A stretch of 64,000 bases of DNA from Alphaproteobacteria bacterium (GCA_026126165.1 JAHCJR010000006.1:1-64000), one strand, 5' to 3'; shown: positions 1 to 64,000, counted from the stretch's first letter. Notes: generated by a model not told the origin, from the letters alone. Numbers and translations are program-made.

Positions 1-1854
<1,854 letters not shown>

Positions 1855-1900
1855 GCTCACTCGCTCCCTCGGTTCCTTCCGATCCGCCGGCGAGGCGCCG

Positions 1901-3088
1901 TCAGGCAACCTCGAACAAACCCGCCGCGCCCTGGCCGCCACCGATGCACATGGTGACGACGACGAATTTCGCGCCGCGGCGCTTGCCCTCGATCAGCGCA
2001 TGGCCGACCAGGCGCGCGCCGGAGACGCCGTAGGGGTGGCCGACGGCGATGGCGCCGCCGTTCACGTTGAGGCGATCGTCGGGAATGCCCAGCTTGTCGC
2101 GGCAGTAGATGACCTGAACGGCGAAGGCTTCGTTGAGCTCCCACAGGCCGATGTCGTCCATCTTCACGCCGGTGCGCTCGAGCAGGCGCGGGATGGCGAA
2201 GACCGGGCCGATGCCCATCTCGTCCGGCTCGCAGCCGGCCACGGTGAAGCCGCGGAAGATGCCGAGCGGCTTGAGGTTGCGCTTCTCGGCGAGCTTCGCG
2301 TCCATCACCACGCAGGCGGAGGCGCCGTCGGAGAGCTGGCTCGCATTGCCCGCCGTAACGCAGAAGCCCTCGCCGCGGACCGGCTTGAGCTTGGCGAGCC
2401 CTTCCGGGTTGGTATCGGCGCGCAGGCCCTCGTCGCGGTCGACGGTGACCGTCTCCTCGCCGTTGTAGGTGTTGGTCTTGCGGTCGTAGAGCAGCTTCTT
2501 CACCGTGATCGGCGCGATCTCGTCGGTGAACTTGCCGGCCTGCTGGCCGGCGCAGGCGCGCAGCTGGCTCTGCAGGCCGAACTCGTCCTGGCGCTCCCGG
2601 CTGATGCCATAGCGCTTGGCCACCACCTCGGCGGTGTCGATCATCTGCATGTAGACTTCCGGCTTGTGCTGCATCAGCCAGTCGTCGGTGACGCGGTTGC
2701 GGTTCATCCGCTCGCCCGTGGTCAGGCTGACCGATTCGAGACCGCCGGCGACGATGGCCGGCACGCCTTCCACCATCACCCGTTGCGCCGCCATGGCGAT
2801 GGTCTGCAGGCCCGACGAGCAGAAGCGGTTGACCGTGGCGCCCGAAGTGGTGACCGGGCAGCCGGCGCGCAGCGCCGCCTGGCGGGCGATGTTCTGGCCC
2901 GTCGCCCCTTCCGGATTGGCGCAGCCGAGCAGCACGTCCTCCACCTCGCCCGGCTCGATGCCGCCGCGCTCGATGGCGTGCCGGATCACATGCCCGCCCA
3001 TCTCCGCGCCATGGGTGTTGTTGAAAGCGCCGGTAAAGGCTTTTCCGATCGGCGTCCGGGCGGTCGAGACGATGACGGCGCGTTCCAT
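1901..3088 (-). CDS. Thiolase (acetyl-CoA C-acyltransferase family)
   Basis: Thiolase of 395 residues, which cleaves 3-ketoacyl-CoA or condenses two acyl-CoA units. All catalytic parts are present: the nucleophile Cys90 in CSSGLQT, His351 in [10 protein letters not shown] and the base Cys381 in [10 protein letters not shown]. The start ATG 3088 has a strong ribosome site (AGGAGGG, 8 nt upstream). The next gene downstream is acs, so the pair may feed the acetyl-CoA pool together. Sequence alone does not separate a degradative FadA-type enzyme from a biosynthetic acetoacetyl-CoA thiolase. No phaB or fadB partner is nearby. Confidence 0.93.
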
Positions 3089-3160
3089 GCGGGGTTCCCT
3101 CCTGATGTTTCAGGAGAGCGACTCTAGCCGGCAGTTTTGCGTAAAGGAAGCCCGGAGGCT

Positions 3161-4330
3161 TCAGCCATCCAGCACCCCGGCCAGCCGGTCCAGTGCCTGT
3201 TCGAGGCGCGGCAGCGAGCAGGCATGGCAGAGCCGCACATAGCCCTCGCCCGCCGGGCCGAAGGCGATGCCCGGCGCCAGTCCGACGCCGGCGCTTCGCA
3301 GCAGTTCCTTGCAGAAGGCGAGGCTGTCCCGCACGCCATCGACGGCGAAGAAGGCGTAGAAAGCGGCCTCGGGGCGGGTCAGGCGCACCCGGCGGAACGA
3401 GCCGAGACGGGCAAGCGTCAGCTCCCGCGCCTCGCCATAGCGCCGGCAGAGCGCCGCCACGTAGGGCTCGCCCTGCTCCAGCGCCGCCACCGCGCCGGCC
3501 TGGGCGAAGGTGGTCGGGTGCGAGATGTTGAATTCGTTGAGGTTGCCGAGGACCGGCGCGAGGCTCGCCGGCGCGGTGATCCAGCCGAGCCGCCAGCCGG
3601 TCATGGACCAGGCCTTGGAGAAGCTGTTGACCACGATCACCGGATCGTCGGGCCCCGCCACTTCGAGGAAGGAGGGCGCGTGCGGCCGGTCGTAGACGAT
3701 GCGGGCATAGACCTCGTCGGCGACGATCCAGATGCCGCGCGCCCGGGCGAAGGCGAGCAGGGCGCGCTGTTCCTCCGTCGACATCATCCAGCCGGTGGGA
3801 TTGCCCGGCGAATTGACGAAGATGACGCGGGTGCGCGCATCGCAGAGCGCGGCCAGCCGGTCGGGATCGAGACGCCAGCCATCGTTGCCGGGCTCGAGCA
3901 CGCAGGCACGCGGCTCGGCGCCCATGATGCGCACGCTCTCGCGCGCATTGGGCCACATCGGCTCGACGATCACCGCATTGTCGCCCTCGCCGACCAGCAT
4001 CTGCATGGCCAGCATGATGGCATTCATGCCCGAGCCGGTGACGGTGATGCGCTCCAGCGCGAAGTCGCGGCCATAGAGGCGCCCGAGATAGGCGGCGATG
4101 GCCTGGCGCAGCGCCGGCACGCCGGCATTGGGGGCATAGAACGTCTCGCCCCGGTCGAGTGCGGCCTTCGCCGCCTCGCGGATGAAGGCGGGCGTCGGCT
4201 CGTCGCCCTCGCCGAACCAGAGCGGGATGAGGTCGGGCAGGTTCGCGCCGGCAAGCGAGACCTCGCGGATCTTGGAGCCGGGCAGGCTGGCGATGGCGGC
4301 GCGGATCGGCGCCGGGTGATGTGTTCTCAT
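3161..4330 (-). CDS. PLP-dependent aminotransferase, class I/II
   Basis: Fold-type I aminotransferase of 389 residues. The PLP lysine is K239 in NSFSKAWSMTGWRLGW. Asn177 in NSPGNPTG and Asp205/Tyr208 in VADEVYARI are the usual PLP contacts. I take the start at ATG 4330 (MRTHHPAP), just after the meaB stop. An in-frame ATG at 4366 would overlap meaB by 29 bp and add 12 residues with no family support. The gene is third in the run arsC-meaB-aminotransferase. The amino-acid substrate cannot be told from the sequence; aspartate/aromatic-type specificity is only a family-level guess. Confidence 0.9.
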   Translation of the reverse strand: MRTHHPAPIRAAIASLPGSKIREVSLAGANLPDLIPLWFGEGDEPTPAFIREAAKAALDRGETFYAPNAGVPALRQAIAAYLGRLYGRDFALERITVTGSGMNAIMLAMQMLVGEGDNAVIVEPMWPNARESVRIMGAEPRACVLEPGNDGWRLDPDRLAALCDARTRVIFVNSPGNPTGWMMSTEEQRALLAFARARGIWIVADEVYARIVYDRPHAPSFLEVAGPDDPVIVVNSFSKAWSMTGWRLGWITAPASLAPVLGNLNEFNISHPTTFAQAGAVAALEQGEPYVAALCRRYGEARELTLARLGSFRRVRLTRPEAAFYAFFAVDGVRDSLAFCKELLRSAGVGLAPGIAFGPAGEGYVRLCHACSLPRLEQALDRLAGVLDG

Positions 4331-4337
4331 GGCGCGA

Positions 4338-5267
4338 TTAGTCGCTTTCGCGGGGGAGGATTTCAAGCGCTTTCCGCGCCGCCTCCGCGAAGGTCACCTC
4401 GCCCCGGAGCAGCCGCTCCGCCAGCCCGTCCAAGGCGGCGCTCTCCTCGTCGGCGATCCGGCGGCGCACCAGTTCGGCGGCAAGCCCCGCCATCAGCCGG
4501 CGCATGCGCCGGCGCGCCGCCAGGCCTTGCGGCCGTGCCGCGGCGCGCGCGGCAATCGCCTCCGCCAGCGCCTCGATACCGGCGCCGGTGGTGGCCACGG
4601 TTTTCAGCACCGGCACGGCGCGCCCGGTGAGCGCGACCATGCTTTCGAGCTGGCGGGCGGTGCGTTCGGCGAGCGGCAGATCGGCCTTGTTGACCACCAG
4701 GATGTCGGCGATTTCGAGAATGCCGGCTTTCAGCGCCTGCACGTCGTCGCCGAGGCCCGGCGCGCTCACCACGACGCGCACATTGGCGACCTCGCCAATT
4801 TCGATCTCGCTCTGGCCGGTGCCGACCGTCTCCACCACGATGACGTCCCGCCCGGCCGCGTCCATGACGTCGATCACCCGCGCCGCGGTGCGCGAGAGCC
4901 CGCCCAGATGGCCGCGCGCGGCGAGCGAGCGCACGAAGACGCCCGGATCGCCGGCATGGGCGTTCATGCGCAGCCGGTCGCCGAGCAGCGCGCCGCCGCT
5001 GAGTGGGCTCGACGGATCGACCGCGACCACGCCGACGCTCAGGCCCCGCCCGCGCAGCACGCCGATATAGGCATTGACCAGGCTCGACTTGCCGGCCCCT
5101 GGCGCGCCGGTGAAGCCCACCACCAGCGCGCGCCCAAGATGGGGAAAGATGGCGGCCAGCACCGCGCCGGCCTCCGCCGTCTCGTTCTCGACCGCGGTGA
5201 TGGCGCGCGCGAGCGCCAGGCGCTCGCCGCGCAGCAGGGCAGCGCGCCAGTCCACGGCCGCGGTCAT
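4338..5267 (-). CDS. meaB: MeaB/ArgK-type GTPase, methylmalonyl-CoA mutase chaperone
   Basis: G3E-family P-loop GTPase of 309 residues. MeaB proteins load and protect the cobalamin cofactor of methylmalonyl-CoA mutase or related acyl-CoA mutases. Visible are the P-loop GAPGAGKSS (G54 to S62), VDPSSPLSGGALLGDRLRM, the switch region ETVGTGQSEIEI and the guanine motif NKAD. Older names (LAO/AO transport ATPase, ArgK) describe the same family. The start ATG 5267 lies one base after the arsC stop, so the two are probably translationally coupled. No mutase gene is in the window, so the client enzyme is not shown here. Confidence 0.93.
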   Translation of the reverse strand: MTAAVDWRAALLRGERLALARAITAVENETAEAGAVLAAIFPHLGRALVVGFTGAPGAGKSSLVNAYIGVLRGRGLSVGVVAVDPSSPLSGGALLGDRLRMNAHAGDPGVFVRSLAARGHLGGLSRTAARVIDVMDAAGRDVIVVETVGTGQSEIEIGEVANVRVVVSAPGLGDDVQALKAGILEIADILVVNKADLPLAERTARQLESMVALTGRAVPVLKTVATTGAGIEALAEAIAARAAARPQGLAARRRMRRLMAGLAAELVRRRIADEESAALDGLAERLLRGEVTFAEAARKALEILPRESD

Positions 5268-5268
5268 G

Positions 5269-5616
5269 TCAGAGAATGTCCAGCACGGAATCGGGCGGGC
5301 GGCCGAGCGCCGCGCGCTTGCCCGCCAGTACGACGGGCCGCTCGATCAGCACCGGATGGCGCGCCATGGCGGCGACGATCTCCGCCTCGCCCAGCGCCGG
5401 ATCGTCGAGGCCGAGGGCGCGGTACTCCGCCTCGCCCCGGCGCAGCAGCGCGCGGGCATCCTTGCCCATCGCAAGCAGCGCGGCGCGGATTTCCACCGCC
5501 GTCGGCGGGTCTTTCAGATATTCGACGATATGCGGTTCGATGCCGCGCTCGCGCAGCAGGGCGAGCGTGGCGCGCGACTTGGAGCAGCGCGGATTGTGCC
5601 AGATGGTGACCTTCAT
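5269..5616 (-). CDS. arsC: ArsC/Spx-family arsenate reductase-like protein
   Basis: Small thioredoxin-fold protein (115 residues) of the glutaredoxin-dependent ArsC family, with the nucleophilic cysteine in NPRCSKSR (Cys12). These enzymes reduce arsenate to arsenite in the cytoplasm. No arsB, acr3 or arsR neighbour is present, so a role in resistance is not supported by context. Members next to housekeeping genes are often of unproven function. It is the first gene of a tight run with meaB (1-bp gap) and the aminotransferase. Confidence 0.88.
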   Translation of the reverse strand: MKVTIWHNPRCSKSRATLALLRERGIEPHIVEYLKDPPTAVEIRAALLAMGKDARALLRRGEAEYRALGLDDPALGEAEIVAAMARHPVLIERPVVLAGKRAALGRPPDSVLDIL

Positions 5617-5720
5617 GGGCCGAGTATAGCGAGGGTGGCGGGCGGGCGGGACCCGTCCGGTTTGCGTGATTTCTATTCTTGATGTACATACTTTCTTGAA
5701 TTATTGCGCGTGAGGAACCG

Positions 5721-6188
5721 ATGGCGAGGAGCCTTACCCTCGAACAATTGCGGGCCGCCAGCGAGGCTGGCGGCGTATCCGGCGTAACGCTGAAGGCGCA
5801 GGGGGGGACGTTTCTCGTGCAGATCGAGACCCGCAGCGGCGGTGGCGGTGTGCTGGCAAAGGCGCGCAGCACCGAGCCGCGCCGTTTTGGCAATCCGGCC
5901 GCGGCCCTGAACGTGTTGCGCGGCATCGGCATTACCATCGGCCGGTTCGATGCCCGGGAGTGGAATCCCGACGTCAGGCCCTCGACGGCCGGTGGTCGGG
6001 GCCGTGCCGCCGCGCTGCGCGAAGCCCATCGCGCGGCCGCCCACAACAAGTGGCTCGCCGCCGAAATACAGGAAGCCATTGACGACAGGAACGCCGGTCT
6101 TGCGCATGGGGACGTCATGGCCGAGATGGACGCCGCCGTCGCCGGGATGAATGCCTCGTCGAGGCCCGCCGGGCGCAAAAGGCGGTGA
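5721..6188 (+). CDS. Putative antitoxin / stability determinant with extra N-terminal domain
   Basis: Protein of 155 residues placed just before a RelE/ParE-type toxin gene (56-bp gap), which is the standard antitoxin-first order. The C-terminal third (about residues 105-145: NKWLAAEIQEAIDDR, then GDVMAEMDAAVAG) resembles the short stability-determinant antitoxins that normally stand alone at about 80 residues. The first 80 residues (from MARSLTLEQLRAASEAGG, with a predicted beta-rich stretch and EPRRFGNPAAAL) look like a separate domain, perhaps for DNA binding. The upstream 100 bp is AT-rich, unlike its surroundings, and is a likely autoregulated promoter. The antitoxin assignment is inference from position and remembered similarity. 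Confidence 0.6.
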   Translation: MARSLTLEQLRAASEAGGVSGVTLKAQGGTFLVQIETRSGGGGVLAKARSTEPRRFGNPAAALNVLRGIGITIGRFDAREWNPDVRPSTAGGRGRAAALREAHRAAAHNKWLAAEIQEAIDDRNAGLAHGDVMAEMDAAVAGMNASSRPAGRKRR

Positions 6189-6243
6189 TCCTGCCGGCGC
6201 GGCCTGCCGGGGACATGATTTTGCCGCCCTCGCGGGCCGATTG

Positions 6244-6552
6244 ATGCCAGCGACAAGGCCCGGTTACCGCATCACCTGGCGGCCGAAGGCCCGCGACGAT
6301 CTATTGGCCATCGTCCGCTACATCGGGCGAGACAATCCCGCCAGGGCGCAAAGCTTCGGTCAGGAACTGCGCGAGAAGACCAAGCGGCTCGCGCTCTATC
6401 CCGAACTTGGCCGCTCCGGAAGGCCCGGCTTGCCCAGACAGGTGCGCGAACTGGTCGCACATGGGAACTACATTGTTTTCTGCCGCGTGCTGGCCAGGGT
6501 CCGGACAATCGAGATCCTGCGCATCAAGCATGCGGCGCAGAAGTTTCCCTGA
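6244..6552 (+). CDS. RelE/ParE-family toxin
   Basis: Protein of 102 residues with the ParE/RelE plasmid-stabilisation fold: YRITWRPKARDDLLAIVRYI at the N-terminus, a helical pair, RQVRELVAHGNYIVFCRV, and a C-terminal strand VRTIEILRIKHAAQ. ParE members poison gyrase and RelE members cut mRNA at the ribosome; the sequence does not decide which applies. I chose ATG 6244 because the domain begins directly after it. An in-frame ATG at 6151 would overlap the antitoxin by 38 bp and add a Pro/Ala-rich tail with no domain match. It forms a two-gene cassette with the upstream gene. Confidence 0.85.
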   Translation: MPATRPGYRITWRPKARDDLLAIVRYIGRDNPARAQSFGQELREKTKRLALYPELGRSGRPGLPRQVRELVAHGNYIVFCRVLARVRTIEILRIKHAAQKFP

Positions 6553-6620
6553 TCGTCGGTCACATCCGGCCCGGCTGCCTCGTCCCTGGGGCATGGAGCA
6601 ACCCTGAGCGGAGAACGCCC

Positions 6621-7544
6621 GTGACGACGATGACAAGAAGGCTGGACCTGCCGCTGATCTTCGGCGGCATCCTGATACTGAACGGGGCGGCCATGTTCGC
6701 CGCGCCGGGCTTCTGGTTCGCGACCCTGCCCGGCGTCGCCGAAAGCGGCCCCTTCAATGCGCATTTCGTGCGCGACGTGGGCGCCGCCTACATCGCGGTC
6801 GGCCTCGCCATCGCGCTGGCGCGCCGCCTGCGCGGCCTGCCGGCGGGCTTCGCCTACCTGCCGCCGGCGCTCTTCCTGCTGCTCCATGCCGCGACGCATC
6901 TGGTGGAGGCCGGCCATCACGGTCCGCCGGGCGGCCTCGCGCTCGGCGCCGAACTGATCGGCGTCTACCTGCCGGCACTTCTCCTGCTCAGGCCCGTGGG
7001 GCGCGCGCTCGCCGAAGGCGGCTTCGCGGCGCTGAAGCCGGAAGCGCAGATCCGCGCCATGGAGAAGATGCTCGGCGTGCCGCTTGCCTATATGCGCGAT
7101 GTCGCGCGGCAGGCGCCGCATGTCTATGAGCGCCTGAAGGCGGTCTCCGGCCTGATGCGCGAGCCGATGCAGGCGCCGAAGGATGTCCTGGCCTTCGCCG
7201 CGCTGGGCGCGGTGCTGGAAGAGGATTGCGGGGAATGCCTGCAGATCCATGTCAATGCCGCGCTCAAGGCCGGCATCGCGCCGGGCCGTCTTGCCGCCGC
7301 CGCCGGCGGCCGCACGCAGGAATTGCCCGAGGCACTTTCGCTTGCCTTCCGCTTCGGCCGGGCAGTGGCCGCCGGGGCGCCGGAGCAGGAGGAGCTGCGC
7401 GAGGCAGCACTTGCCCGCTTCGGCACCGCGGCCATGCACGAGATGGCCTTCGCGGTGGCGCTCTCGCGCTTCCACCCCGCCTTCAAGCGCGGCATCGGCC
7501 ATGCCCGCTCCTGCCAGGCGGTGCGGCTCGAACTCGCCGCCTGA
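6621..7544 (+). CDS. Membrane domain fused to AhpD-like carboxymuconolactone decarboxylase domain
   Basis: Protein of 307 residues with two parts. Residues about 10-135 hold four hydrophobic stretches (LIFGGILILNGAAMFAAPGF, AAYIAVGLAIALA, LPPALFLLLHAATHLV, LIGVYLPALLLL), like small DoxX/DUF4345-type membrane proteins. Residues about 145-300 form an AhpD-like all-helical domain with the motif EEDCGECLQIH (Cys-x2-Cys-x3-His), the redox/proton-relay signature of alkylhydroperoxidase D. A membrane-anchored peroxidase or thiol oxidoreductase is the simplest reading. No peroxiredoxin or regulator gene is next to it. Domain calls are from motif recognition only. Confidence 0.72.
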   Translation: MTTMTRRLDLPLIFGGILILNGAAMFAAPGFWFATLPGVAESGPFNAHFVRDVGAAYIAVGLAIALARRLRGLPAGFAYLPPALFLLLHAATHLVEAGHHGPPGGLALGAELIGVYLPALLLLRPVGRALAEGGFAALKPEAQIRAMEKMLGVPLAYMRDVARQAPHVYERLKAVSGLMREPMQAPKDVLAFAALGAVLEEDCGECLQIHVNAALKAGIAPGRLAAAAGGRTQELPEALSLAFRFGRAVAAGAPEQEELREAALARFGTAAMHEMAFAVALSRFHPAFKRGIGHARSCQAVRLELAA

Positions 7545-7587
7545 GCGCCCTTGCACGGGCGGCGGTTCGGGACTAGAACCGCCGCCC

Positions 7588-8406
7588 ATGCAGCCCGCGC
7601 CAGAGCCCTTCGATCCCCTCGCCGCCAGCCGGCGCATCGGCCGCATCAACTGGATCGGCGTCTGGACCCTCTATGTGAAGGAGGTCCGCCGCTTCGCCGT
7701 GGTGGCGACCCAGACGGTGCTGGCGCCGATCATCACCACCCTGCTCTTCCTCGCCGTCTTCGCCCTGGCGCTGGGCGGGGCGGTGCGCGAGATCGGCGGC
7801 GTGCCCTTCATCGAGTTCCTGGCGCCGGGCCTGATCATGATGGCGATCGCGCAGAACGCCTTCGCCAACACCTCGTCCTCGATCCTCATCTCGAAGGTGC
7901 AGGGTAATATCGTCGACATGCTGATGCCCCCGCTCAGCCCGGGCGAATTCACCTTCGCCTACGCCATGGCGGGGACCACGCGCGGCCTCGTGGTCGGCAT
8001 CTCGGTCGGCCTCGCCATGCTGCCCTTCGTCGATCTCTCCATCTCCCATGCCTGGGCGGTGCTGGCCTTCGCCGGCCTCGCCTCGCTGATGCTCTCCCTG
8101 ATCGGCCTGCTCGGCGGGTTGTGGGCGAACAAGTTCGATCACATGGCGGCGATCACCAATTTCGTGGTGACGCCGCTTGCCTTCCTGTCGGGCACTTTCT
8201 ATTCTGTCGAGCGCCTGCCCGGCATCTGGTACACCATCAGCCACGTCAACCCCTTCTTCTTCATGATCGACGGTTTCCGCTACGGCTTCATCGACCGCGC
8301 CGACTCCTCCGTCGGCCTCGGCATCGCCGTGCTCGCCATCCTCGACGTGGCGCTATGGGCGGCAGCACTCGTCCTCGTCCGACGAGGATACAAGCTCAAG
8401 GCCTGA
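7588..8406 (+). CDS. ABC-2 type transporter permease
   Basis: Integral membrane protein of 272 residues with about six hydrophobic segments. The family features LYVKEVRRFAVV, FLAPGLIMMAIAQNAF and the C-terminal NPFFFMIDGFRYGFID place it with the NodJ/YadH-type permeases that export polysaccharide, lipid or drug substrates. The start ATG 7588 was chosen because upstream in-frame sequence is antisense-like shadow of the preceding gene. The usual ATP-binding partner is not adjacent on either side, so the ATPase must be encoded elsewhere or the gene is orphaned. Substrate unknown. Confidence 0.88.
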   Translation: MQPAPEPFDPLAASRRIGRINWIGVWTLYVKEVRRFAVVATQTVLAPIITTLLFLAVFALALGGAVREIGGVPFIEFLAPGLIMMAIAQNAFANTSSSILISKVQGNIVDMLMPPLSPGEFTFAYAMAGTTRGLVVGISVGLAMLPFVDLSISHAWAVLAFAGLASLMLSLIGLLGGLWANKFDHMAAITNFVVTPLAFLSGTFYSVERLPGIWYTISHVNPFFFMIDGFRYGFIDRADSSVGLGIAVLAILDVALWAAALVLVRRGYKLKA

Positions 8407-8446
8407 GGCGGCCCCGACAGCCTCGTTCCAACCATGTTCCGCTTTG

Positions 8447-8475
8447 TTGACAGGCGCGGGAGAGCCCCCGATACT
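8447..8475 (+). promoter_or_regulatory. Probable sigma-70 type promoter of argD
   Basis: TTGACA at 8447-8452, a 17-bp spacer and GATACT at 8470-8475, about 90 bp upstream of argD. The -35 is a perfect match and the -10 matches four of six bases. Confidence 0.6.
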
Positions 8476-8564
8476 CGGCGGCTTTCCGGCGCTGATCGCC
8501 GCGGAAACCGGGAAATGCGCCCGGTTTTCCGCCCCTGGCGCATCCGCGCCCTGGAGGTCTTGTG

Positions 8565-9737
8565 ATGGATTCCGCAGTACTGCCGACCTATGGCCGGGCC
8601 GATGTCGCGTTCGAGAAGGGCGAGGGCGCCTATCTCACCGACACGAAGGGCCGGCGCTACCTCGATTTCGCTTCCGGCATCGCCGTCACCATGCTGGGCC
8701 ATCGCCATCCGCACCTGGTCAAGGCCCTGACCGAACAGGCCAACCGGGTCTGGCACACCTCGAACCTGTTCCGCATCGACGGCCAGGAGCGGCTCGCCCG
8801 CCGGCTGGTCGAGAACAGCTTCGCCGACCTCGTCTTCTTTGCCAATTCCGGCGCCGAGGCGGTGGAATGCGGCCTCAAGATCATCCGCCGCTATCACGAC
8901 GAGAACGGCCATCCGGAACGCTACCGGGTCATCACCTTCGAGGGATCGTTCCACGGCCGCACGCTGGCCACGCTCGCCGCCGCCAACAATGCCAAGTATC
9001 TGGCCGGCTTCGCGCCGGTGGTGGACGGCTTCGACAACCTGCCCTTCGGCGATCATGAGGCGCTGAAGAAGGCGATCGGGCCGGAGACGGCCGCCATCCT
9101 CATCGAGCCGGTGCAGGGCGAGGGCGGCATCCGCACGGTGCCGGCCGAATGCCTGCGCGGCCTGCGCGAGATCTGCGACGAGCACGGGCTGCTGCTGATG
9201 TTCGACGAGGTGCAGAGCGGCATGGGCCGCACCGGCAAGCTGTTCGCCCATGAATGGGCCGGCGTCGCGCCCGACATCATGGCGCTGGCCAAGGCGCTGG
9301 GCGGCGGTTTTCCGGTCGGTGCCTGCCTGACCACGGAGAAGGTCGGCAAATGCATGTCCGCCGGCACCCATGGTTCGACCTATGGCGGCAACCCGCTGGC
9401 CATGGCCGTGGGCAACGCCGTGCTCGACGTCATGCTGGAGCCGGGCTTCCTCGACCGCGTGCAGCAGGTCTCGAGCCATCTGCGCCAGCAACTCGCGCGC
9501 ATCGCCGAGAAGCATCCCGGCGTGATCAAGGACGTGCGCGGCGTCGGCCTGATGCTGGGTCTCGAATGCGTCAAGCCGAACACCGCGCTGCAGGCGGCAC
9601 TGCTCAAGGAAGGCGTGCTCACCGTCACCGCCGGCGACAACGTGCTGCGGCTCGCCCCGCCGCTCATCATCGGCGAGGCGGAGATCGGCGAGGCAGCGGG
9701 CAAGCTCGACCGGGCCTGCGCGGAGCTGTCCGCATGA
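8565..9737 (+). CDS. argD: Acetylornithine aminotransferase
   Basis: PLP enzyme of the arginine pathway converting N-acetylglutamate semialdehyde to N-acetylornithine, and often active on succinyldiaminopimelate as well. It has 390 residues and all class-III aminotransferase hallmarks: [53 protein letters not shown] and the PLP lysine in [15 protein letters not shown] ribosome site GGAGG lies at 8553-8557. ATG 8565 has better spacing than the adjacent GTG 8562. The stop overlaps the argF start (ATGA), so the two are coupled. The argD-argF-hslO order is common in alphaproteobacteria. Confidence 0.96.
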
Positions 9738-10666
9738 GCGGCAACGGCATCCGGCATTTCCTCGATCTGGACCGGCTGGACGCGGCGACCCTGCGCGCCA
9801 TCCTCGACCGCGCCGCGAGCTTCAAGCGCGCGCGCGGCGCGACGCCGAAGGGCAAGGCGGACGGGATGCGTCCGCTGGAGGGACGCGTGCTCGCCATGAT
9901 CTTCGAGAAGCCCTCGACGCGCACCCGCGTCTCCTTCGATGTCGCCATGCGCCAGCTCGGCGGCACGGCGATCGTGCTGCGCCGCGACGAGCTGCAGATC
10001 GGCCGCGGCGAGACCGTGGGGGATACGGCGCGCGTGCTCTCGCGCTATGTCGATGCCATCATGATCCGCACCTCGAGCCATGCCATCCTCGACGAGCTGG
10101 CGGCGGCGGCGAGCGTGCCGGTGATCAACGGCCTCACCGACTGGAGCCATCCCTGCCAGCTCATGGCGGACGTGATGACCTTCGAGGAACGCAAGGGCAA
10201 GGTCGCCGGCTCGGTCTGGGCCTGGACCGGCGATGGCAACAACGTGGCCCGCACCATGGTCCAGGCGGCGGTGCGCTTCGGTTTCGAACTGCGCCTTGCC
10301 TGTCCGGCGAGCCTCTCGCCGCCCGGCGCCGTGCTCGACTGGGCGCGCGCGCAGGGCGGGCGCGTCAGTCTCACCGAGGATCCGGAGGCGGCGGTGGCCG
10401 GCGCCGACTGCGTCTATACCGATGTCTGGGTCTCGATCGGCGACCAGCCGGGCGAGCGGCACAACCTGCTCCGGCCCTACCAGGTGGATGCGAGCCTGAT
10501 GCGCCGCGCGCGGCCCGATGCGATCTTCATGCACTGCCTGCCCGCCCATCGCGGCGAGGAAGTGACGGCGGAAGTGATCGACGGCCCGCAATCGGCGGTC
10601 TTCGACGAGGCGGAAAACCGCCTGCACGCGCAGAAGGGCATCCTTGCCTGGTGTCTTGCGGAGTGA
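9734..10666 (+). CDS. argF: Ornithine carbamoyltransferase
   Basis: Cytoplasmic enzyme (310 residues) joining carbamoyl phosphate and ornithine to give citrulline. The carbamoyl-phosphate motif STRTR, DWSHPCQ and the ornithine-side HCLPAHRG are intact. ATG 9734 overlaps the argD stop by four bases, so translation is probably coupled. Length is normal for the family. Confidence 0.97.
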
Positions 10667-10753
10667 GCGGTTTCGGTCTTTGCTGGCCGCTGCTGTTATC
10701 GTTTTCGGCGCGGACCGGCATGCCCCGGTCCGGGACCGCAGTCAGAGTTGGCC

Positions 10754-11662
10754 ATGCAGGATGACATCGTTCAATCGTTCCAGGTCGAGGGCGCCAACCT
10801 GCGCGGCCGCGTCGCGCGGCTGGGCAGCGTCGCGCACACGATCCTGACCCGGCATTCCTATCCCGAGCCGGTCTCGCGGCTGATGGGGGAATCGCTGGCG
10901 CTCACCTCGCTGCTCGCCAGCATGCTGAAATTCGACGGCATCTTCACCCTCCAGGTGAAAGCGGACGGGCCGGTCACGACGCTGATGACCGACTTCCGGA
11001 CGCCGGGCGATCTGCGCGGCTACGCGGCCTTCGACGAGGAGGCGCTGCGCGCGGCGATGGCGGAGAGCGGCGGGCCGAGCGGCGTGGTGCCGCGCTTCCT
11101 CGGTTCCGGCTATCTCGCCTTCACCGTCGACCAGGGCGAGAATTCCGAACGCTACCAGGGCATCGTCGAACTGAAGGGCGCCTCGCTGGCGGACTGCGTG
11201 CATGGCTATTTCCAGCAGTCGGAGCAGTTGCAGACCGGCATCCGCGTCGCCGCCCGCCTGACGCATGACGAAGCGGGTCGGCCGGTCTGGCGCGCCGGCG
11301 GCATCATGCTGCAACGCCTGCCGCCGACGGGCAGCGGCGCCGAGGTGGACGAGGCGGAGGATGCCTGGCGGCGGGCGCTGATGCTGATCGGCACCGTGCG
11401 CGATGCCGAGCTGGTGGACCGCGAACTGGCGACGGGCGGGCTGCTGCTGCGCCTTTTCCACGAGGAGGGCGTGCGCGTCTACGACGCGCAGCACCTTGGC
11501 AGCGCCTGCCGCTGCTCGCGCCAGCGTGTCGAGCATGTGCTGCGTTCCTTCCCGGCGGAGGATCTGGCCGACATGGTTGTCGAGGGGCGCATCACCGCGA
11601 CCTGCCAGTTCTGCAACACCCTCTACGAGTTCGAACCGGCGAGCGTGCTGACGCGCGAGTGA
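10754..11662 (+). CDS. hslO: Redox-regulated chaperone Hsp33
   Basis: Hsp33 is a cytoplasmic holdase switched on when its zinc-bound cysteines are oxidised. This 302-residue protein has the four zinc cysteines in the expected C-terminal pattern: C252 and C254 (CRCS) and C284 and C287 (CQFC). The start is taken at ATG 10754 (MQDDIVQSF); a TTG two codons earlier is possible. It follows argF after an 87-bp gap and may share its transcript. Confidence 0.95.
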   Translation: MQDDIVQSFQVEGANLRGRVARLGSVAHTILTRHSYPEPVSRLMGESLALTSLLASMLKFDGIFTLQVKADGPVTTLMTDFRTPGDLRGYAAFDEEALRAAMAESGGPSGVVPRFLGSGYLAFTVDQGENSERYQGIVELKGASLADCVHGYFQQSEQLQTGIRVAARLTHDEAGRPVWRAGGIMLQRLPPTGSGAEVDEAEDAWRRALMLIGTVRDAELVDRELATGGLLLRLFHEEGVRVYDAQHLGSACRCSRQRVEHVLRSFPAEDLADMVVEGRITATCQFCNTLYEFEPASVLTRE

Positions 11663-11740
11663 ACCCTTCCACCCTTGCGGCGGGCGCATGGCTTGGTTAT
11701 GACAGGACGCGAGGGGGCGGCTCAACCGAGGGTGCTGGAC

Positions 11741-12340
11741 ATGCTTTTTTCCCCTGGCGCGACCCGCCGCCTGATTGTCGCGATGATCGTCCTGGCCGCC
11801 GCCGCCTGCCAGAGCGAGCCGCCGCGGCGCCTCACCTTCCCCGACATCACCTTCGCCAACCGCGAACCGATCCGCCTCGACGTGGCGTCGGTGGAGATCG
11901 TCAACGAGTATGTGCCCCCACTCAGCGCCCCCAATGTGGAGCATACCTTCCCGGTCAGCATCGCGGTGGCGGCGGAGCGGTGGGGGCGCGAGCGCATCCT
12001 CCCCGCCGGGCCGCAGGGCGTGGCCCGGATCGTCGTCCGCGACGCCTCCGCGCGCGAGGCGGGACTGAAGCGCACCGGCGGCGTGCGCGGGCTGTTCACC
12101 ACCGACCAGTCGGAACGCTACGATGCCCGGGTCGAGGTGACCGTCGAGGTGCGCGGCGCCGCCGGCAACCGTTCGGGCTATGCATCGGCGACGGCGCAGC
12201 GTTCGCGCACGGTGGCGGAGAATCTCACCCTCAACGAGCGCGAGCAGCTCCAGTTCGAGCTGGTCGAGGCGCTGATGAAGGACCTGGATTCCGAGCTCGA
12301 GCGCAACATCCGCCAGTATATGTCGCTGCTGCTGCGCTGA
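11741..12340 (+). CDS. Lipoprotein of unknown function
   Basis: Protein of 199 residues with a lipoprotein signal: MLFSPGATRRLIVAMIVLAA followed by AACQS, where Cys is the likely lipidated residue. The mature part (from SEPPRRLTFPDITFANREP) resembles a widespread alphaproteobacterial envelope family with no assigned role, although I cannot name a domain. ATG 11741 is preferred over an in-frame ATG at 11675 because a GAGGGT ribosome site sits 7 nt upstream and because the signal peptide begins there. It is probably outer-membrane anchored and periplasm-facing. Confidence 0.75.
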   Translation: MLFSPGATRRLIVAMIVLAAAACQSEPPRRLTFPDITFANREPIRLDVASVEIVNEYVPPLSAPNVEHTFPVSIAVAAERWGRERILPAGPQGVARIVVRDASAREAGLKRTGGVRGLFTTDQSERYDARVEVTVEVRGAAGNRSGYASATAQRSRTVAENLTLNEREQLQFELVEALMKDLDSELERNIRQYMSLLLR

Positions 12341-12400
12341 GGCGCCGGCGTCAGGCGGCGCATGCCGTCTCCGTTTTCCCGGGCATCAGAAGGGACAGAC

Positions 12401-12787
12401 ATGAAACTGGTCGTACATGACCCGCACGAGGGCATCTACCGGTCTACCGACGACTATGTCCACGCGATCGAGGTCCAGCGGCCGGAGCGTTTCCTGTTTG
12501 TCAGCGGCACGATGGGGCTGGATGCGATGGGAGTTCCAGGCCCTCACCTCGATGCCCAGCTGCAGCTCCTGTGGTCGAACATCAGGGCGATTCTGCGGTC
12601 CGCGAACATGACCGTGGACAATATCGTCCGGGTCACTTCGTATCTGCGCGATGGCGCATATGCCGACAAAAATGCCCGTGCCCGCGTCGAGGCGCTGAAT
12701 GGGCGGACTGTGCCGACAACGGCGATCATCGTGCAGACGCTCGAAGCGAACTGGCTTGTCGAGCTCGAGGTGGTGGCCGCCGCCTGA
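12401..12787 (+). CDS. RidA/YjgF-family protein
   Basis: Compact protein (128 residues) with the RidA-fold features RFLFVSGTMGLDAMG, LWSNIRAILRSANMTVDNIVRVTSYL, and a final block PTTAIIVQTLEANWLVELEVVAA. RidA proteins hydrolyse reactive enamines/imines produced by PLP enzymes. The catalytic arginine of archetypal RidA (in a C-terminal R-x-x-V/C context) is not clearly present, so this may be one of the non-deaminating subfamilies. ATG 12401 follows an AGAAGGG ribosome site. Confidence 0.85.
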   Translation: MKLVVHDPHEGIYRSTDDYVHAIEVQRPERFLFVSGTMGLDAMGVPGPHLDAQLQLLWSNIRAILRSANMTVDNIVRVTSYLRDGAYADKNARARVEALNGRTVPTTAIIVQTLEANWLVELEVVAAA

Positions 12788-12806
12788 GCGGCCGCCGGGC
12801 CGCAGG

Positions 12807-12875
12807 ACCCTCAGCCAACCACTTGATCCGCTTCGCGGCTCAAGCCCACATCGCGGGAGAGGGCGGGGGTGAGGG
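12807..12875. repeat. Palindromic intergenic repeat, copy 1
   Basis: Copy of a dispersed element typified by CCCTCACCC and CTCTCCC arms with matching GGGAGAGGG/GGTGAGGG. It carries the module CGCTTCGCGGCTCAAGCCCA, which is also found at 18457-18606 (inverted) and 29978-30095. It lies between the convergent ridA-like gene and rsmB and may serve as a transcription-end hairpin. Confidence 0.75.
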
Positions 12876-12884
12876 GGCGCCGGC

Positions 12885-14210
12885 TCAGGCCGCGCGCACC
12901 AGCCGCGCGGCGTAGAAACCATCCATGCCGCCCGCCTCCGCCCAGTGGCAGGGCAGGGTGCGCAGATCGCCCGCATCGTCGATCGCCTCGGCCAGGCCGG
13001 GCAGTTCCGCCGCCCGCACCGGATCGCGCCGGAAGGCCGCGCCCTGCGGCCCGGCAAGGAAGCTTGCGACACGGAGCGGGCCTTCCTCGGGCTGCAGGGA
13101 ACAGACGCAATAGACCAGCCGGCCGCCGGGCCGCAGCATCCGCGCGGCGGCAGCGAGCAGGCGGTCCTGCAAGGCGGCGAGCCGGCCGAGATCGGCCGGC
13201 CGCTTGATCCAGGGCACGTCCGGGTGGCGGCGGATGGTGCCGGTGGCCGAGCAGGGCGCGTCCAGCAACACCGCATCCGAAAGGACCTCGGGCCGATAGT
13301 CCGCCGCATCGGCCTCGATCACCCGTGCCTCGAGCCCGAGGCGGCCCAGATTGTCGCGCAGGCGCGCGAGGCGCGGCCCGGACCGGTCGAGCGCCGTGAC
13401 CTCGGCACCCGCCGCCGCCAGTTCCGCCGTCTTGCCCCCCGGCGCGGCACAGAGATCGAGCACCTTTTCGCCCGGCCGCACGCGGAGCAGGCGGGCCGGC
13501 AGGGCGGCGGCCGCATCCTGCACCCACCAGGCGCCCTCGGCGAAGCCCGGCAGCTCTTCCACCGGGCCGCCCTCGGTGATGCGCAGGCTCCCCGTGGGCA
13601 GCAGCCGGCCATGGAGGCGCGCCGCCCAGTCCCCGGCCGCGCCCTTGAGCGAGAGATCGAGCGGCGGTTCGGCCAGATGGGCGGTGGCGATGGCCCGGCA
13701 GGCGGCCTCGCCATAGGCCGCGCTCCAGCTCTCCCAGAGCCAGTCGGGGGTGTTGAGGCGTGGCGCGTCCTGCAGGGCGGCAAGCGCCGCGCCCTCGCGG
13801 GCGAGGCGGCGCAGCACCGCGTTCACCAGCCCGCGATAGGGGCTGTCCGCATCTATCGAGGCGACCGCACCGTGCACCGCCGCATGGGCGGGCGTGCCGA
13901 GGAAGAGAAGCTGCGCCGCGCCGAGGCGGAGCGAAGCCCGCGCCGCGCCGGCCGTGCGCGGCAGGGGCCGGGCCAGCAGGGCGCCGATCAGGGCGTCGAT
14001 CTGGCCCAGCCGGCGCAGCGCGCTCGCCAGCAGCAGGCGCAGGAAGCCCCGGTCCCGCGCCTCGAGCCCGGCGCCCGCCTGCGCCCGGGCCAGCGCCTCG
14101 TCGAGCGGGCGGCCGCGCTCCAGCACCGCCTGCAGGGCCTCGCGGGCCAGGAGACGCACTTTCAGGCCGGGCTCGATCTTGGCTTCGGTCGCGCTTATGT
14201 CATTATTCAC
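12885..14210 (-). CDS. rsmB: 16S rRNA (cytosine-967-C5)-methyltransferase
   Basis: RsmB/Fmu/Sun-type m5C rRNA methyltransferase of 441 residues. Residues about 15-140 are the NusB-like RNA-binding domain (ARDRGFLRLLLASALRRLG, YRGLVNAVLRR). The rest is a Rossmann methyltransferase with the SAM loop DLCAAPGGKT, DAPCSATG and the catalytic YCVCSLQPEEG. GTG 14210 is the only start with full N-terminal coverage. It is divergent from the amidotransferase gene with only 24 bp between starts, so promoters must overlap coding sequence or be very compact. Confidence 0.95.
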   Translation of the reverse strand: MNNDISATEAKIEPGLKVRLLAREALQAVLERGRPLDEALARAQAGAGLEARDRGFLRLLLASALRRLGQIDALIGALLARPLPRTAGAARASLRLGAAQLLFLGTPAHAAVHGAVASIDADSPYRGLVNAVLRRLAREGAALAALQDAPRLNTPDWLWESWSAAYGEAACRAIATAHLAEPPLDLSLKGAAGDWAARLHGRLLPTGSLRITEGGPVEELPGFAEGAWWVQDAAAALPARLLRVRPGEKVLDLCAAPGGKTAELAAAGAEVTALDRSGPRLARLRDNLGRLGLEARVIEADAADYRPEVLSDAVLLDAPCSATGTIRRHPDVPWIKRPADLGRLAALQDRLLAAAARMLRPGGRLVYCVCSLQPEEGPLRVASFLAGPQGAAFRRDPVRAAELPGLAEAIDDAGDLRTLPCHWAEAGGMDGFYAARLVRAA

Positions 14211-14234
14211 CGTCGCAGCTTATTGTGTCGGGCG

Positions 14235-14963
14235 ATGCCAGAGAAGGCCATGACCGAGAAAGTACTCCTCGTCGTCCATCAGGAGCATTCCGACCCGGGC
14301 CGGGTCGCCTGCCAGCTCCGCGAGCTTGGTTTCGGCACCGATATCCGCCGGCTCGCCTGCGGCGACCGGCTGCCGGCGAGCATGGAGGAGCATGCCGGCG
14401 TCGTCATCTTCGGCGGGCCGATGAGCGCCAACGACGACATGATCCCCTTCATCCGCGAGGAGCTGGACTGGATCCCGATGGCGGTGGCAAGCGGGCGACC
14501 CTATCTCGGCATCTGCCTCGGCGCCCAGCTTCTGGCGCGCGCGCTGGGCGCCCGGGTCGGCCCCCACCCCGAGGGCCTGCACGAGATCGGCTATTACCCG
14601 GTCCGCCCGACCGCCGCCGGGCGCGAGCTGTTCGGCGAGGGTTTCCATGCCTATCAGTGGCATGGCGAGGGCTTCGATCTGCCCTCCGGCGCGGTCCGGC
14701 TGGCGGAGAGCGCCTATTTCGAGAACCAGGCGATCCGGGTGGGCGAGAGGGCCTATGGCCTGCAATTCCATCCGGAAGTGACCGAAACCATCATGCGGCG
14801 CTGGACCACCAAGGCGGCGCATCGCATGGTGCTGCCCGGCGCGCAATGCCGCGAGCGGCATTTTCGCGGCCATGCCGCCCATGACGGGGCGATCGATACC
14901 TGGCTGCGCCGCTTCCTCTCCGCCTGGCTCGGCCGCGAGCGGCCGGCGCTGGCGGCGGAATAG
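14235..14963 (+). CDS. Class I glutamine amidotransferase (GuaA-like domain)
   Basis: Stand-alone amidotransferase domain of 242 residues. It has the nucleophile elbow GICLGAQ (Cys), oxyanion region VVIFGGPMSAND and the catalytic His/Glu in LQFHPEV. Such free-standing proteins resemble the glutaminase half of GMP synthase and include gamma-glutamyl peptide hydrolases; the true substrate here is unknown. The alternative ATG 14250 has a ribosome site only 2 nt away, so ATG 14235 is preferred. Confidence 0.85.
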   Translation: MPEKAMTEKVLLVVHQEHSDPGRVACQLRELGFGTDIRRLACGDRLPASMEEHAGVVIFGGPMSANDDMIPFIREELDWIPMAVASGRPYLGICLGAQLLARALGARVGPHPEGLHEIGYYPVRPTAAGRELFGEGFHAYQWHGEGFDLPSGAVRLAESAYFENQAIRVGERAYGLQFHPEVTETIMRRWTTKAAHRMVLPGAQCRERHFRGHAAHDGAIDTWLRRFLSAWLGRERPALAAE

Positions 14964-14975
14964 CGCCGGCGCAGC

Positions 14976-15107
14976 TCAGTTCGGAGACATCGACAGGGCG
15001 TAAGCGTGCGGCTGGCCAGCGGCATCGGCGCGCACCGGGGCGCAGGAGACGGCCAGCAGCAGGGTAAGGCCGGCAATGCGGGCGAGCGCAAGCAGGGGCT
15101 GGGGCAT
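14976..15107 (-). CDS. Small exported peptide, unknown
   Basis: ORF of 43 codons that is almost entirely signal peptide: MPQPLLALARIAGLTLLLAV, then SCAPVRADA and a tail of about 14 residues (AGQPHAYALSMSPN). Signal peptidase I cleavage after ADA is likely; lipidation at the single Cys is possible but the box is weak. GAGG lies 9 nt before ATG 15107; a second ATG at 15116 would add three residues. It is convergent with the amidotransferase (12-bp gap). I recognise no family, and coding is inferred from the signal-peptide pattern only. Confidence 0.4.
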   Translation of the reverse strand: MPQPLLALARIAGLTLLLAVSCAPVRADAAGQPHAYALSMSPN

Positions 15108-15186
15108 GGAATTCATCCTCGCGGCGCGGGCCTTCTGCCCGCTTCCCCGCAATTGCATGCGAAACAGTTTAAAATTCCGCAAAAAT

Positions 15187-15825
15187 TCAAGGTAAATGAC
15201 CGGCATCGCCTGTCGGTGTGGAATAATCGCCATGTTGCGGCCATCGTATGGCGCGCGGGATGTCGACATGAGCCATGAACTCCCAGTTCGGCTTTCCGTT
15301 CGGCAGCAGGATGCCTACGATCTGGAGCCCCTGAATGCGCCCGTGCTTCATTGCGGGGATGAGGTCTGTATCCGCGCCCAGAACAGCGACCCTGCTCACG
15401 CTGCGACTGGCCGCCAGAGTGGCGATATCCAGTCCGATGCGCATATCGACGCCTTTCTGCTCGAAAACCGGGCTGAAATCTGAATCCTGGAGCCCGGAGC
15501 CACCACCAATCGGAATACTGTTCGGGCGCCAGCCTCTGAATTTCAGCACCCCACGCCGGACAGCGAACAGCTTGCGTCGTCCCAGATCGTGCAACCATTT
15601 GTCCGATCCGGCAAATTCCGTGGTCTCGCCGGAGACCGGCAGGGTGACCTTGCCGCTGAACGGGGCGCAGTCATAGTAAAGAACACGGTACAGCTCCTCA
15701 TCCAGGCTGGCGCAGAGTACCGCGATTTTCTCGATGAAGTTTGGATTGTACCTGTATCGGGCCCTCTCGGCAGACTTGCGCAGATAGCCGCCGTCGATCA
15801 GTACCGCGATTCTTGTCTTGCTCAT
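15187..15825 (-). CDS. NYN-domain (LabA/DUF88-type) putative ribonuclease
   Basis: Protein of 212 residues with the PIN-like NYN fold: IAVLIDGGYLRK at the N-terminus (first acidic residue), DEELYRVLYYDCAPF, KGVDMRIGLDIATLAAS and VLGADTDLIPAMKHGRIQG with further acidic residues. The family comprises metal-dependent RNases and regulatory proteins. The start is ATG 15825; upstream in-frame sequence is not conserved in character. Local GC is lower than in neighbouring genes. It lies 188 bp downstream of the ECF sigma gene on the same strand, so read-through is possible. Confidence 0.85.
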   Translation of the reverse strand: MSKTRIAVLIDGGYLRKSAERARYRYNPNFIEKIAVLCASLDEELYRVLYYDCAPFSGKVTLPVSGETTEFAGSDKWLHDLGRRKLFAVRRGVLKFRGWRPNSIPIGGGSGLQDSDFSPVFEQKGVDMRIGLDIATLAASRSVSRVAVLGADTDLIPAMKHGRIQGLQIVGILLPNGKPNWEFMAHVDIPRAIRWPQHGDYSTPTGDAGHLP

Positions 15826-16013
15826 GCAAGGGGTCCGATGCCGTTCCAATGCACCAAGAGCCCCCGCTCCTGAAAAACAGAGCCTCCGCCAGTCGCCCGG
15901 CGGAGGCCCCGCTCCATACATGCCTACTTTGAGGCCGTCGAATGTAGACCTAAATCCTAATCTTGCCAGACCGGAGCGTCAAGCCGGCGGCAAGGCGGCG
16001 CCCGTCTCCCAGC

Positions 16014-16595
16014 CTAAACCTTGCCGTCGATGGCGGTCTTGAGGCGGGCGAGCGCCAGGCGGATGCGGGACTTGACGGTGCCGAGCGGCAGGCCCCGTTC
16101 GGCGGCGATCTCGCCATGGGACATTTCCCTGTAGAAGGCCAGTTCCAGCATCTCCTTCTGTTCGGCCGGCAGCTCCGCCATGGCGGCGCGGACCCGCTCC
16201 TCCGCCTGCATGGCCTCGTAGGCGCTGTCGGCGGCGATCGGGGCCTCGGGCAGCAGCATCGGGTCGGAGGGGTCGAGATCGGCGGGGCGGCTGCGCCGCT
16301 TGAGGTCGATGCGGCGGTTGCGGGCGATGGTGAAGAGCCAGGTGGCCAGCGAGGATTGCGCCGGATCGAAGGTGGCGGCGCGGCGCCAGAGCTGGATCAT
16401 CGCTTCCTGGGCCAGTTCCTCCGCCTCCTCCGGCGCGCTCCCCAGGCGCATCATGTAGCCCTTGAGGCGGGGGGCGAAATGGCCGAACAGCAGGGCGAAA
16501 GCCTCCCGGTCGCCGGAGGCGGCGATGGCGCGCACCAGCTCCGCCATGCGCTGCCGGTCGAGCCGGCTGGCCTCTTCTGCCCCGGTGGAGGTCAT
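16014..16595 (-). CDS. ECF-type RNA polymerase sigma factor
   Basis: Sigma factor of 193 residues containing only regions 2 and 4. Region 2 includes ELAQEAMIQLWRRAATFDP and TWLFTIARNRRID; region 4 includes LPAEQKEMLELAFYREMSHG and the helix-turn-helix ending GTVKSRIRLALARL. It resembles the RpoE/SigK group of alphaproteobacteria that respond to singlet oxygen or envelope stress. That group usually has a ChrR/RskA anti-sigma gene directly downstream; none is seen here, and the next gene is the NYN protein. Upstream it is divergent from the IalB-like gene. Confidence 0.93.
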   Translation of the reverse strand: MTSTGAEEASRLDRQRMAELVRAIAASGDREAFALLFGHFAPRLKGYMMRLGSAPEEAEELAQEAMIQLWRRAATFDPAQSSLATWLFTIARNRRIDLKRRSRPADLDPSDPMLLPEAPIAADSAYEAMQAEERVRAAMAELPAEQKEMLELAFYREMSHGEIAAERGLPLGTVKSRIRLALARLKTAIDGKV

Positions 16596-16708
16596 GGCCG
16601 ATTCATAGTGGCTGGCCGGGGGCGCGGCAAGAACCTCGGGCCCGAACCAGCGGCCCGGCCGTGGCCGATGGCTGGAAATCGGCCGGCCCAGGCATTATCT
16701 TGCCGGCC

Positions 16709-17236
16709 ATGCGACAGAAGACAGCACTCCTCCTCGCGGCCGTCCTGCTCGGCGCCGCCTCCGGCCCCGTCCTCGCCCAGGGCAGCCCCCGTTCGCTCGG
16801 CAGCTTCGATGCCTGGGACGCCTATGTCCAGGGCGAGGGGCGGACGCGGGTCTGTTTTGCCGTCAGCCGGCCGACCGAGACCCTCCCTAAGGACGCGCGT
16901 CGCGGCGAGATCTATGCCATGGTCAGCCACCGCCCGGCGGAGCGGGTGCAGAGCGAGATCAACATCTCCTTCGGCTATCCGCTCCGGCGCGAGGCGCGCG
17001 CCGAGGCGCAGATCGGCGCGGCCAAGTTCGCGCTCGCCGTCTTCGAGGGCAAGGATTACGAAAGCCACGGCTTCGCGCCCGATGCGGCGCAGGACAAGGA
17101 GATGGCCGAGCAGATCGCGCGCGGCGCGCAGATGGTGGTGCGCGGCACCTCCCAGCGCGGCACGGCGACGACCGATACCTATTCGCTGAAAGGCGCGAGC
17201 GCGGCGCTGAAGGCCATCGCCGAGGCCTGCAAGTGA
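16709..17236 (+). CDS. Invasion-associated locus B (IalB) family periplasmic protein
   Basis: Exported protein of 175 residues. The signal peptide [20 protein letters not shown] ends at VLAQ. The mature part has the IalB core: [41 protein letters not shown] and a late [19 protein letters not shown]. IalB proteins are periplasmic and linked to envelope integrity or host invasion in Bartonella; the role in free-living relatives is unclear. ATG 16709 begins the signal peptide. The stop overlaps the rlmN GTG start, so the two genes are coupled. Confidence 0.85.
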
Positions 17237-18450
17237 GCGCCGCCGCGGAGCTCGCCGCCCTGGACGCGGCCGCCCCGGCGCCGATCGAGAAGGCGCCGCT
17301 CAAGGCGCTGGTGCCGGAGATCCTTGCCGGCGGGCGCGATCCCTTCGCAGCACCCGGCGATGCCGGCAACCTGGTCGGACTCTCCCGCGCCGAACTGGCG
17401 GAGGCGCTGCGCGAGGCGGGCGAGCGGCCGGAGAGTTTGCGCATGCGCGCGAACCAGCTCTTCCACTGGATCTATAATCGCGGCGCGAAATCCTTCGCCG
17501 AGATGAGCTCGATCAACAAGGGCCTGCAGGCGCGCCTTGCCGAGCGCTACCGTATCGGCCGGCCGGAGATCGCGCGCGCGCTCAAGAGTTTCGACGGCAC
17601 CTCGAAATGGCTGCTGCGCTTCCGCGACGGCGAGGAAGCGGAGACGGTGCATATCCCGGAAGAGGATCGCGGCGCGCTCTGCGTCTCCTCCCAGGTCGGC
17701 TGCACGCTCGCCTGCCGCTTCTGCCATACCGGCACGCAGAAGCTGGTGCGCAACCTGAGCGCGGCCGAGATCGTGGGGCAGGTGCTGATCGCCCGCGACG
17801 GACTCGGCGAATGGCCGGCGCCCGACGAGGGCCGGCTGCTCACCAACATCGTCATGATGGGCATGGGCGAGCCGCTCTACAATTACGAGAACGTCGCCAA
17901 GGCGCTGAAAATCGTCATGGATGGCGAGGGCATTTCCATCTCCAAGCGGCGCATCACGCTCTCCACCGCCGGCGTGGTGCCGATGATCGAGCGCTGCGGC
18001 GCGGAACTCGGCGTCAATCTCGCGGTCAGCCTGCATGCGGTAACGGACGAGCTGCGCGATGTCATCGTGCCGCTCAACCGCAAATATCCGATCGCCGAAC
18101 TGCTGGCTGCCTGCCGGCGCTATCCGGCGGCCAACAACGCACGGCGCATCACGTTCGAATACGTCATGCTGAAGGGCATCAACGACAGCCCGGCGGAGGC
18201 GCGCGAGCTGGTGCGCCTGCTCGACGGCATCCCGGCCAAGGTCAACCTGATCCCGTTCAATCCCTGGCCCGGCGCGCCCTATGAATGTTCGAGCCCGGCC
18301 GCGATCCGTGCCTTCGCGCAGATCGTCAACGATGCCGGCTATTCCTCGCCGGTGCGCACGCCGCGCGGACGCGACATCATGGCCGCCTGCGGCCAGCTCA
18401 AATCCGACAGCCAGCGCAAGAGGAAGAGCGCGCGGGCGGCGACGGACTGA
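17233..18450 (+). CDS. rlmN: 23S rRNA (adenine-2503-C2)-/tRNA methyltransferase, radical SAM
   Basis: Radical-SAM enzyme of 405 residues that methylates C2 of A2503 in 23S rRNA and A37 of some tRNAs. The cluster cysteines are C157, C161 and C164 (CTLACRFC). GMGEPLYNY is the SAM glycine motif, and a C-terminal cysteine near residue 386 (MAACGQL) is the one methylated during catalysis in characterised RlmN. The start is GTG 17233, overlapping the upstream stop as GTGA. Confidence 0.96.
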
Positions 18451-18456
18451 AAGATA

Positions 18457-18606
18457 CCCTCACCCCGACCCTCTCCCACATTGTGGGAGAGGGAGTAGCG
18501 GCGTGCCCTCTCCCTCTGGGAGAGGGTCAGGTGAGGGGGAGCAAAAAGAGCCCTCTCCCACGCAAGTGGGCTTGAGCCGCGAAGCGGATCGAGTGGTTGG
18601 GTGAGG
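18457..18606. repeat. Palindromic intergenic repeat, copy 2 (compound)
   Basis: Three nested hairpin blocks between convergent rlmN and the 18623 gene: CTCTCCCACATTGTGGGAGAG, then CCCTCTCCCTCTGGGAGAGGG, then a block ending in the GCTTGAGCCGCGAAGCGG module and GGTTGGGTGAGGG. The last module is the reverse complement of that in copy 1. Its position after two converging genes suits a bidirectional terminator role. Confidence 0.8.
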
Positions 18607-18622
18607 GCGCCGCCGCCCCGGA

Positions 18623-18985
18623 TCATCCGCGCGCGAGCGATTCCAGCACGGCGCGGAACTCGGCATGGATGGCGTCACGGCTAGCCTTGTCGCCGGCCTG
18701 CGAACTGCCATGCTCGGGGTGATAGAGCGCATCGAAGCTCGCCAGCGCCATCGCGATCGGATCGCCTGCTTCCTCGGCGTCGTCATCCTCGTCCGTCCCG
18801 ACCTCCGCCGCGGCGGCCGGCGCGCCGGCGACGAGGCGGCGATGCAGCGCACGCACATAGGCCGCGTCGTCCTCGTGCAGCGCGCCGCCTTCCAGCGCGC
18901 GCTCGAACTCCTTCAGCTCCGCCTTGGTCTCTGCCGAAACGGCGGCGCTCTTCAGGAGATCGGCGATCAGGCGGGCATCGGACAT
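18623..18985 (-). CDS. Hypothetical protein, acidic
   Basis: Protein of 120 residues, mostly helical and acidic. The N-terminal half is MSDARLIADLLKSAAVSAET with a helical continuation; the middle has a low-complexity acidic linker (GTDEDDDAEEAGD) and the end a helix (RDAIHAEFRAVLESLARG). I recognise no domain. It ends 17 bp before folD begins in the opposite sense of reading order (folD stop at 19002), on the same strand, and is probably the last gene of the yggT-yggU-folD operon. Confidence 0.65.
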   Translation of the reverse strand: MSDARLIADLLKSAAVSAETKAELKEFERALEGGALHEDDAAYVRALHRRLVAGAPAAAAEVGTDEDDDAEEAGDPIAMALASFDALYHPEHGSSQAGDKASRDAIHAEFRAVLESLARG

Positions 18986-19001
18986 GGGGCTTTTCCTCCT
19001 C

Positions 19002-19883
19002 TCACTCCGGCAGCGGCAGGCCGGCCTTGCGGCAGGCGGCCTCCAGCGTGTTCTCGAGCAGGCAGGCGATGGTCATCGGCCCGACGCCGCCGGGTACCGG
19101 CGTGATGGCGGCGGCCACCTCGCGCGCCTCGGCGAAGGCGACATCGCCCACCAGCCGCGTCTTGCCGCCGCCGGCGGCGATGCGGTTGACGCCGACATCG
19201 ATCACGCTGGCGCCGGGGCGGATCCAGTCGCCGCGCACCATTTCCGGCCGGCCGACGGCGGCGACCAGGATTTCGGCGCGGCGGCAGAGCGCGGGCAGGT
19301 CGCGACTGCGGGAATGGGCGATGGTCACGGTGCAGTTGGCGGCCAGCAGGAGCTGGGCCATCGGCTTGCCGACGATGTTGGAACGCCCGATCACCAGCGC
19401 CTCGCGCCCGGAAAGGTCGCCGAGTGTCGCGGCGAGCAGCTTCATGCAGCCCTTGGGCGTGCCCGGCACGAAACCCGGCTGGCCGAGCGAGAGCCGCCCG
19501 ACATTGACCGGGTGAAAGCCGTCCACGTCCTTGTCCGGGTCGATGGTGGCGATCACCGCGCGCTCCTCGATATGGGCGGGCAACGGAAGCTGGACCAGGA
19601 TGCCATGGATCGCCGGGTCGGCGTTGAGACGGTGCAGATGGGCGAGCAACTCCGCCTCGCCGGTGGTGGCGGGCAGGCGGATCTCGTCGGAGCGCATGCC
19701 GGCCTCGCGCGTCTGGATGCCCTTGTTGCGCACATAGACCTGGCTCGCCGGGTCGTCGCCCACCAGGATGACGGCGAGGCCCGGCACCAGCCCGTGCCGC
19801 TCCTTCAGCAGCGCGACGCGGCGCGCCACCTCGGCGCGCAGGCCGGCGGCGAAGGCCTTGCCGTCGATCGTCGCCGCGCTCAT
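19002..19883 (-). CDS. folD: Bifunctional methylene-THF dehydrogenase / methenyl-THF cyclohydrolase
   Basis: FolD (293 residues) interconverts 5,10-methylene-, methenyl- and 10-formyl-tetrahydrofolate using NADP. Visible features are [17 protein letters not shown] (with the catalytic Lys in the YVxxK motif), [12 protein letters not shown], and the nucleotide loop [16 protein letters not shown], then [18 protein letters not shown]. The start ATG 19883 overlaps the stop of the YggU gene. Confidence 0.97.
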
Positions 19884-20212
19884 GGCGCCGGCCCGATCAG
19901 CCGCGCGGCGCGGGCGCCGAGTTCATCCGGCTCGCCGCTCACCAGCAGGGTCTTGTCGCGGTCGCTCTCGCCGGCCAGCAGGCGGAAGGCGCTCTTCGGC
20001 AGGTCGAGCCGGCGGGCCAGCAGCGCGATGACGGCGGCATTGGCGCGGCCCCGTTCGGGCGCGGCGCGCACCTTGACCGAAAGCCGCGTGCCGCCATCGG
20101 CTTCCGCCTTGAGGCCGGCAATGTCCTCGCGCGCCGCCTTCGGCGTCACCCGCAGGCGGAGTTCCAGGCCGCCCGGCCGGGCGCGGAAGGGAAGGGCGGG
20201 CGCCGTCGCCAT
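19880..20212 (-). CDS. yggU: DUF167 / YggU family protein
   Basis: Small protein (110 residues) with the DUF167 core: [42 protein letters not shown] and [14 protein letters not shown]. Its biochemical role is unknown. The start ATG 20212 overlaps the YggT stop (TGATG) and its stop overlaps the folD start (ATGA), so three genes are translationally linked. This order is common in alphaproteobacteria. Confidence 0.9.
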
Positions 20213-20490
20213 CAGACGAGATAGTACCAGATCGCCTGCTTCAGGAAGACGAGGCCGAGGATCAGCACCACCGGCGAGATGTCGATGCCGCCCATGTTCG
20301 GGATGAAACGGCGGAGCGGGCGCAGCGCCGGCTCGGTGATGCGGTAGAGAAAGTCGCCGATCATGTAGACGAAACGGTTGGAGGTGTTGATCACGTTGAA
20401 GGTGACCAGCCAGCTCAGGATGGCCGAGGCGATCAGGACCCAGATATAGAGGTCGATCACCAGCAGCAGGATATAGGGAATGGGATGCAT
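20212..20490 (-). CDS. yggT: YggT family membrane protein
   Basis: Protein of 92 residues with two hydrophobic segments ([20 protein letters not shown] and [19 protein letters not shown]) separated by a loop containing [19 protein letters not shown], the YggT signature. Family members have been linked to osmotic tolerance and to chloroplast/cell-division factors. ATG 20490 begins the first membrane segment; longer in-frame extension is not conserved in character. Confidence 0.92.
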
Positions 20491-20587
20491 GGGCCCCCGG
20501 ACCGCTCGACCGCGCCAAGACCCCCTAACTAGCCGGAGGCTTGGCCGATTGCAAGCGAGGGGCGGGCGCGCCGGGGGCGATTTCCCC

Positions 20588-20616
20588 TTGTAAGGCCGGG
20601 CGCTCTCGGCTAGAAG
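20588..20616 (+). promoter_or_regulatory. Probable promoter of tRNA-Ala
   Basis: TTGTAA (20588-20593), 17-bp spacer, TAGAAG (20611-20616), placed about 35 bp before the mature tRNA. It is a moderate match; its position supports it. Confidence 0.5.
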
Positions 20617-20650
20617 GTCGCGCCAGACCGGGCCGACCAGGCCCACCGGC

Positions 20651-20726
20651 GGGGCTGTAGCTCAGATGGGAGAGCGCCTCGTTCGCAATGAGGAGGTCAG
20701 GGGTTCGATTCCCCTCAGCTCCACCA
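20651..20726 (+). tRNA. tRNA-Ala (anticodon CGC)
   Basis: A full cloverleaf folds: acceptor GGGGCTG with CAGCTCC, D arm GCTC/GAGC, anticodon stem CCTCG/TGAGG with loop TTCGCAA, and T arm AGGGG-TTCGATT-CCCCT. CCA is encoded. The anticodon CGC reads GCG alanine codons, which are frequent in this GC-rich sequence. Length is 76 nt. Confidence 0.97.
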
Positions 20727-20841
20727 AGCCCGCCCCCTGGTCGGTATCTCACGGAATCGTCACCGTTCCCGCCGCCTTTTCGCCCTTATCCTGCGCCAGG
20801 CTTTTCCTGTCGCGACGGTACCTGCCGTCGCCCCGCAACCC

Positions 20842-21486
20842 ATGGATGAAATCATGCGTCTCCCCCCCGAACGCGCCCGACTTCCCCGCCGCCACGTGAT
20901 CGTCTCCGCCCTCGCCCTCTCGCTGGCCGGCGGCATCGCCCTTTCCGCCGCCCGGGCGGCCTTCGCCGCCGATACCGCGCCGGCCTACGTGCAGACCATG
21001 GGCGAGCGCGCGCTCGCCATCCTGACCGCCGATATCCCGCAGGCCGAGCGGATCGAGGGCATGGCGGCGCTGTTCCGCGAGGGTCTCGATCTCAAGATCA
21101 TCGCCCGCTTCGCCCTCGGCCAGCACTGGCACGCGGCGACGCCCGAGCAGCGCGCCGAATACGAGCAGACGTTCGGCCGCGTCATGGTCGGCCATTATGC
21201 AAGGCTCTGGGCACAGGAGCGGGCGAAGAGCTTCCGCATCACCGGCGCGCAGGTGCTGGGCGAGCGCGACACGCTGGTCAACACGGAAGTCGTTCGCGAG
21301 AACAAGCCGGCGCTGCGCTTCGGCTGGCGCGTCCGCCGGGCCGACGAGGGCTTCCGCATCGTCGATCTGATGGTGGACGGCATCAGCATGCTGATCACCC
21401 AGCGCGACGATTTCAACGCGGCGGTCCGCCAGCGCGGCGTCGACGGCCTGATCGCCCAGCTTCGCCAGCGCGAGGCGCAACTCTGA
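20842..21486 (+). CDS. MlaC/Ttg2D-family periplasmic phospholipid-binding protein
   Basis: Exported protein of 214 residues. An Arg-rich start and a hydrophobic stretch (VIVSALALSLAGGIALSAAR) end at AAFAADT, a likely signal peptide. The mature part has MlaC features: LKIIARFALGQHW, TPEQRAEYEQTFGRVMVGHY, and FRIVDLMVDGISMLITQRDDF. MlaC shuttles phospholipid between outer and inner membranes; HpnM, a hopanoid-associated relative, is an alternative. No other mla or hpn genes are nearby. ATG 20842 or 20854 could be the start; neither has a strong ribosome site. Confidence 0.87.
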   Translation: MDEIMRLPPERARLPRRHVIVSALALSLAGGIALSAARAAFAADTAPAYVQTMGERALAILTADIPQAERIEGMAALFREGLDLKIIARFALGQHWHAATPEQRAEYEQTFGRVMVGHYARLWAQERAKSFRITGAQVLGERDTLVNTEVVRENKPALRFGWRVRRADEGFRIVDLMVDGISMLITQRDDFNAAVRQRGVDGLIAQLRQREAQL

Positions 21487-21576
21487 TCGCGGCGGCGCCG
21501 GCGCGCCCTTGCGCCGTCCGCCGCGAGCCGCCATCATCCGCCGCCTGAAACGGCAGCGCGCGGAGGAGGCGCCCCC

Positions 21577-21921
21577 ATGCCGGCGAAGAAGAACCCGCTT
21601 GGCCTGAACCGGCTGCAGCTCAAGACCCTGACCCTGTTCCAGGCCCTGGCGCGCCTGCCCGGCGCGGCGGAGCCGGACGGGGAGGGCGGCGCCAGGATCC
21701 ATAGCCTGCCCCACGCCCATGGCGACCATTTCCATCTCGGGCCCCATGTGGTGATGGGCGCCGATGCCACCGGCCTCGCCAATCAGGCGGTCTGGGTGGC
21801 GCTGGCCCGCAAGGGCCTGATCGCGGAGGCGGCCTTCCCCATGCAGCTCCGCCTTACGGCGGCGGGTGCTGCTTACGAGACCGGTCTTGCCGGCGAGATC
21901 CTGCATGGCGGGGATCACTGA
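21577..21921 (+). CDS. Conserved alphaproteobacterial hypothetical protein
   Basis: Protein of 114 residues starting MPAKKNPLGLNRLQLKTLTL, with a His-rich middle (HSLPHAHGDHFHLGPHVV) and a C-terminal part reminiscent of a small winged-helix (VALARKGLIAEAAFPMQLRLTAAG). I recall similar proteins in other alphaproteobacteria but no function. The His cluster could bind metal; that is a guess. The last 68 bp overlap the 3' end of the convergent membrane protein gene. Confidence 0.7.
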   Translation: MPAKKNPLGLNRLQLKTLTLFQALARLPGAAEPDGEGGARIHSLPHAHGDHFHLGPHVVMGADATGLANQAVWVALARKGLIAEAAFPMQLRLTAAGAAYETGLAGEILHGGDH

Positions 21922-22609
21922 GGCGCGATGGACCGAGCCGCCGCCAGGCGGCATAGAGATAGATCAGCAGGAAAAGCGCGTAGAGATATTCGATCGTCTC
22001 GCTTTCCCGGATATCGAAGGGATGTGGCGTGGCGATCCCGGCGAACTTCTGCAGGTAGGGCGGGATCGAGAGCAGCAGCACGAGGAGCGCCGTCGGCAGG
22101 CAGCGCCGGTCGGGCCAGAGCCAGCCGCGCCAGTCGCCCCACCCATAGCCCCCGCGTGGCGCCAGGAACAGCGGCACCACGACGCCGCCCAGCAGCACGA
22201 AGGCTTTGAGCAGCGCGCGCGGCTTCTGGTCGAGCCAGCTCGACATGTTGTGCAGGTTGGTCTCGCCCTGGTCGTTGAGGCGCTGGATCGCCTCCGGCGT
22301 CGCCCAGCCGAAGAGATGCTGGCCCCAGCTCAGCTCCTCGCCGGCGAAATAGACGCAGCCCAGCCCGACCAGCAGGAACCAGCGCCCGGCCCAGGGGGAG
22401 GGCAGCTCCCGCCTTCGCGCGAACAGCGCCAGCGCCAGCAGGGTGGCGGGCAGCAGCAGCGCCGGCGTCGCCAGCTCGACCAGGCCCAGCTCCGGTTCGA
22501 TCCAGCGCCGGTAGAAGTCGGCATCGGCGGCGCGCAACGCATATTGCAGCAGCGGCATGACGGGCGGGAAGGCGAGCCAGAGCCAGGGGCTGATGCGCGC
22601 CGCGCTCAC
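21854..22609 (-). CDS. Multi-pass membrane protein, unknown
   Basis: Protein of 251 residues with about six hydrophobic segments and a conserved-looking loop (YFAGEELSWGQHLFGW, then RLNDQGETNLHNMSSWLDQK) seen in a family of uncharacterised inner-membrane proteins. The start ATG 22609 overlaps the stop of the L,D-transpeptidase gene, so the pair is coupled and may act together at the envelope. The C-terminal 20-25 residues (Arg-rich, non-membrane) are encoded in the overlap with the convergent gene. Confidence 0.75.
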   Translation of the reverse strand: MSAARISPWLWLAFPPVMPLLQYALRAADADFYRRWIEPELGLVELATPALLLPATLLALALFARRRELPSPWAGRWFLLVGLGCVYFAGEELSWGQHLFGWATPEAIQRLNDQGETNLHNMSSWLDQKPRALLKAFVLLGGVVVPLFLAPRGGYGWGDWRGWLWPDRRCLPTALLVLLLSIPPYLQKFAGIATPHPFDIRESETIEYLYALFLLIYLYAAWRRLGPSRLSDPRHAGSRRQDRSRKQHPPP

Positions 22610-23112
22610 GCCGGTGGCTCCACCAACAGGCTGTCGGCGGGATCGACTTGCGCCAGCAGCCAGAGCAGATGCGCGCGCTCCAGCGCGACGCAGCCCTCGG
22701 TCGGCGCATAGGCATCGCGCGCCAGATGCAGGAAGATCGCCGAGCCGAGGCGGGGCACCGGCGGATCGTCGTTATGGCCGAGCACGACGATCAGATCGTA
22801 GAGATGGTCGGGGCGCCAAAGCCGTTCCGCGCTGGAGCCGTGGGGCAGACGGACCGGGCGGTTGTAGTTCGCGCCGTCCGCCGGGTCGTCGCACCAGCCA
22901 TCGTCGGGCGCGATGGCCCGGACGGGAAGCCGGGTCGCCGGCCGCGCCATGCGGTCGGCGCGGTAGAGCAGGCGGCGGAGCGGGAAACGGCCCGTCGGCG
23001 TCGCCCCGTCGCCCTCGCGCTTGTCCGCCCGCCTGCCGCCACGCCCCAGCGCGCAGGGCAGGCGTGCACCCGCCGCCTCGAACCAGCCATCGGCGGTGAC
23101 TTTGAGAATCAT
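22606..23112 (-). CDS. L,D-transpeptidase (YkuD) family protein
   Basis: Protein of 168 residues with the YkuD catalytic region GSAIFLHLARDAYAPTEGCVAL, in which His and Cys are the active-site pair, and earlier LYDLIVVLGHNDDPP. Such enzymes form or edit 3-3 peptidoglycan cross-links or anchor proteins to peptidoglycan. No signal peptide is seen at ATG 23112 (MILKVTADGWFEAAG). This is typical of the short, apparently unexported subgroup that begins directly with the catalytic domain. Confidence 0.85.
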   Translation of the reverse strand: MILKVTADGWFEAAGARLPCALGRGGRRADKREGDGATPTGRFPLRRLLYRADRMARPATRLPVRAIAPDDGWCDDPADGANYNRPVRLPHGSSAERLWRPDHLYDLIVVLGHNDDPPVPRLGSAIFLHLARDAYAPTEGCVALERAHLLWLLAQVDPADSLLVEPPA

Positions 23113-23164
23113 GGGGCACAGTCTAGAGTTCGCCACCATCGGCGGGCAACGCGAAGCGAGGGTC

Positions 23165-23734
23165 ATGAAGCTCAATCTCGGCTGCGGCAACAATCGCAAG
23201 GAAGGCTACGTCAACGTGGACCGCGAGGCGGCCTGCGCGCCCGACCAGGTGGTGGATCTCGAGGCCACGCCCTGGCCCTGGCCGGACAATTCGGCGGAAG
23301 AAGTGCTGATGAGCCACGTGCTCGAACATCTCGGCCGCGACGTGCAGAGCTACTTCGCCATCATGCGCGAACTCTGGCGCGTCTGCCGGCCGGGCGCGCT
23401 GGTGCGCATCGTCGTGCCGCATCCGCGCCATGACAGTTTTCTCAACGACCCGACCCATGTGCGCCCGATCACGCCGGAAGGGCTCGAACTTTTCAGCCAG
23501 GCGAAGAACCGCGAATGGGCAGGGAAAGGCATCGCCAATTCCCCGCTCGGCCTCTATCTCGGCATCGACTTCGCCATCGAGAGCGCCGACATGGTGCCGG
23601 CGGAACCCTGGCGCACGCGCTTCGCCCGGCGCGAGATCGACGCAGGCAAGCTGATGGAGGCGGCGCGGCAGTTCAACAACGTGATCCAGGAGATCGCGAT
23701 CACCTTGCGCGCGGTGAAGGCGGCGGACGGATGA
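23165..23734 (+). CDS. Class I SAM-dependent methyltransferase
   Basis: Protein of 189 residues with a SAM-binding start MKLNLGCGNNRKEGYVNVD, acidic residue at VVDLEATPWPWPDNSAEEVL, and ELWRVCRPGALVRIVVPHPR. It resembles the small methyltransferases found with glycosyltransferases in surface-glycan loci. ATG 23165 is preceded by a GAGGG ribosome site. The stop overlaps the start of the next gene (ATGA), so the two probably work in one pathway. Confidence 0.88.
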   Translation: MKLNLGCGNNRKEGYVNVDREAACAPDQVVDLEATPWPWPDNSAEEVLMSHVLEHLGRDVQSYFAIMRELWRVCRPGALVRIVVPHPRHDSFLNDPTHVRPITPEGLELFSQAKNREWAGKGIANSPLGLYLGIDFAIESADMVPAEPWRTRFARREIDAGKLMEAARQFNNVIQEIAITLRAVKAADG

Positions 23735-24966
23735 GCGGTCCCCTGACGCTCACCCCGCTGCTCGAATTCGAGGCGGCGGCGCCCTTCCGCTTCCGCCAGC
23801 CCAACGCCGGGCCCGAGAGCGAGCAGGCGGGAGAGGCGCGCGAGCGCTATCTCACCTCGTCGGAGCCCTTCGCCAACCAGGTGCTGCTCGGCAATCCGCA
23901 GGTCTTTCGCGTGCTGAAAGCCCGCGCCAGCCTGCCCTGCCTCGCGCGGGAGAGATGGGCCGATACGGATTATCGCGGCCGCAAGGTGCTGTTCCTGCTG
24001 CCGGGAGAGGCGCTGGGCGAGAATGCCGCCATCGCGCTTTTCCTTTCCGCCTTCATCGCGGCGAAGCGGCCGCAGGCGGTCGGCGTCTTCTGCGCGCGCT
24101 CCTGTTCCGACATCTTCCTGCGCGATCCGCGCATCCGCGTCTTCCCGCTCTGGATCGGCCGGCGCGAGATCCGGCGCTGGAATCTTCTCGTCGATCTCGG
24201 CCAGCTCGAGAGCCGGCGCAGCATCGATACCTGGCCGGTGGACATGGAAGGCGAACTGCTCGCGGCCTTCGGCGGCATCGCGGCCGACGAGGCGCGCTAC
24301 CCTTCCGCCGCGCGGGCCATGACGCCGAAGACGGCGCGGCCCGCCATCGGCCTTTTTCCCATCGCCTCCTCGCCGCTGCGCACCCTGCCGCCATCGGTCG
24401 GCCTCGCGCTGGCGGAAGGACTGGCGGCGGCGGGCGATGTCACCATGGTGCTCAATGCCGGCCAGCGCCAGGGGCAGCTTTATCGTGCGGCGCTGCAAGG
24501 CCGGCTCCCGCCTTCGGTGCGCATCGTCGAGCAGTTCGAGAGCATCGGCGCGCTGATGCAGGCGATCGACGGGTTCGATTTCGCCGTCTTTGCCGATTCC
24601 GGCCCATCGCATCTCGCCAAGCTGATGGCGGTGCCGGGCGTCAGCGTCTATTCCTCCGCCCCGGCCGACGTGCTGCAGGGCCGCTTCCGCAACCTCGCCG
24701 CCTGGACCATCCCCTTTGCGGGGCCGCATTGCCACGCGCCCTGCGGCCTTGCCAAGCTGCGCAAGGATGCGGCGGGGCGCGTCGGCTGCATGGGCTCGCT
24801 CGGCCTGCCGCTGGACGCGCTGCCGCGGTTGGCCGGACGCGGCGACGCGGCGGAAGTGGACCGGCTGCAGCGCGAGCCGGTGCCCTGTCTCGCCGCCCTC
24901 GCCGCCGCGCCCGGGGCGCTGGTTTCCTTCGTCCGCGCTTGCCTCAGAAACTCTTGGTCAGGGTGA
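23731..24966 (+). CDS. Glycosyltransferase family 9-like protein
   Basis: Protein of 411 residues with a two-domain GT-B layout. The C-terminal half has FDFAVFADSGPSHLAKLMAV and GVSVYSSAPADVLQGRF, matching the donor-site region of heptosyltransferase-like GT9 proteins. A Cys-rich segment (GPHCHAPCGLAK, then GCMGS) follows and is unusual for GT9. Coupled to the upstream methyltransferase by an ATGA overlap; a surface-glycan role is inferred. Its last 23 bp overlap the convergent TorF-like gene. Confidence 0.75.
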   Translation: MSGPLTLTPLLEFEAAAPFRFRQPNAGPESEQAGEARERYLTSSEPFANQVLLGNPQVFRVLKARASLPCLARERWADTDYRGRKVLFLLPGEALGENAAIALFLSAFIAAKRPQAVGVFCARSCSDIFLRDPRIRVFPLWIGRREIRRWNLLVDLGQLESRRSIDTWPVDMEGELLAAFGGIAADEARYPSAARAMTPKTARPAIGLFPIASSPLRTLPPSVGLALAEGLAAAGDVTMVLNAGQRQGQLYRAALQGRLPPSVRIVEQFESIGALMQAIDGFDFAVFADSGPSHLAKLMAVPGVSVYSSAPADVLQGRFRNLAAWTIPFAGPHCHAPCGLAKLRKDAAGRVGCMGSLGLPLDALPRLAGRGDAAEVDRLQREPVPCLAALAAAPGALVSFVRACLRNSWSG

Positions 24967-25726
24967 CGACGCCGCGCGACTGGCAGAGCTTGGTGCCGCC
25001 GAAACATTCCGACTTGCTCAGGTTCGTGTCCTGCCAGGCGGCAGTGAGCGAAAGGTCCCAGGGAACATAGCTCAACGTGACCCCGGCGCTCCATTCGTTG
25101 TAGTCGCGGGCGCCGAACTTCGAATTGTCCTGGATCCATTGCCGGCCGAAGCGGCCATTGAGCGAGACTTCGTATTTTTCCAGGCCGAGCGGGACGGGAA
25201 TGGTGAGCGTGCCATAGAGATAGCTGGCATCGCCGGTGGATGCGAAGAAGTCGGGCGAATAGCGATAGCCAACACCCGGCGTGAGCCAGGGCGTGGCGAG
25301 GCCGGCCCAGGCGCCGAACTCGACGAAGTTGAAGTCGCGGCTCGCCTTGGATTTCGGATAGAGGTAGTAGATCACGCTGGCGTCGTATTCGAGGCCGAGC
25401 TTTTCCGTCAGCACGAAGGTGCCGCGCGCGCCCAGGGTGGCGTCGAGTTCGAGGCTCGCATTCTCGCTGCCGCCGGTCTTGAAATCGACGTTGGAGCCCC
25501 ACAGGCTGACATAGGGGCTGAACTTCTCCGACAGGGCATAGCCGACTTCGAGACTGCCCTGCACGGTTGGGTCGTTGTCGGTCTGCGAGATGCCCCGATA
25601 GACATAGTCCGAGCCGAAAGTCACCGTGCCGGCGAGGCTCAAGGGATCGTCGTCTGCGCGGACGGGGCCGACGAGTGTGAGACTGCCCAGAAGCAGGGCG
25701 GTCGCTGCCATTCTCTTGGTCATCAT
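24944..25726 (-). CDS. TorF-family putative porin
   Basis: Outer-membrane beta-barrel protein of 260 residues. The signal peptide MMTKRMAATALLLGSLTLVG ends near VRADD. The mature part opens with the family block LSLAGTVTFGSDYVYRGISQ and ends in TLTKSF with the terminal aromatic residue typical of barrel insertion. Alternating hydrophobic strands run throughout. Function in the family is unproven. It has its own upstream gap of 150 bp, which holds the terminator of the next porin. Confidence 0.87.
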   Translation of the reverse strand: MMTKRMAATALLLGSLTLVGPVRADDDPLSLAGTVTFGSDYVYRGISQTDNDPTVQGSLEVGYALSEKFSPYVSLWGSNVDFKTGGSENASLELDATLGARGTFVLTEKLGLEYDASVIYYLYPKSKASRDFNFVEFGAWAGLATPWLTPGVGYRYSPDFFASTGDASYLYGTLTIPVPLGLEKYEVSLNGRFGRQWIQDNSKFGARDYNEWSAGVTLSYVPWDLSLTAAWQDTNLSKSECFGGTKLCQSRGVVTLTKSF

Positions 25727-25817
25727 GGGGGGTCCGATCTCCGTTCTGCGGGACTTGCAGCGCCTCGGTTGCGCTGCCTAGGCAGAACTGCAAGCCGCAT
25801 GCCGGAGAGGGTCGGAC

Positions 25818-25851
25818 AAAAAAAGATCGGCGCGGGGTTACCGCGCCGATC
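25818..25851 (-). terminator. Rho-independent terminator of porin 1
   Basis: Perfect 11-bp stem (GATCGGCGCGG / CCGCGCCGATC) with a 5-nt loop, followed on the minus strand by seven U residues. It lies 25 bp after the porin stop. Confidence 0.92.
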
Positions 25852-25876
25852 AGTCGATAGTCCAGTCTTGGGTTTA

Positions 25877-27142
25877 TTAGAAGGTCAGACGGGTACCCAG
25901 CAGGAACAGGTGGGCCTCGTTGTCACCCGACTTCGGCAGGGTGGCGCCGGGGCCCGACTTGCCGTCGAACTCGTTCCAGATATAGCCGCCGAAGAGCGCG
26001 ATGCCCGGGCCAAGCGTGTAGGCCGCGCCCACGCTGACCTGGTCGAAGCGATCGGTCCGCGAGCCGCCGCCATTGACCGGGACGCCTTCCTGACGGGCGA
26101 AGCCGTAGGTGGCGCCGACGATCCAGGGCCCGAAGGTGTAATCAACGCCAACCGTGAAGTCGTCGCGGTCGCCAATGAACGTGTTGATGCCATTGGGACC
26201 GAGATTGGCGAGGCCACGCCGCGTGGCAACAGCGGCCGTGAACGCGCCCAGGTTGTTGTTGATGTGCTTCCAGGCCGCGCCGACACGGAAGCCGGCCATG
26301 CCGACCTCGGCGCCCAGCGAGTAGCTGTCCGGATCCTTGCTGCTGTCGGAATTGACCGACGTGCCGTTGGCACGCAGCAGGTCCTCGCGATAGCCACGCT
26401 GATAGGCGGCGTGGAGGGCCACGCCGACCGGGCCGAAGGTGTTGATATAGTCAGCACCGACGGTCCAGACGTTGGAGACGTGGTTGAAGCCGTCCTTCTT
26501 GGAATTCAGGCCGACGCCAGTCTCGCCGAGGCCCGACTCGGTCGACTTGTCGTTCGGGCTGAAGGAGACCGAGCCGCGGAAGCCGAAGATGCGGGGCGTG
26601 TCGTAGATGATCTTGTCGTCGATATCATCGAGGATCATGATCGTGTTGGGACGGCCCTGGCCCACGAAGTTGTTGCCGGCGCGCTGGTCGCCGCCGAACG
26701 AGGCGAAGTGGGTGTTGGAGCCGATGCCGGTGATGTGGCCGACCGTGCCCTTGGCGACCTTGAGGCCCGAGCCCCAGTCTTCGCCGAGGATCACGCGACC
26801 CCAGTTGGCATGCTGGAAGTACAGGTAGGTGTTGTCGATCTGGTCCGCCGAGGTCTCGCCTTCCAGCTCCACCTGGACGCCGACACGCAGGCCGTTATTG
26901 AGCTGCGTCTCGCCGCTGAAGTGGATTTCCGACTCACGGCCGATGCCGTAATTGCGGATCTTGCCGATGCCGCGGCTGACCTTGTCTTCCTGATCGCCAA
27001 AGAGCACCTGGCCCTGGAAGTAGCCGCCGACGCGGATGCTGATCGGCTTCTCGGCGGGCTTCTTGTCCTGGGCCTGCGCTTCCGCGAGCGGAACCAGGCC
27101 AAGGGCAACGAGCGCCGTCGTTGCGAATAGAACGTTCTTCAT
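25877..27142 (-). CDS. Gram-negative porin, paralogue 1
   Basis: Outer-membrane general porin of 421 residues. Signal peptide MKNVLFATTALVALGLVPLA then EAQAQ; the mature N-terminus ISIRVGGYFQGQVLFGD and the block GRESEIHFSGET, then DNTYLYFQHANWGRVILGED, are typical of Rhodospirillales porins. It ends in LGTRLTF with the terminal Phe used for barrel assembly. Its own terminator and an isolated upstream region suggest it is monocistronic and highly expressed. It is closely related to the next gene (see findings). Confidence 0.93.
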   Translation of the reverse strand: MKNVLFATTALVALGLVPLAEAQAQDKKPAEKPISIRVGGYFQGQVLFGDQEDKVSRGIGKIRNYGIGRESEIHFSGETQLNNGLRVGVQVELEGETSADQIDNTYLYFQHANWGRVILGEDWGSGLKVAKGTVGHITGIGSNTHFASFGGDQRAGNNFVGQGRPNTIMILDDIDDKIIYDTPRIFGFRGSVSFSPNDKSTESGLGETGVGLNSKKDGFNHVSNVWTVGADYINTFGPVGVALHAAYQRGYREDLLRANGTSVNSDSSKDPDSYSLGAEVGMAGFRVGAAWKHINNNLGAFTAAVATRRGLANLGPNGINTFIGDRDDFTVGVDYTFGPWIVGATYGFARQEGVPVNGGGSRTDRFDQVSVGAAYTLGPGIALFGGYIWNEFDGKSGPGATLPKSGDNEAHLFLLGTRLTF

Positions 27143-27500
27143 TCGGTTGTTCTCCGTTACAGGCTTCGACTGGTTCTCTGCGGACGGGTAATGATCCCAG
27201 AGTCCATTCTTCTTCCGGTGGCGCTATGTCGCCCGAATGGCCTTGGAGGGTCAAGCCGGTAACGGGCACGTGAGATCAAATCGTCAGCCATGTGGCGGGC
27301 TGGACACAGTTTGGCCGGGTTTCCTGAACCCGGAGTTTCTCGCGGCTGTGGTTTATCGCGCTTTAGGCGAGTGATGCCGAAGCCCGGCCGGAACCGGAAA
27401 TCCTTGATACTTCAAGGTAATATATCGTTAACCCGGGATCGGGGCGGGGACCGGCGGCGCGAGGCCGGCGCCCGGCCGGCCCGGCAGGATATCGTCGGGC
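27143..27500 (-). promoter_or_regulatory. Upstream region of porin 1, no gene seen
   Basis: This stretch of about 360 bp carries no convincing gene. It holds the 5' region of porin 1 and a perfect inverted repeat CCTTGA-TACT-TCAAGG at 27402-27417, next to an AT-rich patch (TAATATATCGTTAAC). The repeat could be an operator. I could not pick a reliable -35/-10 pair. Confidence 0.4.
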
Positions 27501-27535
27501 AAAAAAGAAGGGGCGCGGTGTCGCCACCGCGCCCC
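27501..27535 (-). terminator. Rho-independent terminator of porin 2
   Basis: An 11-bp stem (27510-27520 with 27525-27535, GGGGCGCGGTG/CACCGCGCCCC) with a TCGC loop, followed on the minus strand by TTC and six U residues at 27501-27506. It lies 40 bp after the porin 2 stop. Confidence 0.9.
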
Positions 27536-27575
27536 GAAGTCGGGCCTGTAAGGGATATCAGCCGGAAGCCGGCCT

Positions 27576-28964
27576 TTAGAAGTTGAGCTGGGTGCCCAGC
27601 AGGAACATGTGCCCGTCGTTGGAAGCGCAGGTGCGGTTCGACCGCGGAACAGCATTTGCGGTTCCTGTTACGCCACGGCAGGCGCCTTCCAGATCGAAGC
27701 CGACATAGCCGCCGAACAGGGTAATTCCCGGGCCAAGCGTGTAGGAGGCGCCGACCGTCCACTGGTTCAGGTCGTCGGTGGTGCGGCGGACCGCACCGTT
27801 GCCATCGCGCACGCGCACGTCGTGCTGGCTGGCAAAGCCGTAGGAAACGCCGAAAGTCCAGGGACCAAAGGTGTAGTCGGCGCCGACGATAAAGTCCTCG
27901 CGCTTGCCTTCGATCCAATGCTGTCCGGATGTGCCACCGGGCGGTGCCACGCCATTGCGGAACCGTTCCTGAACCAGCCCACGCCCATTGGAAGTGAGAC
28001 CGCTTGGGTTGGACAACGAAACGATGTTGTTGTTGATCTGCTTGTAGGCGCCGCCGACGCGGAAGCCCGCGTAGGAGAATTCGAGGCCGACATTCCAGCT
28101 ATCGGGATCGTTGCCGATGTTGCGGCCATCGGTCTGATACTCGCGATAGCCGCGCTGGTAACCGGCACTCGCCGCCATGCCGAGGCCGCCGAAATTGTTG
28201 ATATAGTCGGCGCCGACGGTCCAGACCTGCGACACGGCAAGCGACCCGTTCTGCTCCGGATTGAGGCCCTGGCCCGACTCGCCCGGCCCGCCGGCACCGG
28301 CGACATTGGTCTTGTCGTCCGGCGTGTAGGAGCCGCTCAAGCGGAAGCCGAAGATGCGCGGCGTGTCGTAGATCAGCTTGTCGCTCACCCCGTCGAGCAC
28401 CATAAACGTATTCAGGCTGCCGCCGCCGCCGGCCGCATTGAGCTTGCCGGTATAGGTCGCATGCGATGCGAAGTGTCCGATCGAGCCGAGACCGACCGGA
28501 AGGCCAACCACGCCCTTGTGCGTCTTGAGCGAGGAGCCGAAATCCTCGCCGACGATGACGCGGCCATAGCTCGCATGCTGGAAGTAGAGATAGGTGTTGT
28601 CGATCTGGTCGGCGGAGGTCTCGCCTTCCAGCTCCACCTGCACGCCGACGCGCAGGCCGTTATTGAGCGCCGTCTCGCCGCGGAAATGGATTTCCGACTC
28701 GCGACCGATACCGTGGCTGCGGATTGGGGAAACCAGAGCAGGCACCGGTGCGGAAGTCGTTGGGCTGGTCGTATTGAACAGCCTGTTGCTTCTCTGGCCA
28801 TCGTCCTGCCAGCCGGCAATGGCGAAGGCACGGAAATAGCCGCCGACCGAGAGGCTGATCGGCTTCACGCTGGCGGCCTTGTCCTGGGCCTGGGCGGAGG
28901 TGACGAGCGGGGAGCCAAGTCCCAGCGCCACCAGCGCGGTGGTTGCGAATAACACCTTCTTCAT
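27576..28964 (-). CDS. Gram-negative porin, paralogue 2
   Basis: Porin of 462 residues, paralogous to the 25877-27142 gene. Signal peptide MKKVLFATTALVALGLGSPL to SAQAQ; shared blocks GRESEIHFRGET and DNTYLYFQHASYGRVIVGED; terminal LGTQLNF. It is about 40 residues longer, with extra loops such as RSNRLFNTTSPTTSAPVPAL and a late CRGVTGTANAVPRSNRTCAS holding a Cys pair. Start ATG 28964 begins the signal peptide; the in-frame extension to 29102 lacks porin character. Confidence 0.93.
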   Translation of the reverse strand: MKKVLFATTALVALGLGSPLVTSAQAQDKAASVKPISLSVGGYFRAFAIAGWQDDGQRSNRLFNTTSPTTSAPVPALVSPIRSHGIGRESEIHFRGETALNNGLRVGVQVELEGETSADQIDNTYLYFQHASYGRVIVGEDFGSSLKTHKGVVGLPVGLGSIGHFASHATYTGKLNAAGGGGSLNTFMVLDGVSDKLIYDTPRIFGFRLSGSYTPDDKTNVAGAGGPGESGQGLNPEQNGSLAVSQVWTVGADYINNFGGLGMAASAGYQRGYREYQTDGRNIGNDPDSWNVGLEFSYAGFRVGGAYKQINNNIVSLSNPSGLTSNGRGLVQERFRNGVAPPGGTSGQHWIEGKREDFIVGADYTFGPWTFGVSYGFASQHDVRVRDGNGAVRRTTDDLNQWTVGASYTLGPGITLFGGYVGFDLEGACRGVTGTANAVPRSNRTCASNDGHMFLLGTQLNF

Positions 28965-29401
28965 TGGGGTACGTTCTCCGTTCGATGACTTCTTGACCTG
29001 AAACCCTGTCTGGTCGCCGTGGCCGCGAGCGGCCGGTCCGTTTCGGGACAGGCGGCGCCGGTTTCCGTGGCTGGTGTTGCACGTGCGCCGGCAAGTCATC
29101 AAATCGAAATCGCGAGAGATGATACAATGGAGATAAATGTTGCGCCCGTATCACAGAATATTGGCAAAAACAGTTCTGAATAGAAACATAAGTAATTGTA
29201 AATCTAGCGTCGCTTGTATTATCACATGACTATCACGGCGATGTGAGCGACGGGCGAGGTCGCATGGCCCTTGAGGCAGGCGGCGCGGCGGGTTCGCGGC
29301 CGGGTCGGGCTGCCGCCTTGCGCGGGCGGGCAATTGGCGGCATATAGACGGGCGAGGGGGCGCGAGGGCGCCCCGGGTGTTCAATTCTTCGGGGGTGTCC
29401 C
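28965..29401. promoter_or_regulatory. Divergent control region of porin 2 and DUF3576, no gene seen
   Basis: A gap of 437 bp with no convincing gene. Positions about 29095-29235 are strikingly AT-rich (for example ACATAAGTAATTGTAAATC), as expected for a strong porin promoter and regulator sites on the minus strand. I could not fix a -35/-10 pair with confidence. Confidence 0.4.
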
Positions 29402-29959
29402 GTGTCTTTCGCCTGGACGCATCATCTGGCTCCGGCGCTGGCGCTCGCCGCGGCACTCGGCCTTGCCGCCTGCGGCGGCGTCGATACCTCGGCCGGCTTC
29501 CCCGAGCGCCAGCCCGGCGAGCGGACGGCGCGCGACAATACCGGCAAGCCGCGCGAGACGATCTTCGGCCCGGGCGGCATCGGCATCGGCGTCAATCGCG
29601 GACCGGCCGAGAGCGACGGCGCGGGAGCCGGCATCGGCGTCAATTCCTTCCTCTGGCGCGCCTCGCTCGACACGGTGGGCTTCATGCCGCTCGCCTCCGC
29701 CGATCCTTTCGGCGGCGTCATCATCACCGACTGGTACAGCCCGCCCGGCACCAATACCGAACGCTTCAAGGTCACCGTCTATATCCTCGACCGGCGGCTG
29801 CGCGCCGACGGGGTCAAGGTCGCGGTCTTCAAGGAAGCGCGGCCCGGTCCCGATTATGGCTGGAACAACGAGGCGGTCTCGACCCAGACCGTGGTCGATC
29901 TGGAAAACGCCATCCTGACCCGCGCCCGCCAGCTCCGCATCGAGGCGGCCGCGCGCTAG
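29402..29959 (+). CDS. DUF3576 family lipoprotein
   Basis: Protein of 185 residues: signal MSFAWTHHLAPALALAAALG, lipobox LAACGG, then the DUF3576 core with FLWRASLDTVGFMPLASADP, GGVIITDWYSPPGTNTERFK and VYILDRRLRADGVKVAVF. Function unknown; predicted to be a periplasm-facing lipoprotein. Start is GTG 29402. In many alphaproteobacteria I recall this gene next to leuS; here it is about 13 kb away from leuS. Confidence 0.88.
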   Translation: MSFAWTHHLAPALALAAALGLAACGGVDTSAGFPERQPGERTARDNTGKPRETIFGPGGIGIGVNRGPAESDGAGAGIGVNSFLWRASLDTVGFMPLASADPFGGVIITDWYSPPGTNTERFKVTVYILDRRLRADGVKVAVFKEARPGPDYGWNNEAVSTQTVVDLENAILTRARQLRIEAAAR

Positions 29960-29977
29960 AGCGGGCATTTCGCCCTT

Positions 29978-30095
29978 CCCTCACCCCGACCCTTGCCCAC
30001 AAGTGGGAGAGGGAGAAGATAGAAGCCCTCTACCGCTTCGCGGCTCAAGCCCACTCGCGTGGGAGAGGGAGAAAAATGGGTTGGGCGAGGGTGGG
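29978..30095. repeat. Palindromic intergenic repeat, copy 3
   Basis: Contains CCCTCACCCCGACCC, AAGTGGGAGAGGGAG, the CCGCTTCGCGGCTCAAGCCCA module, and a second hairpin ending GGGTTGGGCGAGGG. It sits just after DUF3576 and may terminate it. Confidence 0.8.
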
Positions 30096-30215
30096 TTTGT
30101 CGAAGGCCGGATGGCGTATTTCCCGGCGCATCACCCATGCCTACACTGCAAGCGTCCGCGCCGCGAGGCTGCGGCAAACAGGCCACTGCGCCACGATGTT
30201 CGCGTGGGAGTTGTC

Positions 30216-30704
30216 ATGAAGGTTGCCACTGCCGTCGATCTTCTCCAGAGTCTGGAGGGTGCGGGCTTTTCCAGGGTTCAGGCCGAGGCGATTGCTTCGA
30301 CGGCCGAGAAGGTCATCGAGATGACAGCCGCCACCAAGGACGATGTTGCCGGGCTGCGTGGCGCGATCGACCGTCTGTCGGCCGATGTGGATCAGCGATT
30401 CGCCGATATGGATCGGAAGTTCGCCGATATGGATCGGAAGTTCGTCGACGTGGATCGACGCTTCGCCGATATGGACCGGAGGTTCGCCGAAATCGACGGC
30501 AGGTTCGACAAGGTCGACCTGCGCTTCGACGAGATCGGCAAACATCTCGAGATGCACGACCGGCGCTTCCTGCTGGTCGAGGGCAAGATAGACCTTCTCG
30601 CGGCAAGGATCGACACGGTGTTCGAGCGGCAGACGAAGATCTTCATCGGCTCCGTGCTCACCATCGCCGGCCTGGCGCTCGGCGCGGCGCGGCTCATCTT
30701 CTGA
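30216..30704 (+). CDS. Coiled-coil protein with C-terminal membrane anchor
   Basis: Protein of 162 residues. Residues 1-55 are a helix resembling the DUF1640 N-terminus (VDLLQSLEGAGFSRVQAEAI). Residues 61-109 are seven consecutive 7-residue units of the form R/K-F-A-D-M-D-R, encoded by 21-bp tandem repeats at 30396-30542. Residues about 141-162 (IFIGSVLTIAGLALGAARLI) are a single membrane span. DUF1640-like proteins include phage and mitochondrial calcium-uniporter-regulator relatives; function here is unknown. ATG 30216 has GGGAG 5 nt upstream. An in-frame upstream extension runs through repeat copy 3 and is rejected. Confidence 0.8.
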   Translation: MKVATAVDLLQSLEGAGFSRVQAEAIASTAEKVIEMTAATKDDVAGLRGAIDRLSADVDQRFADMDRKFADMDRKFVDVDRRFADMDRRFAEIDGRFDKVDLRFDEIGKHLEMHDRRFLLVEGKIDLLAARIDTVFERQTKIFIGSVLTIAGLALGAARLIF

Positions 30705-30732
30705 CGCCGACGCTCTCCCTGCCCGCCGGCTT

Positions 30733-31190
30733 TCAGATCAGGATCGCGCCTTCGAGGCGGAGCAGGAAGCTCTTGGTCTCGACGCCGCCCTTGCCGGAAT
30801 AGCCGCCATAGCCGCCGCCGGCCGCCATCACCCGGTGGCAGGGGATGATGATCGGGATCGGATTGGCGCCGCAGGCCTGGCCGACCGCGCGGGCAACCGA
30901 ACCCGTCCGCCGCGCCAGTTCGCCATAGGTCTCGGTCCGGCCATAGCCGATATCGCGCATCGCCTGCCAGACGGCCTGCTCGTGCGGCGGACCTTCCGGG
31001 GCCAGCGGCAGATCAAAATGCCGCCGCCTTCCGGCGAAATAGTCTTCGAGCTGGCGCAGGGCTTCGGCGAGAAGCGGGTCGTCGCCTTCGGGCGCCGGCG
31101 CGGACCAGTCGAGCGCGCGGATGGCGCCCGCGGAGACGCTCACCGTGAGCGGCCCGAGCGGGCTCTTCATGGTGCGCCGGGCGGGGCCGT

Positions 31191-31194
<4 letters not shown>
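30733..31194 (-). CDS. ogt: Methylated-DNA-protein cysteine methyltransferase
   Basis: Suicidal DNA-repair protein (153 residues) that takes alkyl groups from O6-alkylguanine onto the Cys of the PCHRV motif (IIPCHRVMAAGG). The helix-turn-helix region YGELARRTGSVARAVGQACG is present. There is no Ada-type regulatory domain, so Ogt is the better name. Its start overlaps the stop of the upstream DUF255 gene (ATGA). Confidence 0.95.
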
Positions 31195-33230
<2,036 letters not shown>

Positions 33231-33296
33231 GCAAGGTCCGCGCTGGTTCTGTTAGGGTCTGGGCAGCCTAACGGCGGTGCTCCAGGGAGACCAGAT

Positions 33297-33578
33297 ATGA
33301 AGATCACGGTGAATGTCGACTGCACGCCGGAGGAGGCGCGCAGCTTTCTCGGCCTGCCCGACGTGAAGCCGATGCAGGAGGCGCTGATGCGCGAGCTGCA
33401 GGCCCGCATGCAGCAGAACCTGGCGGCCATGGAGCCGGAGGCGCTCTATCGCATCTGGCTGCCGCTTTCGGTGCAGGGCATGGAGCAGGCGCAGAAGCTG
33501 TTCTGGTCGCAGTTCGCGGGCGGCCTCGGCGCCGCGCCCACGGAGGAGCGCGAGCGGTCCAAGACGCCCAAAGGCTGA
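33297..33578 (+). CDS. DUF6489 family small protein
   Basis: Protein of 93 residues starting MKITVNVDCTPEEARSFLGL, with PMQEALMRELQARMQQNLAA and YRIWLPLSVQGMEQAQKLFW. This compact helical family is found in alphaproteobacteria and has no known role. ATG 33297 follows an AGGGAGA ribosome site. A long in-frame extension upstream is antisense to the DUF255 gene and is rejected. Confidence 0.85.
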   Translation: MKITVNVDCTPEEARSFLGLPDVKPMQEALMRELQARMQQNLAAMEPEALYRIWLPLSVQGMEQAQKLFWSQFAGGLGAAPTEERERSKTPKG

Positions 33579-33636
33579 TCGTCGCGGCCGCGCGCCGCGC
33601 CGCGAGCAATGAGTGAAATCACGAGGAAAGAGGAAA

Positions 33637-33990
33637 ATGAGCGTTCGCGCCGGGGACCCCGCGCCCTATTACGACTGCCATGTGTTCGTCTGCACCAACG
33701 AGCGGCCGGCCGGCCATCCGCGCGGCTGCTGCAAGGCCCGCGGCTCGGAGAAGCTGCGCGACTACATGAAGGCCCGCGCCAAGGAACTGGGGCTGAAACG
33801 CGTGCGGATCAACAGCGCCGGCTGCCTCGACCGCTGCGAGCTTGGGCCGACCATGGTGGTCTATCCGGAAGGGATCTGGTACCGGCCGCAGACGCGGGAG
33901 GATATCGACGAGATCCTGCGGGCACATCTGGTGGAGGGTGGCCGTGTCCGGCGGCTGATGCTGCAGCCCGAGGATGGCCCGGCCAAGTGA
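33637..33990 (+). CDS. Thioredoxin-like [2Fe-2S] ferredoxin-type protein
   Basis: Protein of 117 residues with the cysteine pattern of thioredoxin-fold [2Fe-2S] ferredoxins: CHVFVCTN near the start, GHPRGCC, and NSAGCLDRCELGPTMVVYPE, where the last two cysteines complete the cluster site. It probably carries electrons in the cytoplasm; its partner is unknown. ATG 33637 lies after AAAGAGG. Confidence 0.88.
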   Translation: MSVRAGDPAPYYDCHVFVCTNERPAGHPRGCCKARGSEKLRDYMKARAKELGLKRVRINSAGCLDRCELGPTMVVYPEGIWYRPQTREDIDEILRAHLVEGGRVRRLMLQPEDGPAK

Positions 33991-34021
33991 TCGTCGCGGC
34001 GGGGCGCCGCGCCGGACCGCG

Positions 34022-34102
34022 TCAGAGAACGGTGCCGAGGCTGATGGCGGTGCCGAGGGCAAGCAGGCTGAGCACGATCAGGGCCTGGAACGCGATTGTC
34101 AT
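34022..34102 (-). CDS. 26-residue single-span membrane microprotein
   Basis: A complete ORF too short for ordinary gene calling. It starts MTIAFQALIVLSLLALGTAI, continues with six more residues ending TVL, and is one hydrophobic helix throughout. A strong ribosome site (AGGGGGGA) lies 9 nt upstream of ATG 34102. No charged residue is present, so it would sit wholly in the membrane. I do not recognise a family. It lies alone between the ferredoxin gene and mnmE and is read away from mnmE. Confidence 0.5.
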   Translation of the reverse strand: MTIAFQALIVLSLLALGTAISLGTVL

Positions 34103-34251
34103 ATGACTATTTCCCCCCTGCGGGCTGGTTGTTCAACCATGCGGTTCTTTTCTAGCACCGAAGCGCGAGGATCGGCATACACAATTGCGTGCGCGGGATG
34201 TCCCGTCCGGAGCCTGAATGGCACGAGCCCCCCGCCGAAGGTCCGTTCGCC

Positions 34252-35601
34252 ATGAGCGGCGCGGATCGGGATACCATTTTCGCTCTGGCGAGCGGCCCTG
34301 GAACCGGCGGTCTGCAGGTCTTCCGCGTCTCCGGTCCAGCGGCCGGACCGGCCCTTCTGGCCCTCGCCGGCCGCAGCACGCTGCCACGGGCGCGGCAGGC
34401 TATCCGGGCCGGCTTTCATGGGCCGGACGGCGAGCTTTTCGACCATGGCCTGCTGCTCTGGTTTCCGGCGCCGGCGAGCTTCACCGGCGAGGACGTGCTG
34501 GAGCTGCATCTCCATGGCGGGCGCGCGGTTTTCCGCGCCGCGACCGAGGCGCTGCTGGCAATGCCGGGCTTGCGCCTGGCCGAGCCCGGCGAGTTCAGCC
34601 GGCGCGCCTTCGAGCATGGCAAGTTCGACCTGACGGCGGCGGAGGCCATCGCCGATCTGGTGGCGGCGGAGACCGCGGCCCAGCGGCGGCAGGCGCTCCG
34701 GCAGATGGCCGGGGCGCTCGGGCAGCTTTATGACGGCTGGCGGGACCGGCTGTTGCGGGCGCTTGCCCATCTGGAAGCGGAGATCGACTTTCCCGAGGAG
34801 GACCTGCCGGGCGGCATCGCCGCCAACGTCCGGACAGCCGCCGCCGAACTCGCCGGCGAGATCGCCGCCCACCTGGCGGAGGCACCGAGAGGCCTGCGCC
34901 TGCGGGACGGACTCTCGATCGCCATCCTGGGGCCGCCGAATGCTGGAAAATCCAGCCTTATCAATATGTTAGCTGGTCGTGAGGCGGCCATCGTCTCGTC
35001 TCGCGCCGGTACCACGCGGGATGTGATCGAGATCCATCTCGATCTGGGCGGCTATCCCGCCGTACTGGCGGATACCGCCGGACTGCGGGAGGCGGCGGCG
35101 GACCCGGTGGAGGCCGAGGGCGTGCGCCGCGCGCTGGCCCGCGCCGCCGAGGCCGACCTGAAGCTGGTGCTGGTCGAGGCCGCCGGCTGGCCGGACCTGC
35201 CGCCGGAGGTTTTGCCGCTGCTCGATCGCGATGCGATCCTTCTTCTGACCAAGACCGATCTCGGCGCGCCGGCCGCGCCGCTCTCCCATCCCGGCGGCGT
35301 CCCCGTCCTGGCGGTCTCGGTGCGCGAGGGGACCGGCGTGGCTGCCCTGCTCGCCGCCCTGCAAGCGGCGCTGGAAGCAAGAATGGCGCCGGGTGCCGCC
35401 CCTGCCCTGACCCGCATCCGGCATCGCCAGGCGCTGGAGGAATGTCTGTCGGCGCTGCGCCGGTTCGCGGATGCCAGGGCGGTGGAACTGGCGGCGGAGG
35501 ATCTGAGGCTGGCCGCCCGGGCGCTGGGGCGCATCACCGGGCGGGTGTCGGTCGAGGATATGCTGGATATCGTCTTCCGGGACTTCTGCATCGGGAAGTA
35601 G
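34252..35601 (+). CDS. mnmE: tRNA uridine-34 carboxymethylaminomethyl modification GTPase MnmE
   Basis: MnmE (449 residues) works with MnmG to modify the wobble uridine of tRNAs, using tetrahydrofolate, FAD and GTP. Residues 1-120 are the folate-binding domain, then helices, with an inserted G domain: P-loop GPPNAGKS at 227-234, the DTAG switch and TKTD guanine motif. The C-terminal CIGK carries the conserved cysteine. ATG 34252 matches the usual start (MSGADRDTIFALASG). It is the first gene of the mnmE-mnmG-rsmG-parA-parB cluster. Confidence 0.96.
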   Translation: MSGADRDTIFALASGPGTGGLQVFRVSGPAAGPALLALAGRSTLPRARQAIRAGFHGPDGELFDHGLLLWFPAPASFTGEDVLELHLHGGRAVFRAATEALLAMPGLRLAEPGEFSRRAFEHGKFDLTAAEAIADLVAAETAAQRRQALRQMAGALGQLYDGWRDRLLRALAHLEAEIDFPEEDLPGGIAANVRTAAAELAGEIAAHLAEAPRGLRLRDGLSIAILGPPNAGKSSLINMLAGREAAIVSSRAGTTRDVIEIHLDLGGYPAVLADTAGLREAAADPVEAEGVRRALARAAEADLKLVLVEAAGWPDLPPEVLPLLDRDAILLLTKTDLGAPAAPLSHPGGVPVLAVSVREGTGVAALLAALQAALEARMAPGAAPALTRIRHRQALEECLSALRRFADARAVELAAEDLRLAARALGRITGRVSVEDMLDIVFRDFCIGK

Positions 35602-35615
35602 GCTCCCCGACGGAA

Positions 35616-35631
35616 TGTTTCACGTGAAACA
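35616..35631. promoter_or_regulatory. parS: parS centromere site 1
   Basis: An exact 16-bp TGTTTCACGTGAAACA, the consensus bound by chromosomal ParB, extended to an 18-bp palindrome by flanking A and T. It lies between mnmE and mnmG, 3.4 kb from parB. Confidence 0.97.
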
Positions 35632-35679
35632 TCGGCCCCGCTTTGACAGCCGCCCGGGCCGGCCTTACCTTGCGCCGCC

Positions 35680-37560
35680 ATGAACAGCACCCTGCGGACC
35701 AATTGGGATGTCGTCGTCATCGGCGGCGGACATGCCGGCTGCGAGGCGGCGGCGGCCGCGGCGCGTCTGGGCGCCGCGACCCTGCTGCTCACCCACCGGC
35801 TCGATACGATCGGCGAAATGTCCTGCAACCCTGCCATCGGCGGGCTGGCCAAGGGCCATCTGGTGCGCGAGATCGATGCCCTGGACGGCCTCATGGGCCG
35901 GGTCGCCGACCGGGCGGGCATCCAGTTCCGCATGCTGAACCGCAGCAAGGGTCCGGCGGTGCGCGGCCCGCGCGCGCAGGCCGATCGCAAGCTCTATCGT
36001 CAGGCCATGCAGGCGGCCCTGCGCGCCCAGCCCGGCCTGACCCTCGCGGAAGCCGCGGTCGAGGATCTCGTGGTCCGGGACGGACGGGTCTGCGGCGTGG
36101 TCACGGCCGAGGGCGCGGAGATCGGCGCCGGCGCGGTGATCCTCACCACCGGCACGTTCCTGCGCGGGCTGATCCATATGGGCGAGGAAAAGATCCCCGC
36201 CGGGCGGGCGGGCGAGGCCCCCTCGCTCGGGCTCTCCGCAACCCTCGCCCGGGCGGGCTTCGCCCTTGGCCGGCTCAAGACCGGCACGCCGCCGCGGCTG
36301 GACGGGCGCACCATCGACTGGGCCGGCCTCGAGCCGCAGCATGGCGACGATCCGCCCATCCCATTCTCGTTCCTGACCACGCGCATCGAGACCCCGCAGG
36401 TCCCCTGCCATGTCACCGGCACCACGCTGGCCAGCCATCGCCTGATCCGCGAGAACCTGCACCGGGCGCCGATCTATTCCGGCCAGATCGAGGGCACCGG
36501 GCCGCGCTATTGCCCCTCGATCGAGGACAAGGTGGTGCGTTTTGGCGAGCGGGAGCGCCACCAGATCTTCCTCGAACCCGAAGGGCTCGACGACCACACC
36601 GTCTATCCGAACGGGATTTCCACCTCGCTGCCGCGCGCGGTGCAGCTCGCCCTGCTGGCGACGATCCCGGGCCTCGAGAAGGCCACCATGATCCGCCCCG
36701 GCTATGCCATCGAGTATGATTTCGTCGATCCGCGCGAGTTGCGCCCGACCCTCGAAACCCGGCGGATTTCCGGGCTTTTCCTGGCAGGCCAGATCAATGG
36801 CACCACGGGTTACGAAGAAGCGGCGGCGCAGGGCCTGATGGCCGGCCTCAACGCCGCGCTGGCGGCGGGCGGCGGGACGCGGACCTTCACCCTGGACCGG
36901 GCGGACGGCTATATCGGGGTGCTGATCGACGATCTCATCACGCGCGGCACCTCCGAACCCTACCGGATGTTCACCTCCCGGGCGGAATACCGCCTCCATC
37001 TGCGGGCGGACAATGCGGACCGGCGCCTGACCGGGCGCGGCCTCGAACTCGGCTGCGTCGGCGCCGCGCGCGCGGCTTCCTTCCGGGCCAAGGAACAGGC
37101 CCTCGCCGAGGGCCGGGCGCTTGCCGGTCGCCTGACCCTGACCCCGCCGGAAGCCCAGGCGCGCGGGCTCGCGGTGAACAGCGACGGCCAGCGGCGCAGC
37201 GCCTTCGACCTCCTCGCCTATCCCGACATGAACCTGGCCCGGCTCGCCGCCATCTGGCCGGAACTGGGCGGCCTGCGGCCGGACGTGGCGGAGCAGATCG
37301 AGATCGACGCCCGCTATGCCGGCTATCTCGACCGCCAGGAGGCCGATATCCGCCGCTTCCGCAAGGATGAAGGCCTCGCCCTGCCGCCGGACCTCGATTA
37401 TCGCGCAATTCCTTCTCTTTCCGCCGAGATCCGGGAGAAGCTCGACCGCGCCCGGCCGGCAACCCTGGGTCAGGCGGCGCGCATCTCCGGCGTCACGCCG
37501 GCCGCCCTCACCGCCCTGCTGGCCCATGTCCGGCGTCAGCCCGCCCGCCGCAGTGCCTGA
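35680..37560 (+). CDS. mnmG: tRNA uridine-34 modification enzyme MnmG (GidA)
   Basis: FAD-dependent partner of MnmE (626 residues). The FAD loop is [20 protein letters not shown]. Further family blocks are [51 protein letters not shown] with the first of the catalytic cysteines nearby, [14 protein letters not shown] and the C-terminal helical [16 protein letters not shown]. Start ATG 35680. Its 3' end overlaps the rsmG start by 35 bp. Confidence 0.97.
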
Positions 37561-38176
37561 TACGGCGCCGCTCGACGCGGAGGCATTCCGGCGCGAGAGC
37601 AATGTTTCACGTGAAACATTGGCCCGCCTGGAGATCTATGCAGCCCTGCTTCGCCGCTGGCAAAACGCCATCAACCTGGTGGGACCCGCCACCCTGGACG
37701 ATATCTGGCGGCGCCATTTTCTCGATTCCTGGCAGGTCCTGCCGCTCGCCCCGCCCGGAGCGCATCGCTGGGCCGACCTGGGAAGCGGCGCCGGCTTCCC
37801 CGGGATGGTGCTCGCCATCCTTGGCGTGCCGGAGATGCATCTGGTGGAGAGCGACGGCCGGAAATGCGCCTTCCTTGGCGAAGTGGCGCGGGAAACCGGC
37901 ACCAAGGTCCAGATCCACCGCGCCCGCATCGAGACCCTGGCCCCGCTGGCCGCGGACATCATCACGGCCCGCGCCCTCGCCCCGCTCGAGCGCCTGCTTC
38001 TCTGGAGCCACCGCCATGCCGCTCCCGGCGCCACCTGCCTGTTTCTCAAGGGCCGGGAGGTGGAGCGCGAATTGACCCTCGCATCCGAATCCTGGACACT
38101 GCAGCTCCGCCGCCACCCAAGCCGGAGCGACCCGGCCGGGATCGTGCTCGAGGTGAAAGGTCTGCACCGTGTCTGA
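37526..38176 (+). CDS. rsmG: 16S rRNA (guanine-527-N7)-methyltransferase
   Basis: RsmG/GidB (216 residues), which methylates G527 of 16S rRNA. SAM-binding block [35 protein letters not shown] and [16 protein letters not shown] are visible. ATG 37526 overlaps mnmG. Codons for NVSRETL (about residues 26-32) are made by a perfect parS site, so the N-terminus does double duty. Its end overlaps the parA GTG start by 8 bp. Confidence 0.95.
37603..37618. promoter_or_regulatory. parS: parS centromere site 2, inside rsmG
   Basis: A second exact TGTTTCACGTGAAACA within a 20-bp perfect palindrome (37601-37620). It is in the coding sequence of rsmG, 1.97 kb from site 1 and 1.4 kb from parB. Confidence 0.97.
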
Positions 38177-38990
38177 CGACAGCCGCTCCCCGGCTCCTGC
38201 GACAAATTGTCGCATCCTCGCCCTGGCCAACCAGAAGGGCGGCGTCGGCAAGACGACCACCGCCATCAATCTGGCGACGGCGCTCGCCGCCACCGGCGAA
38301 AAAGTCCTGATCGTCGATCTCGACCCCCAGGGCAATGCCTCGACCGGGCTTGGCATCGACCGCGCCCGCCGCCGCGTCTCCGCCTACGACCTGCTGATGG
38401 GCGAGGCACGCCTGGCCGAGGCGGTGATGGAGACCGGCATTCCGGGTCTCTCCATCGTCCCCGCCGTGGTCGACCTTGCCGGTGCGGAGCTCGAACTCGC
38501 CACCGCGGAGCGCCGCACGCACCGCCTCGCCGACGCCCTCGCGGGCGCGACCGCCGGCTTCGATCATCTGCTGATCGACTGCCCGCCCTCGCTCAACCTG
38601 CTCACCCTCAACGCCATGGTGGCGGCGGACGGCGTGCTGGTGCCGCTGCAATGCGAGTTCTTCGCGCTGGAGGGATTGAGCCAGCTTCTCGATACGGTCG
38701 AGCGGGTGCGCGCCAATCTCAATCCGCGTCTGGAAATCCAGGGCATCGTGCTGACCATGTACGACCGGCGCAACAACCTCTCCGACCAGGTGGCGCGCGA
38801 TGTCCGCCAGCATCTGGGCGAAAAGGTCTACGACACCACGATCCCGCGCAACGTGCGCATCTCGGAAGCGCCGAGCCATGGCAAGCCCGCCATCATCTAC
38901 GATCATCGCTGCCCCGGCTCGCTCGCCTATATCCGCCTCGCGACCGAATTGCTCCGCCGCGAACGCCAGAGCGCCCCGCGCGCGGCATGA
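38169..38990 (+). CDS. parA: Chromosome partitioning ATPase ParA
   Basis: Deviant Walker-A ATPase (273 residues) that moves ParB-parS complexes and so separates new origins. NQKGGVGKTT (residues 21-30), DLDPQGNASTGLG and LIDCPPSLN are intact. There is no N-terminal helix-turn-helix, as expected for a chromosomal ParA. Start GTG 38169 overlaps rsmG. Confidence 0.97.
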   Translation: MSDDSRSPAPATNCRILALANQKGGVGKTTTAINLATALAATGEKVLIVDLDPQGNASTGLGIDRARRRVSAYDLLMGEARLAEAVMETGIPGLSIVPAVVDLAGAELELATAERRTHRLADALAGATAGFDHLLIDCPPSLNLLTLNAMVAADGVLVPLQCEFFALEGLSQLLDTVERVRANLNPRLEIQGIVLTMYDRRNNLSDQVARDVRQHLGEKVYDTTIPRNVRISEAPSHGKPAIIYDHRCPGSLAYIRLATELLRRERQSAPRAA

Positions 38991-39027
38991 CGGCACGCGG
39001 CGCCACGACCTGAACGGAGAGAACGGC

Positions 39028-39945
39028 TTGGCAGACGAGGCAGGCAAACGCAAGGGACTGGGGCGCGGCCTCTCGGCGCTGCTTGGCGACCGGCCGGGCT
39101 CCGCGCCGGAGGAAGCCCCGACGAGGCCTGGCCGCGAACTGCCGATCGAAAGCCTGGTCCCCGGCCGCTTCCAGCCGCGCCAGCATTTCGACGACGCGGC
39201 GCTCGAGGAACTCGCGCAATCGATCCGCGAAAAGGGATTGTTGCAGCCGATCCTGGTCCGCCGTTCCGACCGCCAGCCCGGCCGCTATGAAATCATCGCC
39301 GGCGAGCGGCGCTGGCGCGCGGCGCAGAAGGCACGCCTGCATCAGGTGCCGGTCGTCATCCGCGACTTCACCGATAGCGAAGCCCTCGAAGTGGCGCTGA
39401 TCGAAAATATCCAGCGCCAGGACCTCAACCCGGTCGAGGAGGCGGAAGGCTATCGCCGCCTGATGGACGAATTCGCCTATACCCAGGAACAGCTCGCCAA
39501 ATCGCTTGGCCGCTCGCGCAGCCTGATCGCCAACATGTTGCGCCTGCTCTCGCTCCCCGATGAAGTGCGCGCCATGCTGGCGGCGCGCGAGCTCAGCATC
39601 GGCCAGGTCCGGCCGCTGATCGGCCGCGCCGACGCACTCGCGCTCGCCCGGCGCATCCGCGATGGCGGCCTCTCGGCACGCGATGCGGAGAAGCTCGCCC
39701 GCAAGGAAAGCGGCGGCGGCACCGGCCCACGCCGCGCCGCGCCGCCTGCCGCAAGCCATGCGGATGCCGATCTGCGGGCGCTGGAACATTCGCTCGCCCA
39801 GGCGCTCGGCCTCAAGGTCGCGCTCAAGGCCGAGGGCGAGCGCGGCGAGGTCACCATCGCCTTCACCTCGCTCGAACAGCTCGACGATCTCTGTCTGCGT
39901 CTGCGCGGCGAATATCGGCCGCCGGCGGAGGAAGACCCGCTTTAG
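39028..39945 (+). CDS. parB: Centromere-binding CTPase ParB
   Basis: ParB (305 residues), a CTP-dependent clamp loaded at parS. The N-terminus KGLGRGLSALLGD is the ParA-interacting segment. The CTP motifs are GERRWRAA (92-99) and ENIQR (126-130). The helix-turn-helix spans about 148-175 (YTQEQLAKSLGRSRSLIANM), and the C-terminal dimer domain is present. The start is TTG 39028, with GGAGA 7 nt upstream; no ATG is suitably placed. It converges on the 39948 lipoprotein gene with a 2-bp gap. Confidence 0.96.
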   Translation: MADEAGKRKGLGRGLSALLGDRPGSAPEEAPTRPGRELPIESLVPGRFQPRQHFDDAALEELAQSIREKGLLQPILVRRSDRQPGRYEIIAGERRWRAAQKARLHQVPVVIRDFTDSEALEVALIENIQRQDLNPVEEAEGYRRLMDEFAYTQEQLAKSLGRSRSLIANMLRLLSLPDEVRAMLAARELSIGQVRPLIGRADALALARRIRDGGLSARDAEKLARKESGGGTGPRRAAPPAASHADADLRALEHSLAQALGLKVALKAEGERGEVTIAFTSLEQLDDLCLRLRGEYRPPAEEDPL

Positions 39946-39947
39946 TT

Positions 39948-40364
39948 TCAGTCCTGTCCCGGCGTCACCTTGCGGAAGGCAGGTGCCGGCCGGTCCGGCC
40001 GGCCGAGCGCCACCTCGGGCAGCACATGAATGGCGCCGCCTTCGGCAAGCAGCAGGTTGCCGCGCCGCTGTTCGGCCTCGATCGCATCGAGTTTCTCCGC
40101 AAGCTCCAGTGCCTGCCATTCATCGAGCGCGAGCCAGCGCCGCGCCTGCGCCGGCAGCGCCTGTCCTGGCGCGAGCGAATAGACGATGCCGCGCCGCCCC
40201 GTCGCCTCGTCCACCAGTTCCTCGCGCCCGACCTGCAGCGGATCGGCGGCGCCGAATCCCGCGAATGCCGGCAGGCCCTCGCAGCCGCCGAGCAGGGCCG
40301 CGAAGACCAGGGCCAGCATGGGCGCATGCAACAGACGGCTGATGCGGATAACGGCGTTGTTCAA
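39948..40364 (-). CDS. Small lipoprotein, unknown
   Basis: Protein of 138 residues if started at TTG 40364, where GAGGAG lies 10 nt upstream. The signal is then MNNAVIRISRLLHAPMLALV followed by FAALLGGC, a clear lipobox. ATG 40397 and 40319 are alternatives. The mature part is charged and helical (DEWQALELAEKLDAIEAEQR) and not assignable to a family. It faces parB tail to tail. Confidence 0.6.
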   Translation of the reverse strand: MNNAVIRISRLLHAPMLALVFAALLGGCEGLPAFAGFGAADPLQVGREELVDEATGRRGIVYSLAPGQALPAQARRWLALDEWQALELAEKLDAIEAEQRRGNLLLAEGGAIHVLPEVALGRPDRPAPAFRKVTPGQD

Positions 40365-40433
40365 GGTCCCGGCGCTCCTCCGGGGAACGCCTAGCACGAA
40401 GAAGCGGCCGGGACCAAGCCCGGAAACGAACGC

Positions 40434-40586
40434 TCAGCGCCGCTCGACGCCGATGGCGATGCTGCGCGAATGCTCCGCCTCGCCGAGACGCATCAGCTCG
40501 ATCGGCCCGACCACGAAAATCAGGACGAAGCCCAGACCGAGCGCGAGATAGCGGAACATGCGACGCACGAGGGATAAAGCCGGCAT
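40434..40586 (-). CDS. 50-residue membrane protein
   Basis: A 50-codon ORF with a basic start (MPALSLVRRMFRY), one hydrophobic helix (LALGLGFVLIFVVGPIELM) and a polar, charged tail (RLGEAEHSRSIAIGVERR). Positive-inside charge and GGAG 9 nt before ATG 40586 support a real gene. It lies between holA and the 39948 lipoprotein gene on the same strand. Family unknown. Confidence 0.55.
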   Translation of the reverse strand: MPALSLVRRMFRYLALGLGFVLIFVVGPIELMRLGEAEHSRSIAIGVERR

Positions 40587-40737
40587 GACGGTTTCTCCGA
40601 GGCCCGAACAGCTAATCCGCGCCGCCCGTCCCCGCAGTGACCTCCGTCACCGAACGGCGCACCGGCCTTCTGCCGGGTAATCGTGGCATAACCCGGCCGC
40701 CATTAAGGCCCCTTGAAGAAGAATGCTTAAAACCGCA

Positions 40738-41760
40738 CTAACGCCGCGCCGCGACCGCGATGCGCAGCAGTGCCTGCCGGCAGATCGCCTCGTCCCGCGC
40801 ACCGGTGGACTTGCAGTCGATCTCGGCGTCCAGCAGGATGCGCAGCGCCCGTTCCGCCCGCTCCGGCGTCCAGCGCGCAAGCTGACGGCGGAACGGTGCC
40901 TGGCGCCGGAAGAAGAGCGGCGGCCGCAGCGCCTGCACCGCACTTTCCGCCGGGCGTCCTTCCGCCACCAGCCCGGCGGCCAGATGCAGGCGCTGGAAAT
41001 GGCCCATCGCGCGCCGCAAGACGGCGATGGCATTCTCACCCGACTGGAAGGCCCGGCGCAGCGCTTCCTCGAGCGCGGCGAGATGACCCTCACCCAGCGC
41101 GTCGCAGACCAGATCGAGATTGCCCTCGCCCCGATCGCCGATGCAGGCCTCCGCGTCCGCCAGCGTGACCGGCCCGCGCCCCGGCCCGACATAGAGGACG
41201 AGCTTCTCCAGCTCGCGCCGGTTCATCGCGCGGTCGGCTCCGAGCACGCGGCGCAGATAATCCTCCGCCTCCGGCTCCGCCCTCAATTTCGCCTCGCCCA
41301 GCACCTCGCTCACCAGTTGCGCGAGGCCGGCCGCTTCATCGGCATAACAGGCGATGGCGACCGCCCCCTCGGCGCCCTCGAAGAGCCGGCGCAGCGCCGA
41401 ACTCTTCGCCAGATCCCCCGCCTCCGCCACCACCAGCGCATCGCCCTTCGGATCGGCAAGAAAGCTGGCGAAGGCATCGGCCCGCGCCTCGCCCGGCGGG
41501 CGCACGCGCACCACGCGCCGCCCGCCGCCGAAGGCGATCGCCGCCGCCTCGTCCGCAAGGCGCGCGCCATCGGCGACAAGATCGGACCAGGCGAGGTCGG
41601 CGACCCGGAACGGATCGGCGAGATCGGGCACCACCTGCCGCGCCAGCCGTTCCGCCCGCTCCCGCACCGCGCCCTGGTCCGGGCCATAGAGCAGAACGGC
41701 GCGCACCGACGGATCGGGTTTCGCCAGGAAGGCCGCGATCCGCCGGGCCTCGAGTTTCAA
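40738..41760 (-). CDS. holA: DNA polymerase III delta subunit
   Basis: HolA (340 residues) opens the beta clamp as part of the clamp loader. The AAA-like N-terminal part has AVLLYGPDQGAVRERAERLA; further along, ALRRLFEGAEGAVAIACYAD and the C-terminal collar (AIAVLRRAMGHFQRLHLAAG) follow. It lies directly after lptE and leuS (3-bp gap to lptE), the usual alphaproteobacterial order. Confidence 0.93.
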   Translation of the reverse strand: MKLEARRIAAFLAKPDPSVRAVLLYGPDQGAVRERAERLARQVVPDLADPFRVADLAWSDLVADGARLADEAAAIAFGGGRRVVRVRPPGEARADAFASFLADPKGDALVVAEAGDLAKSSALRRLFEGAEGAVAIACYADEAAGLAQLVSEVLGEAKLRAEPEAEDYLRRVLGADRAMNRRELEKLVLYVGPGRGPVTLADAEACIGDRGEGNLDLVCDALGEGHLAALEEALRRAFQSGENAIAVLRRAMGHFQRLHLAAGLVAEGRPAESAVQALRPPLFFRRQAPFRRQLARWTPERAERALRILLDAEIDCKSTGARDEAICRQALLRIAVAARR

Positions 41761-41763
41761 GGT

Positions 41764-42573
41764 TCAGCCCGCGGTCTGCCGCCGGAAGAACACGCCGAGC
41801 GCCTGGCGGATATTCTGCGCCAGCTCGCTGGCGAGCCGGGCGCGGGTGTCCCGCTCGGCGGCGATATTGCCGTAATCGGCCGGCAGGATGTTGTAGGCGC
41901 TGATCGCGCGCGAACGTCCGCTATAGACCGTCTCCTCGCTGCGCCAGTCCTCGAGCCGGTAGACCGCGACCATCTGGATGGAGATGCGCGTCGCATCGTC
42001 GGTCACGCTGATGATCGAACTCTGCCGATACTCCGTCACCTCGATCTTGAGACGGTAGAGCGGCTCCTTCGGCTTGCCCCGTGGCGCCAGGTTGTCCTGC
42101 AGCGCGTTGCGGATGAGCTGGCCGACCCGCTCGCCGCCGGTGGTGGTGGTGAGCAGCCGCTCGCGCGCCTCGATCTCGACCTTGACCGGATCGATGACGA
42201 CCCGCTCCATCTGCGCCGGCGTCCCGCCGGCAGGCGCGCCGATCCGTCCATGCAGCGGCTCGTAGCCGCAAGCGGCGAGAAGCAGCAAGGGCAAGAGCAG
42301 CAACACTCCGCGCCGCCCCTCACCCAACCCTCTCCCCGGCGGGGAGAGGGTCTCACCTGGCCGTTGCCCCTCACCCAACCCTCTCCCCGCCGGGAAGAGG
42401 GTCTCACCTGGCCGTTGCCCCTCACCCAACCCTCTCCCCGGCGGGGAGAGGGCTGCATCGCGCTGTCGCCCCTCACCAGGCCCCATCCCGGAGGGAGAGG
42501 GATCGTTCGTCTCCCCCTCCCGCATGCGGGAGAGGGTCGGGGTGAGGGAAGGCCGGAGCCGCATCGCCGTCAC
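41764..42573 (-). CDS. lptE: LPS assembly lipoprotein LptE, with in-frame repeat insertion at N-terminus
   Basis: LptE plugs the LptD barrel and helps place LPS in the outer membrane. The conserved part starts with [20 protein letters not shown] (lipobox LAAC) and continues to FFRRQTAG, about 185 residues. The frame, however, begins at GTG 42573, which overlaps the leuS stop (GTGA). About 80 extra residues from repeat copy 4, including three 17-residue units such as [17 protein letters not shown], separate that start (MTAMRLR) from the signal sequence. Either the long form is made and the signal is internal, or translation restarts near the signal (a GTG at the V of RRGV has GAGGGG 9 nt upstream, but would lose the Arg pair). 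Gene identity is good; the true start is open. Confidence 0.85.
42315..42551. repeat. Palindromic repeat, copy 4: 51-bp tandem array inside lptE
   Basis: Three tandem 51-bp units, each holding CCCTCACCCAACCCTCTCCC plus a CGGCGGGGAGAGGG arm, then two diverged hairpins ending GTCGGGGTGAGGG. The unit length is a multiple of three, so the lptE reading frame stays open through the whole array. Confidence 0.9.
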
Positions 42574-45137
42574 ACCACGAGATTGACGATCTTGTTCGGC
42601 ACCACGATCACCTTCTTGACCGGCCGGCCGGCGATGGCGCGCTGCACGTTGCCATCGCCAAGCGCGGCCGCTTCCGCCGCCGCCCGGTCATGGTCGCGCG
42701 GCAGCTCGATGGTGGCGCGCACCTTGCCCGCCACCTGCACCGCCAGGCGAACGCGGTCCACCTGCACGAGCGAAGGATCCGCCTCCGGCCAGCGGGAAGC
42801 GGCGACCAGCCCCCTGCCGCCCAGCCGATGCCACATCTCCTCGGCCAGGTGCGGCATCATCGGCCCGATCAGCAGGGTCAGCGTCTCGAACGCCTCGCGC
42901 CGGGCCCAGGCATCGGCGCCCTTCAGATCCTGCAGCGCGTTGACGAACTCGTAGATCCGCGCCACCGCCTTGTTGAAGTGGAAGCGCTCGATATCGCCGG
43001 TCACGCCGTCGATGGCGCGGTGAGTCGCCTGGCGCAGCCGCAGGCCATCCTCGGAAAAGGACGCGGGTTGCGCCGCGCCGGCCGGCGGCAGTCCGGGCAG
43101 CGCCTCCTCGAGCAGCCGCCAGAGCCGCTGGGTGAAGCGCCAGGCGCCCTCGACGCCGGCTTCCGTCCACTCCATGTCGCGCTCGGGCGGGCTGTCGGAG
43201 AGCATGAACCAGCGCGCCGTATCGGCGCCGAACTCCTCGACGAAGCCGCCGACGCTGACCACGTTGCGCTTCGACTTCGACATCTTCTCGATGCGGCCCA
43301 CGCTCGCCTTCTCGCCGCTCGCCGCCACCACGACCTCGCCGCCCGGCTCGCGGCGGACCTGTTCGGGAAACAGCCACTCGCCCGCGGGCGACTGATAGGT
43401 CTCGTGCACCACCATGCCCTGGGTGAAGAGGCCGGCGAAGGGCTCCGCGGGGCCGGCATGGCCGGCAAGATTGAGCGCGCGCATGAAGAAGCGGGAATAG
43501 AGCAGGTGCAGGATCGCATGCTCGATGCCGCCGATATACTGATCCACCGGCAACCAGTAATCGACCGCCTCCGCCTCCATCGGCACCTCCGCGCGCGGCG
43601 AGCAGAAGCGCGCGAAATACCAGGAACTGTCGACGAAGGTATCGAACGTGTCGGTCTCCCGCCGCGCCGGACTGGCGCAGGCGGGGCAATTCACATGCTT
43701 CCAGGTCGGATGATGGTCGAGCGGGTTGCCGGGCCTGTCGAAGTTCACGTCATCGGGCAGGCGCACGGGAAGATCACGCTCGGGCACCGGCACCACGCCG
43801 CAGGCCTCGCAATGGATCACCGGGATCGGGCAGCCCCAGTAGCGCTGGCGCGACACGCCCCAGTCGCGCAGGCGGTAATTGACGCGGCGCCGCCCGAAGC
43901 CCCGCTGCTCGGCCAGCTCGATGGCGCGGGCCTTCGCCGTCTCCGGCGACATGCCGTCGAAGGGCGGCGAGTTGATCAGGGTGCCGGTGAATTCGGTCCA
44001 GGCTTCCTTCATCACCGCATGATCTTGCGGCCGCGCGCCCGGCGGCAGCACGACGCAGAGGATCGGCAATCCGTATTTCGTGGCGAAGGCAAAATCGCGC
44101 TCGTCATGGCCCGGACAGCCGAAGATGGCGCCGGTGCCGTAATCCATCAGCACGAAGTTGGCGATGAAGACCGGCACTTCCTGCGCCGGGTCGAACGGGT
44201 TGCGCGCGCTGATGGCGGTGCGATAGCCCTTCTTCTCCGCCGTCTCCATCGCGACTTCGTTCACCGCGCTCAGGCGGCATTCCTCGATGAAGGCGGCCGC
44301 CGCGGGATCGCCCTTCGCCACCTCGGCGGCCAGCGGATGGTCGGCGGCAATGGCGATGAAGCTCGCGCCGAAGATCGTATCGGGCCGGGTCGTGTAGATG
44401 GCGATCTCGCCGCCCCGCGAAAGCTGCCAGGTGAATTCCAGACCTTCCGAGCGGCCGATCCAGTTCTGCTGCATCAGCCGCACGCGTTCGGGCCAGCGCT
44501 CGAGCCCGTCCAGCCCCTGCAGCAGATCGTCGGAGAAAGCGGAGATCTTCAGGAACCATTGCGCGAGCTTGCGCTTCTCGACCACCGCGCCGGAACGCCA
44601 GCCGCGGCCGTCGATGACCTGCTCGTTCGCCAGCACGGTCATGTCGACCGGATCCCAGTTGACGTCGCTCTCCTTGCGATAGGCGAGGCCGGCCTTCAGC
44701 AGATCGAGAAAGAGCTTCTGCTGATGGCGGTAATAGCCGGGATGGCAGGTGGCCAGCTCGCGGTTCCAGTCGAGCGAGAGACCCATGAGCTGCAGGTCGC
44801 GGCGCATGTCGGCGATGTTGCGGTAGGTCCAGTCGGCGGGATGCACCTTCTGGTCGCGCGCCGCATTCTCCGCCGGCAGGCCGAAAGCGTCCCAGCCCAT
44901 GGGATGCAGCACGTTGAAGCCGCGCGCGCGCTTGTAGCGCGCCACCACATCGCCCATCGTGTAGTTGCGCGTGTGCCCCATATGGATGCGCCCGGAGGGG
45001 TAGGGAAACATCTCGAGCACGTAGTATTTCGGCCGCGCCCGGTCCTCGCGCGCGGCGAAAACGCCGGCCTCGTTCCAGACCTTCTGCCACCGGGGCTCGG
45101 CTTCCTTGGCGTTATAGCGGGTAACGGACTGCGACAT
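42570..45137 (-). CDS. leuS: Leucyl-tRNA synthetase
   Basis: Class I aminoacyl-tRNA synthetase (855 residues) charging tRNA-Leu. Signature HMGH (residues 52-55 in [15 protein letters not shown]), the editing domain with threonine-rich [13 protein letters not shown] and CPGHDERD, and KMSKSKRN are intact. ATG 45137 ([11 protein letters not shown]) is the standard start. Its stop overlaps the lptE start. Confidence 0.97.
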
Positions 45138-45191
45138 GGACGGGACTCTGCGGATTGGAAGCCCTGTCCATCCCACAACGCCGGAGCGAAA

Positions 45192-46109
45192 TCAAGCAAG
45201 CGCCGGGGCGCCGCCGCCGCGTGCCGCCAGATGGGCCTCCGCCTCCGCCTTCAGCCAGTCGCGAAAGCGCCGTATCTTCGGCCGCTCCGCCATGGCCGGC
45301 AGGCAGACGAACCACCAGGCCTTGCCCAGCGGGGCGATTTGCGGAAACGGCTGCACCAGCCGCCCGGCCGCGATATCGGCGGCGAAGAAACCGGGATCGC
45401 CGACCGCCACGCCAAGCCCGCGGATCGCCGCCTGCACCGCGATCAGGGTGGAATCGAATTTCGGCCCGCGGCTGACATCGATGCCGGAAAGGCCCACATG
45501 GTCGAGCCAGATCTGCCATTCGTTGGGCTGGCCGATGGTCTGCAGCAGCACCTCCCCGGCCAGGTCCTCGGGCCGGAAGAGCCGCGCCGCCATCGCCGGC
45601 GCGCAAAGCGGCGTGAAATTGTCGTCGAGCAGCTTCAGGACGTAGAGCTCCGGCCAGTTGCCGGTGCCGTTGCGGATGCCGCAATCCACATCCTCGCGGC
45701 CGAAATCCACCAGCCGCGAATTGGTGGAGAGCTGCACGTCGATCCCCGGATGCAATGCCTGGAAGCGGGGCAGGCGCTCGACCAGGAAGCCCAGCGCGAA
45801 GGTCGTGAGCAGGGTCACGGTCAGCACGCCGCCGGCCTCCGCCCCGCGCGCCCGCGCCGCCGCCTCCGCCAGCCGGTCGAACCCCTCGCGCAGGCCGGGC
45901 AGCATGCCCGCCCCCTCCTCGGTCAGCGCCAGCCCGCGCGGCAGACGCCGGAACAGCCGCACGCCGAGCCAGGCCTCCAGCGCCTTGACCTGATGGCTGA
46001 CCGCCGCCTGGGTGACGGAAAGCTCCGCCGCCGCCAGGGTGAAGGAAAGATGCCGCGCCGCCGCCTCGAAGGCGCGCAGGGCATTGAGGGGCGGCAGTCT
46101 GCGGGACAT
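45192..46109 (-). CDS. LysR-family transcriptional regulator (GcvA-like)
   Basis: Regulator of 305 residues. The N-terminal winged helix-turn-helix is typical of the GcvA subgroup: RRLPPLNALRAFEAAARHLS, ELSVTQAAVSHQVKALEAWL, GVRLFRRLPRGLALTEEG. The C-terminal ligand-binding domain is complete. It is divergent from a DUF1127 gene across a 156-bp gap, a pairing I recall from other alphaproteobacteria, so that gene is its likely target. Confidence 0.93.
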   Translation of the reverse strand: MSRRLPPLNALRAFEAAARHLSFTLAAAELSVTQAAVSHQVKALEAWLGVRLFRRLPRGLALTEEGAGMLPGLREGFDRLAEAAARARGAEAGGVLTVTLLTTFALGFLVERLPRFQALHPGIDVQLSTNSRLVDFGREDVDCGIRNGTGNWPELYVLKLLDDNFTPLCAPAMAARLFRPEDLAGEVLLQTIGQPNEWQIWLDHVGLSGIDVSRGPKFDSTLIAVQAAIRGLGVAVGDPGFFAADIAAGRLVQPFPQIAPLGKAWWFVCLPAMAERPKIRRFRDWLKAEAEAHLAARGGGAPALA

Positions 46110-46265
46110 GACAAGCCCTACATTTCCTAATGCATGAGGGAGAAATGATCGTTTGTCCGGCCGAGGATTTCAACCCATCCTTTCACCGGAAAGAGGGGCC
46201 AGCCGGTCATCGTGCGGAAAGTTTTTCTAATCCGCCTCCGGCATTCCGGCCCCGGGGAGAGAGCC

Positions 46266-46493
46266 ATGAACGCGATGACCCATCCGACCAGCCTGGAGTG
46301 CTGCCCCCGGCCGGCCATGCCCGCCAGCCGGCCCGGATTGCTGGTGCGTTTCTTCGACCGGCTGCTGGCCTGGCAGGACCGGGCGCGGGAGCGGGCGGCG
46401 CTGGCCAGTCTCGACGAGCGCATGCTCAAGGATATCGGCCTCTCCCGCAGCGAGGCGGAGCGGGAGGCGGCGCGGACCGGCTGGCGTCTCTGA
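46266..46493 (+). CDS. DUF1127 family small protein
   Basis: Protein of 75 residues. The C-terminal DUF1127 block (RERAALASLDERMLKDIGLS) is complete, after a short N-terminal part with a CC pair (LECCPRPAMP). Some DUF1127 proteins bind RNA or tune phosphate and carbon metabolism. ATG 46266 follows GGGGAGAGA. The divergent LysR gene probably controls it. Confidence 0.9.
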   Translation: MNAMTHPTSLECCPRPAMPASRPGLLVRFFDRLLAWQDRARERAALASLDERMLKDIGLSRSEAEREAARTGWRL

Positions 46494-46498
46494 GCGGC

Positions 46499-47656
46499 TC
46501 AGCCCGCCCAGGCCCGGAAATGCTTGCCGAGCTTGAGGCCCTGGGCCTGGTAGTTGGACCCGATGCCCTGGCCGTAAAGGCGGTCGGGGCGGGCGGTCAG
46601 CCGCTCGTAGCGCAGCCAGCCCACGATCTGCTCGTGCTCCAGGATGAAGGGCACCTCGTGGCTGCGCACCTCGAGCACGGCGCGCGAGCCGGCGCCACCG
46701 GCTTCCGCCACGCCGAACCCCGGATCGAAGAAACCCGCGTAATGCACGCGGAACTCGCCGACCTGGGTATCGTAGGCCACCATTTCGGCGGCATAGTCCG
46801 CCGGCACGCTCACCGCTTCCTTGGTGGCGAGGATGTAGAAATCGTCGAGCGTCAGCACGATGCCCTGGCCGGGCCGGGCATGGATCGGCCGCCAGAATTC
46901 GGCCGGCTCGTAATGTCCGACCATGTCCAGATCGAGGATCCCGGTCTCCTTGCGGGCGACGAAGCCCACCAGGCCGCTCTCGTCGCCCTTGAGATCGAGG
47001 CTCAGGCCCACAAGGTTCTCGCGGATCACCGGCTGGCCGCCGCCGCTCACCAGGCCGTAGCGTTCCTGCAGGCCCGAGAGCGCCGGCAGTGCCGCGATCG
47101 GCGAGCCGCGCCGAAAGCGAAGCTGGTTGAGCCTTGTGCCGGGCCGCACGCGCACTGAAAATGTGCGCGGGGCGATCTCGGCATAGAGCGGCCCGCGATA
47201 GCCGCGCGGCACCCGGTCGAAGGCGGTGCCCCGGTCGGTGATCAGGCGGGTGAAGATGTCCAGACGCCCGGTCGAGCTTTTCGGATTGGCCGAGGCCGAT
47301 AGGTGGCGCGGCAGCTCCAGCCGCTCCATCAGCTCCACCAGATAGACCTGGCCGCGCTCCAGCACGAGGCCGCCGGAAAGATCGAGCGGCGCGGGCCCAA
47401 GCCCCTCCAGCCGGCGCTCGACGCGCGCATCGGGTCCGGGCAGGAAACTTGCCTCCAGCCGCCAGGCGCGCGCGCCCAGCCGGAGATCGATCGAGGCCGG
47501 CTGGATCTGCTCTTCCGTGATCGGCGGCTGCCCGCGCAGGCCGCCGGCGCCGATCAGGGCGCGGATCGCCTGCGCCGGCAGGACACCGGCGGACTTTTCC
47601 GCCGGCGCCACGGGCGGCAGCAGGTCGGGCAGGACTGGGTTGCGTTCCGCTTCCAT
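46499..47656 (-). CDS. dcd: 2'-deoxycytidine 5'-triphosphate deaminase (double-length)
   Basis: Protein of 385 residues, about twice the length of E. coli Dcd. Repeats of the dUTPase-like fold are visible: QIQPASIDLRLGARAWRLEA and SANPKSSTGRLDIFTRLITD in the first half, and RPGQGIVLTLDDFYILATKE and VHYAGFFDPGFGVAEAGG in the second. The product dUTP feeds thymidylate synthesis. This fused form is typical of alphaproteobacteria. Confidence 0.92.
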   Translation of the reverse strand: MEAERNPVLPDLLPPVAPAEKSAGVLPAQAIRALIGAGGLRGQPPITEEQIQPASIDLRLGARAWRLEASFLPGPDARVERRLEGLGPAPLDLSGGLVLERGQVYLVELMERLELPRHLSASANPKSSTGRLDIFTRLITDRGTAFDRVPRGYRGPLYAEIAPRTFSVRVRPGTRLNQLRFRRGSPIAALPALSGLQERYGLVSGGGQPVIRENLVGLSLDLKGDESGLVGFVARKETGILDLDMVGHYEPAEFWRPIHARPGQGIVLTLDDFYILATKEAVSVPADYAAEMVAYDTQVGEFRVHYAGFFDPGFGVAEAGGAGSRAVLEVRSHEVPFILEHEQIVGWLRYERLTARPDRLYGQGIGSNYQAQGLKLGKHFRAWAG

Positions 47657-47873
47657 CGCGCACCTTGAGGTCCGGCGAAGCTAGAGGGCGTCGCCTTCTC
47701 TGGCAAACCCAAAAGCATCCCCGCGCGCGGCCCGTCCATCCCCCGTTCCATGCACCGCCCCGGACGGCGCAAGCCCCTGACGGGAAAGGCCGACCCGACT
47801 TTACCCCGGCATTCAAAGGGGCGGCATCCGGACGATGCACAGCAGGCCCTCGCAGCGGTCAAGTCACGATCGG

Positions 47874-47903
47874 TTGACAATGGTGCATCGCCCTCCCTAA
47901 TCT
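47874..47903 (+). promoter_or_regulatory. Probable leuA promoter
   Basis: TTGACA (47874-47879), 18-bp spacer and TAATCT (47898-47903). Transcription would start near 47910, just before the leader ORF at 47912. Confidence 0.6.
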
Positions 47904-47911
47904 CTGCGGCG

Positions 47912-47962
47912 ATGACACGCATGAGCGGGCTCCTTCTTCGACTTACCACCCCGGCGCTTTGA
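47912..47962 (+). CDS. Leucine-rich leader peptide of leuA
   Basis: A 16-residue ORF, MTRMSGLLLRLTTPAL, with five leucines, four of them CTT codons that look uncommon in this genome. It starts at or next to the predicted transcript start and ends 63 bp before leuA. A leader of this kind lets ribosome speed at Leu codons report leucine-tRNA supply. The RNA can fold: GAGCGGGC (47923-47930) with GCCCGCTC (47980-47987), enclosing CCGGCG/CGCCGG (47951-47956/47970-47975). ATGACACG (47912-47919) is complementary to CGTGTCAT (48020-48027), which includes the start of leuA. No U tract follows, so translational control fits better than termination. Confidence 0.65.
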   Translation: MTRMSGLLLRLTTPAL

Positions 47963-49717
<1,755 letters not shown>

Positions 49718-49742
49718 GCCGCGAGCCTCGCCCTCGGATGAA

Positions 49743-49780
49743 ACCCTCTCCCACGCAAGTGGGAGAGGGCAGGGTGAGGG
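49743..49780. repeat. Palindromic intergenic repeat, copy 5
   Basis: The simplest copy: ACCCTCTCCCACGCAAGTGG with GAGAGGG and GGGTGAGGG. It lies 26 bp after the leuA stop, a terminator-like position. Confidence 0.8.
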
Positions 49781-49870
49781 AAAACCATATCCCCGCCCGC
49801 ACGCCGCGGAGGCCGAAGCGGCCCCGCGTGACCGGAGCTAAAAGACGCTCGACAGAATTCCTCTGACCAA

Positions 49871-49889
49871 CCCGCAGTTGACCTGCGGG
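49871..49889. promoter_or_regulatory. Inverted repeat upstream of the SAHH-like cassette
   Basis: Perfect 7-bp repeat CCCGCAG-TTGAC-CTGCGGG. A TTGACC -35-like hexamer (49878-49883) begins in its loop, with GATACT (49899-49904) at a short 15-bp spacing. It could be an operator over a promoter, or a hairpin. The remaining sequence to 50009 holds no gene that I can support. Confidence 0.4.
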
Positions 49890-50009
49890 CACGGTCATGA
49901 TACTTAATGGATCAGTCTTGGGCGGCACTGATATCGCTTCGAGACACATCACGGGGGCATCCGCGGAGCTGCGGAGTTGTCGTCTGCGGCAACCACAAGG
50001 GGTCGCCCC

Positions 50010-51332
50010 GTGAGACTTGAGCCGCCGTCCCAGCACTTGCAAGGTTCCGAATTCTTTCCCCTGGCCACTCCGGCGCCAGCAGCACCATCCGTTGCGACCG
50101 ATCCGGGAGCAAGCGAACGCGGCGAGCAAAAAATTCTCACCGCATCCTTGGAAATGCGGGGCTTGACGCACATTCAAAGCCAGTACGAGACTGGGAAGCC
50201 CCTCCGTGATGTCGCGATTCTGGGCTGCGTGACCGTTACGCCGCAAACAGCACAGTACATTCTGGCACTACGCGCCCTCGGCGCATCGTTGAGTTGGTGC
50301 AGCGACAATCAATATGCCAGCGATCCCGACGTCGTCGCGTATCTAAGAGACCAAGGGATCCCTGTATTCGCCAAGGCCAACATGTCAACTGAAGAGTACT
50401 TCGGCTGCATGGACCTCGCAATCGATCACCTCGATCAGAAAACCAGACTCCACGTCAATGACGACGGCTGCGACATTACCCGTCACATACTCGAAACTCA
50501 GCCCGACAAGCTCGCACGCATCGATGCGCTCGTTGAGCAAACCACCTGCGGCGCCAATGCACTCAAAAATCTTTACCGGAGAAAGCTCCTGTCTTTCCCC
50601 GCCATTGACGTCAATGGGGCTTTCCTCAAAGGTTTTGACAATTACTACGGAACCCAGCAATCAGTCCTCCACGCCCTCACAAACATCGGTATCACGATCG
50701 CAAGCCGTCAAATTGCTATTGTTGGCTACGGGTCCGTGGGCCAGGGCGTTGCACGTGCATTGAGAGCCGTCGGCGCCTCAATTGGCATCGTCGAAGCCGA
50801 TCTTCTTAAGCTCGCGCGGGCTGCATGGGACGGATATCAACCGATGTCGATCGTCGATGCACTTGGCGAATGCGACCTGATACTGACCGCCAGCGGCTGT
50901 GCGCCAACAATAACCGGCCATATGATCCATACATTCGCCCGGAACGGGCTAATTCTCGGTAATATTGGTCACGGCAACGGCGAATACGACATCGAATGGC
51001 TCTCTCAGCATCCGCATTCGACAATCAATTCCCACCGAACGGCGTATCGGCTTGCCGACGGCAGAACCGTTCACTCGCTTTGCGGCGGCGCATTGCTGAA
51101 CTTCCGGGCTGGCGCCGCAAATCCGTCCCATGTGATGAGCCTTACTTTCTCTCTCTGCTTGCTCGCGCACATCGCTGTCGTCAGAGAGCCTCGCAAGTTC
51201 GCCCAGCCCACATTGCATGAGGTCGGTGAAGCCGCCGAGCGGGAATGTGCCGAATTTCACTTTCCGAGTTTAAGTCGGAAACTCTACAAGCTTTCTGACC
51301 AACAACGTCAGTACTTGGCGCTAGACGCATGA
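50010..51332 (+). CDS. Divergent S-adenosylhomocysteine hydrolase-like protein
   Basis: Protein of 440 residues with the SAHH fold: substrate-side HVNDDGCDITRHILETQPDK, QTTCGANALKNLYR, FPAIDVNGAFLKGFDNYYGT, Rossmann loop IVGYGSVGQGVARALRAVGA, and LILGNIGHGNGEYDIEWL. Canonical SAHH reads NDSVTKSKFDN where this has NGAFLKGFDN, one residue shorter between the Lys and Asp that bind substrate. It also ends LALDA instead of the KPDHYRY tail that completes the NAD site of the neighbouring subunit. So it probably binds NAD but may act on another substrate. GTG 50010 has AAGGGG 7 nt upstream; TTG 49977 is an alternative. Three 60-bp lines counted by hand are 47, 52 and 58% GC, against 68% for a line of leuA, suggesting transfer. 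Its stop overlaps the GNAT start. Confidence 0.8.
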   Translation: MRLEPPSQHLQGSEFFPLATPAPAAPSVATDPGASERGEQKILTASLEMRGLTHIQSQYETGKPLRDVAILGCVTVTPQTAQYILALRALGASLSWCSDNQYASDPDVVAYLRDQGIPVFAKANMSTEEYFGCMDLAIDHLDQKTRLHVNDDGCDITRHILETQPDKLARIDALVEQTTCGANALKNLYRRKLLSFPAIDVNGAFLKGFDNYYGTQQSVLHALTNIGITIASRQIAIVGYGSVGQGVARALRAVGASIGIVEADLLKLARAAWDGYQPMSIVDALGECDLILTASGCAPTITGHMIHTFARNGLILGNIGHGNGEYDIEWLSQHPHSTINSHRTAYRLADGRTVHSLCGGALLNFRAGAANPSHVMSLTFSLCLLAHIAVVREPRKFAQPTLHEVGEAAERECAEFHFPSLSRKLYKLSDQQRQYLALDA

Positions 51333-52120
51333 CCCGCATCGTCGAACATCGCGACCCAGCCGAACTCGCAGCCTGGCTCGAAACAGATGTGGCAATGAAC
51401 ATCTTCGGCCTGTGCGACCTCGACCCTGCGGAGCGTCCTCACACGCGGTGGCTCGGGCTGGAGGAAGAAGGACAACTGGCCGCCCTGCTGCTCGTCTACA
51501 CGCGCCTCGACCTCCCCCTCGTACTGCTGCATGGCCCGCCCGCCGAGGCGTGCAAGATGCTCGAACAATGTCTGGACCTGTTGCCGGAGAGATTTCATCT
51601 CTCGGTGCCGCAGCCTCTCGACCGGAAGCTTTCGCTCCCCTCTGCCAGATTCGAGCATCGTGTCGACTACTTCCGCATGACGCCGACCAGTCCCGCCGGG
51701 CGGCGATGGACTCGGCCAGAACTGTGCCCACTCGGCATCGAGCATGCCGGCATCATGCGGGGTCTCCTGTACGACCATGACGCCTACGGCGACGCCTGGT
51801 TCAGCGATGACCTCCTTCATTCCGGCCTGTATCGCGGCTGGATCGAGAATGGCGAGCTGCTTGGCGCCATTGGCGTCCATGCCGTTTCCGGGAATTACCG
51901 TGTTGCCGCCACCGGCAACCTCGCGGTGCGACCCGACCAGAGAGGCCGGGGCATCGCCCGCATGCTCAAGGAGGGCCTGCTCGCGGAACTCAATGAGCGA
52001 GGCTGGCGCAGCGCGTTCAATGTCCGTTCCGACAATCGTCAGGCTCTCGCCTTCCATGCGAGACTTGGATGCCACGTCGCCGGGACGCTGAGAGAGTATG
52101 TCGTGACCCGCACCCTCTGA
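51329..52120 (+). CDS. GNAT-family N-acyltransferase
   Basis: Protein of 263 residues. The C-terminal half is a GNAT domain with the acetyl-CoA loop VRPDQRGRGIARMLKEGLLA and NVRSDNRQALAFHARLGCHV. The N-terminal 130 residues (with NIFGLCDLDPAERPHTRWLG) resemble the extra domain of two-part GNAT proteins. ATG 51329 overlaps the SAHH-like stop (ATGA), so the two products are made together and probably share a pathway. Acyl donor and acceptor are unknown. Confidence 0.85.
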   Translation: MTRIVEHRDPAELAAWLETDVAMNIFGLCDLDPAERPHTRWLGLEEEGQLAALLLVYTRLDLPLVLLHGPPAEACKMLEQCLDLLPERFHLSVPQPLDRKLSLPSARFEHRVDYFRMTPTSPAGRRWTRPELCPLGIEHAGIMRGLLYDHDAYGDAWFSDDLLHSGLYRGWIENGELLGAIGVHAVSGNYRVAATGNLAVRPDQRGRGIARMLKEGLLAELNERGWRSAFNVRSDNRQALAFHARLGCHVAGTLREYVVTRTL

Positions 52121-52155
52121 GTCGGGCCCGCGAGCCAGATCACGAACGGCCGTCA

Positions 52156-53367
52156 ATGCATCCCCGACTGAGCGCCCTGCGCGAACCGCGCTTCCGCCGC
52201 ATCTGGATCGCGCACGCCATCTCGCTCACCGGCACCTGGATGCAGAATCTGGCCCTGCCCTGGCTCGCCTATCTTCTGACCGGCAGCCCGCTCCTGCTCG
52301 GCCTGATCGGCGCGGCGCAGGCCCTTCCCGTCACCATCCTCTCGCCCTTCGCCGGCGCCATGAGCGACCGGATGCACAGGCGCACGCTGCTCATCGTCAC
52401 CCAGAGCCTTCTCATGGCAAGTTCCGCGCTGCTCGCCATGCTCGTCTTCGCCGATGCGATCACCTATACGGCCCTCTTCTGCATCGCGCTCTTCATCGGC
52501 CTCGCCAATGCCTTCGACTATTCGGCGCGCCAGGTCCTCACTGCCGATCTCGTCCATCCCGATCACCTGACCAGCGCCATCGCGCTGAACGCGGCGACCT
52601 TCAGCGCCGCCCGCGTGATCGGTCCGGCCATCGCCGGCGCCGTGATGATCACGGCCGGCATCGGCTGGTGCTTCGCCATCAACGCACTGAGCTTCATTCC
52701 GTTTCTTGCCGGCATCGCCGCGCTTGCCCCCGCACCGGCCGCCGCCGCCGGAGCCTCGGCGGCGCCGGGCTACTGGGCGATGTTCGGCGAGGGTCTGCGC
52801 TATCTGCGCGGGCGCCCGGAGATCCGCGATCTGCTGCTGATGGTCGCGATGATGGGCATACTGGCGTTCAACCTCTCCGTCTTTCTGCCCGTGCTGCTCA
52901 CCGAAACATTCGGGCTGGGCGAATCCGCCTATGGCCTGCTGATCTCGAGCTTCGGGCTGGGCTCCCTGCTTTCCGCCCTTGCGCTTGCCGTCACCGATGT
53001 CGGACGACGGCAGGGGCAGCTTCTCGACCTGCTCCCACTGGCAAGCGGGCTGCTCTTCCTCGCCATCTCGCAGGCGCCCTCGTTCCTTCTTCTGGCCGGC
53101 CTCGCGGCCGGCCTCGGTTTCGCCAATCTCACCTTCTTCACCCTGGCAAATTCCCGCCTGCAAGCCCTGTCCGAGCCGGCCTATCGCGGACGGATGACCG
53201 GCTTCTATGTTCTCGGATTCGCCGGCATGACGCCGGTCGGAAATCTCCTCGCCGGCGCTCTGGTCGAGCGACTTGGCATCGGCGTTTCCCTTCTCGCGAC
53301 AGGTGCGGCCCTGATCCTCGGCAACCTCCTCATCAGGCTCGCCCGGCGCAGGCCGCCGCCCGCCTGA
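52156..53367 (+). CDS. MFS exporter (EntS/DHA3-like)
   Basis: Twelve-span transporter of 403 residues. N-terminal RFRRIWIAHAISLTGTWMQN, the loop-2/3 motif AGAMSDRMHRRTLLIVTQSL and FDYSARQVLTADLVHPDHLT are typical of the MFS_3 (DHA3) group, which exports siderophores, macrolides and other small molecules. ATG 52156 begins 35 bp after the GNAT stop, so it may be the third gene of the SAHH-like/GNAT cassette, exporting its product. Its GC content looks like the genome average. Confidence 0.88.
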   Translation: MHPRLSALREPRFRRIWIAHAISLTGTWMQNLALPWLAYLLTGSPLLLGLIGAAQALPVTILSPFAGAMSDRMHRRTLLIVTQSLLMASSALLAMLVFADAITYTALFCIALFIGLANAFDYSARQVLTADLVHPDHLTSAIALNAATFSAARVIGPAIAGAVMITAGIGWCFAINALSFIPFLAGIAALAPAPAAAAGASAAPGYWAMFGEGLRYLRGRPEIRDLLLMVAMMGILAFNLSVFLPVLLTETFGLGESAYGLLISSFGLGSLLSALALAVTDVGRRQGQLLDLLPLASGLLFLAISQAPSFLLLAGLAAGLGFANLTFFTLANSRLQALSEPAYRGRMTGFYVLGFAGMTPVGNLLAGALVERLGIGVSLLATGAALILGNLLIRLARRRPPPA

Positions 53368-53444
53368 CACAGGCGTGACAAGGCTCCGGCGCTTCGCTAA
53401 GGTTCGCTCGCTTCCCGCAACCAGCAAGCCGCACGAGGGACAGG

Positions 53445-54152
53445 ATGACGGTCAGCGCCAGCGAAATCTCGCTCAAATCCCATGACGGCGGCACCTTCAT
53501 GGGCTATCTCGCCCGGCCGAAATCAGGCGCGGGGCCGGGCATCGTCGTCATCCAGGAAATCTTCGGCGTGAACCAGGTCATGCGCGACATCTGCGACGGC
53601 CTCGCCGCGCAGGGCTATTTCGCGCTCTGCCCCGATCTCTTCTGGCGCCAGGAGCCGGGCATCCAGATCACCGACCGGACGGAAGCCGAGTGGGCGCGCG
53701 CTTTCGAGCTGTTCAAGGGCTTCGATCTCGAACATGGCGTCAAGGATCTCGCCGCCGCGCTTGCCGCGCTGCGCAAGGTGCCGGGCTGCACCGGCAAGGC
53801 CGGCGCCGTCGGCTATTGCCTCGGCGGCCGGCTCGCCTATCTGATGGCGGCGCGCACCGATGTGGATGCCGCCGTCGGCTATTACGGCGTGGCGCTCGAT
53901 GCCCATCTCGGCGAGGCGGGCAATATCCGCCGGCCGCTCCTGCTGCATGTGGCGGAGAAGGACCAGTTCGTGCCGGTCGAGGCGCGCGATGCGATCATCG
54001 CGGCGCTGAAGGGTCATCCGCGCGTCACCATCCATGTCTATGCCGGGCAGGATCATGCCTTCGCCCGCGTCGGCGGCAAGCATTACGACAAGGCAAGCGC
54101 CGATCTCGCCAACCAGCGGACGGCGGATTTCTTCCGGGCCAACCTGGCCTGA
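53445..54152 (+). CDS. Dienelactone hydrolase family protein
   Basis: Alpha/beta hydrolase of 235 residues. The catalytic triad is visible as Cys125 (GYCLGG), Asp173 (AEKDQFVP) and His204 (GQDHAF). Family members open lactone rings in aromatic degradation, though many have other ester substrates. No other catabolic genes are nearby. A quinone oxidoreductase follows after 42 bp on the same strand. Confidence 0.92.
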   Translation: MTVSASEISLKSHDGGTFMGYLARPKSGAGPGIVVIQEIFGVNQVMRDICDGLAAQGYFALCPDLFWRQEPGIQITDRTEAEWARAFELFKGFDLEHGVKDLAAALAALRKVPGCTGKAGAVGYCLGGRLAYLMAARTDVDAAVGYYGVALDAHLGEAGNIRRPLLLHVAEKDQFVPVEARDAIIAALKGHPRVTIHVYAGQDHAFARVGGKHYDKASADLANQRTADFFRANLA

Positions 54153-54194
54153 ACCGAACCGCGCGCCTTCTCGCGCGCAACAGGGGGAACGACG

Positions 54195-55169
54195 ATGGTC
54201 AAGGCAGTGCGCTTCCACCAGACCGGTGGGCCTGAAGTGCTGAAATACGAGGATGTGGAGGTCGGCGCGCCCGGTCCGGGCCAGGCGCTGGTCCGCCACA
54301 GTGTCATCGGCGTCAATTACATCGACACCTATCACCGCTCCGGCCTCTATCCGCTGAGCCTGCCCTCCGGCGTCGGCGTCGAGGGCGCCGGCATCGTCGA
54401 GGCGGTGGGGCCCGGCGTCACCCATGTGAAGCAGGGCGACCGCGTCGCCTATGCCGGCGGCCCGCCCGGCTCCTATGCCGAGGCCCGTCTTATCCCGGCC
54501 GATCGTCTCGTGATCCCGCCGAAGGAGATCGACGATCGCACCGCCGCCGCCATGATGCTGCAGGGGCTCACCGTGCAGTTCCTCATCAAGCGCTGCTATC
54601 CCGTCAAGGCGGGCGAGACGGTGCTGATCCATGCGGCGGCCGGCGGCGTCGGCCTTATCGTCTGCCAGTGGGCCAAGGCGCTCGGCGCCACGGTCATCGG
54701 CACGGTCGGCTCGGACGAGAAGGCCGCGCTCGCGAAAGCCCACGGCTGCGACCATCCGATCGTCTATACGCGCGAGAATTTCAAGGAACGGGTCAAGGAG
54801 ATCACCAGGGGCGAGGGCGTGCCGGTGGTCTACGATTCCATCGGCAAGGACACCTTCGAGGGCTCGCTCGACTGCCTGCGGCCGATGGGCCTGATGGTCC
54901 TGTTCGGCAACGCCTCGGGCGCGGTGCCGCCCTTCAATCTCGGCATCCTGGCGCAGAAGGGCTCGCTCTACGTGACGCGCCCGACCCTCTTCACCTACAG
55001 CGCCAAGCGGGCCGATCTCGAGGCCATGGCGGCGGACCTTTTCGCCATCGTCGCGTCCGGCAAGGTGAAGATCGAGGTCAACCAGAGCTACGCGCTCAAG
55101 GACGCGGCGCAGATGCACCGCGACATGGAAGCACGCAAGACCACGGGCTCCACCATCCTGCTGCCCTGA
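54195..55169 (+). CDS. qor: NADPH:quinone oxidoreductase (zinc-independent MDR family)
   Basis: Medium-chain dehydrogenase of 324 residues without zinc ligands. N-terminal GroES-like part (RHSVIGVNYIDTYHRSGLYP, GVGVEGAGIVEAVGPGV) and NADP loop HAAAGGVGLIVCQWAKALGA are clear. It reduces quinones or other enones; the natural substrate is not indicated. AGGGGGAACGACG precedes ATG 54195. Confidence 0.93.
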   Translation: MVKAVRFHQTGGPEVLKYEDVEVGAPGPGQALVRHSVIGVNYIDTYHRSGLYPLSLPSGVGVEGAGIVEAVGPGVTHVKQGDRVAYAGGPPGSYAEARLIPADRLVIPPKEIDDRTAAAMMLQGLTVQFLIKRCYPVKAGETVLIHAAAGGVGLIVCQWAKALGATVIGTVGSDEKAALAKAHGCDHPIVYTRENFKERVKEITRGEGVPVVYDSIGKDTFEGSLDCLRPMGLMVLFGNASGAVPPFNLGILAQKGSLYVTRPTLFTYSAKRADLEAMAADLFAIVASGKVKIEVNQSYALKDAAQMHRDMEARKTTGSTILLP

Positions 55170-55248
55170 TCGCGGACCGGGCGCCGGCCAGCCCCGGCAC
55201 GGGCCGCGCTTTCAGGCTTTGTTCAGATTTGCGGCGCAGGCTGGCGGG

Positions 55249-55572
55249 ATGCAGCCCGCACCGGCCGGTTTCGATTTCGCCGACATGCTGCGCCAGGCGA
55301 TCCATGCGCGCGCGGCCTTGTTGCTGCGCCGCGAGGGCGACGACGCGGAACGGCTGTTCGAGCCCTATATCCTCTATCGCTCGCGCATGGGCAGCCTGCG
55401 CCTCGCCGGCCAGGAACTGGTGCAGGGCGTCACGGGCGCACGGCGCGAGCCGCGCGTGATCGACGTCGCGACCATCCTGGCGCTGCGCCTGTCCGACCGG
55501 CGCTTCGAGCCTGATCCGCGCTTCGACGCCACCGACCCGCGCTACCAGTTCGGCATTCTCTGTCACGTTTGA
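55249..55572 (+). CDS. Hypothetical protein, possibly WYL-like
   Basis: Protein of 107 residues: DFADMLRQAIHARAALLLRR, FEPYILYRSRMGSLRLAGQE, and VIDVATILALRLSDRRFEPD. The order of strands and the F-x-P-x-x-L-Y start of the middle block recall WYL ligand-binding domains, but it lacks the WYL triplet and any helix-turn-helix. ATG 55249 is chosen over 55219 because the upstream ten residues look non-coding. Weak assignment. Confidence 0.5.
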   Translation: MQPAPAGFDFADMLRQAIHARAALLLRREGDDAERLFEPYILYRSRMGSLRLAGQELVQGVTGARREPRVIDVATILALRLSDRRFEPDPRFDATDPRYQFGILCHV

Positions 55573-55580
55573 CCGCCGCT

Positions 55581-55630
55581 CCCTCACCCCGGCCCTATCC
55601 CAGTGACGTGGGAGAGGGAGAAGAAGAAGA
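55581..55630. repeat. Palindromic intergenic repeat, copy 6
   Basis: CCCTCACCCCGGCCCTATCC with GACGTGGGAGAGGG arms, directly after the 55249 gene and before the nucleotidyltransferase gene. Confidence 0.75.
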
Positions 55631-55691
55631 CCTCTCCTCGGCCGCATGGCCGACTGACAGTCGCGCCGGGCAATGGGATGCTTGGCCGGTC

Positions 55692-56252
55692 ATGGATGTG
55701 AAGGATGCGACCCGCCTCGAACGCCTGCTCCGCGACGACGCATCGTTCATGCGCGCGCTCGCTGCCCTGGCAAGTCTCGAGCTGCCCGATGCCTGGATCG
55801 CCGCCGGCGCCATCCGCAATCTGGTCTGGGATCGGCTGCACGGGTTTCCACACGATCCACGCGCGCAGGATACCGACGTCGTCTATTTCGACGCTGCGCG
55901 TGGTTCCGCCGACGAGGCGCGGCTCGAAGCGCAACTGGCCGCGCTCTGCCCGCATCGCCGCTGGTCGGTCCGCAACCAGGCGCGCATGCATCTGCGCAAT
56001 GAAGATCTGCCTTATGCAGACGCCCACCATGCGATGTGCCGCTGGGTCGAAACGGCAACCGCGATTGCGGTGCGCCTGGACGATGCCGGCGCCCTCGAAG
56101 TCGCCGCACCCTTCGGTCTTGGCGATATCTTCGGCCTCATCGTCCGTCCGACGCCGCACATGGCGTTCAAGCCGGGCGTGTTCGGCGAGCGCGCCAGAGA
56201 AAAAGCCTGGACCCAGCGGTGGCCGAGGCTTGTCGTCGCTGCGTCTGTCTGA
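55692..56252 (+). CDS. DUF925-type nucleotidyltransferase
   Basis: Protein of 186 residues with the nucleotidyltransferase core: DAWIAAGAIRNLVWDRLHGF, DTDVVYFDAARG (the metal-binding acidic pair) and QARMHLRNEDLPYADAHHAM; then ATAIAVRLDDAGALEVAAPF. Family function is unknown. ATG 55692 is the first start after repeat copy 6; an in-frame upstream extension runs through the repeat and is rejected. Confidence 0.85.
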   Translation: MDVKDATRLERLLRDDASFMRALAALASLELPDAWIAAGAIRNLVWDRLHGFPHDPRAQDTDVVYFDAARGSADEARLEAQLAALCPHRRWSVRNQARMHLRNEDLPYADAHHAMCRWVETATAIAVRLDDAGALEVAAPFGLGDIFGLIVRPTPHMAFKPGVFGERAREKAWTQRWPRLVVAASV

Positions 56253-56258
56253 CGCCGC

Positions 56259-56338
56259 GCCCTCAGCCCGGCCCCCTCCCACTTGTGGGAGCGGGAGAAG
56301 AATAAGCCCTCCCATTTGGGAAAGGGTTGGGTGAGAGC
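56259..56338. repeat. Palindromic intergenic repeat, copy 7
   Basis: Two hairpins: CCCCTCCCACTTGTGGGAG and CCCTCCCATTTGGGAAAGGG, ending GGTTGGGTGAG. It lies between the convergent nucleotidyltransferase and rho genes, and at one end of the proposed inversion. Confidence 0.75.
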
Positions 56339-56346
56339 GTGCCGGC

Positions 56347-57603
<1,257 letters not shown>

Positions 57604-57812
57604 GGAATCCGCTTGGGCTCTTGCCGCCACCCGGCCCCGGGAGGCGCCAGGCGGGTTATGGTTTCAGGGATTTCGCGCGCACGGCCGGTTTTCAGGCGCG
57701 GCGACGACAATGGATGGGGAGTCTCGATATAACGCAATCGCCGCCTGACCGGCAGCCGATGCAACCTTTAGACCACGAAAACGCGGTCCTGACAAGGGGT
57801 TGCGGGAGAGGC

Positions 57813-58244
57813 TCAGAACGGCTTGAAGATCACCAGGACGACGATGCCGATCATGAGCAGGGTCGGCACCTCGTTCCAGATCCGGTAGAAGCGCGCCGGC
57901 CTCGTATTGGCGTCGCGCTCGAACTGCTTGCGCCAGGCCGCGAACATATGATGAACGACGGTGAGGGCGCCGACCAGCACCAGCTTGGCGAGGAACCAGC
58001 CCTGCAGCCACCAGCCGGCCATCCAGGCCATGGCAAGCCCCAGCGCCCAGACGGCGATCATGGCCGGATTGACGATGGCGCGCAGCAGGCGCCGCTCCAT
58101 CACCTTGAGCGTCTCGGAGAGTTCCGAACCGGGCTTGGCCTCGGCGTGATAGACGAAGAGGCGCGGCAGATAGAGCATGCCCGCCATCCAGGCGATCACC
58201 GCCACCACATGCAGGCTTTTCAGCCAGAGATACGGATCGCCCAT
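57813..58244 (-). CDS. hemJ: Protoporphyrinogen oxidase HemJ
   Basis: Inner-membrane protein of 143 residues with four hydrophobic segments. LWLKSLHVVAVIAWMAGMLY holds the conserved His, YHAE and LLRAIVNPAMIAVWALGLAM follow, and the C-terminal LKLVLV-like and HHMFAAWRKQ regions complete the family. It makes protoporphyrin IX from protoporphyrinogen. ATG 58244 lies 4 bp after the hemH stop. Confidence 0.94.
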   Translation of the reverse strand: MGDPYLWLKSLHVVAVIAWMAGMLYLPRLFVYHAEAKPGSELSETLKVMERRLLRAIVNPAMIAVWALGLAMAWMAGWWLQGWFLAKLVLVGALTVVHHMFAAWRKQFERDANTRPARFYRIWNEVPTLLMIGIVVLVIFKPF

Positions 58245-58248
58245 CGCC

Positions 58249-59283
58249 TCAGGCCCCGGCCATGGCGCAGCGCCGGCAACTCGCCGGACAGAGCCGCCGG
58301 CCGCCATCGGCGGCGATGCCCGTGTCCCTCGCCAGCGCCTCGCGCACCAGCCGCGCCAGGCCGGCGATAAAAGGTGCCGTGGTGCCCAGTGCCGGCACCC
58401 GGTGATAGGCGGGAACGCCGGCCGCATGCGCCTTCTCGGCATATTCGATATCCAGTTCCACCAGCGTCTCCGAATGCTCCGAGACGAAGGCGATCGGCAC
58501 CACCACCAGCGGCACGCCGTCCCGGCCCGCCCGCTCGATCTCCGCTTCCGTGGACGGCCCGATCCATTTGAGCGGCCCGACCCGGCTCTGGTAGCAGACC
58601 AGCCAGTCGAGATCCGGCATGGCGAGCGCGTCCGCCACCTTCGCCGCCGTCCGTTCCACCTGCCACTGATAGGGATCGCCGCCATCCACCACTTTCTGCG
58701 GCAGGCCATGGGCCGAAAAGAGCAGCCGCGGCCGTCCCTTCGCCGAGGCGGCCGCAAGCGCCGGCCGGATCAGCGCGGCCTGCGCCTCGACGAGGCCCGC
58801 TTCCGTCGAATAGCAGCAGATGGCGCGGGTGGGCAGATCGAGACCGGCGGCCTCGGCCGCCTTCTTCCAGTCGGCAAGCGAGGAGGCGCTCGTGGTGGTG
58901 GAATATTGTGGATAGAGCGGCAGCAGGACCAGGCGCTCGGCACCCCATTCCCTGACCGCGCGGGCCGTCTCGCCGGCCAGCGGATGCCAGTAGCGCATGG
59001 CGATGAAGACGCGCGTCTCGCCCGGATCGGCCAGCGCCGCTTCCAGCGCCTCCCCCTGCGCGCGGGTCAGCGGCAAGAGCGGCGAGCCGCCGCCCATCCG
59101 CTCGTAGATGCCCGCCGCCACCTTCGCCCGCCGCTTCGAGATCAGGCGCGCCAGCGGCAGGCGCAGGAATCCGGGCAGGCCGATGATCGCCGGATCGCTG
59201 AACAGGTTCTGCAGGAACGGCTGCACCGCCTCCGGCCGATCCGGCCCGCCCAGATTGAACAGGACCACCGCCGTGCGGGTCAT
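58249..59283 (-). CDS. hemH: Ferrochelatase
   Basis: Last enzyme of haem synthesis (344 residues), inserting Fe(II) into protoporphyrin IX. FNLGGPDRPEAVQPFLQNLF, PLYPQYSTTT, the catalytic His in LLFSAHGLP and the SEHSETLVELDIEY block are intact. The C-terminus CPASCRRC holds three cysteines of a probable [2Fe-2S] site, the fourth being elsewhere, as described for some alphaproteobacterial ferrochelatases. Confidence 0.96.
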   Translation of the reverse strand: MTRTAVVLFNLGGPDRPEAVQPFLQNLFSDPAIIGLPGFLRLPLARLISKRRAKVAAGIYERMGGGSPLLPLTRAQGEALEAALADPGETRVFIAMRYWHPLAGETARAVREWGAERLVLLPLYPQYSTTTSASSLADWKKAAEAAGLDLPTRAICCYSTEAGLVEAQAALIRPALAAASAKGRPRLLFSAHGLPQKVVDGGDPYQWQVERTAAKVADALAMPDLDWLVCYQSRVGPLKWIGPSTEAEIERAGRDGVPLVVVPIAFVSEHSETLVELDIEYAEKAHAAGVPAYHRVPALGTTAPFIAGLARLVREALARDTGIAADGGRRLCPASCRRCAMAGA

Positions 59284-59288
59284 GGACC

Positions 59289-59432
59289 CTCGCTCCCGCC
59301 CTCACCCCAGCCTTCTTCCGGGGGGAGCGAGTCCCGTCCGAAACCCTCACCCAACCCTCTCCCGCAAGCGGGAGTGGGCTTCTTCTCCCTCTCCCGCATC
59401 GCGGGACAGAGCTGGGGTGAGGGTGGCGCCGC
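59289..59432. repeat. Palindromic intergenic repeat, copy 8 (compound)
   Basis: Three hairpins between hemE and hemH: CTCGCTCCC/GGGGGGAGCGAG, CCCTCTCCCGCAAGCGGGAG, and CTCTCCCGCATCGCGGGA, ending GCTGGGGTGAGGG. It fills almost all of the hemE-hemH gap, so hemH transcription must pass through it. Confidence 0.82.
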
Positions 59433-59439
59433 CATCATT

Positions 59440-60498
59440 TCAGGGCCGCCAGGCGCGCACCTGCTCGACCAGCGCGCCCACATGTTCGGGCGGCGTGTCG
59501 GGCAGGATGCCATGGCCGAGATTGAACACGAAGCGGCCGCGTCCCAGCATCTCGAGGATGCGCGCACTCTCGCGGCGCATCGGCTCGCCGCCGACGGCCA
59601 GGAGCTGAGGGTCCAGGTTGCCCTGCACGGTGCAGGATTTCTGCAGCTTCTGCGCGAAGGAAAGCGGCATGCAGCTGTCGATGCCGACGGCATCGGCGCC
59701 GGTCGCCTCGGCGAAGCCGGCATAAAAGATGCCGACCGCGCGCGGAAAGGCGATGACGGGAACGTGCGGATGACGCGACTTCAGCCGACGCACGATCATG
59801 CCCACCGGCTCGATGCACCAGCGCGCGAAACCCGCCTCCGGCATGGCCGAGGCCCAGCTGTCGAAGATCTGCACCGCTTCCGCGCCCGCCTCGATCTGGC
59901 GCGAGAGATACTCCGTCGTCGCATCGACCAGCAGATGGATCAGCCGGCCGAATCCCACCTCGTCGCGGAAGGCCCAGCGCTTGGCCTCGGCATGATCCTG
60001 GCTGCCGCGCCCCTGCACCATGTAGGTGGCCAAGGTCCAGGGCGCGCCGGCAAAGCCGATCAGGGTCACCTCCTCGGGCAATTGCCGCCTGAGCCGGCGC
60101 ACGGTCTCGTAAACCGGCCCCAGCCGGTCATGCATGCGCGCCATGGAGAGCTGCGCCAGCGCCGCCTCGTCGCGCACCGGCTCGAGCACCGGTCCCTCGC
60201 CCTCCCGGTAATCGAGCTTCTGGCCCAGCGCATCGGCGAGCAGCGGCAGATCGGCGAACAGGATGGCGCCGTCGAAGGCAAAGCGGCGCAGCGGCTGCAA
60301 GGTCACTTCCGCCGCCAGCTCGGGCGTGTAGCAGAGATTGAGGAAGCTGCCGGCGCGGGCGCGCAGCTCGCGATACTCCGGCAGGTAGCGCCCGGCCTGG
60401 CGCATGAGCCAGACCGGCGGCCGCTCGACCGCCGCGCCTTTCAGCGCCCGGATCAGCAGCTTCTCCCTGCCCGTTTCCTGCCTGGCCGCCGGTTCCAT
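59440..60498 (-). CDS. hemE: Uroporphyrinogen decarboxylase
   Basis: Haem-pathway enzyme (352 residues) making coproporphyrinogen III. N-terminal WLMRQAGRYLPEYRELRARA with the substrate-binding arginines, ILFADLPLLADALG with the catalytic Asp, and GFAGAPWTLATYMVQGRGS are intact. ATG 60498. Its promoter must lie in the adjacent probable origin, as in Caulobacter. Confidence 0.97.
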   Translation of the reverse strand: MEPAARQETGREKLLIRALKGAAVERPPVWLMRQAGRYLPEYRELRARAGSFLNLCYTPELAAEVTLQPLRRFAFDGAILFADLPLLADALGQKLDYREGEGPVLEPVRDEAALAQLSMARMHDRLGPVYETVRRLRRQLPEEVTLIGFAGAPWTLATYMVQGRGSQDHAEAKRWAFRDEVGFGRLIHLLVDATTEYLSRQIEAGAEAVQIFDSWASAMPEAGFARWCIEPVGMIVRRLKSRHPHVPVIAFPRAVGIFYAGFAEATGADAVGIDSCMPLSFAQKLQKSCTVQGNLDPQLLAVGGEPMRRESARILEMLGRGRFVFNLGHGILPDTPPEHVGALVEQVRAWRP

Positions 60499-60903
60499 CC
60501 CGATGCCCCGTTCCGTAACCTCGTGCTTACCTCAATAACTTATTTTTCTATAAAAAGGTTGGAGAAGTGGTTGATCCCTGTGAGTCGCGGTGACGCAGGA
60601 CCATCAACAGGCGGAGAGTTCGAATGTGCATTGCGGGCAGCATCGCCCGCTGCTGTGCGCAAGTGCCGGCCACAGGCGGCGGGGCGCGCTTTACGGATGG
60701 GTGGATTGCGTGGATAAATTCGCCAGGCTTGGGAGCGTTTGCGCAGATGCGCGGAATTCACCTGGCGGTATGGAAGGCATGGCCGCCTGCGCATCCGCAG
60801 GGACGGCGTGTGGCTCATCGGGCATGGAAAATCAGCCCTGGGGACAAGTACCGTGGTGGTCCCCGTTATTCCTGATCATCCACAAGCCGGCGGAGGTGCC
60901 GAC
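60499..60903. other. oriC: Probable chromosomal origin of replication (oriC)
   Basis: A 405-bp gap between divergent hemE and ppsR with no convincing gene. In Caulobacter the origin lies between hemE and the homologue of ppsR. An AT-rich stretch at about 60530-60557 (AATAACTTATTTTTCTATAA) could be the unwinding element. Near-matches to DnaA boxes occur at 60709-60717 (CGTGGATAA), 60876-60884 (TCATCCACA), 60809-60817 (TGTGGCTCA) and, weaker, 60700-60708. A GAGTC methylation-type site lies at about 60582. Each of the best boxes differs from the consensus by one base. The assignment rests mostly on gene context. Confidence 0.7.
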
Positions 60904-61746
60904 ATGCCTGATAAGCTGAAACATTTTCCGCTGCACCTGGTCTCGGACGCGACCGGCGAGACCCTGAATTCGGTGGCGAATGCCGCGCTGGTGCAGTTCG
61001 AGGATGCGCGCGCCGACATGCGGCTCTATTCCATGGTGCGTTCGCGCTCGCAAATGGAACGGGTGGTCGACGCCATCGAACAGGCGCCGGGCATGGTGAT
61101 GTTCACCCTGCTCGACAACCAGCTTCGCGAGATGCTGCAGAGCGCCTGCCGCCGCCTGCAGATCCCCTGCGTCGCCGTGCTCGATCCGGTCTTCGCTGCG
61201 CTCGGCACCTATCTGGGAAGCAAGATCCAGGCGGAGCCCGGCCGCCAGCACATCATGGACGCCCATTATTTCGAGCGCATCGAGGCGCTGCATTTCGCCA
61301 TGGCCCATGACGATGCGCAGCATACCGCCGATCTCGAACAGGCGGACATTGTCCTGGTCGGCGTCTCGCGCACCTCCAAGACGCCGACCTGCATCTATCT
61401 CGCCAATCGCGGCTTCAAGACGGCGAACGTGCCGCTCATCCCGAACGTGCCGCTGCCGCCGGAACTGGAAAAGCTCACCCGCCCGCTCGTGGTCGGTCTC
61501 ACCACCTCGCCCGACCGGCTGGTGCAGATCCGGCGCAACCGGCTGCTCTCGCTGAACCAGAAGGACGATACCGACTATGTGGATATCGAGGCGGTGAAGC
61601 AGGAAGTGGCCTATGCCCGCCGCCTCTTCACCAAGCGCGGCTGGCCGGTGATCGACGTGACACGCCGTTCCATCGAGGAGACGGCCGCGGCCATCTTGAG
61701 CCTCCATGCCCGGCGCGGGCAGGAGAAGCCGGCCATGGCCGACTGA
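60904..61746 (+). CDS. ppsR: Pyruvate, phosphate/water dikinase regulatory protein (DUF299)
   Basis: Bifunctional kinase/phosphorylase (280 residues) that inactivates and reactivates PEP synthase or pyruvate phosphate dikinase by phosphorylating a threonine. The N-terminal FPLHLVSDATGETLNSVANA and the P-loop GVSRTSKTP are typical. ATG 60904 follows GGAGG. This is the RP001-type gene that borders the origin in alphaproteobacteria. The usual next genes (maf, aroE, coaE) are missing. Confidence 0.93.
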   Translation: MPDKLKHFPLHLVSDATGETLNSVANAALVQFEDARADMRLYSMVRSRSQMERVVDAIEQAPGMVMFTLLDNQLREMLQSACRRLQIPCVAVLDPVFAALGTYLGSKIQAEPGRQHIMDAHYFERIEALHFAMAHDDAQHTADLEQADIVLVGVSRTSKTPTCIYLANRGFKTANVPLIPNVPLPPELEKLTRPLVVGLTTSPDRLVQIRRNRLLSLNQKDDTDYVDIEAVKQEVAYARRLFTKRGWPVIDVTRRSIEETAAAILSLHARRGQEKPAMAD

Positions 61747-61827
61747 AGGTCATCACGGGCTTGTTATCCGGGTGAGGTGAAAGCAGCCCTATCCTCGCCC
61801 CTGCCGGGTTGCAGGGAGGATTGAAGG

Positions 61828-64000
61828 ATGAGCCGCATCGCGCCGCTGTTCGACAGCCATGCCGTCGATACCAGGAACGAGGGCTGGCTGTTCGCCCTGA
61901 TCGACCGGGCAAACTGGCAGGGCGCGCCGGTCGGGAGCAGGGCGCCGGGACAGTTCGCCCTCGCCTTCCGCCATGGCGGTACCGATTATTCGCTGTCCTT
62001 CGGCAGCGATCGGGACGATCTGAGCGCGCTGGACGACGGGCTGACCTTCCAGCTCTTCGGAACCGTGACCTCGCTGGAAGTGCGCTTCGAAGGACCGGCG
62101 GGGAGCTCGGGCTTCCGCGCCGAGGGGCTGGAGATAACACTGAACGGCGTGCCCGGCACCGACCTGCTGCAGGCATTGCTGGCCGGGTCCACGCGTCTCG
62201 CGGGGACGGAGCTTGAAGACGGGCTCGATGGCGGCGCGGGCGCGGACACGCTTGCCGGCGGGCGCGGCAACGACACCTATTACATCGACGATGCGGGCGA
62301 CCGGGTCGTGGAGCGGCGCGGCGAGGGCGATGCCGACCGGATCGTCACCACCCTCTCCGATCTCGACCTGCGCCGCTTCGCCCAGGTCGAGCATGCGGAT
62401 TATTCAGGCAGCGGCACGGCGCGGATCACCGGCAACCGCCTCGGCAACCGGATCGATGTTTCGGATGCCGCCGCGGCCACGGTCAATGGCGGCGCTGGCG
62501 ACGATACGCTGACCGGCGGCCTCGGCGCGGACTCGCTCGTCGGGAGCGGCGGCAACGATCTGCTGTTCGCCGGCCTCGATCCGGCGACCGGACTGATCGG
62601 CGCGGACAGTCTGCTGGGCGGCGCCGGCCGCGACACGCTGCAGGGCTCGGCGAACGGCGCGGCGCTTCTCGACGGCGGCAGCGGTGACGATCTGCTCGTC
62701 GCCGCCGCCGGCGCCGCGACCCTCGCGGGCGGCGGCGGCAACGACGATCTCACGTTCACCGGCACCGGTTCCAGCATCGGTTTCGGCGGCGCCGGCGATG
62801 ACAGCGTGCTCGATTATTCCAGCGGCGCCGAGACATTCACGGGCGGCGCGGGGCGCGACATTTACATCCTGAGCGCCGAAAGCGGCCTCGGCAACGTCAT
62901 CACCGATTTCCGCATCGGCCAGGACCGGCTCAACCTGCTCGACGCCTTGCCGCCGGAAGCGCGCAACGCCACCGCCTTTGCCGAGCTTGCCGATCACCTG
63001 CGGCTGACGGAGGGGGCCGGCGGGCTTCTGGTGGAGGTGCTGTCCGCGCCCGACACGGTCCTTGCCTCGGTGCTGCTGCAGGGCATCGCCCTGGCCGATA
63101 TCTCCCCGCGCGATCTGCTGATCGGCGTCGCGTCGCAGGCAAGTGCCGGCCACGACTATATTTATGCCGCCGGCGCGCCCGGCCCCATATCCGGCGGGCG
63201 CGGCAACGATGTCATGGACGCGAGCGGGTTGCAGGGGCAGATCCGCCTGGCGGGCGATGCCGGCCACGACACGGTCTTTGCTTCCTCGGCTGCGACTGCG
63301 GCGGCGGAACTGTCCGGCGATGCCGGCAACGACCGTCTGAGCGCGATAAGTTCCGCCTCCGCTCCGCTCGCCGCGACCCTGTCGGGCGGCGCCGGCATCG
63401 ACCAGATGATCGGTGGCGACGGCGACGATGTCTATATCGTGGACGATCGGGAGGACCGGGTGATCGAGGCGCCGGACGGCGGCATCGACACGGTGCGCGC
63501 GAGCGTCCCGCTCTACGGCGCCATCCCCTTCGTCGAGAACTACGATTTCACCCTCGCGCGGGTCGCCATTTCGCTCGATGCGCAGAGCGACGATGGTGCC
63601 GATATCGACAACCGGCTGACCGGCGGCCGCCATAGCGACCGGTTCTTCGGCCGGGGCGGCAACGACACGCTGATCGGCGGGCTCGGCGACGACACGCTCG
63701 ATGGCAGCGATGGCGGCAATGGCGGCGATACCCTGATCGGCGGCATGGGCGACGACCTCTATGTCGTCGATCACCTGGGCGATATGGTGATCGAATCGGA
63801 AGGCGAGGGCGAGGGCGACACGATCCGCGCGCTGATCAGCTTCGACCTGGAGCGGGTTGTCCACGTGGAGCATCTGCTGCTCGGCGCAAACGGTGAAAGC
63901 ACCACCAGCCTGAACGGTTTCGGCACCGCGTCGGCCAACTTCATCGGCGGCAATGCCGGGCGTAACCTTATCGACGGCCGGGACGGCGACGATACGCTGG
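61828..64000 (+). CDS. RTX-type calcium-binding repeat protein (3' end outside window)
   Basis: Open frame of 724 codons to the window edge. Residues 1-120 (MSRIAPLFDSHAVDTRNEGW onward) lack repeats and contain beta-rich sequence. From about residue 125 there are many GGxGxDxLx nonapeptides (GGAGADTLAGG, GGAGDDTLTGG, GGMGDDLYVVD), which form calcium-bound beta rolls. Longer blocks also recur, such as DTYYIDDAGDRVVE and DVYIVDDREDRVIE. Such proteins are usually sent out by a type I secretion system with a C-terminal signal, which would lie beyond the window. No catalytic domain is seen yet. ATG 61828 has AGGGAGGA 7 nt upstream. No type I secretion genes are in the window. Confidence 0.88.
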   Translation, partial: MSRIAPLFDSHAVDTRNEGWLFALIDRANWQGAPVGSRAPGQFALAFRHGGTDYSLSFGSDRDDLSALDDGLTFQLFGTVTSLEVRFEGPAGSSGFRAEGLEITLNGVPGTDLLQALLAGSTRLAGTELEDGLDGGAGADTLAGGRGNDTYYIDDAGDRVVERRGEGDADRIVTTLSDLDLRRFAQVEHADYSGSGTARITGNRLGNRIDVSDAAAATVNGGAGDDTLTGGLGADSLVGSGGNDLLFAGLDPATGLIGADSLLGGAGRDTLQGSANGAALLDGGSGDDLLVAAAGAATLAGGGGNDDLTFTGTGSSIGFGGAGDDSVLDYSSGAETFTGGAGRDIYILSAESGLGNVITDFRIGQDRLNLLDALPPEARNATAFAELADHLRLTEGAGGLLVEVLSAPDTVLASVLLQGIALADISPRDLLIGVASQASAGHDYIYAAGAPGPISGGRGNDVMDASGLQGQIRLAGDAGHDTVFASSAATAAAELSGDAGNDRLSAISSASAPLAATLSGGAGIDQMIGGDGDDVYIVDDREDRVIEAPDGGIDTVRASVPLYGAIPFVENYDFTLARVAISLDAQSDDGADIDNRLTGGRHSDRFFGRGGNDTLIGGLGDDTLDGSDGGNGGDTLIGGMGDDLYVVDHLGDMVIESEGEGEGDTIRALISFDLERVVHVEHLLLGANGESTTSLNGFGTASANFIGGNAGRNLIDGRDGDDTL

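Follow-up and report, generated by a model that had tools for sequence, protein, structure and literature searches.

Does a three-gene cassette in an alphaproteobacterial genome, in which a divergent homologue of SAHH (adenosylhomocysteinase, AHCY) stands beside an acyltransferase and a transporter, encode the synthesis and export of a small molecule, and which part of the SAHH reaction could its first protein still carry out? SAHH is among the most conserved metabolic enzymes, and a natural loss of its residue His55 that spared the redox machinery would take the SAHH mechanism apart in a way rarely seen in nature. We examined the cassette in a window of 64,000 nucleotides (contig C118), taken from an assembly of 3.4 Mb in 161 contigs that is 81% complete. 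The gene set is real, overlapping and foreign-looking, and it includes an unusually altered SAHH homologue. Judged from its sequence, the cassette, which is known from one operon, may make a small molecule.

Gene order, composition and surroundings of the cassette

The cassette consists of three co-directional genes on the plus strand, placed between leuA on the left (2-isopropylmalate synthase; 48026-49717, plus strand, of native composition) and a dienelactone-hydrolase-family gene on the right (DLH; 53445-54152, plus strand). The first gene (50010-51332) encodes the divergent SAHH-like protein of 440 amino acids, here called SAHHL, as assigned by Pfam and NCBIfam, by alignments to PDB entries and by an alignment with 46 SAHHs. 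Its likely start is the GTG at 50010, which has a Shine-Dalgarno-like AAGGGG (49997-50002, plus strand) 7 nt ahead of it, and its stop is the TGA at 51330-51332; the ORF list gives the TTG at 49977, which is simply the first start codon that a mechanical reading of this frame meets. The second gene (51329-52120) encodes a GNAT acyltransferase of 263 amino acids, with the GNAT domain at residues 157-247 only, and the third (52156-53367) encodes a transporter of the MFS_3/MFS_1 type with 403 amino acids. The sequence-only reading had joined the first two genes by an ATGA overlap and placed the transporter 35 bp further on; both open reading frames and the overlap at 51329 were borne out, as was the distance between the GNAT stop at 52120 and the ATG of the transporter at 52156. 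The ATGA overlap suggests that SAHHL and the GNAT protein are translationally coupled. The locus showed no promoter consensus, and its terminator-like sites did not exceed chance.

That the first gene is low in GC, as had been proposed, is also correct. SAHHL has a GC content of 0.562 and a GC3 of 0.617, against a window average GC3 of 0.825 +/- 0.084 (n = 41 other long ORFs), and GC3 rises stepwise to 0.742 in the GNAT gene and 0.837 in the MFS gene, with 0.84-0.91 in the neighbouring genes. This gradient fits foreign acquisition of at least the SAHHL gene, and the horizontal acquisition of the three-gene operon would form part of the explanation that we favour below, which as a whole stays tentative. 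Of the ORFs examined at 44-59 kb, none was recognised as a transposase or integrase. We rejected a phage or defence origin of the cassette, since SAHHL had no match in PHROGs and none of the three proteins (SAHHL, GNAT and MFS) had one in PADLOC. An inverted repeat with 7-bp arms ahead of the cassette (CCCGCAG-TTGAC-CTGCGGG, 49871-49889), which the sequence-only reading had pointed out, is not significant: the window holds 118 comparable repeats as against about 74 in shuffles, so that this one is common, with nothing to single it out and no functional sign, and we rejected it as a regulatory or insertion mark. At 49744-49769 there is a stronger palindrome of 11 bp, one of the copies of a repeat that is dispersed through the window.

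The neighbours of the cassette are housekeeping genes (leuA, DLH, QOR, rho and hem), and no further biosynthetic gene was recognised near it. In three other genomes (G002, G003 and G021) the DLH-QOR-rho-hem block, of which DLH is the first gene, is conserved in whole or in part; there, DLH is adjoined by a homologue of window positions 30736-33251, and leuA is found at another place. With leuA and the block separated in these genomes, the cassette sits at a rearrangement point, that is, a break in synteny. Such a position would suit an explanation in which the genes are chance neighbours, an SAHH copy, acquired and now decaying or drifting, having come to lie beside a generic GNAT and MFS pair for drug inactivation and efflux, with no pathway in common. 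The stepwise GC3 values would agree with separate origins, both GNAT and MFS families often serve in resistance, and the branch of SAHHL is the longest in the tree described below. The ATGA overlap, the intact frame of 440 codons and the preferential retention of redox and NAD residues all speak against chance neighbours, and we hold this explanation to be somewhat unlikely. If the three genes are not a unit, the locus would illustrate how a pathway can be suggested by composition and gene order and yet find no backing in comparative data.

SAHHL within the SAHH family

SAHHL has both SAHH domains over its full length (AdoHcyase, PF05221, E = 5e-39; AdoHcyase_NAD, PF00670, E = 1e-25) and thereby shares the two-domain architecture and the NAD fold of SAHH. 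Its best matches are SAHHs, with 31-33% identity and at most 215 bits, or 221 bits in the PDB search, and all of the best matches that were aligned have an ordinary SAHH active site. SAHHL itself falls below the adenosylhomocysteinase equivalog cut-offs, far below in the case of TIGR00936 (278.2 vs 497.6 bits) and narrowly for NF004005 (273.3 vs 275). The S-inosyl-L-homocysteine hydrolase (PDB 7r3a) belongs to the same superfamily and scored 124 bits, as against 221 for the best-scoring SAHH in the PDB.

The same genome encodes an ordinary SAHH on contig C121 (475 bits in Pfam), as well as an N-terminal SAHH fragment at the end of contig C159. Because of the copy on C121, SAHHL is dispensable for the methyl cycle. 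A maximum-likelihood tree of 47 proteins places SAHHL between a pair of SAHHs from Paenibacillus and a phage record on one side and all other SAHHs on the other, on a branch that is the longest in the tree and saturated, and whose placement the program flags as unsure; the position shows extreme divergence and not ancestry. Both results speak against the objection that SAHHL might group with ordinary SAHH as the only copy in its genome: it is not the sole copy, and it falls outside the main body of SAHHs, with the same caution on its placement. Single-sequence structure predictions had pLDDT values of 40 and 37, too poor for use.

Searches with the full SAHHL protein in whole genomes covered the window's own phylum, with 17 other genomes of its order, samples of 385 from the class and 398 from the phylum, and 96 relatives; these sets overlap and comprise about 870 proteobacterial genomes in total. 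They returned no relative closer than the general superfamily, and SAHHL was absent from the 17 other genomes of its order. A tblastn search of 72,556 plasmids and 50,697 phage records likewise returned no closer relative. No relative appeared in two 8-mer pattern scans of 85,000 species genomes, the second of which was run on conserved motifs by means of a motif concatenate, nor in four scans of viral contigs; such scans demand an exact match of eight residues, so that moderately diverged relatives can be missed, and the choice of patterns for the viral contigs was steered by the set A1-A4, which consists of the window protein and copies of it randomised outside chosen motifs and not of real sequences. 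Divergent SAHH paralogues in two genomes (G671 and G057) were rejected as relatives, as they keep His55, have Asn in place of Asp131, score far lower and have no adjacent GNAT-MFS pair. The GNAT protein is an orphan as well: none of 377 other genomes of the phylum gave a match at E < 1e-10, nearer relatives contained weak GNAT-domain matches only, and neither plasmids nor viral contigs returned a significant hit. Because no closer relative of SAHHL or of the GNAT protein was found, the synthesis-plus-export reading draws on a single operon in one incomplete assembly. The proposed search for the gene pair in other genomes therefore speaks neither for nor against a pathway.

Residues lost and kept in the active site

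We compared the active site of SAHHL with those of the 46 aligned SAHHs, using the numbering of human SAHH. SAHHL carries the changes H55T, C79D, E156Q, C195T, F302G, D303N and H353N and has no C-terminal tail, while it retains T57, Q59, D131, T157, N181, K186, D190, N191, E243, H301, N346 and the GxGxxG motif. Three of the replaced residues, namely His55, Glu156 and His353, are invariant in 46 out of 46 SAHHs, with Thr, Gln and Asn, respectively, in SAHHL, and the His301-Phe302 pair has become His-Gly. In the Michael addition, water is activated by His55 as general base; Asp131 acts on C4' and Lys186 on O3', and His353 touches adenine through its main chain (PMC4647836), so that H353N is possibly tolerable. 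The HxTxQ/E motif, which marks SAH specificity (PMC13406329), reads T-V-T-P-Q (TxTxQ) in SAHHL; Thr57 and Gln59, which make the contacts to adenine N1 and N6, stay and His55 is gone. The HxExK motif, which would point to S-inosyl-L-homocysteine, is not matched either.

Given the natural replacements H55T and E156Q, ordinary SAH hydrolysis by SAHHL is unlikely, and together with the scores below the equivalog cut-offs this lends weight to the earlier proposal that the protein may not process SAH. That SAHHL is an ordinary, merely diverged hydrolase of SAH or S-inosylhomocysteine would agree with its full-length homology and level of identity to SAHH; set against the replacement of two residues that every aligned SAHH keeps, the failure of both specificity motifs, the equivalog scores and the normal SAHH in the same genome, we consider this highly improbable.

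Two further structural features had been proposed. The shortened substrate loop amounts to no more than the loss of a single hinge residue (KSKFDN to KG-FDN). The C-terminal NAD tail is indeed missing, as the alignment lacks both Lys426 and Tyr430, the residues of the tail that covers the NAD of the neighbouring subunit in SAHH. Because this tail is likewise absent in the SAHHs from Paenibacillus and from a faecal phage record (L060 and L061), its loss is no proof of lost function.

The losses and the retained residues are not evenly distributed. Across 105 near-invariant columns, the set for hydride transfer, NAD binding and the C4' base is kept in 16 out of 18 instances and the others in 45 out of 87 (Fisher p = 0.0036), for a set that was chosen after the losses had been seen and named partly from general family knowledge; with H55, E156 and H353 counted into the catalytic set, the result is weaker (p = 0.083). 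The preferential retention suggests that a redox function is under selection, and the residue pattern moderately favours oxidation chemistry kept without normal hydrolysis over plain decay. The same residues bear on the idea that SAHHL is a pseudoenzyme, which would serve as a sensor by binding NAD together with SAH or an adenine nucleoside, or would form mixed oligomers with the host SAHH. In animals, AHCYL1/IRBIT is reported to form mixed oligomers with SAHH, and such a role would fit a protein that has lost His55, Glu156, the His-Phe pair and the NAD tail and keeps its NAD fold and adenine contacts. Lys186, Asp190, Asn191, Asp131 and His301 are all kept, however, which exceeds what binding alone needs, and we regard a pseudoenzyme as unlikely.

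A possible route to an exported nucleoside product

In the literature on SAHH-like enzymes in biosynthesis, AgmF was the only one that we found. AgmF, from angustmycin A biosynthesis, resembles SAHH without using SAH: with tightly bound NAD+, it dehydrates a nucleoside, and its His56 and His299 are thought to help the leaving group (PMC8599513). Both proteins are SAHH-like, keep the redox machinery and stand outside the methyl cycle, and neither would be an SAH hydrolase, as shown for AgmF and predicted for SAHHL. When AgmF is compared by its description, with His56 equated with human His55 from its position, both histidines are present in AgmF, whereas SAHHL has Thr at the first position and keeps only His301. 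Because AgmF keeps both, we did not class SAHHL as AgmF. In addition, none of the partner types encoded with AgmF (epimerase, pyrophosphokinase, phosphoribosyltransferase and phosphatase) lies beside SAHHL.

We propose that the operon-encoded SAHHL is a working NAD+-dependent oxidase or eliminase of adenine nucleosides, no longer a hydrolase, that feeds acylation and export. We give this reading a probability of about 0.36, and a lower one to any particular product. The substrate would be adenosine itself or one of its thioethers, for example SAH or methylthioadenosine. SAHHL would oxidise the 3'-OH with its bound NAD+, and Asp131 would take the C4' proton; without the water activation provided by His55, the enzyme would halt at the elimination step or divert it. 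In place of SAH hydrolysis, the reaction would yield a nucleoside that carries a keto group or is 4',5'-unsaturated, or else an exchange product. The GNAT protein would acylate an amine, either on this product or on its leaving part, for export by the MFS protein. The missing NAD tail, the presence of only His301 out of the two AgmF histidines and the absence of other biosynthetic genes nearby count against this route, as does the lack, in the genomes and records searched, of a relative in which the operon or the altered residues are conserved. An active SAHHL would stand with AgmF as a case of the SAHH fold used in nucleoside-tailoring chemistry, and if the operon works as a unit, it would be a very small route to an adenosine-derived compound; from the gene set, we infer that such a pathway would be undescribed. 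The further-reaching idea that SAHHL founds a new branch of the SAHH fold, in which the loss of His55 gave rise to a nucleoside oxidase or eliminase, and that the three genes form a minimal undescribed pathway to an exported acylated adenosine-derived molecule, strikes us as decidedly unlikely.

The Acetyltransf_1 domain of the GNAT protein scores above the Pfam cut-off (E = 1.4e-13, 51.6 bits vs 20.7), and its N-terminal half matched no Pfam family. The protein is weakly similar to arsinothricin and phosphinothricin acetyltransferases and far below the cut-offs of the named families (23 bits vs 210 for ArsN1). This similarity, together with a second SAHH-like copy and a transporter of an efflux-type family, is what a resistance module against nucleoside inhibitors of SAHH would offer, with SAHHL oxidising or trapping the inhibitor, the GNAT protein acylating it and the MFS protein exporting it. 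A resistant copy of the target must nevertheless hydrolyse SAH, which SAHHL seems to have lost, and the ArsN1 score is low; we see only a small chance that this accounts for the operon. As for the exporter of the proposed route, the sequence-only reading called it EntS-like. It is a transporter of the MFS_3 family that resembles EntS (PF05977; E = 7.9e-52, 176.8 bits vs a cut-off of 27). At 107.8 bits against the NF007792 cut-off of 324, it is not EntS itself, and its identity to any relative found is at most 37%.

A rearrangement at the cassette

Gene order across about 30700-53400 of the window differs from that in the relatives G002 and G003, where the counterpart of the 31-39 kb block is reversed and adjoins the conserved DLH-QOR-rho-hem block, which in the window begins with the dienelactone-hydrolase-family gene (53445-54152). 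This difference indicates that one end of a large inversion or rearrangement falls at the cassette of SAHH-like, GNAT and MFS transporter genes (50010-53367).

Other features of the window

A local drop in G+C is also seen in an ORF at 15190-15978 (G+C 0.593, GC3 0.665), compared to 0.69-0.70 in the long ORFs that neighbour it. In addition, we observed a dispersed palindrome family, CCCTCTCCC-loop-GGGAGAGGG, whose repeated copies (18469-18527, 42328-42536, 49744-49769, and 59355-59400) are mainly intergenic and are often found together with a (C)CCTCACCC or GGGTGAGGG element.

SAHH copies elsewhere

Divergent SAHH paralogues in genomes G671 (locus L112, 6529-7758) and G057 (locus L113, 6439-7659) both retain His55 (human SAHH numbering), carry Asn in place of Asp131 (motif DNGGD), and have GN instead of GH at the His353 site. 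A tyrosinase-domain gene lies near one of them; the other sits next to genes for a LysR regulator and a ChaC-like protein. The source genome itself contains a second ordinary SAHH N-terminal fragment (locus L117, 1-453), cut off by the end of contig C159, that differs from the copy on contig C121 and possibly reflects an assembly split, duplication, or contamination.
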